Shown here: positions 1 through 52,825 of the stretch, piece by piece
Numbering within the stretch: position 1 is the first letter of the stretch
Layout of the letters: the number at the start of each line of letters is the position of its first letter
Source of the DNA: an uncultured Clostridia bacterium
GTDB taxonomy: Bacteria; Bacillota; Clostridia; Peptostreptococcales; Anaerovoracaceae
DNA length: 52,825 bases
Reading direction: 5' to 3'
Assembly: GCA_944386095.1 (NCBI GenBank)
Contig: CALWZU010000079.1
Location: 1 to 52,825 of the forward strand
Position numbers and translations under genes: made by a program
The notes under the pieces: model-generated
Databases searched by the model: none
What the model was told of the DNA's origin: nothing
The model's input: the letters and a program-made list of their open reading frames with translations, nothing else

Positions 1-327
1 CATCACCACCCCAATCAGCATACACCGGAAGAAATCAAACTCATCCAGGATATGCGCAGGCGCAATCCCCATGCCGGATTGGTCGTCTTTTGGGTGAAAC
101 TCATGCAGCGTGGGTATAAGCGTTCTATTCCCGGTTTGTATCGTTTCCTGAAGAAACAGGGTATCATGGCTCAGAAACTTCCGAATCCCAAATACATCCC
201 AAAGCCTTACGAGCAAATGAGATATCCCGGCCAGCGTATCCAGATCGATGTGAAATTCGTCCCTGCATCCTGCCTTGTCAATACTTTAAAACAGGAAAGA
301 TGTTTTCATTTTTTACAAAGCTTATAA
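1..327 (+). pseudogene. Truncated DDE-type transposase fragment (IS481/IS3-like)
   Basis: The reading frame is open at the left edge of the window and continues from base 1. It encodes the part of a DDE integrase just before and into the catalytic core, with motifs such as PKPYEQMRYPGQRIQIDVKF, where the Asp of QIDVKF is the expected first catalytic Asp. Similarity to the family seems to end near SCLVNTLKQE. The last dozen residues look unrelated, and the frame stops at 325-327. The second Asp and the Glu of the DDE triad are absent, so it cannot be an active transposase. Its stop overlaps the stop of the convergent antiporter gene by 6 bp, so the element was probably cut off at or near the end of that operon. 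The family assignment is from memory of related proteins. Confidence 0.75.
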
Positions 328-2073
328 AATCAAAAGCAGCAGACAGGACACCAGAAGAATCAGCATCACCACGATCCAGCCAATGGGATTGCTGATAGGC
401 AGCCGGTAAAGATCCTCATCATAGCTTTCGTGATCTGCCTCATCCACAGACGGCAGCCATTTTCTCACCGGATTTTTCAAAAACGGCTCCCATTTTTGAA
501 TTCCTGCCACAAGACCTTTCCCCAAAAAATCCTGTATCCGGCACAAAAGAGCAGAAAGACCGAAAATCACTTTCTTCAGGGGTCTTCGGTAAAACCAGTC
601 CACATCAAGAGAAATACCTTCAGAGGGCTTCATATGCGGAAGGTACATAAGAAAAGCCGCCATAGCAGACCCCAAAAGCATCAGCGTCTGGGTCAGATGA
701 TCTATCGTATAGGGTTCATAATCGATGGGATAGGGCAAAAGATCATAAAGCAGCCCCGGGAACAGGCCTGTGACAAGGCACAGCCCGGCCCCTCCCATCA
801 TAGCAAGCTTCATCTCCGGACGCAAAGGCCGAAGAGGTTTTTCCTCCCGGCTTTGCTCTGTCCCTTGTCTCAGGAAGATAAAATAGCCCATCTTCAGAGT
901 GATGGATAAAAACGTACCGACTCCCGCCAGATTCAATAGCAGCTCCACGCTTCCAAGGCCCATTTCCGCAGCTGCGGAAACCGTAAGAGATTTGCTGACA
1001 AAGCCGTTAAAAAGAGGTACGCCGGAAATGGCAAAAGCCGCTGCAAAAAAACATAAAAAGGTCAGAGGCATCTTTTTGGCCAGCCCCCCCATTTCCGTAA
1101 TATTGCGCTTGCCAGTCGCATACAGCACAGCCCCCATACACATAAACAAAAGGGATTTCTGAAAAACATTGCACACCGCATGGACAGCCGCTCCGCTCAT
1201 CCCAAGAGCGGTTCCCATTCCCACGCCGGCCGCCATAAAGCCCAGCTGACTGATAATATGGTAAGAAAGGAGCTTTCGGGCGTCGTTTTCCATGATCGCA
1301 TAAACCGCGCCAAAAATCGCCATCCATACTCCCAGCCAGATCAGAAGACTTTCCCCCGCAAACAACCGGAGCATCACATAAACCGCCGCCTTCGTCGTCA
1401 GGCAGCTCAAAAAAACGCCGCCGGTGGGACTGGATTGAGGATAAGCGTCCGCCGCCCAGGTGTGCAGAGGCGGTATCACCCCGTTTACCCCCACTCCCAG
1501 AAGAATCAGCCAAAACGCCGCTGTCTGGCTCATATCCAAGGCAGACAGACTGGTGCTTCCCTGAGCTAACAAAACGATCACTCCCACAAGCATCAGGTTA
1601 CCGCCAAACAGATGCATGATCACATAGCGTACGGCCGCCCCTTTGGAATCCGGCTGCCCTCCGCAGTATATCAAATACATTGAGGAAACCGCCATCATTT
1701 CCCAAAACAAAAGCAGGGTGATCCAGTCCCCCGCCAGCACCATGCTGACAGTGCTGCCTGCATAAGCCATACAGGCAAAGGCTTCCCCGGCTTTTTCCCG
1801 AAACTGTCCGTAAAGAGTCCCCAGTACCGCTAAAATAGAAAAGGTCATAACAAATAAAAAGGATACTTCATCGATGCGCAGCACCATCAGTTCCATATCT
1901 CCGGCAAAGGGCAGGCGCATTGTGCCGCCCAGAGGCAATAAAGCCGCACAGATCAGGGCGGCAATGCTTCCTGCCAGCATTCCAGCCTGCCTTTGCCGGG
2001 GAGGAAGCATCACTGCCAAAAATCCGGTCAAAATCAGCACCAGACCAGGATGGATCATCATCGCTTCCCCCAT
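322..2073 (-). CDS. Third Mrp/NuoL-type antiporter subunit (D'')
   Basis: This 583-residue multi-pass membrane protein belongs to the proton-conducting antiporter family (NuoL/M/N, MrpA/D). It would form an ion channel subunit of the membrane complex encoded by this operon. The TM5 glutamate is present (E125 in LLFWEMMAVS), as is the TM8 lysine (K228 in LTTKAAVYVM). The usual TM7 lysine of the G-x-K-x-x-x-x-P-x-H-x-W segment is replaced by asparagine (N197 in GVGVNGVIPPLHTW). The C-terminus carries a polar stretch and a last membrane helix. The start ATG has a GGAGG about 9 bases upstream and overlaps the preceding small membrane gene by 16 bp. It is the last gene of the operon and abuts a transposase remnant, so genes may have been lost downstream. 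Family certain, transport role inferred. Confidence 0.85.
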   Translation of the reverse strand: MGEAMMIHPGLVLILTGFLAVMLPPRQRQAGMLAGSIAALICAALLPLGGTMRLPFAGDMELMVLRIDEVSFLFVMTFSILAVLGTLYGQFREKAGEAFACMAYAGSTVSMVLAGDWITLLLFWEMMAVSSMYLIYCGGQPDSKGAAVRYVIMHLFGGNLMLVGVIVLLAQGSTSLSALDMSQTAAFWLILLGVGVNGVIPPLHTWAADAYPQSSPTGGVFLSCLTTKAAVYVMLRLFAGESLLIWLGVWMAIFGAVYAIMENDARKLLSYHIISQLGFMAAGVGMGTALGMSGAAVHAVCNVFQKSLLFMCMGAVLYATGKRNITEMGGLAKKMPLTFLCFFAAAFAISGVPLFNGFVSKSLTVSAAAEMGLGSVELLLNLAGVGTFLSITLKMGYFIFLRQGTEQSREEKPLRPLRPEMKLAMMGGAGLCLVTGLFPGLLYDLLPYPIDYEPYTIDHLTQTLMLLGSAMAAFLMYLPHMKPSEGISLDVDWFYRRPLKKVIFGLSALLCRIQDFLGKGLVAGIQKWEPFLKNPVRKWLPSVDEADHESYDEDLYRLPISNPIGWIVVMLILLVSCLLLLIL

Positions 2074-2387
2074 GGAATCCGCCCTCCTTCCCCTTTTTCC
2101 TTCCCCTCATTTTGCAAATGCGCTTTGAAGATCCGGCCATCTTCTGTTTCTTCTCTCTGTTCTTCCTTCCTCTTTTCATCATAATAGGAAGCATTTCTTC
2201 TCACAAAAGGATACAGCAGCTTTTTTGCCAAAAGCATCAACAGCCAGCAGCCGCAAAAGCCCAGGAGGATATCCGCTCCCGGTATCCTGTGCCACCAATA
2301 CCCATAATGGGGATGAGAAAACAGCATTTCCACTCCAAAAAGCAAAATCAGCCCGGCGGCGATTCCCTGATACAGCCTTTTTTTCAT
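2058..2387 (-). CDS. Small two-helix membrane protein of the Mrp operon, unrecognised
   Basis: I do not recognise this 109-residue protein. It begins with MKKR, has two hydrophobic helices (about residues 7-23 and 38-57), and ends in a highly charged tail of about 45 residues rich in Lys, Glu and Arg. It lies between two antiporter-subunit genes, overlaps the upstream gene by 4 bp and the downstream gene by 16 bp, and so is translationally coupled to both. The topology and position fit a small accessory or assembly subunit of the complex. A spacer of no function is possible, but the tight overlaps argue for a real gene. Confidence 0.7.
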   Translation of the reverse strand: MKKRLYQGIAAGLILLFGVEMLFSHPHYGYWWHRIPGADILLGFCGCWLLMLLAKKLLYPFVRRNASYYDEKRKEEQREETEDGRIFKAHLQNEGKEKGEGGRIPWGKR

Positions 2388-3949
2388 CCCACTGCCCCCA
2401 TTTCCTTTGCGGCCATCGCCGCCAGTTCAAAAATTCCCGCTCCTGCATTGGGCCAGATTCCCAGTATCACCGCCGCCGAAACCGTCAGAAGAGGCGGCAG
2501 TACAAGCCGCCAGTCCGTATCATCCCAGCCGGGGAAAAGACCTCTTTGCATTGCAGGCTCTTCTTCTCCGGTCTTATCCTTTTTATCCTCTCTCTCTATC
2601 TCTCCGGTTTTTTCAAGAGAAAAGGCGGTCCACACCACAGGAAGAAAATAAGCCAGGCTTAAAAGCGAGCTTGCCGCAAGCACCGCCAGATAAGCTGGAT
2701 GACCGGTTTCATAAGCCCCAAGCCCGATTTCCAGCTTGCTGATAAACGCAGGTAAAAAGGGCATACCGGCGATGCCGAAAGAGGCAACGGCAAACAGGCC
2801 CATTACAAGAGGCATGCTTCTTCCCACGCCTCTCATCTGACTGATATAGGCCTTATGGGTACGGACAAACACAGCTCCGGCGCACATAAACATGGTTATC
2901 TTCAAAAGGCCGTGAGCGACGATGTGAAACAGAGCGCCGGCCATACTGACAGGCGCCAGCAACGCCGCCCCCAAAGCCACATAGGAGAGCTGTCCGATTG
3001 TGGAATAGGCAAGCCGGCGTTTCAGGTGATCCTGCCTCATGGCAATCAGGGAAGCGGCAAGAATCGTCGCTGCCGCCAGAAGCGCCAAAAGGGTATCAGC
3101 GGCAAGCCGGGCTGACAGAGCCGGACCGAACACATAGCCGACCATCCGGATGATACAAAAGCCCCCCGCTTTCACTACCGCTACCGCATGAAGCAAAGCG
3201 CTGACCGGCGTCGGCGCCACCATAGCATCCGGCAGCCAGCCATGCACGGGCATGATCCCGGCCTTGACAGCTCCCGCCAGAATCATGGCGGCAAACAACC
3301 CTTCCATGGCCCAGGAAGGCGCAGTGCCTCCGGATAGAAAGCCCCCCGGGGTAAAATCTCCCCTTCCGGTCAGGGCATAAATGCATAAAATCCCAAATAG
3401 CATCACCTGTCCGCTGATCAGGGTATAGGCCAGATATTTCCTTCCGGCCCGCCGGCTTTCTCCGTCCCTGTAATGCACAACCAGCGGATAAGTGGCCAGG
3501 GTCAGCATTTCAAAGAAAACAAAGAAGGTTGCCAGATTAGCGGCAAAGCTGATGCCGATGGTAGCGCATAGACACAGGGCAAAGCAAGCGTAGTATCCGG
3601 TTTGGTTTTTCTCCCGGTGTCCCCTCATGTAGCCAATGGAATAAACGGTCGTCAAAATCCATAAGAAAGATGCCAGGCAGGCAAATACCATTCCCGCCGG
3701 ATCCGTTCTAAGCGTCAGGCCAATCCCTTCCGCCACCTGGAACAAGGTAGCCTGATATACCTTTCCCGACAAAACTGCCGGCACCATGGAAAAAACCAAC
3801 ATACCTTTCCCAAGAGCAGCCAGCACCGACCAGCTTTCCCGTACATTGGGAGCTACCCGGTTTCCGAAACAGATGATCACAAGAGCGCCCAGAAGGGAAA
3901 TACCCGCCGCTGCAAAAGGCCGCATGCTGATGATGACTTCTTCACTCAC
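2384..3949 (-). CDS. Second Mrp/NuoL-type antiporter subunit (D')
   Basis: This is a proton-conducting antiporter family membrane protein of 521 residues from the chosen start. It keeps the residues needed for ion conduction: the TM5 Glu in FFVFFEMLTLATY, the TM7 Lys in GAVKAGIMPVHGW and the TM8 Lys in VAVVKAGGF. The preferred start is the GTG at 3947-3949, which has GGAGGTG 8 bases upstream and overlaps the stop of the preceding mrpD-like gene in a GTGA arrangement. A longer reading to 4006 would run 60 bp into that gene and has no better ribosome site. It probably substitutes for the antiporter half of MrpA, which is not present as a fused protein here. Confidence 0.88.
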   Translation of the reverse strand: MSEEVIISMRPFAAAGISLLGALVIICFGNRVAPNVRESWSVLAALGKGMLVFSMVPAVLSGKVYQATLFQVAEGIGLTLRTDPAGMVFACLASFLWILTTVYSIGYMRGHREKNQTGYYACFALCLCATIGISFAANLATFFVFFEMLTLATYPLVVHYRDGESRRAGRKYLAYTLISGQVMLFGILCIYALTGRGDFTPGGFLSGGTAPSWAMEGLFAAMILAGAVKAGIMPVHGWLPDAMVAPTPVSALLHAVAVVKAGGFCIIRMVGYVFGPALSARLAADTLLALLAAATILAASLIAMRQDHLKRRLAYSTIGQLSYVALGAALLAPVSMAGALFHIVAHGLLKITMFMCAGAVFVRTHKAYISQMRGVGRSMPLVMGLFAVASFGIAGMPFLPAFISKLEIGLGAYETGHPAYLAVLAASSLLSLAYFLPVVWTAFSLEKTGEIEREDKKDKTGEEEPAMQRGLFPGWDDTDWRLVLPPLLTVSAAVILGIWPNAGAGIFELAAMAAKEMGAVG

Positions 3950-5448
3950 GAATGGATCACCTCCGGCAATGACGACAGCAGGATCTGCGCCATAGGCTGA
4001 TTGCAAAGGCCGGTCACAAGAACCAAAAGGCCTGCTGCTCCCATGGAAAATAACATGGTTAGGGGAAGTTCTTTTCCGCCTGGTTTATTCGCTGAACAAT
4101 CATCTGCTTCTTTTTGCGTAAAGGAAGAAGGCTGCTGCATAAAGATGGTTTCAAACACCCGGAAAAAATATACGGCATTCAGCAGGCTGCTTACCAAAAG
4201 CAAAAGAATATAGATCCATTCCCCTGCTTCCGCTGCGCCCAGGCCAAGATACCATTTGCTGAAAAATCCTGCCGTAGGCGGTACGCCGATCATAGAAAGG
4301 CCTGATAATACCAAAACCGCTGTCGTCACCGGCATACGCCGGTAAAGCTGGCCAAAATTCTCATATAAAACGATCCCATAACGGTAACGTATCGCCCCTG
4401 CGGTCATAAAAAGGCTGCTTTTCATAAATCCGTGGCCTACGATATGTAAAACTGCGCCTGTAAGGGCCAGGGGATTTCCGATGGAGAAGCCCACCACGAT
4501 ATAGCCCACCTGCGCCACACTGGAATACGCAAGCATCCGCCGGAAATCCTTTTGCGCAATCGCCATGACCGAACCAAAAATGATTCCCGCTGCCGCCGCG
4601 ATGCCCGCCAGGTTCATTGCCATCTGTACGCTGGGCACATGAGGATCCAAAATGCAAAAGAAAAAGCGAAGCATAGCATAGGCGGGAATTTTTGCCATAA
4701 CGCCGGCAATCAGACCCGCCGCCCCCGGATGGGCATACGAATAGGCATCCGGCTGCCATCCGTGCATGGGAAACAACGCCATTTTAATGCCAAAGCCGAT
4801 CAGGATCATGGCCATAGGCAGCCACATGAAGGTGTTTTCAAAAAATGGCGACATGCGTTCAGACAGATCCGCCATGTTCAGGGTCCCCGTAAAAGCGAAT
4901 AAATACCCGATCCCTAAAAGATAAAAGGAAGCGCCAATGGTTCCGATCAAAAGATATCGAAAGGAAGCCAAAGCGGATTTCCCGCCTCCAAAGCCTATCA
5001 AACCATAACCTGCCAATGAAGCGATTTCCAAAAAGACATAAAGATTGAACACATCTCCGGTAATGGTCATGCCCAGAAGCCCTGCCGCCAGGAGAGATAA
5101 AAGGGCGTAAAAGCCGGCGTATCTGACCCAGCCCTCCTCTTTTACGAAGGAAAGAGCATAGATAGCTGAAAGCAAGGCCAAAAGAGCCGCCATCATGGCG
5201 ATCAGGCCGCTTAAAGGGTCAATGGAAAAAGCGATCCCGTAGGGAGGCTCCCAGTTGCCAAGGTAATAGGATACCTCTCCGGTTTTCACAGCCTGGCAAA
5301 ATACCTGGAGGCTACACAAAAAGGCGCCCCCCAGACCAATGATCGCCGCCCATCCGGCCGCCTCCTTTTTCACATACCCAAGGCACAGGCTCAAAAGGGC
5401 GGCAGCAAGGGGCAGAATCACAATACATACAGGCGCGTTTTCTCTCAT
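3946..5448 (-). CDS. mrpD: Mrp antiporter subunit D
   Basis: This 500-residue polytopic membrane protein is of the MrpD/NuoN type. It carries the canonical charged residues: E141 in VFLEIASLAGYG, K222 in FGIKMALFPMHGW and K253 in VMAKIPAYAM, followed by a conserved His/Lys segment HIVGHGFMKSSLF. MrpD is one of the two ion-transporting subunits of Mrp cation/proton antiporters. The start overlaps the stop of the mrpC gene by 4 bp, and the order B-C-D is that of standard mrp operons. Confidence 0.92.
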   Translation of the reverse strand: MRENAPVCIVILPLAAALLSLCLGYVKKEAAGWAAIIGLGGAFLCSLQVFCQAVKTGEVSYYLGNWEPPYGIAFSIDPLSGLIAMMAALLALLSAIYALSFVKEEGWVRYAGFYALLSLLAAGLLGMTITGDVFNLYVFLEIASLAGYGLIGFGGGKSALASFRYLLIGTIGASFYLLGIGYLFAFTGTLNMADLSERMSPFFENTFMWLPMAMILIGFGIKMALFPMHGWQPDAYSYAHPGAAGLIAGVMAKIPAYAMLRFFFCILDPHVPSVQMAMNLAGIAAAAGIIFGSVMAIAQKDFRRMLAYSSVAQVGYIVVGFSIGNPLALTGAVLHIVGHGFMKSSLFMTAGAIRYRYGIVLYENFGQLYRRMPVTTAVLVLSGLSMIGVPPTAGFFSKWYLGLGAAEAGEWIYILLLLVSSLLNAVYFFRVFETIFMQQPSSFTQKEADDCSANKPGGKELPLTMLFSMGAAGLLVLVTGLCNQPMAQILLSSLPEVIHS

Positions 5449-5822
5449 CGATCGCTCCTCCTGAGAATTTCACTTTCTTCCACGCTCCCGTAGGTTTCTT
5501 TTATGTGCATCAGAAGGGCGATTGCCACCCCTGTCGTACCCAAGCTTACCACAATGGCCGTCAGCATCAGCGCGTGAGGCAGGGGATTTACATAAAGAGC
5601 AGGATTGGCGATACCCTCCTCCAAAATCGGAATCGTCGCATCTTCCTCCTGGGCCGTACATAGAAAGAAAAAAATCACCGCCACCTGCATGATATTCATA
5701 CAGATCAGCTTTTTTATATAGTTGCCGCAAATCATAATCCCCAAAATGCTCAGGAAAAACAGCGCAAAAATCAGCATATAAATCAAATAATCCGCCAATA
5801 TCACATTAATCGTCTGAATCAT
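5445..5822 (-). CDS. mrpC: Mrp antiporter subunit C (NuoK-like)
   Basis: This is a NuoK-like subunit of about 125 residues with three membrane helices. It includes ICMNIMQVAVIFFF and a last helix, ALMLTAIVVSLGTTGVAIAL, typical of MrpC/NuoK proteins. I chose the ATG at 5820-5822 because an AGGGTGG lies 6 bases upstream. A longer reading to 5849 has no clear ribosome site. The gene overlaps the end of mrpB by 17 bp and the start of mrpD by 4 bp. It would lie in the membrane next to the antiporter subunits. Confidence 0.9.
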   Translation of the reverse strand: MIQTINVILADYLIYMLIFALFFLSILGIMICGNYIKKLICMNIMQVAVIFFFLCTAQEEDATIPILEEGIANPALYVNPLPHALMLTAIVVSLGTTGVAIALLMHIKETYGSVEESEILRRSDR

Positions 5823-6255
5823 CCTCATCCACCCTTTCGATGACGGCATCTAATATATTGACAATGGTGGCCGCCACGCAGACAGTCACCCCGGTTTCAA
5901 TCAGCATGATCCCTGCTTTATGGTATTGAGCCGCTTCCTGAAAGAAAAAAGGAAGATATTCATATTCCAGAAAATTCCCTCCTCTCAAAACGCATACAAG
6001 GCCTGTGAGCAGATAAATAAAGGTCCCTACGCCAGCCCATAACGCCGCCTTTGCTCCCAGATCCCGCAAATTGCTCTGTGTGCCCAGAATCAGTCTGACA
6101 CAAACAATGGCAATGGCAATCATACCCCCCGCCTGAAATCCGCCTCCGGGAGTATGTTCTCCATGCAGCAGCACATAAAGACCATAAAGTACCATAAAGG
6201 GGATCATGATTCGGAACGCACAGTCCAGTATCATCCCTCCGAAACGGCGTTTCAA
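5806..6255 (-). CDS. mrpB: Mrp antiporter subunit B (MnhB family)
   Basis: This 149-residue membrane protein is of the MnhB family. It has the typical segment LHGEHTPGGGFQAGGMIAIA near the start and four hydrophobic helices. It lies directly upstream of mrpC and overlaps the preceding MbhE-like gene by 4 bp. In Mrp and Mbh complexes this subunit packs between the antiporter modules and is needed for assembly. The acidic C-terminus ends in a run of Asp and Glu. Confidence 0.9.
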   Translation of the reverse strand: MKRRFGGMILDCAFRIMIPFMVLYGLYVLLHGEHTPGGGFQAGGMIAIAIVCVRLILGTQSNLRDLGAKAALWAGVGTFIYLLTGLVCVLRGGNFLEYEYLPFFFQEAAQYHKAGIMLIETGVTVCVAATIVNILDAVIERVDEDDSDD

Positions 6256-6572
6256 CGCTTTCGCCTCCTTTTTTCCTGATCCCGGGGGACATCCCTTTCT
6301 TCCCGGGTTCTTTTATACAAAATCACGGCAGTGGTCAGTCCTGCCAGAAACAAAACCGTGGTTTCACACAGCGTATCAAAGCCCCGATAATCCGCCAGTA
6401 CAGCTGTCACCAGGTTTTTGGAACCGGTTTCTTCTTCACCGTTCATGATATAATACCGGGACAAATAGATATTTGGCCCCGCCACATGGCTTCCGATCTG
6501 CGGAAGCGCCCCGGCAAAGCTGCAGCAAATAACCGTTGCCAGTATGATTAAAGCGACACAAAGCTTTTTCAT
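6252..6572 (-). CDS. MbhE-like subunit (equivalent of the extreme C-terminus of MrpA)
   Basis: This 106-residue protein starts with a membrane helix, followed by an exposed loop (with ADYRGFDTLCETTVLFLAGL, typical of the MbhE/MrpA C-terminal region), a second helix and a basic tail. In most aerobic bacteria this segment is fused to the end of MrpA. In archaeal membrane-bound hydrogenases and in many anaerobes it is a separate gene, as here. The gene follows the DUF4040 gene with a 1-bp overlap (the A of the start codon and of the stop). Confidence 0.8.
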   Translation of the reverse strand: MKKLCVALIILATVICCSFAGALPQIGSHVAGPNIYLSRYYIMNGEEETGSKNLVTAVLADYRGFDTLCETTVLFLAGLTTAVILYKRTREERDVPRDQEKRRRKR

Positions 6573-6817
6573 TATTTTTTACACCACCGATCCACCGAAC
6601 GCAGAAGTATCACAAAGAAAACCGTGGACACGACGCCAATCACCGCTTCCGTAAAGGCCACATCGGGCGCGCCCATAATCAGGTATAAAAGAGACGCGCA
6701 GAAGCTGAAAGCGCAAAACATCACCACCGTGGCCAGCAGATCCCTGTTTAAAATGATACTCAGCGTGATCACAATCAAAAGAATCAAAAAAACGCCTTCC
6801 ACCATCAGGATCTGCAT
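6572..6817 (-). CDS. MbhD/DUF4040-type membrane subunit
   Basis: This small protein of 81 residues has three membrane helices. It contains YLIMGAPDVAFTEAVIGVVS, the hallmark of the DUF4040/MbhD family, which resembles part of NuoJ and a late segment of MrpA. It overlaps mrpG by 13 bp. It is a core component linking the ion-translocating subunits; the acidic residues of PDVAFTE lie in the membrane. Confidence 0.85.
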   Translation of the reverse strand: MQILMVEGVFLILLIVITLSIILNRDLLATVVMFCAFSFCASLLYLIMGAPDVAFTEAVIGVVSTVFFVILLRSVDRWCKK

Positions 6818-7230
6818 GCCGTCTTTTCCTCCTTCTCACAAGCATCCGCCGCAGACGCCTTTTTCCTTGCTTCCTTTTCAGCTTCTGACGGAAGAGGCTT
6901 TTCCTTTTTCTCCGTTTCCTTTTTTTCTTGGGAACGGGTCCATATCTCTCTTCCGGAGCGAAAAGCGGTTCTTCCGATAGTATGGGTTCCAATAGGCGTA
7001 GCGATGGCGACAGCCAAAATCACCAAAATGATTTTAATGCTGGCAGGGGATATTCCATTATAAACAACTAAACCGCATCCAAACAGCAAAAGTCCCAGTG
7101 TCTCACCGATCCCCGAAGCGTGCAGCCGGGAATAAAAATCCGGAAGCTTCCATACGCCCAGCGCCGCTATGGCGATAAACACCAGACCTCCACTCATAAG
7201 AACACAGGAAAGAATCTGCGCCAAGCTCAT
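6805..7230 (-). CDS. mrpG: Mrp antiporter subunit G
   Basis: This 141-residue MnhG/PhaG-family protein has three N-terminal membrane helices, with the typical GVWKLPDFYSRLHASG motif in the first cytoplasmic loop. It carries an unusually long cytoplasmic tail of about 45 residues rich in Lys and Glu. The start overlaps the stop of mrpF by 4 bp. The tail is longer than in most MrpG proteins; its role is unknown. Confidence 0.9.
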   Translation of the reverse strand: MSLAQILSCVLMSGGLVFIAIAALGVWKLPDFYSRLHASGIGETLGLLLFGCGLVVYNGISPASIKIILVILAVAIATPIGTHTIGRTAFRSGREIWTRSQEKKETEKKEKPLPSEAEKEARKKASAADACEKEEKTACRS

Positions 7231-7490
7231 GACTTCCTGCCTCCCAGATATTTCCCCAAAATCACAGAGCTGACAAAAATCAGAATCGCATAGGTAATAG
7301 CTATATCCACAAACATCTCAATCCTGCCATCGATCTCTCCCAGAACCAAAAACAGCAAAATCGTATCCGCCTCAATAACAGAAAGGCCGTTAAGACGATC
7401 GTAAACGGTAGGCCCCTTGATGACGCGAACCAGCATAAACGCAATCATTAATACAATGATCCCAAGGCAAACATACAGAAAATAGATCAT
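7227..7490 (-). CDS. mrpF: Mrp antiporter subunit F
   Basis: This 87-residue MnhF-family protein has three hydrophobic helices and the family segment VIKGPTVYDRLNGLSVIEAD. It is a small membrane subunit of the Mrp complex. The gene overlaps mrpE and mrpG by 4 bp on either side, so the three are translationally coupled. Confidence 0.9.
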   Translation of the reverse strand: MIYFLYVCLGIIVLMIAFMLVRVIKGPTVYDRLNGLSVIEADTILLFLVLGEIDGRIEMFVDIAITYAILIFVSSVILGKYLGGRKS

Positions 7491-8080
7491 CCTTCTACCT
7501 CCACAGACGAAAAACCCAAATTCTCATACATCACGTCCTTTTCTCCAAACAAAGAAGCCACCTTTTTCTGGATCCGGCCGGAAAGAAGATCCCTAGCCAT
7601 CTCCTCGTTCAAAGCATGGATCGTGTAATGGCCTTCTTCTGTCACCTCCAGGGTCACCGTCCCGGGCGTCAAGGTTATGGAATTGGCCAAAAGCACATGC
7701 GCCATGGGATTATCCATGGGCATACGGAAAACCGCCAGTCTGGGATCGATCTGATTGTCCTGTCCCATAATCGCCCTGGCCACCATCAGATTGGATTGTA
7801 CGATTTCCTTTAAAAGCCATATTCCAAACAAAGCCAGCCGTAATACCGGCACCTGAAAAACGAAATATTTTTTTTCCCTTTCCCGGTTCTCCAGCAGCAG
7901 CAGGGGAAAACAAAGATAAGAAATAACAGCACAAAAGCAAATTCCGGCCAGAACATCACTTGTCTGGATCTGTCCGCACAGCAAAAACCAAAAAACCAGT
8001 AAAATCAGGAACAAGTGCAGATAATGCCCTATAGCGCTGCCCTGAATAGCAGGATCTCTCAGCCAATTTCTATATTTCAA
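7487..8080 (-). CDS. mrpE: Mrp antiporter subunit E, first gene of the operon
   Basis: This 197-residue MnhE-family protein has two membrane helices near residues 22-60, then a cytoplasmic domain with the family segments LLANSITLTPGTVTLEV and LNEEMARD. The start is TTG at 8078-8080: GAGGAG lies 8 bases upstream and no ATG fits better. It heads the operon E-F-G-MbhD-MbhE-B-C-D-D'-X-D''. A promoter is predicted 36-64 bp upstream. Confidence 0.9.
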   Translation of the reverse strand: MKYRNWLRDPAIQGSAIGHYLHLFLILLVFWFLLCGQIQTSDVLAGICFCAVISYLCFPLLLLENREREKKYFVFQVPVLRLALFGIWLLKEIVQSNLMVARAIMGQDNQIDPRLAVFRMPMDNPMAHVLLANSITLTPGTVTLEVTEEGHYTIHALNEEMARDLLSGRIQKKVASLFGEKDVMYENLGFSSVEVEG

Positions 8081-8115
8081 GTTTTAATCTCCTCGCCTGA
8101 AATATTTATAAAAAT

Positions 8116-8144
8116 TTTATACTCTTTCCACACTATTTTCACAA
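8116..8144 (-). promoter_or_regulatory. Predicted promoter of the Mrp operon
   Basis: On the minus strand a TTGTGA (-35, 8139-8144) and a TATAAA (-10, 8116-8121) are separated by exactly 17 bp. They lie upstream of the mrpE TTG start with a leader of about 30 bases. The prediction rests on consensus match and spacing only. Confidence 0.55.
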
Positions 8145-8242
8145 AAGGGATTTCTTTCGTCCACAACCATTAAATCCTTTTCTTCCCAACCAAATTTTTT
8201 CGACTTTTCATCCCCTTTTAAACCGCCTTTTTTCATTCCATT

Positions 8243-8287
8243 AAAAAAAGCCCGGCTTCCGGGATGTTTCCCGGGCCAGGCTTTTTT
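8243..8287 (-). terminator. Bidirectional-looking terminator after the V-ATPase operon
   Basis: An imperfect GC-rich hairpin (arms AAAAAAGCC and GGCTTTTTT outside, CCGGGA and TCCCGG inside, loop TGTT) is flanked by A and T tracts. It lies 21 bp beyond the stop of the V-ATPase D subunit gene and separates that operon from the Mrp promoter. Confidence 0.85.
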
Positions 8288-8307
8288 CGATGACCCAAAG
8301 GTCTTTT

Positions 8308-9027
8308 TTATTTTTGTTTCGGGTTTGCTCCTGCTTCCTTCTGTTTGAATTCCCGGAGCTGTTCCTCGTCCACTGCGATCTTTTCCTGAATGGCTTGTTG
8401 AAGCATCATGTCTTTGACCTTCATCAGACGAGTCTGATTACCCCTCTCGTTTTCATCAAGCTTCATTTTGATATACTTGATGGTTTCCTCAAGCTGCGGA
8501 ATCATAACGTATTCCAGCGCGTTTACCCTTCTTCTGGTCTTTTCGATTTCCTCTGCCAGAAGGCTGGCTTCCTTTTCCATGGCGGCCAGCTTCAGCATGG
8601 TGGGAAATACCTCTGACAGACGGGCGATAGCGCCGTCCAGCTCGCCGGAAGTAGACGCGAAGCCGTAAGGATAGATGTTGGAGGTATCGCTGGATTCGGT
8701 TTTAAAATCGAATACCGGCACGTTGACACTCATAACATTTTTTACCCCTACTTCGATGGCTACGCCCTGCTTGGGATACATCAGGGCTTCTTCCAGCATC
8801 TGAGAGGACATCACCGCACTGGCGATGGTAAAGTTGCCGTAGACCTCGTTTAAGAGCTTTTCCACTTCTTCCCGCAGGGCCTTGTTTTGCCTGGCCAGCT
8901 CCAGGAACTGCTTCATCAGCTCATCCCGCTTGTCTTTCATGAGCTTGTGCCCACGTGTGGCAACCTTTAAACGTTTTTTCAGAGAGGTCAGCACCATTCT
9001 GGTCGGATTTACATTTAACCGAGCCAT
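8308..9027 (-). CDS. ntpD: V-type ATPase subunit D
   Basis: This 239-residue coiled-coil protein forms the central rotor shaft of V/A-type ATPases. It has the conserved N-terminus ([16 protein letters not shown]) and the C-terminal helix with [16 protein letters not shown], both diagnostic. It is slightly longer than usual because of a charged C-terminal tail. It is the last gene of the V-ATPase operon, 20 bp after subunit B, and is followed by a terminator. Confidence 0.95.
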
Positions 9028-9047
9028 ATTCCTATCACCCCTCTATC

Positions 9048-10436
9048 TTAGTCAAAGGAAACCTTTTCTTTCGGCAGATATTTATCCAGATATTCGTCAC
9101 GAACACGCTTCAGTTCGCTTCTGGGCATGATGGTCAGAAGATCCCAGCCGATGTTCAGCGTTTCTTCGATGGTTCTGTTGGTTTCATAGCCCTGAGAAAC
9201 ATATACCTTTTCAAAAGCGTCCGCGAATTTCGCATACAGCTTATCGGTTTCGGACAGAGCCGCTTCACCCAGAATCGCCATCAGCTCTTTACATTCCTTA
9301 CCTCTGGAATATACGGCAAACAGCTGGTTCATGTTGTCGGCATGGTCTTCTCTGGTCTTTCCTTTACCGGTACCTTTATCCTTCAGACGGGACAGGGAAG
9401 GCAGTACGTCGATAGGCGGCGTGATGCCTTTTCTATCCAGCTCTCTGGAAAGGATGATCTGGCCTTCCGTGATATATCCGGTCAGGTCCGGGATCGGGTG
9501 GGTTTTGTCGTCTTCCGGCATGGTCAGGATCGGGATCATGGTAATGGATCCTTCAAAGCCCCGTTTTCTTCCGGCTCTTTCATACATCTGCGCAAGGTCG
9601 GTATACAGATAACCGGGGTAACCACGTCTGCCGGGGACCTCTTTACGGGCGGCGGAAACCTCACGGAGAGATTCGGCGTAGTTGGTGATATCCGTCAGGA
9701 TAACCAGTACGTGCATGCCCTTGTCGAAAGCCAGATATTCAGCGGCGGTCAGTGCCATACGGGGAGTGGCGATACGTTCGATGGCCGGGTCGTCAGCCAG
9801 ATTGGTGAACAGTACCGTTCTGTCGATGGCGCCTGTCTTTCTGAAGTCGGAAATGAAGAATTCCGCTTCTTCATATGTGATACCGATAGCGGCAAATACT
9901 ACGGCGAAATTACTTTCCGTGCCCAATACCTTAGCCTGACGGGCGATCTGGGCGGCCAGTTCGGCGTGAGGCATACCGGAGCCGGAGAAGATAGGCAGCT
10001 TCTGACCTCTTACCAGTGTATTCAGGCCGTCGATAGCGGAAATACCGGTCTGAATGAATTCCGCCGGGTAGTCTCTGGCGGCCGGGTTCATGGGCAGGCC
10101 GTTAATATCAAGCCTTTTTTCCGGGATGATTTCCGGGCCGCCGTCTTTGGGACGGCCAAGTCCGTCGAATACACGGCCCAGCATGTCGGTGGATACCGCC
10201 AGCTCGATGCCGTGGCCCAGGAAACGGACCTTACTTTCTGCCAGGTTGATGCCGGCGGAGCTTTCAAACAGCTGTACCAGCGCATTGCCGCCGTTGAGCT
10301 CCAGGACTCTGCACCGTCTCATCTCACCGTTTGGCAGCTCGATTTCGCCCATTTCATCGTAACCTACATTTTCAACGTTTTTTACCAGCATAAGCGGGCC
10401 GGCTACTTCGGCAATTGTCTTATATTCCTTAATCAT
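9048..10436 (-). CDS. ntpB: V-type ATPase subunit B (non-catalytic)
   Basis: This 462-residue stator nucleotide-site subunit has no Walker A motif, as expected. It shows family segments such as [14 protein letters not shown]-like ([15 protein letters not shown]), [14 protein letters not shown] and [20 protein letters not shown]. It alternates with subunit A in the A3B3 head. The gene overlaps subunit A by 8 bp. Confidence 0.97.
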
Positions 10437-12219
10437 CCAAATCGCCTCCCTTATTGACTAATGCTTCAACGCTGTCGGTCAGTTCCGCCATGATTCTGTC
10501 AAACGCCTCCTGCGTCTTATCTTCTTCTACATACTTGAATCTGCCGATGGCCTCTCTGACAGGGAGTGCGCTGAGTTTTTCAAAATCCGCGCCCTTTTCC
10601 AGAGCGTCCTTGCTCTTATTGTAATATCCCAAAATCAGCTTCAGCATCATGTACTGCTTAGCCAGGGACGTATAGGTATCCACTTCATGGAAGGAGTTCT
10701 GGTGCAGGTAGTCTTCTCTGATGGACTTACTTGCTTCCAGCTTCAGTCTGTCAGGATAGGACAGAGCGTCTACGCCGACCAGCTGTACGATTTCGTTCAG
10801 TTCCGCTTCTTCCTGCAAGAGGGTCATCATCTGTTCTCTGAGCTGAGGGAATTCCGGATTTACTTCGGAAGCAAACCAGGCGTTCAGTCTGTCAACATAC
10901 AGAGAGTAGCTGTTCAGCCAGTTGATGGCCGGGAAGTGACGGGCATAAGCCAGCGCAGAGTCCAAGCTCCAGAATACCTTTACGATACGCATGGTAGCCT
11001 GGGATACAGGCTCGGAAAGGTCTCCGCCCGGAGGAGATACGGCGCCGATAGCGGAAAGAGCGCCTTCGCGGCCTTCCGTACCAAGGCTGATAACTCTTCC
11101 GGCTCTTTCATAGAACTGCGCCAGACGGGACGCCAGATAAGCGGGATAGCCTTCTTCACCGGGCATTTCTTCCAGACGTCCGGACATTTCTCTTAACGCC
11201 TCGGCCCAGCGGGAAGTGGAGTCAGCCATCAGGGCTACGGAATAACCCATGTCTCTGAAATATTCTGCGATTGTGATACCTGTATAAATGGAAGCCTCTC
11301 TAGCCGCTACCGGCATGTCGGAGGTGTTGGCGATCAGCACGGTACGTTTCATCAGGGGCTCGCCGGATTTGGGGTCTTTCAGTTCCGGGAATTCCATCAG
11401 TACGTCTGTCATCTCGTTGCCGCGTTCGCCGCAGCCGATATACACTACGATGTCAGCATCCGCCCACTTGGCCAGCTGGTGCTGGATAACGGTTTTGCCG
11501 CTTCCGAAGGGGCCGGGTACAGCCGCAACGCCGCCCTTGGCGATGGGGAACAGTGTGTCTACAACACGCTGACCGGTTACCAGAGGCATCTGGGGTACCA
11601 ATTTTTCTTTATAGGGACGGCCTCTTCTTACAGGCCATTTCTGCATCATCTGTACGTTGACCGTTTCGCCTTTTTCATTTTCCACAACGCAAACGGTATC
11701 TTCAACGGTAAAGCTGCCCGCTTCGATCTTCTTAACGGTACCGCTTACTCCGTAAGGAACCATGATCTTATGCAGTACGATAACGGTTTCCTGTACGGTG
11801 CCGATTACATCTCCCGCCTGAACCTTATCGCCCGCCTTAACGGTAGGAACAAATTCCCATTTCTTTTCTCTGTTCAGAGCCGGCGCCTGTACACCTCTTG
11901 TAATGTTGGAACCGTATCTTTTCAGAAGCTCTTCCAGAGGTCTCTGAATACCGTCGTAAATGGTCTCGATCAATCCGGGGCCCAGCTCTACGGACAGAGG
12001 AACGCCTGTGGTTACAACCGGCGCTCCGGGCTTAACGCCCGCCGTTTCCTCATATACCTGAATAGAAGCCGCACCATCACGCATTTCGATGATTTCGCCG
12101 ATCAGACCCTGTTCGCCTACACGAACTACGTCGAACATATCCGCCTCTTGCATGCCTTCTGCAACGACCAGAGGTCCGGCTACCTTTACTATCTTACCTT
12201 GGCTCACTTTTTCAGTCAC
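10429..12219 (-). CDS. ntpA: V-type ATPase catalytic subunit A
   Basis: This 596-residue catalytic subunit has the Walker A loop GPFGSGKT at residues 236-243, the catalytic region GCGERGNEM, and the long insertion (about residues 115-190) that distinguishes V/A-type A subunits from F-type beta. It hydrolyses or synthesises ATP at the A/B interface. It lies 52 bp after subunit F, a larger gap than elsewhere in the operon. Confidence 0.98.
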
Positions 12220-12271
12220 CTGCCTTCAATTTTTTAAATCCACTTCATCGAATCGTTTCATCATCTGAAAC

Positions 12272-12592
12272 TTAGTCATTGCCAAACAGAATATCAGCGC
12301 CGACAGCCCGCTCAACCGATTTCTTGACATTGGCAATGCCGATTCCGTAGCTGCCATCCATACCGGGAATCGGAATGATGGCCGGTATACGCATATCCTT
12401 GTATTCGTTGATGCTATCACCCATGTCCTTGCAAAGGCCTTCGGTGATGTAAATGATCGCATAATCTTCCTTTGCGATCCTGTGAAGCGTCTTAACCGCC
12501 TCATCACTGTCCAGGCAAGGAAAAACCTGTAATCCAACAGCTTTGAAGCCCAGTACGCTTTCTCGGTCTCCGATCACGCCTATTTTATACAT
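12272..12592 (-). CDS. ntpF: V-type ATPase subunit F
   Basis: This 106-residue protein has the subunit F pattern: MYKIGVIGDRESVLGFKAVG at the start and EDYAIIYITEGL in the middle. It binds the D shaft in the central stalk. The gene overlaps subunit C by 8 bp. Confidence 0.93.
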   Translation of the reverse strand: MYKIGVIGDRESVLGFKAVGLQVFPCLDSDEAVKTLHRIAKEDYAIIYITEGLCKDMGDSINEYKDMRIPAIIPIPGMDGSYGIGIANVKKSVERAVGADILFGND

Positions 12593-13580
12593 ACGTTTCC
12601 CTTAACCTTTCCTTGATGGTATCCCTGGGAAGGTCTGCCAAAAGACCCGCCATGATGATCCGGGCAGTCTTAATCTCGTTTTCCTTTGCGATCAGATAGG
12701 CTGCCATGGGCTCCATACCGAAGGTCACATGCTTTGCCCCTCTGGCAAACTGGATGATCATGTTGTCGCACAGTTTTTCCAGCATGGTAAATCTGCCGGC
12801 ATCCTTGACCATGGCGCCGCCTTCTGCCAGGGCCGTATTCAGCCCGAAAGGCAGGAGCTTTTCCGCAAACTGTTCATAGGCTTCATCATAGCCTGAAACA
12901 AACAGCTTCTCAGGCACATTCCCTCCGGGAATGAAAACCTTATTGAAAAAGTCCCAGGTTTTTCCCATTTCTCTCATTCTTACAAATGTTTTTAAATTGA
13001 TGGTATCGATCAGCAGTCCCACGTACCTGCGAAGGAAAGCGTTATTGGCGGCGGAGGCCAACTTTGCCATCTCCGTGTAGCAGGCCTTGTCAAAGATCAG
13101 ATCGATGATCTGGGGATCGTTTGTTCTGGAAAACACATCGATCACTTCCAGCATCGCGTTTTTCATATCCGTCGTCATGCTCAGGAAATTTCTTTCCCGA
13201 ACCATAACCGCCATTTTGTTCACTTCGATGGATCCGTTGCTCATCAGAAGAGGCATTGGATCGATCCCTAAAAATTCAGCCTTCATCAGGGTTTTCAGAT
13301 TATGATAATCATAGGGATACTGGAACAGCCGGAAAGGCTCTTTATCCGGAGCGATGGAGAGAACAAATTCGTAAGTCTTCTTCGTTTCCTCCGTAAGAAG
13401 CTCCTCAAAATTCTCTTCCCGGACCGGCTCCCCCCCATAGCCATAATCTGAATCATACAGTACTTTCAAAGCGTCCGCAGGTGTTTTGCTGTCTACCATT
13501 TTTTCCACTTTTTCGCGGGTCAGCAGGTTTTTTTCGACGCTGCGTACCCGCGCAGTGGCGAATACATAGTCTTTTCCCAA
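12585..13580 (-). CDS. ntpC: V-type ATPase subunit C
   Basis: This mostly helical protein of 331 residues joins the central shaft to the K ring (subunit C of bacterial V-ATPases, d in eukaryotes). Recognisable segments include YDYHNLKTLMKAEF and LKTFVRMREMGK. The start is a TTG with AGGAGG 7 bases upstream. It follows subunit E after a gap of 42 bp. Confidence 0.9.
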   Translation of the reverse strand: MGKDYVFATARVRSVEKNLLTREKVEKMVDSKTPADALKVLYDSDYGYGGEPVREENFEELLTEETKKTYEFVLSIAPDKEPFRLFQYPYDYHNLKTLMKAEFLGIDPMPLLMSNGSIEVNKMAVMVRERNFLSMTTDMKNAMLEVIDVFSRTNDPQIIDLIFDKACYTEMAKLASAANNAFLRRYVGLLIDTINLKTFVRMREMGKTWDFFNKVFIPGGNVPEKLFVSGYDEAYEQFAEKLLPFGLNTALAEGGAMVKDAGRFTMLEKLCDNMIIQFARGAKHVTFGMEPMAAYLIAKENEIKTARIIMAGLLADLPRDTIKERLRETYV

Positions 13581-13622
13581 AGTCCCTCCTCCTTTCAGGC
13601 AGGAAATTTATCAACCCGGGGA

Positions 13623-14219
13623 TTATCGGAACAACGCCCCTACGACTTCCGAAGTAGCGTCTTCCCTAACAGCGCCCACCATTGTCTCTAACGTTGAGTT
13701 GATCTCCACGGATCCGCTTCTCAGCACAAAGCCGCCTGATGCGCCTATGGTATCCTCGCTCAGGGTCACCTGCGCGCCTTTTTTCCCATCGGCGTTCACC
13801 TTTTCGACGATCTCTTTTCCGATGGCGTCCTTATCTTTTTTGTTCAGATACAGGATTCCGCCGTCGATGGAAGCCTCAGAAGAAACTTCCTTGATTTTCT
13901 TTACGAGAAAATCGACATATTCGCCTTTTTTCATCGTTTCCAGCTTTTCCAGGGCCTTGTCAAAGCTTTTGGCAATGACGGACTGCTTGGCCGCAAGTCT
14001 CATTTTTCTGGCCTCCAGGTCTGCCACGGAAAGCTTGCGGTTTTTCAGCTCCGCAGCGTCTTCCTGGGCCTGGCGCTGCATTTTTTCCTTCAGCGCCGCG
14101 GCCTCCTGATTTGCCTTTTCCACTACGGCCTTTGCTTCATCCTTGGCTCTGTCTGTGATGATCTTGGCGTTTTCGGTCGACTCGCTTAAAATCTTGGCCG
14201 TTATATTGTCTATGCTCAT
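13623..14219 (-). CDS. ntpE: V-type ATPase subunit E
   Basis: This 198-residue peripheral stalk subunit has an N-terminal coiled coil rich in Ala, Lys and Glu (residues 10-80), followed by a globular domain with GGFVLRSGSVEINSTLETM, typical of E subunits. It pairs with the G/H subunit of the operon to form the stator. Confidence 0.92.
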   Translation of the reverse strand: MSIDNITAKILSESTENAKIITDRAKDEAKAVVEKANQEAAALKEKMQRQAQEDAAELKNRKLSVADLEARKMRLAAKQSVIAKSFDKALEKLETMKKGEYVDFLVKKIKEVSSEASIDGGILYLNKKDKDAIGKEIVEKVNADGKKGAQVTLSEDTIGASGGFVLRSGSVEINSTLETMVGAVREDATSEVVGALFR

Positions 14220-14248
14220 CTTTTCACACCCTTGAATTCGTTATAGTT

Positions 14249-16739
<2,491 letters not shown>

Positions 16740-16740
16740 T

Positions 16741-17052
16741 TTACTTCACGATCCTTCCCACAATGATTGAGACAGCGCTTTCCAAATTCTTTTCTGCACC
16801 ATTCAGAATTTCGGAACACTCTTTCTCTGCTTTTTGAATCACCTCGTCGTAGGAAACCTGCGCTTCCGACTCGGCTTTGCTCAGCGTAGCCTTATACGCT
16901 TCGTCCGCAGCCTGTTTTGCCTCTTCCAAAATACGGGCAGCCTCTTTTTCCGCATCAGCGGCAATCTGTTTGACCTCGGCATTGCTTTGTTTTCTCATTT
17001 CCTCAGCTTTGCTTTCGACTTCCTTGATCATTTTGATTTGCTCGATTGCCAC
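16741..17052 (-). CDS. V-type ATPase subunit G/H (peripheral stalk)
   Basis: This small, fully helical protein of about 103 residues is rich in Lys, Glu and Ala (for example AEKEAARILEEAKQAADEAY), as expected for the stalk partner of subunit E. I prefer the GTG at 17050-17052, since GGGAGG lies 7 bases upstream of it. An ATG at 17065-17067 is in frame but would place that ribosome site inside the gene. Confidence 0.88.
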   Translation of the reverse strand: MAIEQIKMIKEVESKAEEMRKQSNAEVKQIAADAEKEAARILEEAKQAADEAYKATLSKAESEAQVSYDEVIQKAEKECSEILNGAEKNLESAVSIIVGRIVK

Positions 17053-17219
17053 AGCATCACCTCCCATCCATTTGAAATCGTTTTGCGTTTCTGTCTACTC
17101 TTTTATGAGACAAAAACAAGGCCGCGTTTTTGCTGGATTTGTGTTCGATACACGATTCCCCCTTCCTTTGGAGCGACACGGCCAACTGTGCCTGCCCTTT
17201 CATATTCCTCCTTTTACCT

Positions 17220-17618
17220 TTACACACTCTCTTTCTTACCAATTCTATTGACAAAAGATGCGATCGAGAATACAAAATTGAATGCAAAAATACCGAAAAT
17301 CGTCCCCCATTCGTTCACGCCGTCAATCAGCACCGCCAGCAGGAACACGATGATATAGCACAGAAGGCGGAGCCAGTAGCGGCTGGTTGCGTATGTTTTC
17401 GCCTGATCGGGTTCCATTTCCGTCACCTTTTCTACGGTTCGAAACAGGATCTCAAAGGAAATGAATCCCGCGGCGGCGCCAAAGGCCACCCCCAGTATAG
17501 CGGGCACCGGCTGATCGAAAAGAATCAGACACAAAAGGCAGGCCACCACCTCCACAAGAAAGCCCAGTAAATAGCCTGTTTTTTTCCACTTGATCAGCGT
17601 GTCTTCTTTCAAGTTCAT
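17220..17618 (-). CDS. AtpI-like membrane protein heading the V-ATPase operon
   Basis: This 132-residue protein has four hydrophobic helices. It is visibly related to the AtpI-like protein of the F-ATPase operon in this window: both have D71, A73-K74, Y76, Y81, L83-R84-L85-L86, Y88 and V91-F92-L93-L94 at the same residue numbers. AtpI proteins of F-ATPases are thought to help assemble the c ring, so this one may do the same for the K ring. The ATG at 17616-17618 sits almost on GGGAGGG; the TTG two codons later is 7 bases from it and could be the real start. It is the first gene after a good predicted promoter. Confidence 0.75.
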   Translation of the reverse strand: MNLKEDTLIKWKKTGYLLGFLVEVVACLLCLILFDQPVPAILGVAFGAAAGFISFEILFRTVEKVTEMEPDQAKTYATSRYWLRLLCYIIVFLLAVLIDGVNEWGTIFGIFAFNFVFSIASFVNRIGKKESV

Positions 17619-17660
17619 CCCTCCCGGTCAGCGTTGTGTGCTTTTGCACTCACTTTTAAT

Positions 17661-17689
17661 ATTGTATCTCAAATATTCTGAAAACTCAA
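17661..17689 (-). promoter_or_regulatory. Predicted promoter of the V-ATPase operon
   Basis: On the minus strand TTGAGT (17684-17689) and TACAAT (17661-17666) are spaced by 17 bp. They lie between the stop of the wecA/wecB fusion gene and the AtpI-like gene, so the V-ATPase operon can be transcribed independently of the housekeeping genes upstream. Confidence 0.6.
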
Positions 17690-17707
17690 ACAGCTTAACA
17701 AATTTCG

Positions 17708-19897
17708 CTAAATATTTATTACTTTTTTCAATATCCCCAAAATTTGTTTCGATGCGGTTCCATCGCCGTAAGGATTCGTTGCTCTGGCCATGGATTCATA
17801 AGAATCCGGATTGTCAAGAAGTTCACAAGCAATATGGAAAATTTCCTCCTGTTTTACCCCTGCTAATCTCGCTGTACCTGCCAAAATCGCCTCCGGACGC
17901 TCTGTTTCTTTTCGTACCACAAGTACAGGTTTTCCCAGAGCCGGGGCCTCCTCCTGAATGCCGCCGGAATCGGTCAAAATCAGATAGGATCTTGCCATCA
18001 GGTTTGAAAAAGGCTGATATTGCAACGGTTTGATCAGATGCACCCGGTCTATTCCCTCTAATATTTCACCGGCGGTCTTTTGAACGGCCGGATTCAGGTG
18101 AACCGGGTAAACGATCTCTACATCGTCATATTTTTGTGCGATGTCCCGGATGGCGCTGAAGATATTCACCATGTTTTCTCCCAGATTTTCCCTTCTATGG
18201 CAAGTTACGGTAATTACTCTTTTTGTTGAAAAATCAATGTTTTTCAGGGTTTCATCCTCAAATTCATAGGGCATGGAAGTAACTTTCAAAAGCGCATCTA
18301 TTACGGTGTTTCCCGTAATATAGATTGTTTTTTCCGGTATGCCTTCTTTTGTCAGATTGTCCCGATTGGTTTTCGTAGGGGCAAAATGGATATCCGCCAG
18401 GTGTCCTGTCAGGACCCGGTTCATCTCTTCCGGATAAGGGGAATACTTGTCATAGGTGCGCAGCCCCGCCTCCACATGGCCGATCTTTACCTTGTGATAA
18501 AAAGCAGACAGGGACGCAGCGAAAGTGGTCGTCGTATCTCCGTGAACCAGGACCAGATCCGGCTTTTCCGCCTCCATCACCTGATCCAGTCCGCCGATCA
18601 CATTCGATGTGATCATGCTTAAAGACTGGTGAGGCTTCATGATATTCAAATCGTACTTGGGCTTTAACTGGAAAAGCGCCAAAACCTGGTCCAGCATCTC
18701 TCTGTGCTGAGCCGTTACGCATAGGATCGATTCAAAAGCCTCATCTGCTTCCAGCGCCTTCACCACCGGCGCCATTTTGATCGCCTCCGGCCTGGTTCCA
18801 AAAACCGTCATAACCCGTATTTTCCCGGCTTCCTTTGGCTTTGCCCCGCTTACATCCACCGAAATCTCTCCTTCCTTCTTTTTCCCCTCTCCATCCGAGG
18901 GCTTCAGGAACACATAAACCACCGTAGCGGCGGCGATAAACAGAAATACCGTATCCATATAGGCCCCCTGGCTGATCAGGACGGCGCAGATACCCAAAAT
19001 ACCGCTGATGGCGTAAAGAAGCATGACCGTTGTCTTCTGGCTCATGCCTTTGGCCATGATCCGGTGATGCAAATGACCCTTGTCCGCTTCCATAATAGGT
19101 CTTTTATTGGCGGCCCGGCGCACGATGGCAAAGGCCGTGTCAAAAATAGGAAGAGCCAGAGCCAGAAGGGGTACCAGGGTAATAATGACGGCGGAGCTTT
19201 TCAGGGTCCCCAGGGAAATCCCCGCCAGCATGAAGCCCAGGAAAAGCGAACCTCCGTCTCCCATGAAGATCTTGGCCGGATTAAAATTATAGGGCAGAAA
19301 GCCAAGGGCCGCTCCCGCCAGGGCGAGGGTCAGCACGGAAATCATCAGGCTGCCGTTTAGAAAAGCAGAATAAGAAAGGGATAACGAAGCGATAAAGGCC
19401 AGTCCCGCCGCCAGACCGTCCAGGCCGTCGATGAGATTGATGGCGTTGGTGATGCCTACGATCCACACCACCGTCAAAAGATAGCTGATAAAAGGCGAAA
19501 AGAAAATATAAGACTCTCCCCCTCCAAAGGGGTTATTAATATAGGCGATCTGCGTCTCTGTAAAATACAGCACCGACGCGGCCCCGATCTGAAACAGAAG
19601 CTTGACCTTGGCGCTGAGATTGTGCAGATCATCATAAATGCCCACCAGAAAAATAATGGTCGCCCCGGCCAAAAGCCCCAGAATCGGCTTTGTCAGCGGG
19701 ACCGTCACCAAAATGGAAACCACGGCTCCAAGATACATGGCCAGCCCCCCAAACCGGGGGATGGGCCTGGAATGCACCCGCCTTTCATCCTTTGGGATAT
19801 CGATGGCCCCCACCTTATAAGCGAGCCTTATACATACCGGCGTCATGATCCAGGCAACCACAAAAGCGATCAAAAAAGCGAAAATCAAATCCTGCAT
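17708..19897 (-). CDS. Fused undecaprenyl-phosphate GlcNAc-1-phosphate transferase / UDP-GlcNAc 2-epimerase
   Basis: This 729-residue protein joins two enzymes. Residues 1-335 are a polytopic MraY/WecA/TagO-type transferase with [13 protein letters not shown] (151-163), [11 protein letters not shown] (211-221) and the HLHHR motif (275-279). It would attach GlcNAc-1-phosphate to undecaprenyl phosphate. A charged linker (about 333-358) leads to a non-hydrolysing UDP-GlcNAc 2-epimerase (WecB/MnaA), with FGTRPEAIK (366-374), VHGDTTTT (451-458), HVEAGLRT (474-481) and TDSGGIQEE near the end; this makes UDP-ManNAc. Both steps lead to wall teichoic acid or another ManNAc-containing surface polymer. 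There is no stop or frameshift at the joint. The start overlaps the dCMP deaminase gene by 13 bp. Confidence 0.92.
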
Positions 19898-20322
19898 AGC
19901 TCTATTCTTCCTTCGTTGAGTATTTTTTCAGCAAACGCATCGGGATAATCTCCCTTGAATACCACCCTCCTGATCCCCGCATTCACGATCATTTTTGCGC
20001 AGATGGCGCAGGGCTGGCAGGTGCAGTAAAGGGTCGCTCCTTCAATGCTGACGCCGTATTTGGCCGCCTGTATGATGGCGTTTTGTTCAGCGTGGATCGC
20101 CACACAAAGCTCATGCCTTTCTCCCGACCGGATACCCAGCTTCTGCCTCAGGCATCCCGTCACATCGCAGTGCGGCGCTCCTGCGGCCGCCCCGTTATAG
20201 CCAGTGGCGATCATTCTTTTATCCTTTACGATTACCGCTCCCACCTGCCGTCTCAAACAGGTGGATCTTTGACTGACTACCATGGCGATTTCCATAAAAT
20301 ATTCATCCCAGCTGGGTCTCAT
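19885..20322 (-). CDS. comEB: dCMP deaminase (ComEB family)
   Basis: This zinc-dependent cytidine/deoxycytidylate deaminase family protein of 145 residues has the catalytic HAE motif (H77, E79) and the PCxxC zinc motif (104-108). The insert with [10 protein letters not shown] is typical of dCMP deaminases. It converts dCMP to dUMP, feeding thymidylate synthesis. It lies 24 bp downstream of metH and overlaps the next gene by 13 bp. Confidence 0.9.
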
Positions 20323-20346
20323 GGCTCTTCCCTCTTGTATTTCTGT

Positions 20347-22800
20347 TTATTGTCCAAATACTTTTTTTGATATTTTAACCCCATCCAGCGCATCTTTGCA
20401 ATAAAAATCCGCTCCGATCTTTCTGGCGTAGCCCTCTGTCAAAACGGCGCCGCCTACCATGATCAGGCAATCAGGCTTGACCGCCTTGACCGCCCGGATG
20501 GTTTCCTCCATGCTCACCACCGTGGTGGTCATCAGGGCGCTGAGACCAAGCAGCCGTATGTTCTCCTGCTCTACCGTATCGCAGATCTTTTGCACCGCCA
20601 CATCCTTTCCCAGGTCGATCACCTGATAGCCGTTGTTTTCCAGCATCACCTTCGCGATGTTTTTCCCGATATCGTGTACGTCTCCCTTTACCGTAGCAAT
20701 GGCCACAGTTCCCCGGTTTATCTGCTCTCCCTGGCTTTTCAGCTCCCTTTTGATTACCTGAAAGGCCTGCTTGACGGTTTCTGCGGATTTGATCAGCTGA
20801 GGCAGAAACAGCTTCCCTTTTTCAAACTGCTCTCCCACCTGGCCAAGGGCCGGCACGATGATTTCCTCGATGATTTCATCTGTGCTCCTGCCCTGTTCCA
20901 AAAGCACCTCTGTCGCAAAGGCCGCCTTATCCTCAAAGCCCCTTTGGATAATATCATATAAATCAAATACATAGGATTCCTGCACTTTTTCCAAAGGGTT
21001 GCAGGTGGCGCAGTTATGGGGTCCCCCTTCCGGCATTTTCTCCTGTTTTTTCTCCGTTACGATCCGCTGCACCGCCGCATGGTTGGTAAAATAATCCACA
21101 TATTCATCGCAGCCCTGATCGGCGCCGGAAAGCACCTCAAAGGCCCGGATGGTATCCATATATTCCGGCTCTGTGGGATCCGTGATAGGCGCATCCAGCC
21201 CCGCCTGCATGGCGGCCGCCAGGAAGGTGCGGTTCATCAGCTTCCGCTCCGGAAGGCCAAAGGAAATATTGCTGGCCCCCAGCGTTGTTTTGATCCCAAA
21301 CCGTTTTTTGACCTCCTCCAGGGCCCGCAGAGTTTCCGCCGCAGCGGACTGCTGGGCGGAAACCGTCAGGGTCAGGCAGTCCGCTATGATCCTTTCCCTG
21401 CCGATCCCGTAGCCCTCCGCCTCCCGGATGATTCTTTCGATGATCTCTACTCTTTTTTCCCAGGTTTCCGGAATGCCCTGCTCATCCAGGGCAAGGGCAA
21501 CCACGCAGGCGCCGTACTTCGCTGCGATGGGAAGGATCTGATCCATGCTTTCCTGTTTGCCGTTTACGGAATTGATCAGGGGCCTGCCGTTATACCGCCG
21601 GGCGGCTTCTTCCACCACATCGGCTCTGGCGCTGTCGATCTGCAGGGGCAGCGCCGTCATGGAGGCCACCCGTTCCATCACCCTCAACATCATTTCCTTC
21701 TCATCGATATCCGCAAGGCCCACGTTGATATCCAGGATTTGCGCTCCCGCCTCCTCCTGCCGGATGGCTTCTTCTTCTATATATCCCAGATCTCCCGCCC
21801 GCAGGGCTTCCTTCAGCTTCTTTTTCCCTGTAGGGTTGATTTTTTCTCCGATGACCGTGATCCGGCCGCCGCCCAGCTCCACCGTTTTCATGGAAGAGCA
21901 CACGGCCGTAACGGCGGCCACCTGCCGCCTGACAGGGGCCACGTCCCTGATTTCCTGCGCCAAAAGCCGGATATATTCCGGGTCCGTCCCGCAGCAGCCG
22001 CCGATGATCCTCACGCCGGCTCTGACGAAATCCCCGCAGATCTCAGCATATTCCCGGGGCGTCACATCATAAAGGGTCTCTCCGTTTTCTACCCGGGGCA
22101 GGCCGGCGTTCGGCTGCACGATAACGGGGATCCGGCAATGCTGCAAAACCTCCGTTACAATGGGAGCGATCTGCCGGGGTCCAAGAGAACAGTTGACGCC
22201 CAGGGCGTCGATGCCCAGATCCTGCAAAGCCGTGACCATGGTCACCGGATCCGTTCCCATCAGCATCCTGCCATCCTCCTGGAAAGTGACCGAGCACACG
22301 ATGGGCAGGCTTGTCTTTTCTTTGGCAGCCAGAATCGCCGCCTTCATTTCGTAAATATCCGCAAAGGTTTCAAAGATGATCAGATCCGCCCCGGCAGCCT
22401 GCGCCGCCTCAGCCTGTCTTCCATATACCCGGTAAGCCTCGTCAAAGGTCAGATCTCCCGCCGGCGCCATCATTTTGCCGCAGGGTCCAACGTCCATCGC
22501 CACCAGCGTCCCAAAATCCGCCACCGCTTCCTTGGCTACGGCGATGGCTTTTTCAATGATTTCCTCTACGCTGTAGCCGCAGCCCTCCACCTTGTATTCC
22601 ACCGAACCGAAGGTATTGGCGGAAACCACGTGAGAACCGGCCCTGGCATAGGCCCGGTAAATCTCCGACAGCCCCCTGGGATCGGTAAAATTCAAAAGCT
22701 CCGGAATGTCTCCCGCCGCAAGGCCGATCTTTTGCATCATGGTTCCCATGGCGCCGTCAAAAATCACCACCTGCTTTTCCAATAATTCTCTAAATTTCAT
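20347..22800 (-). CDS. metH: Cobalamin-dependent methionine synthase without reactivation domain
   Basis: This 817-residue protein transfers a methyl group from methyltetrahydrofolate via cobalamin to homocysteine. Domains in order: homocysteine-binding barrel (residues 1-290) with zinc cysteines C204, C269 and C270 (in GGCCGT); pterin-binding barrel (about 310-560) with VIGEKINPTG; helical cap; and cobalamin-binding domain with the lower-ligand His at about residue 709 in GDVHDIGKN. The C-terminal AdoMet-binding reactivation domain of long MetH proteins (about 1,200 residues) is missing, as in some other anaerobes. No separate activation protein is encoded in this window. It follows metF by 80 bp. 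Confidence 0.95.
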   Translation of the reverse strand: MKFRELLEKQVVIFDGAMGTMMQKIGLAAGDIPELLNFTDPRGLSEIYRAYARAGSHVVSANTFGSVEYKVEGCGYSVEEIIEKAIAVAKEAVADFGTLVAMDVGPCGKMMAPAGDLTFDEAYRVYGRQAEAAQAAGADLIIFETFADIYEMKAAILAAKEKTSLPIVCSVTFQEDGRMLMGTDPVTMVTALQDLGIDALGVNCSLGPRQIAPIVTEVLQHCRIPVIVQPNAGLPRVENGETLYDVTPREYAEICGDFVRAGVRIIGGCCGTDPEYIRLLAQEIRDVAPVRRQVAAVTAVCSSMKTVELGGGRITVIGEKINPTGKKKLKEALRAGDLGYIEEEAIRQEEAGAQILDINVGLADIDEKEMMLRVMERVASMTALPLQIDSARADVVEEAARRYNGRPLINSVNGKQESMDQILPIAAKYGACVVALALDEQGIPETWEKRVEIIERIIREAEGYGIGRERIIADCLTLTVSAQQSAAAETLRALEEVKKRFGIKTTLGASNISFGLPERKLMNRTFLAAAMQAGLDAPITDPTEPEYMDTIRAFEVLSGADQGCDEYVDYFTNHAAVQRIVTEKKQEKMPEGGPHNCATCNPLEKVQESYVFDLYDIIQRGFEDKAAFATEVLLEQGRSTDEIIEEIIVPALGQVGEQFEKGKLFLPQLIKSAETVKQAFQVIKRELKSQGEQINRGTVAIATVKGDVHDIGKNIAKVMLENNGYQVIDLGKDVAVQKICDTVEQENIRLLGLSALMTTTVVSMEETIRAVKAVKPDCLIMVGGAVLTEGYARKIGADFYCKDALDGVKISKKVFGQ

Positions 22801-22880
22801 CTGGCTTACTCCTCATCTGTTTTTTCGGATTTCTCTTTTGGGGCGGAACCCCTGCCTTCGTTATTTACCGGGAAACCCTT

Positions 22881-23762
22881 TTACCGGGAAAGCTCCCGGA
22901 TGCTTCCGATGCTCCGCATGATCCTTTTCGTCGTATCGGGGCGGTTCATCGTATAAAGATGTATCCCTCTGACGCCCCAGGCCATCAGATCCACGATCTG
23001 ACCGATGGCATAAGCTTCTCCCGCTTCTTTCAGGGCTTCGGGATTATGTTCATATTTGCGGATGATCCTCATGAATTTCGGGGGGATCTCGCAGCCGCAC
23101 AGATTCTTCATCCGCAGGATCTGGGATGCATTCAAACAGGGCATGATCCCCGCCGAAACCGGCAGATCGATTCCCGCGATCTCCAGCTTTTCCATAAAAT
23201 CGTAAAAGACCTCGTTATCAAAAAACAGCTGGGTAATCAGAAAATCCGCTCCCGCCTCCACCTTCATTTTCAGATTCAAAATATCCCGCGCCCTGGAGGG
23301 ACACTCCGGATGTCCTTCCGGATAACAGGCTGCGCCAATGGAAAAGCCTCCCTCCGCCTTTATCTGGCCGATCAGATCCTTGGCGTATTCATACTGAAGA
23401 GGGCTTGGAAAGGTAAAATCCGGATCCTGAGGGATATCTCCCCTCATAGCCAGGATGTTTTCGATCCCGTTTGCCTTCAGCTGCTCCATCACCTGCGCCA
23501 CCTCCTGCTTGGTAGAAGAAATACAGGTCAGATGAGCCAGGGCTTCGATCCCGTAATGCTGCTTGAGCCTGGTGGCGATTTCCACCGTTCTTCCCTTTGA
23601 GCTGCCTCCCGCTCCGTAGGTAACGCTGATAAAATCAGGATTTTCCTCTTTTAAAGCCTCTATGGTTTCATACACCCCCTCAATGGGCAAATGGGCCTTA
23701 GGCGGAAACACCTCAAAGGAAATAACCGTCTTTTTTGTTTCATACATTTCTCTGATCTTCAT
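22881..23762 (-). CDS. metF: Methylenetetrahydrofolate reductase
   Basis: This is a 293-residue TIM-barrel flavoprotein of the MetF family, with SFEVFPPK near the start, SVTYGAGGSS, and ITQLFFDNE. It reduces methylene-THF to methyl-THF, the substrate of the methionine synthase encoded immediately downstream. The length matches the single-domain bacterial enzyme. Confidence 0.95.
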   Translation of the reverse strand: MKIREMYETKKTVISFEVFPPKAHLPIEGVYETIEALKEENPDFISVTYGAGGSSKGRTVEIATRLKQHYGIEALAHLTCISSTKQEVAQVMEQLKANGIENILAMRGDIPQDPDFTFPSPLQYEYAKDLIGQIKAEGGFSIGAACYPEGHPECPSRARDILNLKMKVEAGADFLITQLFFDNEVFYDFMEKLEIAGIDLPVSAGIMPCLNASQILRMKNLCGCEIPPKFMRIIRKYEHNPEALKEAGEAYAIGQIVDLMAWGVRGIHLYTMNRPDTTKRIMRSIGSIRELSR

Positions 23763-23840
23763 TTTTCCCTCCCAACCGGGCAGGTCAGCCTCCCGCCCTC
23801 TCCGGCTTGTCCTTCAAATAAGACGCCGGCTTGTCCTTTC

Positions 23841-24674
23841 TCACTGCTCCTCTTCCTTTAAATCGATCTCGTTAAAATACACCCTGTCCAGATACAGTCC
23901 CCAGGGCGGCACCGTTCTTCCCGCCCGGCGCCGGTCCTTTGAGGCGATAATATCGGGGATTTCTTCCGGCGAAAGCCTTCCAAGGCCTACCTCCAGAAGC
24001 GTCCCCGTCATGATCCGCACCATGTTATAAAGAAAGCCGTCACCCCTGACAGACAGGCTTATCAGCTTTCCTGCATCCGGTGAGGCTTTTTCTTGTGTTT
24101 TGGTCGTTTGGGCATTTTCTGAAAAAGACGCCAGCTCCTGGCAGCCTATATGATAAGAATAAATCGTCCGGACCGTGGTTTGCTGAGGCGTACTTCCCAT
24201 AGCCATAAAAGCCCCAAAATCATGGGTACCCACAAAGCAGGCCGCCCCCCTGCGCATGGCCTGCAGATCCAGCTCTTTCTCTACCGTATAACAATAATTG
24301 CGTTGGAAGACGTCCTTTTCCCCGCAGTTTCTGATCTTATAGGTATATTTTTTCCCGCAGGCATTAAACCGGGCGTGAAAATCCATGGGCACCTGCTCCA
24401 GCCCGGTGATTTTCACATCGCCGGGCAAAAGCCGGTTGGCCACAAGCCTGAGCTTTTCCACAGGGATACCGAAGGCGCCCCTGAAGGTCGCCCTCTGGCC
24501 CAGGGCGTGAACCCCCGCATCCGTGCGGCTTGCACCCTCCAGCTTGACGCGGCAGCCGCACACCTGAGACAAAACCTCTGTCAGTACGCCCTGCACCGTT
24601 CGTTTGTCAGGCTGGATCTGCCATCCGGAAAAATTTGTGCCGTCATAGGCGATGGTAAGCAAAATGTTTTTCAT
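23841..24674 (-). CDS. truA: tRNA pseudouridine(38-40) synthase
   Basis: This 277-residue TruA-family enzyme has the catalytic Asp D52 in [13 protein letters not shown]. It modifies the anticodon stem-loop of many tRNAs. A polar insertion of about 25 residues (from [11 protein letters not shown]) precedes the core segment [19 protein letters not shown]. The start overlaps the glnS stop by 4 bp (ATGA), so the two are coupled. Confidence 0.95.
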
Positions 24675-26359
24675 GATTTCTTCCAGGAACTTTTTAAATC
24701 CACGATTCTTGTAAATACCTTTTCCTCTTGGGTTGAAAGAACTTCATCCAGCATATAATAGCCCTGGCGGAAAAACTGACAGCGCTCCTGGGGCTTCATC
24801 TCCAAAACCGACGGCTCCGCCTTTGCATGATAAATCTGCAGGGAATCCGGATTCAGTATGGGATTTCCGTTTTCATCATTTTTCATCAGGGTTCCGTAGG
24901 CATAAATGGTGATATCCGCCGCATGCTCTGCGTCTACCCAGTGAATGGTTCCCTTGACCTTTCTTCCCGTAAAGCTGGTGCCGCTTTTCGTCTGGGGATC
25001 ATAGGTGCAGACAAGCTCTGTCACCTGTCCTTTTTCATCCTTGATCACTTCCTCGCAGCGGATAAAATACGCTCCCTTAAAACGGACCTCGTTTCCGGGA
25101 AACAGTCTGAAATAGCCTTTCACCGGCTCTTCCATGAAGTCCTCCCGCTCCACATAAAGATGCTTTGTAAAGGGTACCTGCCGGCTTCCCAGGGAAGGAT
25201 CCTTCCCGTTTTCCACCTCCATCCATTCGCACTGATCCTGGGGATAATTGCGTATGGTTACCTTTAACGGATCCATTACCACCATTTTGGAAGGGGACTT
25301 TTCCTTCAGATCTTCCCGCACACAGTGCTCCAAAAGGCCCATGTCCACCACGCTGTTGGCCTTGGCCACGCCGATCCGTTCACAAAAATCCCGGATAGCC
25401 TCAGGGGTATAGCCTCTTCTGCGCAGTCCGGCGATGGTAGGCATTCTGGGATCATCCCAGCCCATTACCTTTCCCTCATCCACCAGCGCCTTCAGGTAAC
25501 GCTTGCTCATAAGGGTATCCGTCAGATTCAGCCTGGCAAATTCGATCTGCTGGGGGGGATTTTCCCATTCCGTTTCTTTGAGCACCCAGTCGTAAAGAGG
25601 CCTGTGGTCTTCAAATTCCAGGGTGCAGATAGAATGGGTAATGCCCTCTATGGCGTCTTCGATAGGATGGGCAAAATCGTACATAGGATAAATACACCAT
25701 TTGTCTGCGGTGTTATGGTGAGTGGAATGGGATATCCGGTAAAGAGCCGGATCCCTCATATTGATATTGGGCGAGCTCATGTCGATTTTTGCTCGAAGCA
25801 CCTTTTCCCCGTCCTGAAATTCTCCGTTTTTCATTCTTTCAAACAAATCCAGGTTTTCTTCCACGCTGCGGTTTCGATAAGGGCTTTCCACCCCGGGCTC
25901 CTTCAGCGTACCCCGGTAAGCCTTCATTTCTTCCGCAGAAAGGTCGCACACGTAGGCCTTGCCTTTTTTGATCAGCTTAACGGCGCATTCATACATGGTG
26001 TCAAAATAGTCGGAAGCAAACAACAGCTTGTCCCACTGAAAGCCCAGCCATCTGACGTCCTCCTTGATGGATTCCACATATTCCGTATCCTCCTTCACCG
26101 GATTGGTATCATCAAAACGGAGATTGCATTTGCCTCCATATTTCAGAGCCGTTCCGAAATTCAGGCAGATGGACTTGGCGTGTCCGATATGCAGATAACC
26201 GTTTGGTTCAGGGGGAAACCTGGTATAGACCCGGCCGCCGTATCTGTCCTGAGCCAGATCCTTGTCGATGATGTTATAAATAAAATTGGAAGAGACCGCT
26301 TCTTGCCCCTGGGTTCTTTCTTCCGCTGTTTCCTGCGTTTTGGAATGTTTTTCAGCCAT
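24671..26359 (-). CDS. glnS: Glutaminyl-tRNA synthetase
   Basis: This 562-residue class I synthetase has the HIGH signature in [16 protein letters not shown] and a KMSKS-like LMSKRYL. It has the GlnRS segments [14 protein letters not shown] and [16 protein letters not shown], and a C-terminal beta-barrel anticodon-binding region. Its presence implies direct charging of tRNA-Gln, although many Firmicutes use the indirect GatCAB route. AGGAGG lies 5 bases before the ATG. It is divergent from an Lrp-type regulator. Confidence 0.95.
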
Positions 26360-26385
26360 AAAATCCTCCTAAAAAAATAATAATA

Positions 26386-26419
26386 ATTATATCACAATCC
26401 CCTTCGATTATGGTATAAT
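26386..26419. promoter_or_regulatory. Back-to-back extended -10 promoters of glnS and the Lrp regulator
   Basis: On the minus strand TGATATAAT (TATAAT at 26386-26391) precedes glnS; on the plus strand TGGTATAAT (TATAAT at 26414-26419) precedes the regulator. Both are extended -10 elements and neither has a good -35 box. The two elements are 22 bp apart, so the polymerases would compete for the same DNA. Confidence 0.6.
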
Positions 26420-26449
26420 TTAAAGAAAAAAATAAGGTGGGAATGGGTT

Positions 26450-26911
26450 ATGGATATTACAGATATTAAAATATTAGAGTTGCTGCAGCAAAACTCCAGA
26501 ATTTCGATTTCCGAAATCAGCAAGAAAGTCAACATGTCCCTGTCTGCAGTCAGCGAACGTTTGAAAAAGCTGGAAAGCACCGATATTATCAAGCAATACA
26601 CGGTCATCCTCAATCCTGAATATCTGGGAAAAGAGCTGTCCGTTATCATGAATTTATGCCTGGAGCAGCCGGGTATTACAGAAGAATTTGTGGAATTTGT
26701 CAAATCCGAGCATGAAATCCTGGAATGCCACTATATTACAGGGGACTACGATTATTCCCTGAAAATCGTCACAAAAAATACCGCCACGCTGGAAAAGCTC
26801 ATGAACAAAATCAAAAGCTACCCCGGAATCAAGCGGTCCCAGACCAATGTGATCCTCTCCAGCATGAAAAACAATTACAGCGTTGCGCCTTATACAGACA
26901 AAAAAATCTAA
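26450..26911 (+). CDS. Lrp/AsnC-family transcriptional regulator
   Basis: This 153-residue regulator has an N-terminal winged helix-turn-helix (MDITDIKILELLQQNSRISI, then SEISKKVNMSLSAVSERLKKLE) and a C-terminal RAM ligand-binding domain with CHYITGDYDYSLKIV. Such proteins bind amino acids and act as octamers. It is one of few plus-strand genes and is divergent from glnS, so it may control itself and glnS. Its ligand cannot be read from the sequence. GGTGGG precedes the ATG by about 10 bases. Confidence 0.92.
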   Translation: MDITDIKILELLQQNSRISISEISKKVNMSLSAVSERLKKLESTDIIKQYTVILNPEYLGKELSVIMNLCLEQPGITEEFVEFVKSEHEILECHYITGDYDYSLKIVTKNTATLEKLMNKIKSYPGIKRSQTNVILSSMKNNYSVAPYTDKKI

Positions 26912-26915
26912 TTGT

Positions 26916-26944
26916 CCGGCCGGGAATCTTCCCGGCCTTTCTAT
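26916..26944 (+). terminator. Terminator of the Lrp regulator gene
   Basis: A perfect 9-bp hairpin (GGCCGGGAA and TTCCCGGCC around TC, 26918-26937) is followed by TTTCT, directly after the stop codon. Confidence 0.85.
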
Positions 26945-27009
26945 ATGAATGAATCCTTTTATTCTCCGATACCGCAGCCGATTCCAGCCGAGATTCCCTC
27001 CTGCCAATA

Positions 27010-27045
27010 AAAACCGCGGGCGCCTTCCTAAAAAGGCGCCCGAAA
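27010..27045 (-). terminator. Terminator of the EamA transporter gene
   Basis: Read on the minus strand, CGGGCGCC and GGCGCCCG form an 8-bp stem (27017-27042) followed by GCGGTTTTTATT. It lies 55 bp past the stop of the EamA-type gene. Confidence 0.8.
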
Positions 27046-27097
27046 ATGGTTGATAGATCTATTCCCAAAGGATCCGAAAATAAAAGCTTTTTCTTTT

Positions 27098-28021
27098 TCA
27101 GCCTCCCTGTGTTGTTTCCGCTTCATGAAGCCTTTCTTCCCGGCGCTGATCCCGAAACCCGAGAAAAATTCCCACGATTACCACAGCGCATCCGAAAAAT
27201 TGCAGGCCCGACATCACTTCTCCCGCCAAAAGGGCCAGCAGCATTCCCAGCACCGGAGACAGATTAAACAAAAGTCCGGAAACCGCAGCGTCTACCCTTG
27301 CTACGCCGGCGCTCCAGGCCATATTGGCAACTCCCAGGATCACAACGCCCAGATATAAAAGGGACAGCACCATTTCCGGCGTAAAAGCGGGAATGCCTGT
27401 TACCAAAAGGATCTCTCCGATACAGAAGGGCGCCGTCAGCACTACGCCCACGCCAAAGGTCATGGCCGCAATAATGGCGGCAGGCAGATTTTCATCATAT
27501 TTTTTGATATGTACGCTGTAAATCGTCCAGGTGACCGAGGTGCTGGCCGCCATCAAAATACCTACGATGGTGGTGTTTTCATCGATAAGCGTCCCGCCGA
27601 TACAGGTGATAACGATACCGGCGGTGGCAAGGACCGCGCCCACAGCCTTCCAGGCCGTCATGACCTCTCCCAGACATAAAACGCCCCCTACCAGCATACA
27701 CACCGGCATGGTAGCCTGCAAAATCGAAGCCACGTTGGCCGAACACCAGGACAGGCCCGCCTGCATGACCACCGTATTGCATAAAAACGCCACGCTGCCA
27801 TAAAAAAGAGCCTTTTTCGTAAGCAGCATCCCGGGGCGAAAGCCTGCCTTCAGCGCAAAGGGCAGAATGAACAGAAAGGCAAAAATGCCTCTGAAAATAC
27901 TGATGGTCACCGGGCCCGCCATGCTGAGGGTGGCCTTTCCAACCACCGGCAAAGACGCCCAGGCAACGATAGCGATCATCAGATAAAGGTAGTATCTGAG
28001 ATGGGAAGTGTGCTTTTTCAT
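27098..28021 (-). CDS. EamA/DMT-family drug/metabolite transporter
   Basis: This protein of 307 residues has ten predicted membrane helices in two EamA repeats, with a conserved first-repeat segment FRGIFAFLFILPFAL and a second-repeat segment STSVTWTIYSVHIK. It is an inner-membrane exporter or importer of unknown small molecule. The start is the ATG at 28019-28021, 6 bases after AAGGAA. A longer reading to 28075 has no ribosome site and an implausible N-terminus. Confidence 0.9.
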   Translation of the reverse strand: MKKHTSHLRYYLYLMIAIVAWASLPVVGKATLSMAGPVTISIFRGIFAFLFILPFALKAGFRPGMLLTKKALFYGSVAFLCNTVVMQAGLSWCSANVASILQATMPVCMLVGGVLCLGEVMTAWKAVGAVLATAGIVITCIGGTLIDENTTIVGILMAASTSVTWTIYSVHIKKYDENLPAAIIAAMTFGVGVVLTAPFCIGEILLVTGIPAFTPEMVLSLLYLGVVILGVANMAWSAGVARVDAAVSGLLFNLSPVLGMLLALLAGEVMSGLQFFGCAVVIVGIFLGFRDQRREERLHEAETTQGG

Positions 28022-28180
28022 TTGGCTTTCCTTCTTTTCCTGTTTTTGGCCGCGTCCCGGATGCCTGGGATCCACCGGCCCGCCTCAGGCGGCGCCGGTT
28101 GCGGATCCATTTGAGCAAAGCTTTTACTCTTTTGATCGTCCGTTTTATTTTGCTGTCAGAAAGCTTTTCTCCCTTTTATT

Positions 28181-28894
28181 TTATTTCTTTTTTTTACTTT
28201 TGTTTTTATTCTGGCCGGCTTTCTGGCCCTGACCGGAGATCTGGCTTTGGCCGGTCTGTTCGCCGCGCTTCTGAGCCATTTGCTTCTGGTATTGCTCGAT
28301 CTTCTGATCCCGCTCCTTCTTTCTCTGAGCCAGCCGTTTTTCCGCTTCCCGCTTGGCTTCTTTATAGGGGTTGACCTTTTTGCCGGCCTCCTGCTGCTCC
28401 TGCTGCATCTTAGCCTGTTCTCTGAAGGTAATAAAGATGATAACCACAAACATCAGGATCATCAGAACCGTTGTTACAAGGGATTCTGTTTTGGCATTCT
28501 TCGTTTTAAAGGAAATGCTCACATCCTCTCCCAGCTGGTTGCCCTGGGTATCCGTCAAGGCGCCGTCGATGAGGATCTCGTATTCCGTATTCTGATCCAG
28601 TTCATTTTCAAACAGCAGATTTACCCGCTCCGGTTCATCCTCCTGTTCCAATACCATGATGGGCTGTTCCTTGCCTTCGCCATCTACCACCCGGAAGCAG
28701 CTTTCGTTTTCCGTAACCTCTATGGGCTGACTGAATACCAGCCGGGCCATCTGATTGATGGTCTGATATCCGGTTCCCCCATCCTCCGGAAAAGCGGAAA
28801 CCAGCTCAAGCTGCCCCGCCGCAAACGCCGTTTGGCCGAAAACAGCTCCTGCCATAACGATGATTGTAATGATACCTAGTATTTTTTTCTTCAT
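28181..28894 (-). CDS. Secreted/membrane protein with a bacterial Ig-like domain
   Basis: The protein (237 residues) has a signal peptide (MKKKILGIITIIVMAG, likely cleaved after AFA), then a domain of about 95 residues resembling the SbsA Ig-like fold (LVSAFPEDGG, ARLVFSQPIEV, NTEYEILIDGALTDTQGN, ISFKTKN). A transmembrane helix (TTVLMILMFVVIIFITF) follows, and the long cytoplasmic tail is rich in Lys, Glu and Gln. Function unknown. The ATG overlaps the stop of tadA (ATGA). Confidence 0.75.
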   Translation of the reverse strand: MKKKILGIITIIVMAGAVFGQTAFAAGQLELVSAFPEDGGTGYQTINQMARLVFSQPIEVTENESCFRVVDGEGKEQPIMVLEQEDEPERVNLLFENELDQNTEYEILIDGALTDTQGNQLGEDVSISFKTKNAKTESLVTTVLMILMFVVIIFITFREQAKMQQEQQEAGKKVNPYKEAKREAEKRLAQRKKERDQKIEQYQKQMAQKRGEQTGQSQISGQGQKAGQNKNKSKKKK

Positions 28895-29358
28895 GTTTTT
28901 TTCCTCTTTTCCCTCAGAGCTGTGAAAAATTCCTGCAAAACGCTCCGGCACTCTTCCTCCAGAATCCCGGCCTCGATTTCTACCTGATGATTCAGTCTTT
29001 TATCCTGCAAAAGGTTCATCAAAGACCCGCAGGCTCCCGCCTTGGGATCCATGGCCCCGATGACAAGCTTTCCCACTCTTGCCTGCACAATGGCTCCGGC
29101 GCACATAGGGCAGGGCTCCAAAGTCACATACATCTGGCACCGGTGCAGACGCCAGCCTCCCAGATGAGCCGCCGCATCCCGAATGGCCATGATCTCCGCA
29201 TGACAGGTGGGATCCTTTTTCCCTTCCCGGCAGTTTCTTCCCCTGCCTACGATCTGCCCGTCGCAAACGACCACCGCCCCTACCGGGACTTCCTCTTGCG
29301 CAAGAGCCGCCCGGGCCTCTTCCAGAGCGGCCCCCATATATCGCTGTTGATCTGTCAT
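28891..29358 (-). CDS. tadA: tRNA adenosine(34) deaminase
   Basis: This 155-residue zinc deaminase has the catalytic HAE (H53, E55 in TCHAEIMAIRD) and PCPMC (82-86). TadA makes inosine at position 34 of tRNA-Arg(ACG). It resembles the dCMP deaminase elsewhere in the window but lacks its insertion and has the TadA pattern. It is coupled by 4 bp to the Ig-like membrane protein gene. Confidence 0.93.
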   Translation of the reverse strand: MTDQQRYMGAALEEARAALAQEEVPVGAVVVCDGQIVGRGRNCREGKKDPTCHAEIMAIRDAAAHLGGWRLHRCQMYVTLEPCPMCAGAIVQARVGKLVIGAMDPKAGACGSLMNLLQDKRLNHQVEIEAGILEEECRSVLQEFFTALREKRKKT

Positions 29359-29401
29359 TGTTTCATATCCTCAGAATTTGATTATAACATCGATTTTGGT
29401 C

Positions 29402-29430
29402 TTGTACAATAACAAAATCGGTGTTAAAAT
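29402..29430 (+). promoter_or_regulatory. Predicted promoter of tRNA-Arg
   Basis: TTGTAC (29402-29407) and TAAAAT (29425-29430) are spaced by 17 bp; transcription would start a few bases before the mature tRNA. Confidence 0.5.
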
Positions 29431-29443
29431 ATCTGTGTTATAT

Positions 29444-29519
29444 GCCCCTGGAGCTAAGGGGATAGCGCGTCGGTTTCCTATGCCGTGCGTCGGATGTTCG
29501 AATCATCTCGGGGGTGCCA
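29444..29519 (+). tRNA. tRNA-Arg (anticodon CCT), atypical
   Basis: This is a 76-nt tRNA shape with encoded CCA. The acceptor GCCCCTG pairs with CGGGGGT (with G-T wobbles at both ends of the G/C core), and the T arm GGATG-TTCGAAT-CATCT is good. The anticodon loop reads TTCCTAT, giving CCT. Oddities: position 8 is G instead of T; the D stem GCTA/GCGC pairs at only two positions (an alternative GCTA/TAGC pairing shifts the anticodon arm); and the base of the anticodon stem is a T-T mismatch. It has a promoter-like sequence and its own terminator, so it may be functional but unusual, or decaying. Confidence 0.8.
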
Positions 29520-29555
29520 AAGGCTGTAAATGCAGACATTTACAGCCTTTTTTAT
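29520..29555 (+). terminator. Terminator of tRNA-Arg
   Basis: A perfect 11-bp hairpin (GGCTGTAAATG and CATTTACAGCC around CAGA, 29522-29547) is followed by six T residues, 2 bp after the CCA end of the tRNA. Confidence 0.92.
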
Positions 29556-29613
29556 TCTGTGCCGGCCTTCGTCTTGGCCGTTTTTTAAGATGACTTTCTC
29601 CGTTTTAAGACAG

Positions 29614-29647
29614 GAAAAGCCGGGAGTCTGTTTTCAGATCCCGGCTG
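29614..29647 (-). terminator. Terminator of tRNA-Gly
   Basis: On the minus strand AGCCGGGA-TCTG and CAGA-TCCCGGCT-type arms form a hairpin with an AAAA loop, with a TTTT run after it. It begins 6 bp after the CCA end of tRNA-Gly. Confidence 0.85.
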
Positions 29648-29652
29648 GATTT

Positions 29653-29727
29653 TGGAGCGGAAGACGAGATTCGAACTCGCGACCCTCGCCTTGGCAAGGC
29701 GATGCTCTACCCCTGAGCCACTTCCGC
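29653..29727 (-). tRNA. tRNA-Gly (anticodon GCC)
   Basis: This 75-nt tRNA has encoded CCA. The acceptor GCGGAAG pairs with CTTCCGC, the D arm is GCTC/GAGC, the anticodon arm TCGCC-TTGCCAA-GGCGA gives GCC, and the T arm is CGAGT... with TTCGAAT. All stems are well paired. Confidence 0.97.
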
Positions 29728-29772
29728 AAATATTATCGGTTTTTTTAGCGCCTTCTCTCTTGACGCTTTAAT

Positions 29773-29801
29773 AGATTATCCTACTTTCCTTTGTTTGTCA
29801 A
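29773..29801 (-). promoter_or_regulatory. Predicted promoter of tRNA-Gly
   Basis: On the minus strand a perfect TTGACA (29796-29801) and TAATCT (29773-29778) are spaced by 17 bp, upstream of tRNA-Gly. Confidence 0.75.
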
Positions 29802-29863
29802 TGCTTTTTCTCCATTTTCTCTGGGCGCTTTTAAAAGGGGAAAAGCCCTTTCTCCCTATTTTT

Positions 29864-30436
29864 CTAATCCTCCCCCAGCCGAAGGATCACCTCATCGGAC
29901 ACCTGGCGCTTGCTCAGCCGCCTGACCATAGCCGCCTGTTCCAGATATGCGTGAGCCTGCTGCTCCGTCATGTGCTCCTTTTCCACCAGCAGGCATTTCG
30001 CCCGGCCCTCCGCCTTCACATCCATGATTTTTCTGCGCAGCTTCTGATTTTCCGCCCTCAGATTCAAAGCCCTTCTGCGGCTTGCCCGCAGCAGCTTCAG
30101 CGCTGTAAAAAACAGCATCCGGTTAAAGGGCTTTGGCATCACGTAAACTCCGTAATCCTCCACCTTCACGCAGATTTCATCGGAAAGCTCCGCCGCCACC
30201 AGAAGCATCACGCCGCTCATGCTGTCCTGAGCGATCTGAAGAGCCAGCTCATGGCCGAATTCATCGGAAAGAGGCGTATTGATAATAACCAGGTCATATT
30301 CCCTTTGGGAAAGGGCCCGCCTGGCTTCATTTTCGCTTTTTTGTATGGTGATCTGAGGCGAGAACAATGAATTGATCAGCTCTGATATGGTCACCGCAAA
30401 TTTCTGATGAGAGGATACGATCATGATCTGCTCCAA
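29864..30436 (-). CDS. ANTAR-domain RNA-binding antiterminator with a pseudo-receiver domain
   Basis: This 190-residue protein has an N-terminal response-regulator-like domain (1-120), a coiled-coil segment, and a C-terminal ANTAR domain with EGRAKCLLVEKEHMTEQQAH and the family Ala/Arg pattern. ANTAR proteins bind paired hairpins in nascent RNA and prevent termination, often of nitrogen genes. The expected phosphoacceptor Asp is replaced by Asn (N53 in DLVIINTPLSD), so phosphorylation control is unlikely. The start is TTG at 30434-30436, with AAGGAGG 8 bases upstream. It lies 105 bp downstream of glnA; related clostridial regulators (NitR-like) occupy a similar place. Confidence 0.88.
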   Translation of the reverse strand: MEQIMIVSSHQKFAVTISELINSLFSPQITIQKSENEARRALSQREYDLVIINTPLSDEFGHELALQIAQDSMSGVMLLVAAELSDEICVKVEDYGVYVMPKPFNRMLFFTALKLLRASRRRALNLRAENQKLRRKIMDVKAEGRAKCLLVEKEHMTEQQAHAYLEQAAMVRRLSKRQVSDEVILRLGED

Positions 30437-30541
30437 GCAAGCTGCCTCCTTTCCGGTTTTATGAGCATAATATGATAATATAAATGATACGCTTTCTCAG
30501 GGAAAAGGGCGAAGAACAAATCCCCCTTTCCCCAAAGGATC

Positions 30542-31861
30542 CTAATAAGTCAGAAAATATAACGCATCTTCCTTTACGGACTTGTCATCTGATAAAATAT
30601 AATCCCGCCATTCTCCCCGTTTGGCGGCGATATAGCCTTCAAAGGTCTTTTCCGGCAGCGCGCTGCGGATAAAATCGCTTTCCGCCGCCAGATCCACCGC
30701 CGCTTCCAGATTCTTGGGAAGCTTGGCGTAGGCCTTTCGTTCCTCCTCCCCGGCCTCATACAGATCGATGTTGCAGGGGGGAGGCAATTCTTTTCCTTCC
30801 TCGATTCCCAAAAGCCCCGCCTCGATAATCAGATGAAGGGCTAAATAAGGATTCAGGCTTGGATCTGTAGAGCGCATTTCCATTCTGGAAAACTCCCCTT
30901 TTGCCGCCGGGATCCTGACCATCTGGGAACGGTTCTGATGAGACCAGCTGACATATTCCGGGGCTTCAAATTCCCCCAGCCTGGCGTAGGAATTGATCAG
31001 CGGATTGGTAAAGGCCGCCATATCCACCGCCTTGTTCAGAATCCCCGCGATAAAGCTTTCGCTTGCCTTGTTATGCTCCTGTCCCGTTTTGAACAGGTTT
31101 TCCCCCTTCATGTTAAACAGCGACAGATTGATATGCAGCCCGCTGCCGTTTTTCCCGGGGAGAGGCTTGGGCAGAAAGGAAGCGTAAAGACCGCTTCCAT
31201 AGGCCAGGGTCTTAACTACCGACTTGAAGGTAATCAGATTGTCCGCCGCTTCCAGAGCGTCAGTGTAGCGAAATACCATCTCATTTTGTCCCGGTCCCCC
31301 TTCATGATGGGATGAGGTAATGGAAATCCCCATTTCCTCCAGGGTCAGGCAGATCTGCCGGCGGATGTTTTCCCCTCTGTCAAGAGGGGCGATATCCAGA
31401 TAGCCCGCTTTATCCTGGGGAATTTTGGTGGGATTGCCGCTTTCGTCTTTTTCAAAAAGATAAAACTCGCATTCCAGTCCTACGTTGCAATGCAGCTGTT
31501 TTTCCCTGACCTTTTTCAGGGTCTCGCAAAGCAGATACCGCCCGTCCCCTTCAAAGGGCCTTCCATCGGGATAGCGGATAAAACAAAAAAGCCTGATCAC
31601 CTGTCCCTGAGGAGACCGCCAGGGCAGGGTGGAAAGGGTCGCGGGATCGGGAAACAGCAAAAGATCCGAATCCTCCACATTCATAAATCCGCTGACAAAG
31701 GACGCGTCAAAGGAGACGCCGTGCAAAAACGCATGCTCCAGCTCGGACGCCATGATCGAAATGTTTTTCTGAACGCCGAAAATATCACAAAAGGCCAATC
31801 TGATAAATTTTACGTCGTTTTCCTCAACGAATTCCAGAATTTCCTGCATGCTCTGGTTCAT
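30542..31861 (-). CDS. glnA: Glutamine synthetase type I
   Basis: This 439-residue GSI has the beta-grasp domain at the start (VKFIRLAFCDIFGVQKN), the catalytic segments GLECEFYLFEKD and EGGPGQNEM, the ATP-binding stretch KPLPGKNGSGLHIN, and RSTDPSLNPYLAL. It makes glutamine from glutamate and ammonia. The length fits the short Firmicute type; the Tyr adenylylation segment of long GSI is not expected. AGGAGG lies 8 bases before the ATG. Its neighbour, the ANTAR regulator, suggests control by antitermination. Confidence 0.95.
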   Translation of the reverse strand: MNQSMQEILEFVEENDVKFIRLAFCDIFGVQKNISIMASELEHAFLHGVSFDASFVSGFMNVEDSDLLLFPDPATLSTLPWRSPQGQVIRLFCFIRYPDGRPFEGDGRYLLCETLKKVREKQLHCNVGLECEFYLFEKDESGNPTKIPQDKAGYLDIAPLDRGENIRRQICLTLEEMGISITSSHHEGGPGQNEMVFRYTDALEAADNLITFKSVVKTLAYGSGLYASFLPKPLPGKNGSGLHINLSLFNMKGENLFKTGQEHNKASESFIAGILNKAVDMAAFTNPLINSYARLGEFEAPEYVSWSHQNRSQMVRIPAAKGEFSRMEMRSTDPSLNPYLALHLIIEAGLLGIEEGKELPPPCNIDLYEAGEEERKAYAKLPKNLEAAVDLAAESDFIRSALPEKTFEGYIAAKRGEWRDYILSDDKSVKEDALYFLTY

Positions 31862-31896
31862 TTCTCTTTCCTCCTCTGTTCACTCTCTTTGTTTCC

Positions 31897-31905
31897 ATTA
31901 TGCCA
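31897..31905 (-). promoter_or_regulatory. Possible extended -10 promoter of glnA
   Basis: On the minus strand TGGCATAAT (CATAAT at 31897-31902) lies about 36 bp upstream of the glnA ATG. It has no convincing -35 box; it resembles the extended -10 elements used elsewhere in this window. Confidence 0.4.
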
Positions 31906-32007
31906 TAAGACTTCGCATTTTTGTGGATATTTTTGTCGGTTTTTTTCATAAAACCTCTTGACTTTTTTCTTTCCGGCGTTCATAATAGTCATGACAGCAA
32001 AGGCGCT

Positions 32008-32246
32008 GCAAGTTTATTCTTGCGGTGTCTTTTTTTGTAGGATCGACCTCCTGCACCCGTTCTTCAGGAAGAACGCGTGTCACGTACACCTTGAGAAAAG
32101 AGAGTTGGTATCCCCGGGATACCCTGGGCGCTTAATCGGAAGCGCCGGCCGCCGGCGGTCCTTGCCGGCGTAAAAAACACCAAAATGACGGAAGGGGTTA
32201 GAATGAAAGCGCCTTTCGTCTCCCTCCGGCCTGTATCTCATACAGG
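32008..32246 (-). other. Hairpin-rich non-coding DNA upstream of glnA
   Basis: The 582-bp gap between glnA and the HD gene (31862-32444) has no convincing gene. It holds six strong inverted repeats: 32008-32023 (GCAAG/CTTGC, 6-nt loop), 32058-32075 (7 bp), 32107-32123 (7 bp), 32127-32146 (7 bp, 6-nt loop), 32150-32170 (7 bp) and 32230-32246 (7 bp). Such a density suggests a structured RNA, either an independent one or a long glnA leader. I could not match it to any riboswitch or known small RNA. The rest of the gap holds the HD gene terminator and the glnA promoter region. Confidence 0.5.
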
Positions 32247-32324
32247 TGCTCCCAAAACACAGTTGCTTTATCAGGCCGGGTCTAAAACCTTTTTGAGAAA
32301 CGTTTGCTTTTTGATGAAGCAAAC

Positions 32325-32362
32325 AAAAGGGATTGGCTTTTCCCTGCCAGTCCCTTTTTTCG
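32325..32362 (-). terminator. Terminator of the HD-domain gene
   Basis: On the minus strand GGGACTGGC and GCCAATCCC pair with one mismatch around AGGGAAAA, followed by TTTTGTTT. The plus-strand side also ends in a T-rich tract, so it may act both ways. A second stem (GTTTGCTT/AAGCAAAC, about 32300-32322) follows it. Confidence 0.7.
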
Positions 32363-32444
32363 TTTTTTTCAAGGCTTTTTCTTCTCCCTTTCCGGCCGCC
32401 GGCCCTGTTTTCACCGGATCTTCAGCCGGCCGCTCCGGCCGGTG

Positions 32445-33005
32445 TCAGTCGCAGCAGGTCCGCATCGCCAGGATGGTGCGGCCGATCAGATCGTCCAGCT
32501 CCCAGCCCAGCATTTCCGCTCCTTCTTTTATGGTTTCCCTGCTGCAGCCGGCCGCAAAGCTTGGCTGCTTGAATTTTTTCTTGACGGATTTCAGTTCCAT
32601 ATCCTGTACGCTCCGGGAAGGCCGCATCAGAGCGCAGGCGCCGATCTGGCTCGTCAGCTCGTCGGTGGCAAACAGCACCTTTTCCATTTCATGCTCCGGC
32701 TTCACATCCACGCCGGTCATTCCATAGCCATGGGATACGACCGCCCGGATCAGCGCCTCATCCGCTCCCGCTTCTTTTAATATTTCCGGCGCTTTTACAC
32801 AGTGCTGCTGGGGAAACTGCTCAAAATCCACATCGTGCAGAAGCCCCACAAGGCCCCAGAATTCCTCGTCCTCTCCATAGCCCAGCTCCTTTGCGAAATA
32901 CCGCATGACCCCTTCTACCGTCAGAGCGTGCTGGATATGAAAGGGCTCCTTGTTATAGGCCTGTAAAAGCTCCATTGCCTGCTCTCTTGTCAATGCCGCG
33001 TTCAC
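32445..33005 (-). CDS. HD-domain phosphohydrolase-like protein
   Basis: This protein of about 186 residues has the HD motif in LVGLLHDVDFEQFP, an upstream His (HIQHALTVEGVMRYF) and a downstream conserved region RAVVSHGYGMTG. It belongs to the small HDIG-type hydrolases of unknown substrate. I chose GTG at 33003-33005, which has GGGAGG about 8 bases upstream. A TTG at 33027-33029 would put that site inside the gene. It is divergent from the lipoprotein gene and followed by its own terminator. Confidence 0.85.
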   Translation of the reverse strand: MNAALTREQAMELLQAYNKEPFHIQHALTVEGVMRYFAKELGYGEDEEFWGLVGLLHDVDFEQFPQQHCVKAPEILKEAGADEALIRAVVSHGYGMTGVDVKPEHEMEKVLFATDELTSQIGACALMRPSRSVQDMELKSVKKKFKQPSFAAGCSRETIKEGAEMLGWELDDLIGRTILAMRTCCD

Positions 33006-33205
33006 TTTCTTTTCCTCCCTTTTTCCCAAGGCTTTATCCTTGCTGTTTTTGGTATCATTTTCTGCTTTCGTTATTATACACCTCTCCCGCCCTCAGCGCC
33101 AGAGCCGGATTCTCATATTGCATTTGCCTGAAAAGTATTATATCATATTTTAAACTGCCAACAAGCGGCCGCCGCTTTTTGGTCCAAACAAAGGAGGAAC
33201 GTCTT

Positions 33206-34156
33206 ATGAAACGAACCCTGATATGTCTTTTGACTTTGGCACTGATCATAGCCTTCGTCTCCGCAGGCTGCGGAGATAAAGATAATACACCCTCCGCCTG
33301 CGCCACCCGTTTTCTGGAAGCGCTGAAGGCAGACGAGCTCAGCGATGTAGAAAACATTTATCCCTACGGACAGATCGATCCCGCCCAGATGGTCTTTGGG
33401 GAAAACAGCCTTAACGACCAGGCTGAAGAAATGTTTAACGACAAGGCTCGGGGCTTTGATTATATGTTCGGAGACATCTCCGAACAGGATAGTCTTGCTA
33501 CCGTTACCGTCAATGTCACCGCCTACAATTTGGGCGCGTCCATATCAGAGCTTGCCCTTGCTTCCAACCAGGCTGCCAAAAGCCTTATGGACAGTCTGGC
33601 AAAGGCCGGTCAGGCTCCTTTTTCAGCGGAAGCCAATACCGCTCTTGTCAACCAGCTGGGCCAGGCGGAAAAATCCTATGAACAGACCGTAAAGCTGACT
33701 CTGACAAAAAAAGGCGACCAATGGACGGTAGACGAAATCCGCTACGACAGCGATTTCTTCACAGCGATTACGGGAAACACCCCCGCCACCCTCAGCTCCC
33801 TGTCCGCCGCCTACAAAAAAACCATGGCGGAATCCGCCAGTCAGGAGCCCTCTGCGCAGTCCTCCCCCGGCAGCCAGGAACCGGAGCAGCAGGCTCAGGC
33901 ACAAACGTCTCCGGCGGATTATGAAATCGACGATATGGATGAAGCAATAAAAGCCGTAGAGGATTATCTGCGCCTTGACGATGACGATCCCGACAAGCCC
34001 TATATCCGCGTGGACAGCGAAGACAGCGCCGCCTATACGGTACTGTGCTACGAGCTTATCCCCAATTCTGACGGCACCAATTCCGAAGCCATCATCGGCT
34101 ATTTTCTGGTAGATAAGGTCACCGGCCAGGTTTCCGAAAAGGATGCGGGTATATAA
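33206..34156 (+). CDS. Lipoprotein of unknown function
   Basis: This 316-residue protein has a lipoprotein signal peptide ending in a lipobox (FVSAGC, Cys about residue 23). The N-terminal domain (about 30-190) resembles DUF5105-type secreted proteins: an Ala/Gly/Asp-rich domain followed by LTLTKKGDQWTVDEI. A Ser/Gln/Pro-rich linker (about 205-235) leads to a small acidic C-terminal domain with AVEDYLRLDDDD and IGYFLVDKVTGQV. It would be anchored outside the cytoplasmic membrane. AAGGAGG lies 8 bases before the ATG. It is one of the few plus-strand genes and has its own terminator. Confidence 0.85.
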   Translation: MKRTLICLLTLALIIAFVSAGCGDKDNTPSACATRFLEALKADELSDVENIYPYGQIDPAQMVFGENSLNDQAEEMFNDKARGFDYMFGDISEQDSLATVTVNVTAYNLGASISELALASNQAAKSLMDSLAKAGQAPFSAEANTALVNQLGQAEKSYEQTVKLTLTKKGDQWTVDEIRYDSDFFTAITGNTPATLSSLSAAYKKTMAESASQEPSAQSSPGSQEPEQQAQAQTSPADYEIDDMDEAIKAVEDYLRLDDDDPDKPYIRVDSEDSAAYTVLCYELIPNSDGTNSEAIIGYFLVDKVTGQVSEKDAGI

Positions 34157-34211
34157 CCGGGACAGCTGCGGCTAAAAACCCCGGGCATGCTCCCGGACAA
34201 AAAAGAAACGC

Positions 34212-34275
34212 AAAAGCGGCTTTTGGAGCTTCCCTGCCGGACGGGAAGGGATTTCTCCGAAAACCGCTTTTCCTT
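34212..34275. terminator. Bidirectional terminator between the lipoprotein and PII-like genes
   Basis: A long nested hairpin has outer arms AAAAGCGG/CCGCTTTT and inner arms TTTTGGAG/CTCCGAAAA plus TTCCC/GGGAA. It ends in T-rich tracts on both strands, between convergent genes. Confidence 0.85.
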
Positions 34276-34327
34276 TGCTTTTCTTTTTACGCTCTGCCTC
34301 TCATTCTCAAGACCGGTTTTGCCGCCC

Positions 34328-35011
34328 TTATCCAAGGCCTGCCACCTGATGCACCGGAAGGGAAAGAACGATGGCCTGGGGTTCTTTTTTTAAGCCGCAA
34401 TCCTTGTTGATCTGCTCCAGGATCCCTTTTCCTTCTTCTGTAGAAGCCAGAATCGCGATGACTTCCTTTTCCTCCAGAATCGGCATCCCAAAAAAGCTTT
34501 CTCCCCCGTCCCTTGCCACGCCTCTTGCGTGAAGTACCGTTCCTCCCGCCGCCCCGGCTTTTTTGGCCGCGGCTACGATTTCTTCCGTATAACCGGCATT
34601 ATATACCGCTAAAATCAGACAAAATTTCACCAGTTCTTCCTCTCCTTCCCTCTCCGTTTCCGGCTCCGGTTTTATTTCATGATTGACAACCTTCCCCACC
34701 AGCGCGTTCACTGCGCTCAAGGGAACGGTGAAGGCGATCCCCCTTCCGGGGCTTGCCATGCTCATCATCCGGCTGACAGAGGTGATCATTTTTCTGCATA
34801 CCCCCTGGGGCATCAGGCTGATCATCACATCCTTTTCGGAGCTTCCCAGCCCCAGAAGGTCCAGAAGCTCTGAATTGGCAGTTCCTCTTCCATAGCAGAG
34901 AAAGTTCACAAAAACGCCCTGTTCCTCATAAAACTGTCCGATGATTTTTCCCCGGCCTCTGTCTACCACGCAGGTCAGCATCATCAGCCTTTCACTATTT
35001 TCATTTTTCAT
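34328..35011 (-). CDS. Tandem PII-like protein
   Basis: The protein (227 residues from the preferred ATG) seems to consist of two PII-like halves. The first starts LMMLTCVVDRGRGKIIGQFY and has FLCYGRGTA; the second starts LVKFCLILAVYNAGYTEEIV and has VLHARGVARDGGES. PII proteins bind ATP and 2-oxoglutarate-like effectors and often block transporters. The ATG at 35009-35011 has GGGG 8 bases upstream; a GTG at 35018-35020 would overlap the upstream gene but leaves no room for a ribosome site. It directly follows the DUF1538 transporter gene, so it probably regulates it. Confidence 0.75.
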   Translation of the reverse strand: MKNENSERLMMLTCVVDRGRGKIIGQFYEEQGVFVNFLCYGRGTANSELLDLLGLGSSEKDVMISLMPQGVCRKMITSVSRMMSMASPGRGIAFTVPLSAVNALVGKVVNHEIKPEPETEREGEEELVKFCLILAVYNAGYTEEIVAAAKKAGAAGGTVLHARGVARDGGESFFGMPILEEKEVIAILASTEEGKGILEQINKDCGLKKEPQAIVLSLPVHQVAGLG

Positions 35012-35016
35012 ATCCT

Positions 35017-36534
35017 TCACCCCTCGTAATACAGCATCGCCTCTGCCAAAGCATCCATCTGCGCCTTGTGAAGCTTTCTTTCGCTTTCCATTCTCTTTTT
35101 ATACACAAAGCCCAGCACCTGAATGGAAATCAGCGGCGTCATGGCAACCATAGCCACAATGCCGAAGGCGTCCGTCAGGATATTACCGCCTACGCCCTCG
35201 CAGGCGCCCATGGCAAAGGGCAAAAGAAAGGTAGCGGTCATAGGGCCGCTGGATACGCCGCCGGAGTCAAAGGCGATAGCTGTGAAAATCCGGGGAACAA
35301 AAAAGGATAAAACCAAAGCGATCAAATACCCCGGCACCAAGAACCAGTAAATCGACACGCCAAACAGCACCCGGATCATGGCGATCCCTACGGAAAAGGC
35401 CATGCCTACAGACAAGCAGGTCAAAAGGGACTTTTGCGAAATCGCTCCGTTTGACAGATCCTCCACCTGTTTGATAAGCACATGAACGGCAGGCTCGGCC
35501 ACAACGATAAAATAGCCGATCAAAGCGCCGATGGGAATCAGCGCCAGGGCGTAGCCGGAATTGGCCAGCTGATTGCCGATCAGATTGCCGATGGGCATAA
35601 AGCCTACATTGACGCCGGTCAAAAACAGAACCAGTCCCGCGTAAGTATAAACGATCCCCACCAGAACCTTTCCCAGGGCCTGGCCGTGAAAACGTCTGGT
35701 CACCAGCTGAAAAACCCCAAACAGCAAAAGGATCGGGAAAATCGCCACCAGCACTTCCCTGGCATAGGCGGGAATACCTGCCGCAAAGCAGGCCATCACG
35801 TCTCTTGTGGTTTCTACCTGGGAAACGGTGATATCCGCATAGCTGGCGGAATCCGGCCGGTAGAAGATCCCCAAAAGCAGCACCGCCAAAATCGGGCCGA
35901 TGCTGCAAAGGGCTACCAGCCCGAAGCTGTCCTCCTGAGAATCCCTGTCGCTTCTGAGCATCGCCATGCCGATACCAAGGGCCATGATAAAAGGAACCGT
36001 AATGGGCCCGGTGGTCACGCCTCCCGAATCAAAGGCCACGGCGATAAAGTCATTGGGCGCCAGGATCGAAAGGCCGAAAACCAGGATATAAAAAACGATC
36101 AGAAGCTTTGCCAGATTGATTTTCAAAAGAATCCTGATCATGGCGATCATCAGAAATACGCCCACGCCCACAGCCACGGTCAAAATCAGCGTCATATTGG
36201 GAATGGTAGGCACCTGATTTGCCAGCACCTGCAGATCCGGCTCGGCGATGGTGATCACGATCCCCATGATCAGGCAGGCAAAGAGAGCCAGCCCCACCTT
36301 CTTCATACGGGTCATTTCCACGCCGATCCCTTCTCCCATGGGCAGCATGGCGATATCCGCCCCCAGGGAAAAAAGCCCCATGCCAAGGATCAGAAGCAGC
36401 GCGCCGGTCAAAAACAAAAGCAGGGTCCCCGCAGGCATGGGAATGATGCTGACCGACATCAAAAGCACGATACCCGTTACCGGCAAAACCGATGTAAGAG
36501 CCTCTAAAATCTTTCCCTTTAACCTTTTATTCAT
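35017..36534 (-). CDS. DUF1538 membrane transporter, internally duplicated
   Basis: This protein of 505 residues has about twelve to fourteen membrane helices arranged as two repeats. The motif AFDSGGV occurs at about 167-173 and 421-427, each followed by a TGP/SGP segment. The motif AEP with a following LxxQV occurs at about 97-108 and 346-356. The family is annotated only as DUF1538 and its substrate is unknown. The preferred ATG at 36532-36534 is 7 bases from GGAGG. It forms a two-gene unit with the PII-like gene. Confidence 0.85.
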   Translation of the reverse strand: MNKRLKGKILEALTSVLPVTGIVLLMSVSIIPMPAGTLLLFLTGALLLILGMGLFSLGADIAMLPMGEGIGVEMTRMKKVGLALFACLIMGIVITIAEPDLQVLANQVPTIPNMTLILTVAVGVGVFLMIAMIRILLKINLAKLLIVFYILVFGLSILAPNDFIAVAFDSGGVTTGPITVPFIMALGIGMAMLRSDRDSQEDSFGLVALCSIGPILAVLLLGIFYRPDSASYADITVSQVETTRDVMACFAAGIPAYAREVLVAIFPILLLFGVFQLVTRRFHGQALGKVLVGIVYTYAGLVLFLTGVNVGFMPIGNLIGNQLANSGYALALIPIGALIGYFIVVAEPAVHVLIKQVEDLSNGAISQKSLLTCLSVGMAFSVGIAMIRVLFGVSIYWFLVPGYLIALVLSFFVPRIFTAIAFDSGGVSSGPMTATFLLPFAMGACEGVGGNILTDAFGIVAMVAMTPLISIQVLGFVYKKRMESERKLHKAQMDALAEAMLYYEG

Positions 36535-36872
36535 TGGCACCCCTCCTGTCTTTCCTTTTCTGCCTTTCCGTTTCGGTACGTATAAAGATCCTTTTCATGC
36601 TCGCAAGAAATTCTGAAGAAATGCAAAACCACAAAAAGAACGAAAAAAAATGTTTTTGAAATAAACAGTTTTTTGAGAATATCCTGAAATTATTTCTTTC
36701 ATTAAATCTTCTTTTATTAATATTAACACAAAAAACAGGGGATTTGCATTAAAATTATATAAACATTGAGACACATGACAAGGCTTTTAAAGGAATCCGC
36801 GGCAATAAGAAAACCGCCCGACCTTTTCGGACAGGCGGCAAAAAACCGGAATCAGAAATTCATTCCTTATTA
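36535..36872. other. AT-rich intergenic region between the DUF1538 and atpC genes
   Basis: No gene is visible in these 338 bases. They hold the terminator of the ATP synthase operon at the right end (36811-36846) and AT-rich DNA. On the minus strand a weak promoter candidate, TTGCGA with TATACG after 16 bp, lies near 36580-36606 upstream of the DUF1538 gene. Confidence 0.5.
36811..36846 (-). terminator. Terminator of the F1Fo ATP synthase operon
   Basis: On the minus strand CCGCC and GGCGG form the base of a stem with a small internal loop, followed by TTTTCTT. It begins about 26 bp after the atpC stop. Confidence 0.7.
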
Positions 36873-37286
36873 TTAAAACCGTGCGTTTTTTACATTCAAG
36901 CGATTGACCGCCTTCAAGATATCGATCTTGGCCGACTGGACCGCCACGATGGATTGCTGGGACTGATTTTTCAAAATCTCCTCCGCGTTGGCCTTGGAGC
37001 GCAAAGCCCTCTCCACATCGATTTCCTCCGGCCATTCCGCCGCGTCTACATACACCAGAACCTTGCCCGCCACATCGATGTAGCCGCCGGTGACCGCGGC
37101 GATCAGGTATTTCTTCCCAGGCAGCCGGATCCGCATTTCTCCCGTATCCAGCAGCTTCACCTGCCAGGAATGCCCGGCCATATAGCCCTCATAGCCATCA
37201 TAGGTTTTGAGGATGACCATTTCCACATCCCCCTCGTAAAACACCCTTTCCGGTGTAATCACTTCTAATCGGAATGTCTTTGCCAT
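36873..37286 (-). CDS. atpC: ATP synthase F1 subunit epsilon
   Basis: This 137-residue protein has an N-terminal beta-sandwich (FRLEVITPERVFYEGDVEMV) and a C-terminal helical hairpin (EEIDVERALRSKANAEEIL). It is a rotor subunit that can inhibit ATP hydrolysis. It is the last gene of the operon, 8 bp after atpD. Confidence 0.95.
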   Translation of the reverse strand: MAKTFRLEVITPERVFYEGDVEMVILKTYDGYEGYMAGHSWQVKLLDTGEMRIRLPGKKYLIAAVTGGYIDVAGKVLVYVDAAEWPEEIDVERALRSKANAEEILKNQSQQSIVAVQSAKIDILKAVNRLNVKNARF

Positions 37287-37294
37287 AAGACCAC

Positions 37295-38698
<1,404 letters not shown>

Positions 38699-38710
38699 TC
38701 ACTCCTTCCC

Positions 38711-39577
38711 TCAGGATAAGGCGTTCGCGCCGCCGATGATTTCGGTGATTTCCTGGGTTACGGCGCTTTGCCGCGCCAGATTATATGACATGGTCAGCTC
38801 TTCTATGATCTCCTGGGCGTTGTCAGTGGCGTTTTCCATCGCCATCATCCTGGCGGCGTTTTCGCTGACCACGGACTCGGTAATGGCTTTAAATAGCATA
38901 ATTTCAACATATTTCGGCACCAGGTAGTTAAAGACCGCCTCCTCGGAGGGTTCATAGTCCACCAGCTGGACACGCTCCGGAATATCCTCCTTCTTCTTTT
39001 TCGATACAAAGGGCAAAAGGCGCACCACCTCCGGCTCCTGCTTTAAAGAAGATTTGAAAGCCGTGTAAATCAGATTCAGCTCATCCAGCTCTTCCCGGTT
39101 ATACATCTGGATCATGGGATCGCACACCATCTTGGCGTTCAGAAAGGACAGGTTTTCCGGCGGTCCCAGATAAGCGGCGGACATTTCATAATTCTGACTT
39201 TTGAAAAATTCCGCTCCCTTTGAGCCAAAAGCAAAAATAACGGAGTTTTCCTTGTCTTCAATGGATTTCTGGGCCTTTTCGATGACCCTTTCATTGAAAG
39301 CGCCGCACAGCCCCCGGCTGCTGGAAATCACGATAAAGCCCTTCTTTTTGATTTCACGGGTTCCTTCCAAATAGGGGCTTTCGATCTGTACGGTGTTATG
39401 AAAAATTTCTTCGATCGAGTCGGTGACGATCCGGAAATGCCGTCTGGTTTTTTCCAGTCTCACTTTGGAAGTTCTCAGCTTTGCCGAGGAGACCAGGCTC
39501 ATGGCTCTGGTCAGATGCTCGATGCTGCTGATTCCCTCGATCCTCTCTTTTAATTCTTTGGTATCGCCAACCGCCAC
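38711..39577 (-). CDS. atpG: ATP synthase F1 subunit gamma
   Basis: This 288-residue central shaft subunit has an N-terminal coiled coil (TKELKERIEGISSIEHLTRA), the FIVISSSRGLCGAFN segment and the C-terminal YNLARQSAVTQEITEIIGGA, all diagnostic. It lies between atpA and atpD as usual. Confidence 0.97.
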   Translation of the reverse strand: MAVGDTKELKERIEGISSIEHLTRAMSLVSSAKLRTSKVRLEKTRRHFRIVTDSIEEIFHNTVQIESPYLEGTREIKKKGFIVISSSRGLCGAFNERVIEKAQKSIEDKENSVIFAFGSKGAEFFKSQNYEMSAAYLGPPENLSFLNAKMVCDPMIQMYNREELDELNLIYTAFKSSLKQEPEVVRLLPFVSKKKKEDIPERVQLVDYEPSEEAVFNYLVPKYVEIMLFKAITESVVSENAARMMAMENATDNAQEIIEELTMSYNLARQSAVTQEITEIIGGANALS

Positions 39578-39594
39578 GCTCTTTCACCTCCGGC

Positions 39595-41121
39595 TCAGTC
39601 CTCGTTGAATTCACCGCTCTTATAAAGCTGCATGAATTCCGTCAGCGCCGCCGTCAGCTGCGCCTCAGTCTCATCCGTAAGAGCGCCGGTTTCCTTGATG
39701 ACCTCTCCCACCTCCGGATGATGGATGTCCATAAATTCGTACAGCTGTTCCTCAAAATGCCGGATATCCTTTACATCGATCTCCATGAGAAAACGGTTGA
39801 TGGCCGCGAAAATAATCATCACCTGGTGCTCCACGCGAATGGGGTGATACTGAGGCTGCTTCAGCACCGCCATCAGCCTTTCGCCCTGCATCAAGCGCTG
39901 CAGGGTGTCATTGTCCAGTTCGGATCCAAACTGGGAAAAGGCTGCCAGCTCTCTATACTGAGCCAGCTCCAGACGGATTTTTCCGGATACCTTTTTCATG
40001 GCCTTGGTCTGAGCGTTGCCCCCTACACGGGATACGGAAATACCCGAGTTGATGGCAGGTCTCTGTCCGGAGTTGAAAAGCCTTGTTTCCAAAAATATCT
40101 GACCATCGGTGATGGAAATAACATTTGTGGGAATATAGGCGGAAACGTCGCCCCTTTGGGTTTCGATAATCGGCAGGGCCGTGATGGAGCCGCCGCCGAT
40201 TTCCTGGCTGATTCTGGCGGAACGCTCCAGAAGCCGGCTATGCAGATAAAAAACATCCCCCGGATAAGCTTCCCGTCCCGGCGGCCTTCTTAACAGCAGG
40301 GAAATTTCACGATATGCCACCGCATGCTTGGAAAGATCATCGTAAATGATCAGAACGTCTTTTCCCTGATACATGAATTCTTCCGCCATGGCGCAGCCCG
40401 CATAAGGAGCGATATACTGCATGGGCGTCACATCGCTTGCCGTAGCGGAAACGATGATGGTATAATCCATGGCGCCTCTGTCCTTCAGGGTCTGAACCAG
40501 CTGGGCGACCGTGGATTTTTTCTGGCCGATAGCCACATAAATGCAAATGACGTTTTCTTCCTTTTGATTCAGGATGGTATCGATGGCAATGGCGGTTTTA
40601 CCCGTTTGCCTATCGCCGATAATCAGCTCCCTTTGCCCTCTTCCGATGGGGACCATGGTATCGATAGCCTTGATACCCGTCTGCAGCGGCTGGGATACGG
40701 ATTTTCTGTATAAAACCCCCGGTGCGGGATTTTCCACAGGGCGGTGCTTTTGCGCCTGGATCGGACCGCTGCCGTCGATAGGCTGCCCCAGGGCATTGAC
40801 CACTCTGCCGATCAGTCCCTTTCCCACGGGAACCTCTACTACCTGCCCGGTGGGCTTAACGATATCCCCTTCCTTGATGTGCCTGTCAGGGCCCAGAAGA
40901 ATGACGCCCACGTTGTCCTCCTCCAGGTTCATGGCCATTCCGTAAACCCCTCCGGGAAACTCCAGAAGCTCGCCCTCCATGCAGTTTTCCAGTCCGAATA
41001 CTCTGGCTACGCCGTCGCCCACCTGGATGACGCTGCCAAATTCCGATATTTCAACAGCGCTGTCATAGCGCTTGATCTGCTCCATAATGACGGCGCTGAT
41101 CTCTTCGGGTCTGAGATCCAT
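39595..41121 (-). CDS. atpA: ATP synthase F1 subunit alpha
   Basis: This 508-residue nucleotide-binding subunit has Walker A GDRQTGKT at 169-176 and the family segments [20 protein letters not shown] and [18 protein letters not shown]. The gap to atpH (71 bp) holds two adjacent hairpins. GGAGGG lies about 10 bases before the ATG. Confidence 0.98.
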
Positions 41122-41149
41122 CTGTATTCATCCCTCCAATTCAAATGTT

Positions 41150-41191
41150 CCCGCGGCAGCTGCGCCGCGGGCAATCCTCCTCCGGAGGATT
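41150..41191 (-). repeat. Two adjacent hairpins between atpH and atpA
   Basis: 41150-41171 is a perfect 8-bp stem (CCCGCGGC/GCCGCGGG, 6-nt loop), and 41173-41191 a perfect 8-bp stem (AATCCTCC/GGAGGATT, 3-nt loop). They occupy the longest gap within the ATP synthase genes from atpF to atpC. Neither is followed by a T tract, so they are not obvious terminators; mRNA processing or stability is more likely. Confidence 0.6.
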
Positions 41192-41192
41192 A

Positions 41193-41738
41193 CTACAGGG
41201 AAACCTGCTGTATGCTGTCGTGGATGATCTTCAGCCGGTTTCTGACAGAGGCGTCTAAAACCTGATCCTCCACATATACCTTCATGCCGCCGATGATGGC
41301 CGGATCCACCTGGTTGCTCAGCTGGATCTGTTTCCTCATCAGCCGGGAAACCTCTTGTTCGATCTTTTCGATCTGGGCCCTGTCCATGGGAACAGCCGTT
41401 ACCAGAACGCCCTCTCCTATATGATTACCCTCATTGACCATCTTGGCGTACTGCTTGGCAATCCCCGGTAAATACTGGATCCGGCGCTTGTCAAACAGCA
41501 CCATCAGAAACTTCAAAAGCGTATCGGAGATCTTTTCCCTGAACAGCTCGCCCACCAGAGCCTTTTTTTCCTCCTTGCCCACCTTTGGATTTCTCAGCAG
41601 GAAATAAAACCGGCGCTGGGATGTGATCATCTGGGACACAAAAGAGATTTCCTCCTTGATCCGGTCCGTTTCCTCCGTCTGCAAGGTCAGTTCATACAAA
41701 GCCCTGGCATATGTTTCTTCCACGGTGAACTTAGACAT
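41193..41738 (-). CDS. atpH: ATP synthase F1 subunit delta
   Basis: This 181-residue stator subunit has the N-terminal helical bundle (YARALYELTLQTEETD) and the C-terminal pattern IIGGMKVYVEDQVLDASVRNRL, typical of the family. The start overlaps atpF by 8 bp. Confidence 0.93.
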   Translation of the reverse strand: MSKFTVEETYARALYELTLQTEETDRIKEEISFVSQMITSQRRFYFLLRNPKVGKEEKKALVGELFREKISDTLLKFLMVLFDKRRIQYLPGIAKQYAKMVNEGNHIGEGVLVTAVPMDRAQIEKIEQEVSRLMRKQIQLSNQVDPAIIGGMKVYVEDQVLDASVRNRLKIIHDSIQQVSL

Positions 41739-42234
41739 CTGTCTTTCCTACCTCTTTCAGAATCCGATCGATAAACGCCCGCTGTTCCTTTTCGTCCAGC
41801 TCCTTTTCCAGGATCTTTTCCGCCATGAACACAGCCAGGCTCACGATTTCCTCTCTTGCCTCATAAACGGTTTTATTCTTTTCTCTTTCGATTTCCAGCT
41901 CGGCAAGACGCTTCAGCTCATCCGCCTGCCGGTCGGCTTCGTTGATGATTTCCCTGTAGCGGTTATCCGCCTTGGCCTTCGCCGCGCTGATGATGTCTCT
42001 GCTCTCCTTTTGGGCTCCTCTGATCTTCAGCTCGTATTCCCGCTTCAGCTCAAGAGCCTCCTGATTTTTCTGCTGGGCAAAATCCAGAGAAGCGTCGATG
42101 GCATCCTGTCTTTTCTTGACAAAATTATGGATAGGCTGGGCCAGCACTTTGCCCAGCACCACACAGATGATCAGCGTATTGATCAGCTGCATTATGATCG
42201 TCCAGTTAAACTGTACGACACCTGTGACCTCCAA
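41731..42234 (-). CDS. atpF: ATP synthase Fo subunit b
   Basis: This 167-residue protein has one N-terminal membrane helix (IIMQLINTLIICVVLGKVL) followed by a long, highly charged coiled coil. It is the peripheral stalk. The start is TTG at 42232-42234, with AAGGAGG 7 bases upstream. Confidence 0.94.
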   Translation of the reverse strand: MEVTGVVQFNWTIIMQLINTLIICVVLGKVLAQPIHNFVKKRQDAIDASLDFAQQKNQEALELKREYELKIRGAQKESRDIISAAKAKADNRYREIINEADRQADELKRLAELEIEREKNKTVYEAREEIVSLAVFMAEKILEKELDEKEQRAFIDRILKEVGKTDV

Positions 42235-42291
42235 GAAATCGCCTCCTTCCCCCTATGACAAAATCCTTTTCGCATCGGGGCCTCTTATGCT

Positions 42292-42555
42292 TTACAAAAG
42301 GCCCACAAGGGGATTTGCGATAACCAGCATGATCGAAATAATGAAAGCGAAAATACCTGTGGTTTCCGCAAGAGCCGCGCCCACTAAAAGCGTTCTCAGG
42401 ATCGCGCCCTGGGCTTCAGGCTGTCTGGAAATACCCTCAATGGCTTTTCCCGTAGCGCCGCCGATACCGATTCCCATACCGATGGCAGACAGCATTGCTA
42501 ATCCGCCGCCAATTGCCGAGCAACCCAGCACAATCGCTTTTGCTAATAGTTCCAT
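42292..42555 (-). CDS. atpE: ATP synthase Fo subunit c, without the Na+-type glutamine
   Basis: This 87-residue two-helix proteolipid forms the rotor ring. The ion-binding carboxylate is E64 in ALAETTGIF. Aligned by eye with the Na+-binding Ilyobacter tartaricus c subunit, the position of Q32 is isoleucine (I31 in GMGIGIGG), while T65 matches the Ser/Thr ligand. The loss of the Gln argues for H+ coupling, though it does not prove it. The polar loop SRQPEAQG is typical. Confidence 0.96.
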   Translation of the reverse strand: MELLAKAIVLGCSAIGGGLAMLSAIGMGIGIGGATGKAIEGISRQPEAQGAILRTLLVGAALAETTGIFAFIISIMLVIANPLVGLL

Positions 42556-42651
42556 CCTCGTTTCCTCCCTGATAAAATATCAAATGTTTTATTTACTTAA
42601 GAGACTTGGCTCAAAGTAACGCTTTTGTTTCCGGCGGGGCCGGATATCTTC

Positions 42652-43365
42652 CTATTCCTCGGTTTCCGTATTGATCCCCACAAAGGTCATGGTCAGCATG
42701 CAGAACACAAACGCCTGCAGGGCCGGTTCAAACAGGTCAAAGAAAAGATTCAGCGGAATGGGCAGAACCAGATTGAAAAAGGGAACGCCCATGCCCAGCA
42801 TGGAGCTTAGGGCCGCCGTGGCCTGATAACATAAGGTCATGACGATACACCCGCCCAGAATATTTCCAAACAGTCGGAAGGACAGGGAAATAGGCAGGGT
42901 AAGCTCGCTGATCACATTGACCGGCAGCAGGAAAATATAAGGGGAAGACATATGATGAAGATGACCCTTCAGGGTTCTGGCGCGGATGGCCAGGCCCTGG
43001 ATCATGAAAAAGGCGATAATACCCATGGCAAAGGTGGTATTCACATCCGCCGTAGTGGAACGGATCCCCACGATCCCAAGGAAATTACAGCAAAAGGTGA
43101 AAATTAAAAAGCCGACAAAATAAGGCGCCAGATACGCATTTTTTGCCCCTACCGTTCCTTCAATCAGGCCGTAGAGCATTTCCACCCCGGATTCCAAAAG
43201 CGCCTGCACCTTGCCGGGGCGCTCCTTCAGATTCCTGGTCAGCAAAACCGACGCCACGATCAAAACCAGCATCACGATCCAGGTAAAAAATACCGATTCC
43301 GTAATAAAAATCCGATCGCTGATTCTGAAAAATATTCTTGGCCCTAATTCCTCCAAAGAATGCAT
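42652..43365 (-). CDS. atpB: ATP synthase Fo subunit a
   Basis: This protein of 237 residues from the preferred start has about five membrane helices. The essential Arg is at residue 164 in LSFRLFGNILGG. It forms the half-channels next to the c ring. I prefer the ATG at 43363-43365, four bases after the stop of the AtpI-like gene; an upstream in-frame ATG at 43386 would overlap that gene and has no better ribosome site. Confidence 0.94.
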   Translation of the reverse strand: MHSLEELGPRIFFRISDRIFITESVFFTWIVMLVLIVASVLLTRNLKERPGKVQALLESGVEMLYGLIEGTVGAKNAYLAPYFVGFLIFTFCCNFLGIVGIRSTTADVNTTFAMGIIAFFMIQGLAIRARTLKGHLHHMSSPYIFLLPVNVISELTLPISLSFRLFGNILGGCIVMTLCYQATAALSSMLGMGVPFFNLVLPIPLNLFFDLFEPALQAFVFCMLTMTFVGINTETEE

Positions 43366-43369
43366 ACGC

Positions 43370-43756
43370 TCACAACCTTTCCCCATTGATCAGGCCGTCT
43401 GCATAAATGGCGGCCTTGGTCGTGCAAATTCCGGCGAGGCTTCCCAAGGCGGCCGGCAGGCCAAGCCTGAGGCTCAAAAGGAAAACAGCGCCGTATAAAA
43501 GTAATCGAAGGATATAGTTTTTTAATATATATTTTTTCGCTTCGTCTTCCGCCATAGAAAGCGACCGCTCCAAAGCCTTCGCCAGAAAAAAGAAATTGAC
43601 CGCCGAAACGGCATAGCCCAGCAAAAGCCCCGGTAAAAACAGGCTCCGAACGCCTGCGAAAGGAAGAGAACCCAGCCAGAAGACCAGGCCCGCTATCGCG
43701 GCATATTTTATGATCCTGTTTCTGTAGCTTTTGAGATCTTCCATTTTGTGTGACAC
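43370..43756 (-). CDS. atpI: AtpI-like membrane protein heading the F-ATPase operon
   Basis: This 128-residue protein with four hydrophobic helices is of the ATP synthase I family, thought to aid c-ring assembly. It shares D71, A73-K74, Y76, Y81, L83-R84-L85-L86, Y88 and V91-F92-L93-L94 with the AtpI-like protein of the V-ATPase operon, at identical positions. The start may be GTG at 43754-43756 or ATG at 43742-43744; neither has a strong ribosome site. Confidence 0.82.
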   Translation of the reverse strand: MSHKMEDLKSYRNRIIKYAAIAGLVFWLGSLPFAGVRSLFLPGLLLGYAVSAVNFFFLAKALERSLSMAEDEAKKYILKNYILRLLLYGAVFLLSLRLGLPAALGSLAGICTTKAAIYADGLINGERL

Positions 43757-43826
43757 TTTCTAAAAAACAAAGAGACAAACTGCAAATCCACGAAAACCTG
43801 CATTTTGTCTTTCAAGACTCTATGTG

Positions 43827-43855
43827 AGTATAACTCTAAAAGCATTCAGAAACAA
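43827..43855 (-). promoter_or_regulatory. Predicted promoter of the ATP synthase operon
   Basis: On the minus strand TTGTTT (43850-43855) and TATACT (43827-43832) are spaced by 17 bp, about 70 bp upstream of the AtpI-like gene. The surrounding 350-bp gap (43757-44106) is AT-rich and otherwise holds only the serS terminator. Confidence 0.6.
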
Positions 43856-43987
43856 CCGTACAAATGCATAGAAATAAAAAGAAATACATATATTTCTATA
43901 GAATAAAAAAGAATATTCCTTTTTTTAATCTATAACGATTTAAAATGCTTATTTTTTGTTTAATTATCCCGTTTTTTGGCATACAAA

Positions 43988-44032
43988 AAAGACCTGTCGG
44001 AACTTTTTCCCTTCCTTTTCCCAGGTCTTTTC
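43988..44032 (-). terminator. Terminator of serS
   Basis: On the minus strand AAAAGACCTG and CAGGTCTTTT pair over 10 bp with a 25-base loop, followed by a T run. Confidence 0.7.
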
Positions 44033-44106
44033 ATTCTCTTAATATAAATTTTATGCCGGTTTTTGAATTATTTATGTTTTGCTTATCCTTTCATCGCCCT
44101 CCGGCT

Positions 44107-47308
<3,202 letters not shown>

Positions 47309-47437
47309 GATCACGTCCTCCTCTTATTCCATCTCTTTCTTCCATCTCTCTTTTTTATAGCCGCCGGCGCCTTTGCCCTTCCGGTTTCCCGTTTTTGCTT
47401 TCCGGCGCCGGTTTATGTCTCTGCCTGTTTTTTTGCC

Positions 47438-50320
47438 CTACTCCTGGGGCGGCGCATCATCAGAGAGAAGCGCTTCCTCCGAGGCTTCCTCTTCTCCCGC
47501 CAAAGCATTCAGGTATTGCTCCAGCTGCTCCAGATACCGTCCATATCCGGCCCAGTCTCCGTTTCTCTGGGCGTTGACCGCCTCTTCAAAGGCCTGGTTG
47601 GCATTTTGGATCAGCTCCTCCTGGCTGGCGTCCATATCGATGCCGCCGGAGCCCGGGCTTTCCCCGCTTTGTTCTTCGCCCCTCTGATCGGTTCCCGTGC
47701 CGCCGTTTTCCACAGCGTCCACTTCTCCCACAAAGGCAAGGTCGCCGATCTCCTTGCCAAAGAGCACTTCCAGGGCTTCTCCCAGGGTTTCCTCGTAGGC
47801 GATGGTGTTTCCGTAAACGGCGATCACTCTCTTGACCTCCGGCAGGCTGCTTTCATTGGCCGCCTGCAAATAGATAGGCTCTACATAAAGCAGGGATTCC
47901 TCTACCGGCACCACGAAAATGTTGCCTCTCAGGTAGGTAGAGCCTCTCTGGCTCCACAGGGAAAATTCCTTGGAAATGGTCGTATCCTGGTCGATCTGAG
48001 ACTCGATCTGCATAGGCCCGTATACCGTTTTCCCCTTGGGAAGCCTGTAGCAGATCATTTCCCCGTAATGCTCCCCGTCGTTTCTGGCCACCAGCAGCGC
48101 CGTCATATTGTCTCTTGTCACCGGCGTATAGGGAATGGAAAGGATAAATTCCTCCTCCGTCTGTCCCGGCAGGGACATGATATAGTAATTGGACGTCATC
48201 TGCGTGGCTTCCTGGCCGTAGATTTCATTGGCGATATCCCAAAGATCCTCTCCCTGATAGAACACATTCACATCGTTCATATGGTATTTTTTATAGACGT
48301 TGGCCTGAATTTCAAACAGGGTTTTGGGATAGCGGATATGCTGCCTGAGATTCTCGGGCATTTCCGACAGGGGCTTAAACAGCTGAGGGAAGATTTTGGC
48401 CATGGTGCTGACCATGGGATCCTCCTCATCTACGATATAATAATCCACCGAACCGTTATAGGCGTCGATGACCACCTTGACGGAGTTGCGGATATAATTG
48501 TAGCTGCCGTTTACATAAGGCTCCGAATAAGGGAAATAGGAGCTGACCGTATAGGCGTCCGCCATCCAGTACAGCTTTCCGTCCACCGTCACAAGATAGG
48601 GATCTGCGTCATAGTACAGGAACGGAGCGATTTTGCTCATCCTTTCCTGGATGTTTCTGTATACCAGGATCCGGGAATCGCTGTGGATATTGGTGGATAC
48701 CAGCATTTTCATACTGCGCTCTTTAATGGAAAACAGCACCCGGTTGATCAGGTTCAGCTCGATCCCTGCGTCTCCCTCATAGGAGGTATAAATATTGCTT
48801 TCTCCCAGAGGATAATCGAATTCCTCCTCGTCTGTATTGACGATGACATAATCGTTTGTCATTTCCCCGAAATAGATCTCCGGCCTTTCGATCTGGATCT
48901 CGGGCACGGAAGATTCCGGCGGAACATTTTGGATCAGAATATCCGGCTGTCCGCTGGCTGTAATGGAATTGACCTGGGAAAGGGTCAGTCCGTAGCCATG
49001 GGTATATTTCAGGTGACGGGTGATCCACTGGTTGTTGATCTTGCTTTCGTCGATTTCTCTTGCGGAGAGAAAGACCTGGGTATATTCCCCGTTGATCATA
49101 TAACGGTCTACGTCCACATCGTTAAAGGTGTAATACTGCTTGATGCTCTGACGCTGGTTATAAAACTGCTTGGTGGGCTCAAAGTCATTGATGCGGATGT
49201 TTTCGAAAATCGCCCGGTTTTTGACGATGTCTTCACTGGTCAGATTATTTTCCGCTGCGAAGCTGCTTTCTTCTATATCGTCGATCCCGTAGGCCTTCTG
49301 GGTCATCATAATGTTATTTTGAATAAATTCGCTTTCCTTGGAAATCTCATCCGGCGCCACTATAAAATACTGGATCCCCATAGAAAGCGCCGTTCCCAGC
49401 ACCCCTACGGCGATCATCAAAACCGGGGCGGCAAAAGCGGTCTTGAGCTTTCCCTTCATGATGCCATAGCCAAACAAAAGGGCGGATATGACCGAAAGAA
49501 CGGCCAGAGCCCGGTACTGCCACAGGGAAACGTTGATGTCCGCAAAGCCCGCGCCGTAAACGACCGATCCGGAATTATACAAAAGCTGATACTGCTTGAG
49601 TACATAGCCCGCAGCCAGGATCAGAAAGAACAGACCCGCCAGGATCACGATCTGCCGCCTGGCTACCCGCAGAAGGGAACGCCAGTTGCTGCTGGCCAGC
49701 TTTTTCGCCAGAGTCCTGCCATCGATGAAGCCTCCGGTGGCGTCATACATTTCTTCATACTGGCTTTCAAATACCTTCGGCCTTCTTACGGAAATCAAAA
49801 ATACGAAGAAAAGCACCGTAATGATGGCAAGAAACATCACAAGGCCGATGGCGATGCTGTATACCTGATTGGCAAGGGGCAGGGTAAAAATAAATTCTCC
49901 CACATCCATATGAAAGACCGGATCCTCAATCTGAAATTCCGTTTTATTCAAAAAGCTCATGATCTCATACCAGAGAGTGGAGGTGGTGGTAAGGGTGGCA
50001 AACAGGGAAAACGCCGCCGCGATCACGAGAGCGACGGTGCGGATGGTTTTATCTCCCACAGAGGCGCCTGTGATTTCCACCTTGGCCTCATAGTCCCTCT
50101 TCATCAGCCGCAGATAAAGGTAGGTCAAAGCGGTCAGGACGATAAAGAAGGGAACGCCCAGCTTGATCTGGGACAGCAGCTTTGTAAAAAAGACGCTGGT
50201 ATAACCCATTTCCTTAAACCAAAGATAGTCCGTAATAAAGTTTAAAAGGGCAAACACCAGGCCCGCCGCCAGAATCAGAACCAGCAAGACCGCAAGCAAG
50301 ATCCCTCTTTTGCGTTTCAA
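47438..50320 (-). CDS. UPF0182 family membrane protein
   Basis: This 960-residue protein has seven N-terminal membrane helices (to about residue 320) and a large extracytoplasmic part with family segments such as KYTHGYGLTLSQVNSI, EIQIERPEIYFGEMTNDYVI and VKVVIDAYNGSVDYYI. The C-terminal 100 residues are low-complexity and acidic. Function unknown. The start is TTG at 50318-50320. No clear terminator follows, and the gap to the next gene is about 130 bp. Confidence 0.9.
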   Translation of the reverse strand: MKRKRGILLAVLLVLILAAGLVFALLNFITDYLWFKEMGYTSVFFTKLLSQIKLGVPFFIVLTALTYLYLRLMKRDYEAKVEITGASVGDKTIRTVALVIAAAFSLFATLTTTSTLWYEIMSFLNKTEFQIEDPVFHMDVGEFIFTLPLANQVYSIAIGLVMFLAIITVLFFVFLISVRRPKVFESQYEEMYDATGGFIDGRTLAKKLASSNWRSLLRVARRQIVILAGLFFLILAAGYVLKQYQLLYNSGSVVYGAGFADINVSLWQYRALAVLSVISALLFGYGIMKGKLKTAFAAPVLMIAVGVLGTALSMGIQYFIVAPDEISKESEFIQNNIMMTQKAYGIDDIEESSFAAENNLTSEDIVKNRAIFENIRINDFEPTKQFYNQRQSIKQYYTFNDVDVDRYMINGEYTQVFLSAREIDESKINNQWITRHLKYTHGYGLTLSQVNSITASGQPDILIQNVPPESSVPEIQIERPEIYFGEMTNDYVIVNTDEEEFDYPLGESNIYTSYEGDAGIELNLINRVLFSIKERSMKMLVSTNIHSDSRILVYRNIQERMSKIAPFLYYDADPYLVTVDGKLYWMADAYTVSSYFPYSEPYVNGSYNYIRNSVKVVIDAYNGSVDYYIVDEEDPMVSTMAKIFPQLFKPLSEMPENLRQHIRYPKTLFEIQANVYKKYHMNDVNVFYQGEDLWDIANEIYGQEATQMTSNYYIMSLPGQTEEEFILSIPYTPVTRDNMTALLVARNDGEHYGEMICYRLPKGKTVYGPMQIESQIDQDTTISKEFSLWSQRGSTYLRGNIFVVPVEESLLYVEPIYLQAANESSLPEVKRVIAVYGNTIAYEETLGEALEVLFGKEIGDLAFVGEVDAVENGGTGTDQRGEEQSGESPGSGGIDMDASQEELIQNANQAFEEAVNAQRNGDWAGYGRYLEQLEQYLNALAGEEEASEEALLSDDAPPQE

Positions 50321-50442
50321 TCAAGACACCCACTTTCCTGTGAAATATTTCCTTTGAGATTTACAGATAATTTACAGAAGCTATTATAACCTTTTTTAGA
50401 GGGAATTACCATTGAAATTTAAGATAGACCATAAAAAGCCCA

Positions 50443-50468
50443 TAAAAAAATGCGGCTTTGCCGCATTT
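50443..50468 (-). terminator. Terminator overlapping the stop of the XRE regulator gene
   Basis: On the minus strand AATGCGGC and GCCGCATT pair around AAA, followed by seven T residues. The hairpin begins in the stop codon. Confidence 0.9.
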
Positions 50469-51018
50469 AACTTTCGCAATATTCCTTTTTCGTTTTTAAA
50501 AGGCTCAAAAGCTCCGCCTTTTCCCTGCCGCTCCAGCTTTCGTAATCCTCCATAAGCTCTAAAAGCTTTAAAAAATCCGGCTGACGAACAAGTTTGACCA
50601 AAAGGCTCCGGTGCCCTTCCTCAAGGCCGCCAAAAACCAGCGTCTCCTCCTGCAGGAGGGAAACCTGCAGCCCGCTCCCGCAGGGGCTTTCTTCCCGGGC
50701 CTGCTCCAGAAAATAAGCGGGATGCTTTCCCAGAGCCTGGGCGATCTCTACAAGCCGGGGCAGGGAAGGATTACTTCTGCCTTTTTCAATGTCTCCAAGA
50801 AACGATACGGAAATATCCGCAAGCTCCGATAATCTCCGCAAAGTCAGGTTCTGAGCCTTCCTTTCAGCCCGGATCCTTCTGCCTACCGCTTTGCAAAAGG
50901 CCTCCGTGGAACAATCTCTTTCCTCAAATCCGCCCCTTGGGCCGCAGATCCGGTTTACTGCCTCGGTCTGCCGGGCGTTTGCTGATTTTGTTACAATCGT
51001 ATCCTTCTGTACATCCAT
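50467..51018 (-). CDS. XRE-family transcriptional regulator (large member of a divergent pair)
   Basis: This 183-residue protein has an N-terminal extension of about 40 residues, then a Cro/C1-type helix-turn-helix (GRRIRAERKAQNLTLRRLSE and the recognition region SVSFLGDIEKGRSNPSLP) and a C-terminal domain ending in a helical part. It is divergent from the smaller XRE gene, which has the same recognition pattern. Confidence 0.9.
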   Translation of the reverse strand: MDVQKDTIVTKSANARQTEAVNRICGPRGGFEERDCSTEAFCKAVGRRIRAERKAQNLTLRRLSELADISVSFLGDIEKGRSNPSLPRLVEIAQALGKHPAYFLEQAREESPCGSGLQVSLLQEETLVFGGLEEGHRSLLVKLVRQPDFLKLLELMEDYESWSGREKAELLSLLKTKKEYCES

Positions 51019-51131
51019 GGCAAGCTGTCCCTTCTCTTCTTATGCAGAAGTATACCATTTTCATATTTTTTGTTATAGCTGGACTTTTACGGAATTTTTT
51101 GCTACAAAGATGAAAAAAATCAGAATAACGA

Positions 51132-51160
51132 TTGTCAAAATTACGATATTTACGTAAAAT
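51132..51160 (+). promoter_or_regulatory. Promoter and possible operator of the small XRE gene
   Basis: TTGTCA (51132-51137) and TAAAAT (51155-51160) are 17 bp apart. The inverted repeat TTACG/CGTAA (51141-51157) lies over the -10 region and could be the binding site of one of the two XRE proteins. On the other strand TGGTATACT near 51050 is an extended -10 for the divergent gene. Confidence 0.55.
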
Positions 51161-51185
51161 TAGATGAAAAAGGAAGGTGAACATT

Positions 51186-51566
51186 ATGCCAGAAACGAAA
51201 GCCGGTCATCCGGACATATCAAGAAAAAAAAAGCGAAAAAAAAGAGCCGGCAAGACCAGCCCTCTTTACCAATATCTGTCCCTGGAAATAGGAAAAAGAC
51301 TCCGAGCCCAAAGGCTTTCCCTTGGTCTTACTCTGTCTGAGCTGTCCGATGCCGCCGGCATCAGTCTTTCCTTTCTTTCGGACATCGAGCACGGCAGAAC
51401 TCTTCCCGGGCTGGAAACCTTCTGTGTACTTTGCCATCTTTTACGTCTTTCACCGGATCTGCCCGCACCCCCTTTGTCTCTGCTTTCCGGGACTTCAGCA
51501 AAGCTTTCCGAAGAACGCCCCGAAAACGCCCCTTCGTCTTTTTCCCAAGAGTATCTTCAGGAATAA
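51186..51566 (+). CDS. Small XRE-family regulator with poly-A tracts at its start
   Basis: This 126-residue protein has an N-terminal basic segment and a Cro/C1-type helix-turn-helix (GKRLRAQRLSLGLTLSELSD and SLSFLSDIEHGRTLPGLE). The C-terminal 35 residues are low-complexity. It resembles the divergent XRE gene product in the DNA-binding region (both with SFL(S/G)DIE(K/H)GR). Tracts of nine and eight A residues (51224-51232 and 51236-51243) encode the Lys-rich segment. The ATG is 8 bases after GGAAGG. The 3' end overlaps the convergent next gene by 10 bp. Confidence 0.85.
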   Translation: MPETKAGHPDISRKKKRKKRAGKTSPLYQYLSLEIGKRLRAQRLSLGLTLSELSDAAGISLSFLSDIEHGRTLPGLETFCVLCHLLRLSPDLPAPPLSLLSGTSAKLSEERPENAPSSFSQEYLQE

Positions 51567-52804
51567 TCATAATATCCGTCAATGGCGTATCCATCGATCA
51601 GAGGATCCTTTCCTCGCATAATGATCGTATAGATCCAGTCATATTCCATCATACGGGTCTTTCCGTTTCTGGTGGCCTGGATCTGCTCATGGGTCCAAAC
51701 GTAAAACGTATCTCCGTTGCGGCGGATCTCTCCCACTTCAAGACGGCAGAATTCTTCCGTGAGCTGGCGGGTATTAAAGCCTCCCGCGTCCGAGGCCGCC
51801 TCCCCTTCCATATTGATCAGCTGAAACACCCGCCGGTCTCCCTTATTCACATAGTCTATCCAGGCCGAGTTAAAACCGGCCAGGCACCGGATCAGCGTTT
51901 CATCGCAGTAAACCGGCTGCCCCTCTATTTCATAAAGGACATTGTCCGTCAGCGGCTGGGATTGCTCCAGCCCTTCAATGGCATAGGAAACCCCCTGCCT
52001 GTATGTAAGCTGCGGATTATAAGCCATAGCCTGGATTTGAGGATAATCAGCGGCGATCCTGCGGATCAGCTCCGTTTTATCCTCCTTCGCCATCCGCCTG
52101 TCCTCTTGATCTTCCGCCCCCTGCGCTTCACTTTGGGAAAGTCCTTCTCCCCGGGAATCCGAAAACGACGCTTCCTGCGAATCATGCAAAAGCAGCGCCC
52201 CTTCTTTTTCCACCTGATCCAGGATATTTTCAAGTCCGCCGGGCCACAGCCAGGAAAAAAAGAAAAACGCCGCCAAAAGCAGGCCCGCCGCCAAAAGCGC
52301 CCCTGTGATCCTTTCCTTCCAGGAACCGCTTGCGCTTCTTTCTTCGAAGGCCTCCGCCTGAGCCGGCTTTATCAGAGCCTCTCCCCGCACCCGGAAGCCT
52401 TCCCTGACCGGCAGCGGTTTCTGCTCCGGTATCCCCTGCTCCTCCTTCCCGCAAGCCGTCTCTTCCTTCTCCGGCCTTCCCGTCGGCCGGCTGGAAGAGG
52501 ATTCTTCCTTCTGGAGGAAAACAGCATCAGCAGAAGGCGTCTTTTCCTGCTGTATCTCCTTTTCTTCCTTTGCGGTCTGCGTTTCCCTTGGAAGCGGCTC
52601 CGAAGAAAGGCTCTCCGCATTTTTACGGCCGGCCTTCTGAGGCAGCGTAAAAGAAAGGGGCTTTCGGTAGATCAAGGAGTCATAACGGCTTTGAATCTCC
52701 CGGTGCATCCTGTCCGCATAGGCATATCCATTTTCCACAGCTCTTTTTTGATCCGGCCCCTCTTTTTTTTCTTCTTTTTCCCGGCGGCTTTTTTCCTGAT
52801 CCAT
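51557..52804 (-). CDS. Single-pass membrane protein with a C-terminal NTF2-like domain
   Basis: This 415-residue protein is unrecognised in its N-terminal half: residues 1-165 are low-complexity and charged, presumably cytoplasmic. A transmembrane helix (166-187) follows, then an acidic linker and an extracytoplasmic domain (about 240-415) with FCRLEVGEIRRNGDTFYVWT and a repeated Asp/Tyr C-terminus, resembling TcaA-type NTF2-like domains. GGGGAGG lies 8 bases before the ATG, so the start is inside the window. Confidence 0.75.
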   Translation of the reverse strand: MDQEKSRREKEEKKEGPDQKRAVENGYAYADRMHREIQSRYDSLIYRKPLSFTLPQKAGRKNAESLSSEPLPRETQTAKEEKEIQQEKTPSADAVFLQKEESSSSRPTGRPEKEETACGKEEQGIPEQKPLPVREGFRVRGEALIKPAQAEAFEERSASGSWKERITGALLAAGLLLAAFFFFSWLWPGGLENILDQVEKEGALLLHDSQEASFSDSRGEGLSQSEAQGAEDQEDRRMAKEDKTELIRRIAADYPQIQAMAYNPQLTYRQGVSYAIEGLEQSQPLTDNVLYEIEGQPVYCDETLIRCLAGFNSAWIDYVNKGDRRVFQLINMEGEAASDAGGFNTRQLTEEFCRLEVGEIRRNGDTFYVWTHEQIQATRNGKTRMMEYDWIYTIIMRGKDPLIDGYAIDGYYDYS

Positions 52805-52825
52805 CCGGCTATCCTCCCCGCTACA

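Follow-up and report, generated by a model that had tools for sequence, protein, structure and literature searches.

In the stretch of DNA analysed here (the window, 52,825 nt from an uncultured Clostridia bacterium), the V-type ATPase operon is headed by a gene for an AtpI-family (ATP-synt_I) membrane protein, designated atpI' (17220..17618, minus strand). The account proposed for this arrangement, to which a probability of roughly one half is given, is that an F-lineage atpI stood at an F-ATPase locus, that a V operon came to lie behind it, and that its product, AtpI', now serves the K ring of the V-type enzyme.

The atpI' protein and the V-ATPase operon

The product of atpI' (132 aa) matched PF03899 (ATP-synt_I) with 41.0 bits (E 2.6e-10; gathering cut-off 25.1 bits). 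The same cut-off was passed by the V-linked AtpIs of four relatives (32.7-35.8 bits), and so by 5/5 V-linked proteins. Only two PF03899 matches were found in the window genome (94% complete), the V-linked protein and the AtpI of the F-ATPase operon, the latter with 31.0 bits (E 3.4e-7; cut-off 25.1); the profile search of both proteins suggested in a preliminary description of this DNA therefore supported their family assignment. An AlphaFold2 model of the V-linked protein contained helices at residues 3-33, 37-65, 70-97 and 103-127 (mean pLDDT 85.4), which bears out the four helices previously read from its sequence. Comparison of the model with PDB structures returned nothing significant; the structure of an AtpI has yet to be solved.

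Across 65 aligned AtpIs, Gly47 and Arg84 were invariant, and Gly43 and Gly109 were present in all V-linked AtpIs and in nearly all others. A helix-4 criterion, for which there is no published definition, was derived from our own AtpI sample as Lys, His, Arg, Gln or Asn at column 114. This basic or polar residue is kept by most other AtpIs but is gone in the AtpIs of the multi-c group (Ile) and in 4/5 V-linked AtpIs (Ala or Ser), the window AtpI' having Asn. The AtpR family (PF12966, cut-off 26) gave zero match for the window AtpI' and 14.1 bits for the best V-linked relative, and AtpZ / ATPase_gene1 (PF09527) had 0 matches in the whole window genome; an AtpR or AtpZ identity for atpI' was rejected on these results. 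By its sequence, atpI' is a true member of the AtpI family. It is like AtpI/UncI of F-type operons in its PF03899 match, four helices, Gly43/Gly47/Arg84/Gly109, place as first gene of the operon and upstream neighbours. It differs in preceding a V operon rather than atpB, and the V-linked group differs further in the loss of the helix-4 residue (4/5) and in the absence of helix 1 (4/5), the proteins of G008, G046, G088 and G122 starting at helix 2 and thus having a three-helix form.

AtpI usually lies directly upstream of F-type atpB; atpI' is instead followed by V-type G/H and I, and the V-type operon behind it is complete in the order G/H-I-K-E-C-F-A-B-D (17067 down to 8308, all genes on the minus strand). 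Pfam matches were obtained for subunits I (14751..16739; PF01496, also NF004428), K (14249..14749; PF00137 in two stretches), E (13623..14219; PF01991), C (12585..13580; PF01992), F (12272..12592; PF01990), A (10429..12219; PF00006, PF16886, PF22919), B (9048..10436; PF00006, PF22919) and D (8308..9027; PF01813). The G/H-type stator subunit (16741..17067) was assigned from weak PF16999 / TIGR02926 matches and from its position, which is conserved in relatives. Rotor subunit K is a double hairpin whose best PDB relative is 2bl2, "V-type sodium ATP synthase subunit K" (E 1.2e-38, whole-length alignment), and it keeps the sodium-site motif of E. hirae NtpK (LPGTQG..Y, Gln, Glu); PMC2359735 discusses the Na+ site of E. 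hirae along with that of I. tartaricus. Given its complete subunit set and the sodium-site motif of K, the window operon can be classed, as far as sequence goes, as a V/A-type Na+-ATPase operon. It is like the E. hirae-type prokaryotic V/A Na+-ATPase (ntp) operon in both respects and differs in having atpI' as its first gene; E. hirae-type ntp operons are not known to contain an AtpI gene.

A frame of 48 codons (17057-17202), preceded by a match to a ribosome site (GGAGG), lies between atpI' and G/H and ends at the G/H start, whereas the corresponding gap in relatives is only about 32-94 nt. A promoter and terminator scan returned nothing above chance, and the interval from atpI' to the V genes had no terminator-like site on its coding strand. 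The gene is probably co-transcribed with the V operon.

AtpI-headed V operons were found in 5 genomes from 4 genera (the window genome G000, G008, G046, G088 and G122) among 350 genomes of the family, which corresponds to 5/52 V loci of the family whose upstream sequence was readable. In G008, G046, G088 and G122 the V-linked atpI is directly upstream of G/H-I-K. A profile built from these V-linked AtpIs recovered all five from the 350 genomes at E <= 6.3e-37, and the next match (2.2e-13, the rest being weaker) was an AtpI ahead of an F operon. Small membrane ORFs upstream of the 52 family V loci were screened for a hidden, diverged AtpI, and none was found. A four-helix protein upstream of the V operon in G007 (L033) was considered and rejected, as it failed to match the AtpI profile (E 0.56 when searched alone, with a negative score). 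The close V operons of G022, G103 and G127 are free of AtpI, as most V operons are.

In the class-wide sample, in which 169/341 genomes have a K subunit, comparison of K and AtpI coordinates returned no further AtpI upstream of a V operon among the K places listed, a search that a very diverged AtpI could escape. Among these places K and AtpI were neighbours only in G185 and G293, where AtpI is downstream of the V operon and heads an F operon. L141 (G185, from another family of the class) has a V operon followed directly by an AtpI-headed multi-c F operon. Phylum-wide, none of the best matches of the V-linked profile that were examined was V-linked; these AtpIs were followed by F-type subunit a or lay inside an F operon (L176, L185). 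AtpI in a V-type operon is unreported in the literature searched, and a gene named "atpI" in the V operon of C. difficile was discarded as a name clash, since it encodes subunit I. With 5 cases in the 350-genome family and none in the class and phylum samples, the earlier remark that V-ATPase operons do not normally include AtpI holds. The neighbourhood survey that had been suggested found the gene at the same position in four further genomes, and neither of the outcomes named beforehand as contrary (no profile relation between the two AtpIs, or absence of the gene from V operons of all relatives) was obtained.

Two AtpI lineages in one genome

The F-ATPase operon of the window (a-c-b-delta-alpha-gamma-beta-epsilon; 36873..43386, minus strand; identified by PF00119, PF00137, PF00213, PF00006 and ORFs) sits about 19 kb from the V locus, behind serS, and has its own atpI (43370..43756, minus strand). 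The preliminary description was correct in placing these two reading frames at the head of complete V-type and F-type operons, and the identical residues that it gave (M68, D71, A73, K74, Y76, Y81, L83-L86, Y88 and V91-L94) were recovered. BLASTP aligned the two AtpIs with zero gaps and 24/68 identical residues (35%; E = 2e-10 for the single comparison). In the F-type c subunit (42292-42555), Ile replaces the sodium-ligand Gln32 (Gln/Glu32 in sodium rings), and because of this substitution the V-type enzyme is the more likely of the two to pump sodium in this cell. The closest PDB sequence relatives of this F-type c are sodium c rings, despite the Ile in place of Gln32.

The 35% identity across 68 residues would be in keeping with a recent duplication, in which a duplicate of the F-linked atpI of the same cell was taken up by the V operon, but the phylogenies make such an event highly improbable. 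V-linked AtpIs formed a single clade (support 98/94 in the full tree and 98/95 with long branches removed), and the window F-linked AtpI was placed within a separate clade of family single-c F-operon AtpIs (100/97, and 99/98 with long branches removed), in agreement with the position of the window F operon in the F-tree. Joining the two window AtpIs was rejected by the AU test (p = 0.016), and in-genome duplication of atpI was discarded on this result. Joining the V-linked and single-c AtpIs was also rejected (p = 0.035); a clade of the window AtpI and multi-c AtpIs was not (p = 0.17). The two genes had been called paralogous, which stands insofar as both belong to the AtpI family; it fails for a duplicated pair within the genome, since they belong to two deep lineages. 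Judged from the alignments and trees, the similarity of the V- and F-linked AtpIs is that of common family membership rather than that of a close paralogous pair.

The nearest neighbours of the V-linked clade were multi-c F-operon AtpIs, with weak support (84/75 and 71/51), and the clade may be closest to the AtpIs of sodium-type multi-c F operons. In Na+-type F operons of relatives (L008, L015, L134, L135, L136), a concatenated c of 4-5 hairpins (373-462 aa, e.g. L008:6765-8150, minus strand) adjoins one ordinary c. The ion-site Glu of the concatenated c is present in the first hairpin only, with Gln in the rest, and the protein exceeds in size the A. woodii c1, which has two hairpins.

The chromosomal locus and its occupants

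Throughout the order, dCMP deaminase and WecA-MnaA are followed as a rule by atpI and the F-ATPase operon, and this arrangement was also found in phylum relatives. In the window, the dCMP deaminase (19885..20322, minus strand; PF00383) and a WecA-MnaA fusion (glycosyl transferase 4 and UDP-GlcNAc 2-epimerase; 17708..19897, minus strand; PF00953 and PF02350) lie directly upstream of the V-linked atpI and serve by synteny as the two upstream markers of the ancestral F-ATPase locus. The fusion is a single 729-aa protein in the window. It was found in six family genomes only, namely the window genome, G015, G016, G072, G114 and G162, which were joined with 100% support in the marker tree (nearest 76% identity). 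In all of these except the window, the same slot is occupied by atpI and a multi-c-hairpin Na+-type F operon. The MnaA slot contains V operons in G008, G088, G127 and G120 as well, and single-c F operons in G009, G024 and G062; G122 and G046 have the order atpI'-V operon-atpI-F operon (G046 being joined from two contigs). At L021:5462-6723 (G013), a single F operon is preceded by a tandem pair of AtpI genes, with MetH-dCMP deaminase-WecA-MnaA upstream of the pair.

Synteny and the slot occupants across relatives show a rotary-ATPase site whose occupant has changed, with the V operon in the position expected for an F operon headed by atpI. This ancestral F-ATPase locus under the V operon, overlooked by the preliminary description, explains the presence of atpI there. 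In the proposed history, the lineage of atpI' would have originated in F-type ATP synthase operons, and the slot dCMP deaminase-WecA-MnaA-atpI would be a former F-ATPase locus. A Na+-type V-ATPase operon would then have arrived directly behind atpI, either replacing the F-ATPase locus or inserting into it, and the F-type structural genes at the slot would have been displaced, presumably in place, or lost, with atpI being retained. The present F-ATPase of the cell carries its own atpI, from another lineage.

The AtpI' of the window falls together with V-linked AtpIs whose genomes have no WecA-MnaA fusion, so a single in-place swap in the window's lineage is not the whole history. Moreover, V operons with AtpI were no nearer to the window in the V-operon tree than those lacking it, which suggests that AtpI' was lost several times or that the history includes transfer. 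From the grouping of the AtpIs, either insertion at an earlier stage followed by losses or a transfer of the atpI'-V block is needed. An unlikely alternative, which concerns the origin of the arrangement only, is that the atpI'-V block was transferred horizontally as a unit into the MnaA locus, the shared slot being a preferred insertion site. This would fit the formation of one clade by V-linked AtpIs whose upstream loci nevertheless fall into two subclades. It is opposed by the V-operon tree, in which AtpI-carrying operons are no nearer to the window than AtpI-free operons, by the AtpI lineage being native to F operons of the order, and by the AU test, which did not reject a clade of the window AtpI and multi-c AtpIs.

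A possible role in V-type ring assembly

AtpI is presented as a helper of c-ring assembly in passages of PMC10054830 and PMC4453477 that cite Suzuki 2007. According to work cited in PMC8904574, the ring of the Acetobacterium woodii Na+ ATP synthase needs its native AtpI, for which E. coli AtpI is no substitute, and this ring includes the V-type c1 (PMC7911925). The A. woodii system is like that of the window in comprising a Na+ rotary ATPase and a ring with a V-type c subunit, and it provides a case in which the native AtpI is required; it differs in being an F-type enzyme with V-type c1 as a minority, whereas the window ring should be all V-type K. Given this precedent and the sodium motif of K, AtpI' probably helps to form the K ring. 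The retained protein would most likely aid the insertion of the double-hairpin K and ring closure, as AtpI does for c rings, its client having presumably changed. By this analogy, the shared ring-assembly mechanism for both rotary ATPases that had been suggested earlier is plausible. The further claim, that AtpI changed client, is now an assembly factor dedicated to the V-type K ring of a bacterium (in a three-helix form in most cases) and was inherited with the takeover of the locus, is put forward tentatively, at a little below even odds. It would be the first prokaryotic V-type ring chaperone in the literature searched.

AtpR of N-ATPases (PF12966) offers a second comparison, being a small three-helix protein of the size seen in the four three-helix V-linked relatives, and it has been proposed as a substitute for UncI (PMC4154653). 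It differs in that the V-linked AtpIs fail PF12966 and pass PF03899, and the N-ATPase is F-type. Two V-carrying relatives (L126 of G127 and L130 of G052) have an N-ATPase-like F operon that begins with beta-epsilon and continues with a small membrane protein, AtpR (PF12966, 72.9 bits), a and c.

The V-linked atpI is under purifying selection, looser than that on its neighbours, as measured in one pair of relatives (G046 vs G122, dN/dS 0.28, dS 0.65). The remaining V-linked pairs had 29-46% identity and intact ORFs, and nearly all were saturated at synonymous sites. Between G046 and G122, the V-linked AtpI had 69% identity, against 92%, 87% and 95% for the F-linked AtpI, I and K, respectively. 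This faster evolution than that of the operon, together with the loss of helix 1 in 4/5, could reflect a fading constraint.

Both features also count in favour of the main rival explanation, which we regard as somewhat unlikely: atpI' would be a bystander left at the F locus by the former occupant, serving the F-type c ring in trans or slowly decaying, with no role in the V-type ring. Its F-type lineage agrees with this, as do the many V operons without AtpI; most V operons do without it, so AtpI cannot be generally required. In G008 (97% complete), the one AtpI found is the V-linked protein and none precedes the F operon, an observation that counts for the K-ring account as well as for the bystander. 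Against the bystander, atpI' has remained the leading gene of the V operon across four genera, dN/dS was 0.28 in one pair, and the F operon has its own atpI in G000, G046 and G122. An ion-channel role for AtpI' in Mg2+ or Ca2+ uptake near the ATPase would follow the proposal for AtpI/AtpZ of alkaliphilic Bacillus, made for atpZ/atpI of B. pseudofirmus OF4 (Hicks 2003, in the passage of PMC4453477 that cites it). Such a role is quite unlikely here, given that AtpZ is absent from the window genome, that most V-linked AtpIs have no basic or polar helix-4 residue and that four have no helix 1.

The window offers a natural case of the assembly factor of one rotary ATPase inside the operon of the other type. 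With such a case one can ask whether AtpI responds to a property that c and K rings share or to one linked with sodium rotors, and whether a chaperone is needed at all for the V-type rings of prokaryotes. Across one family, a single conserved site holds three kinds of rotary ATPase (single-c F-type, multi-c Na+-type F-type and V-type), and such a shared site bears on the exchange of F- and V-type enzymes among bacteria.
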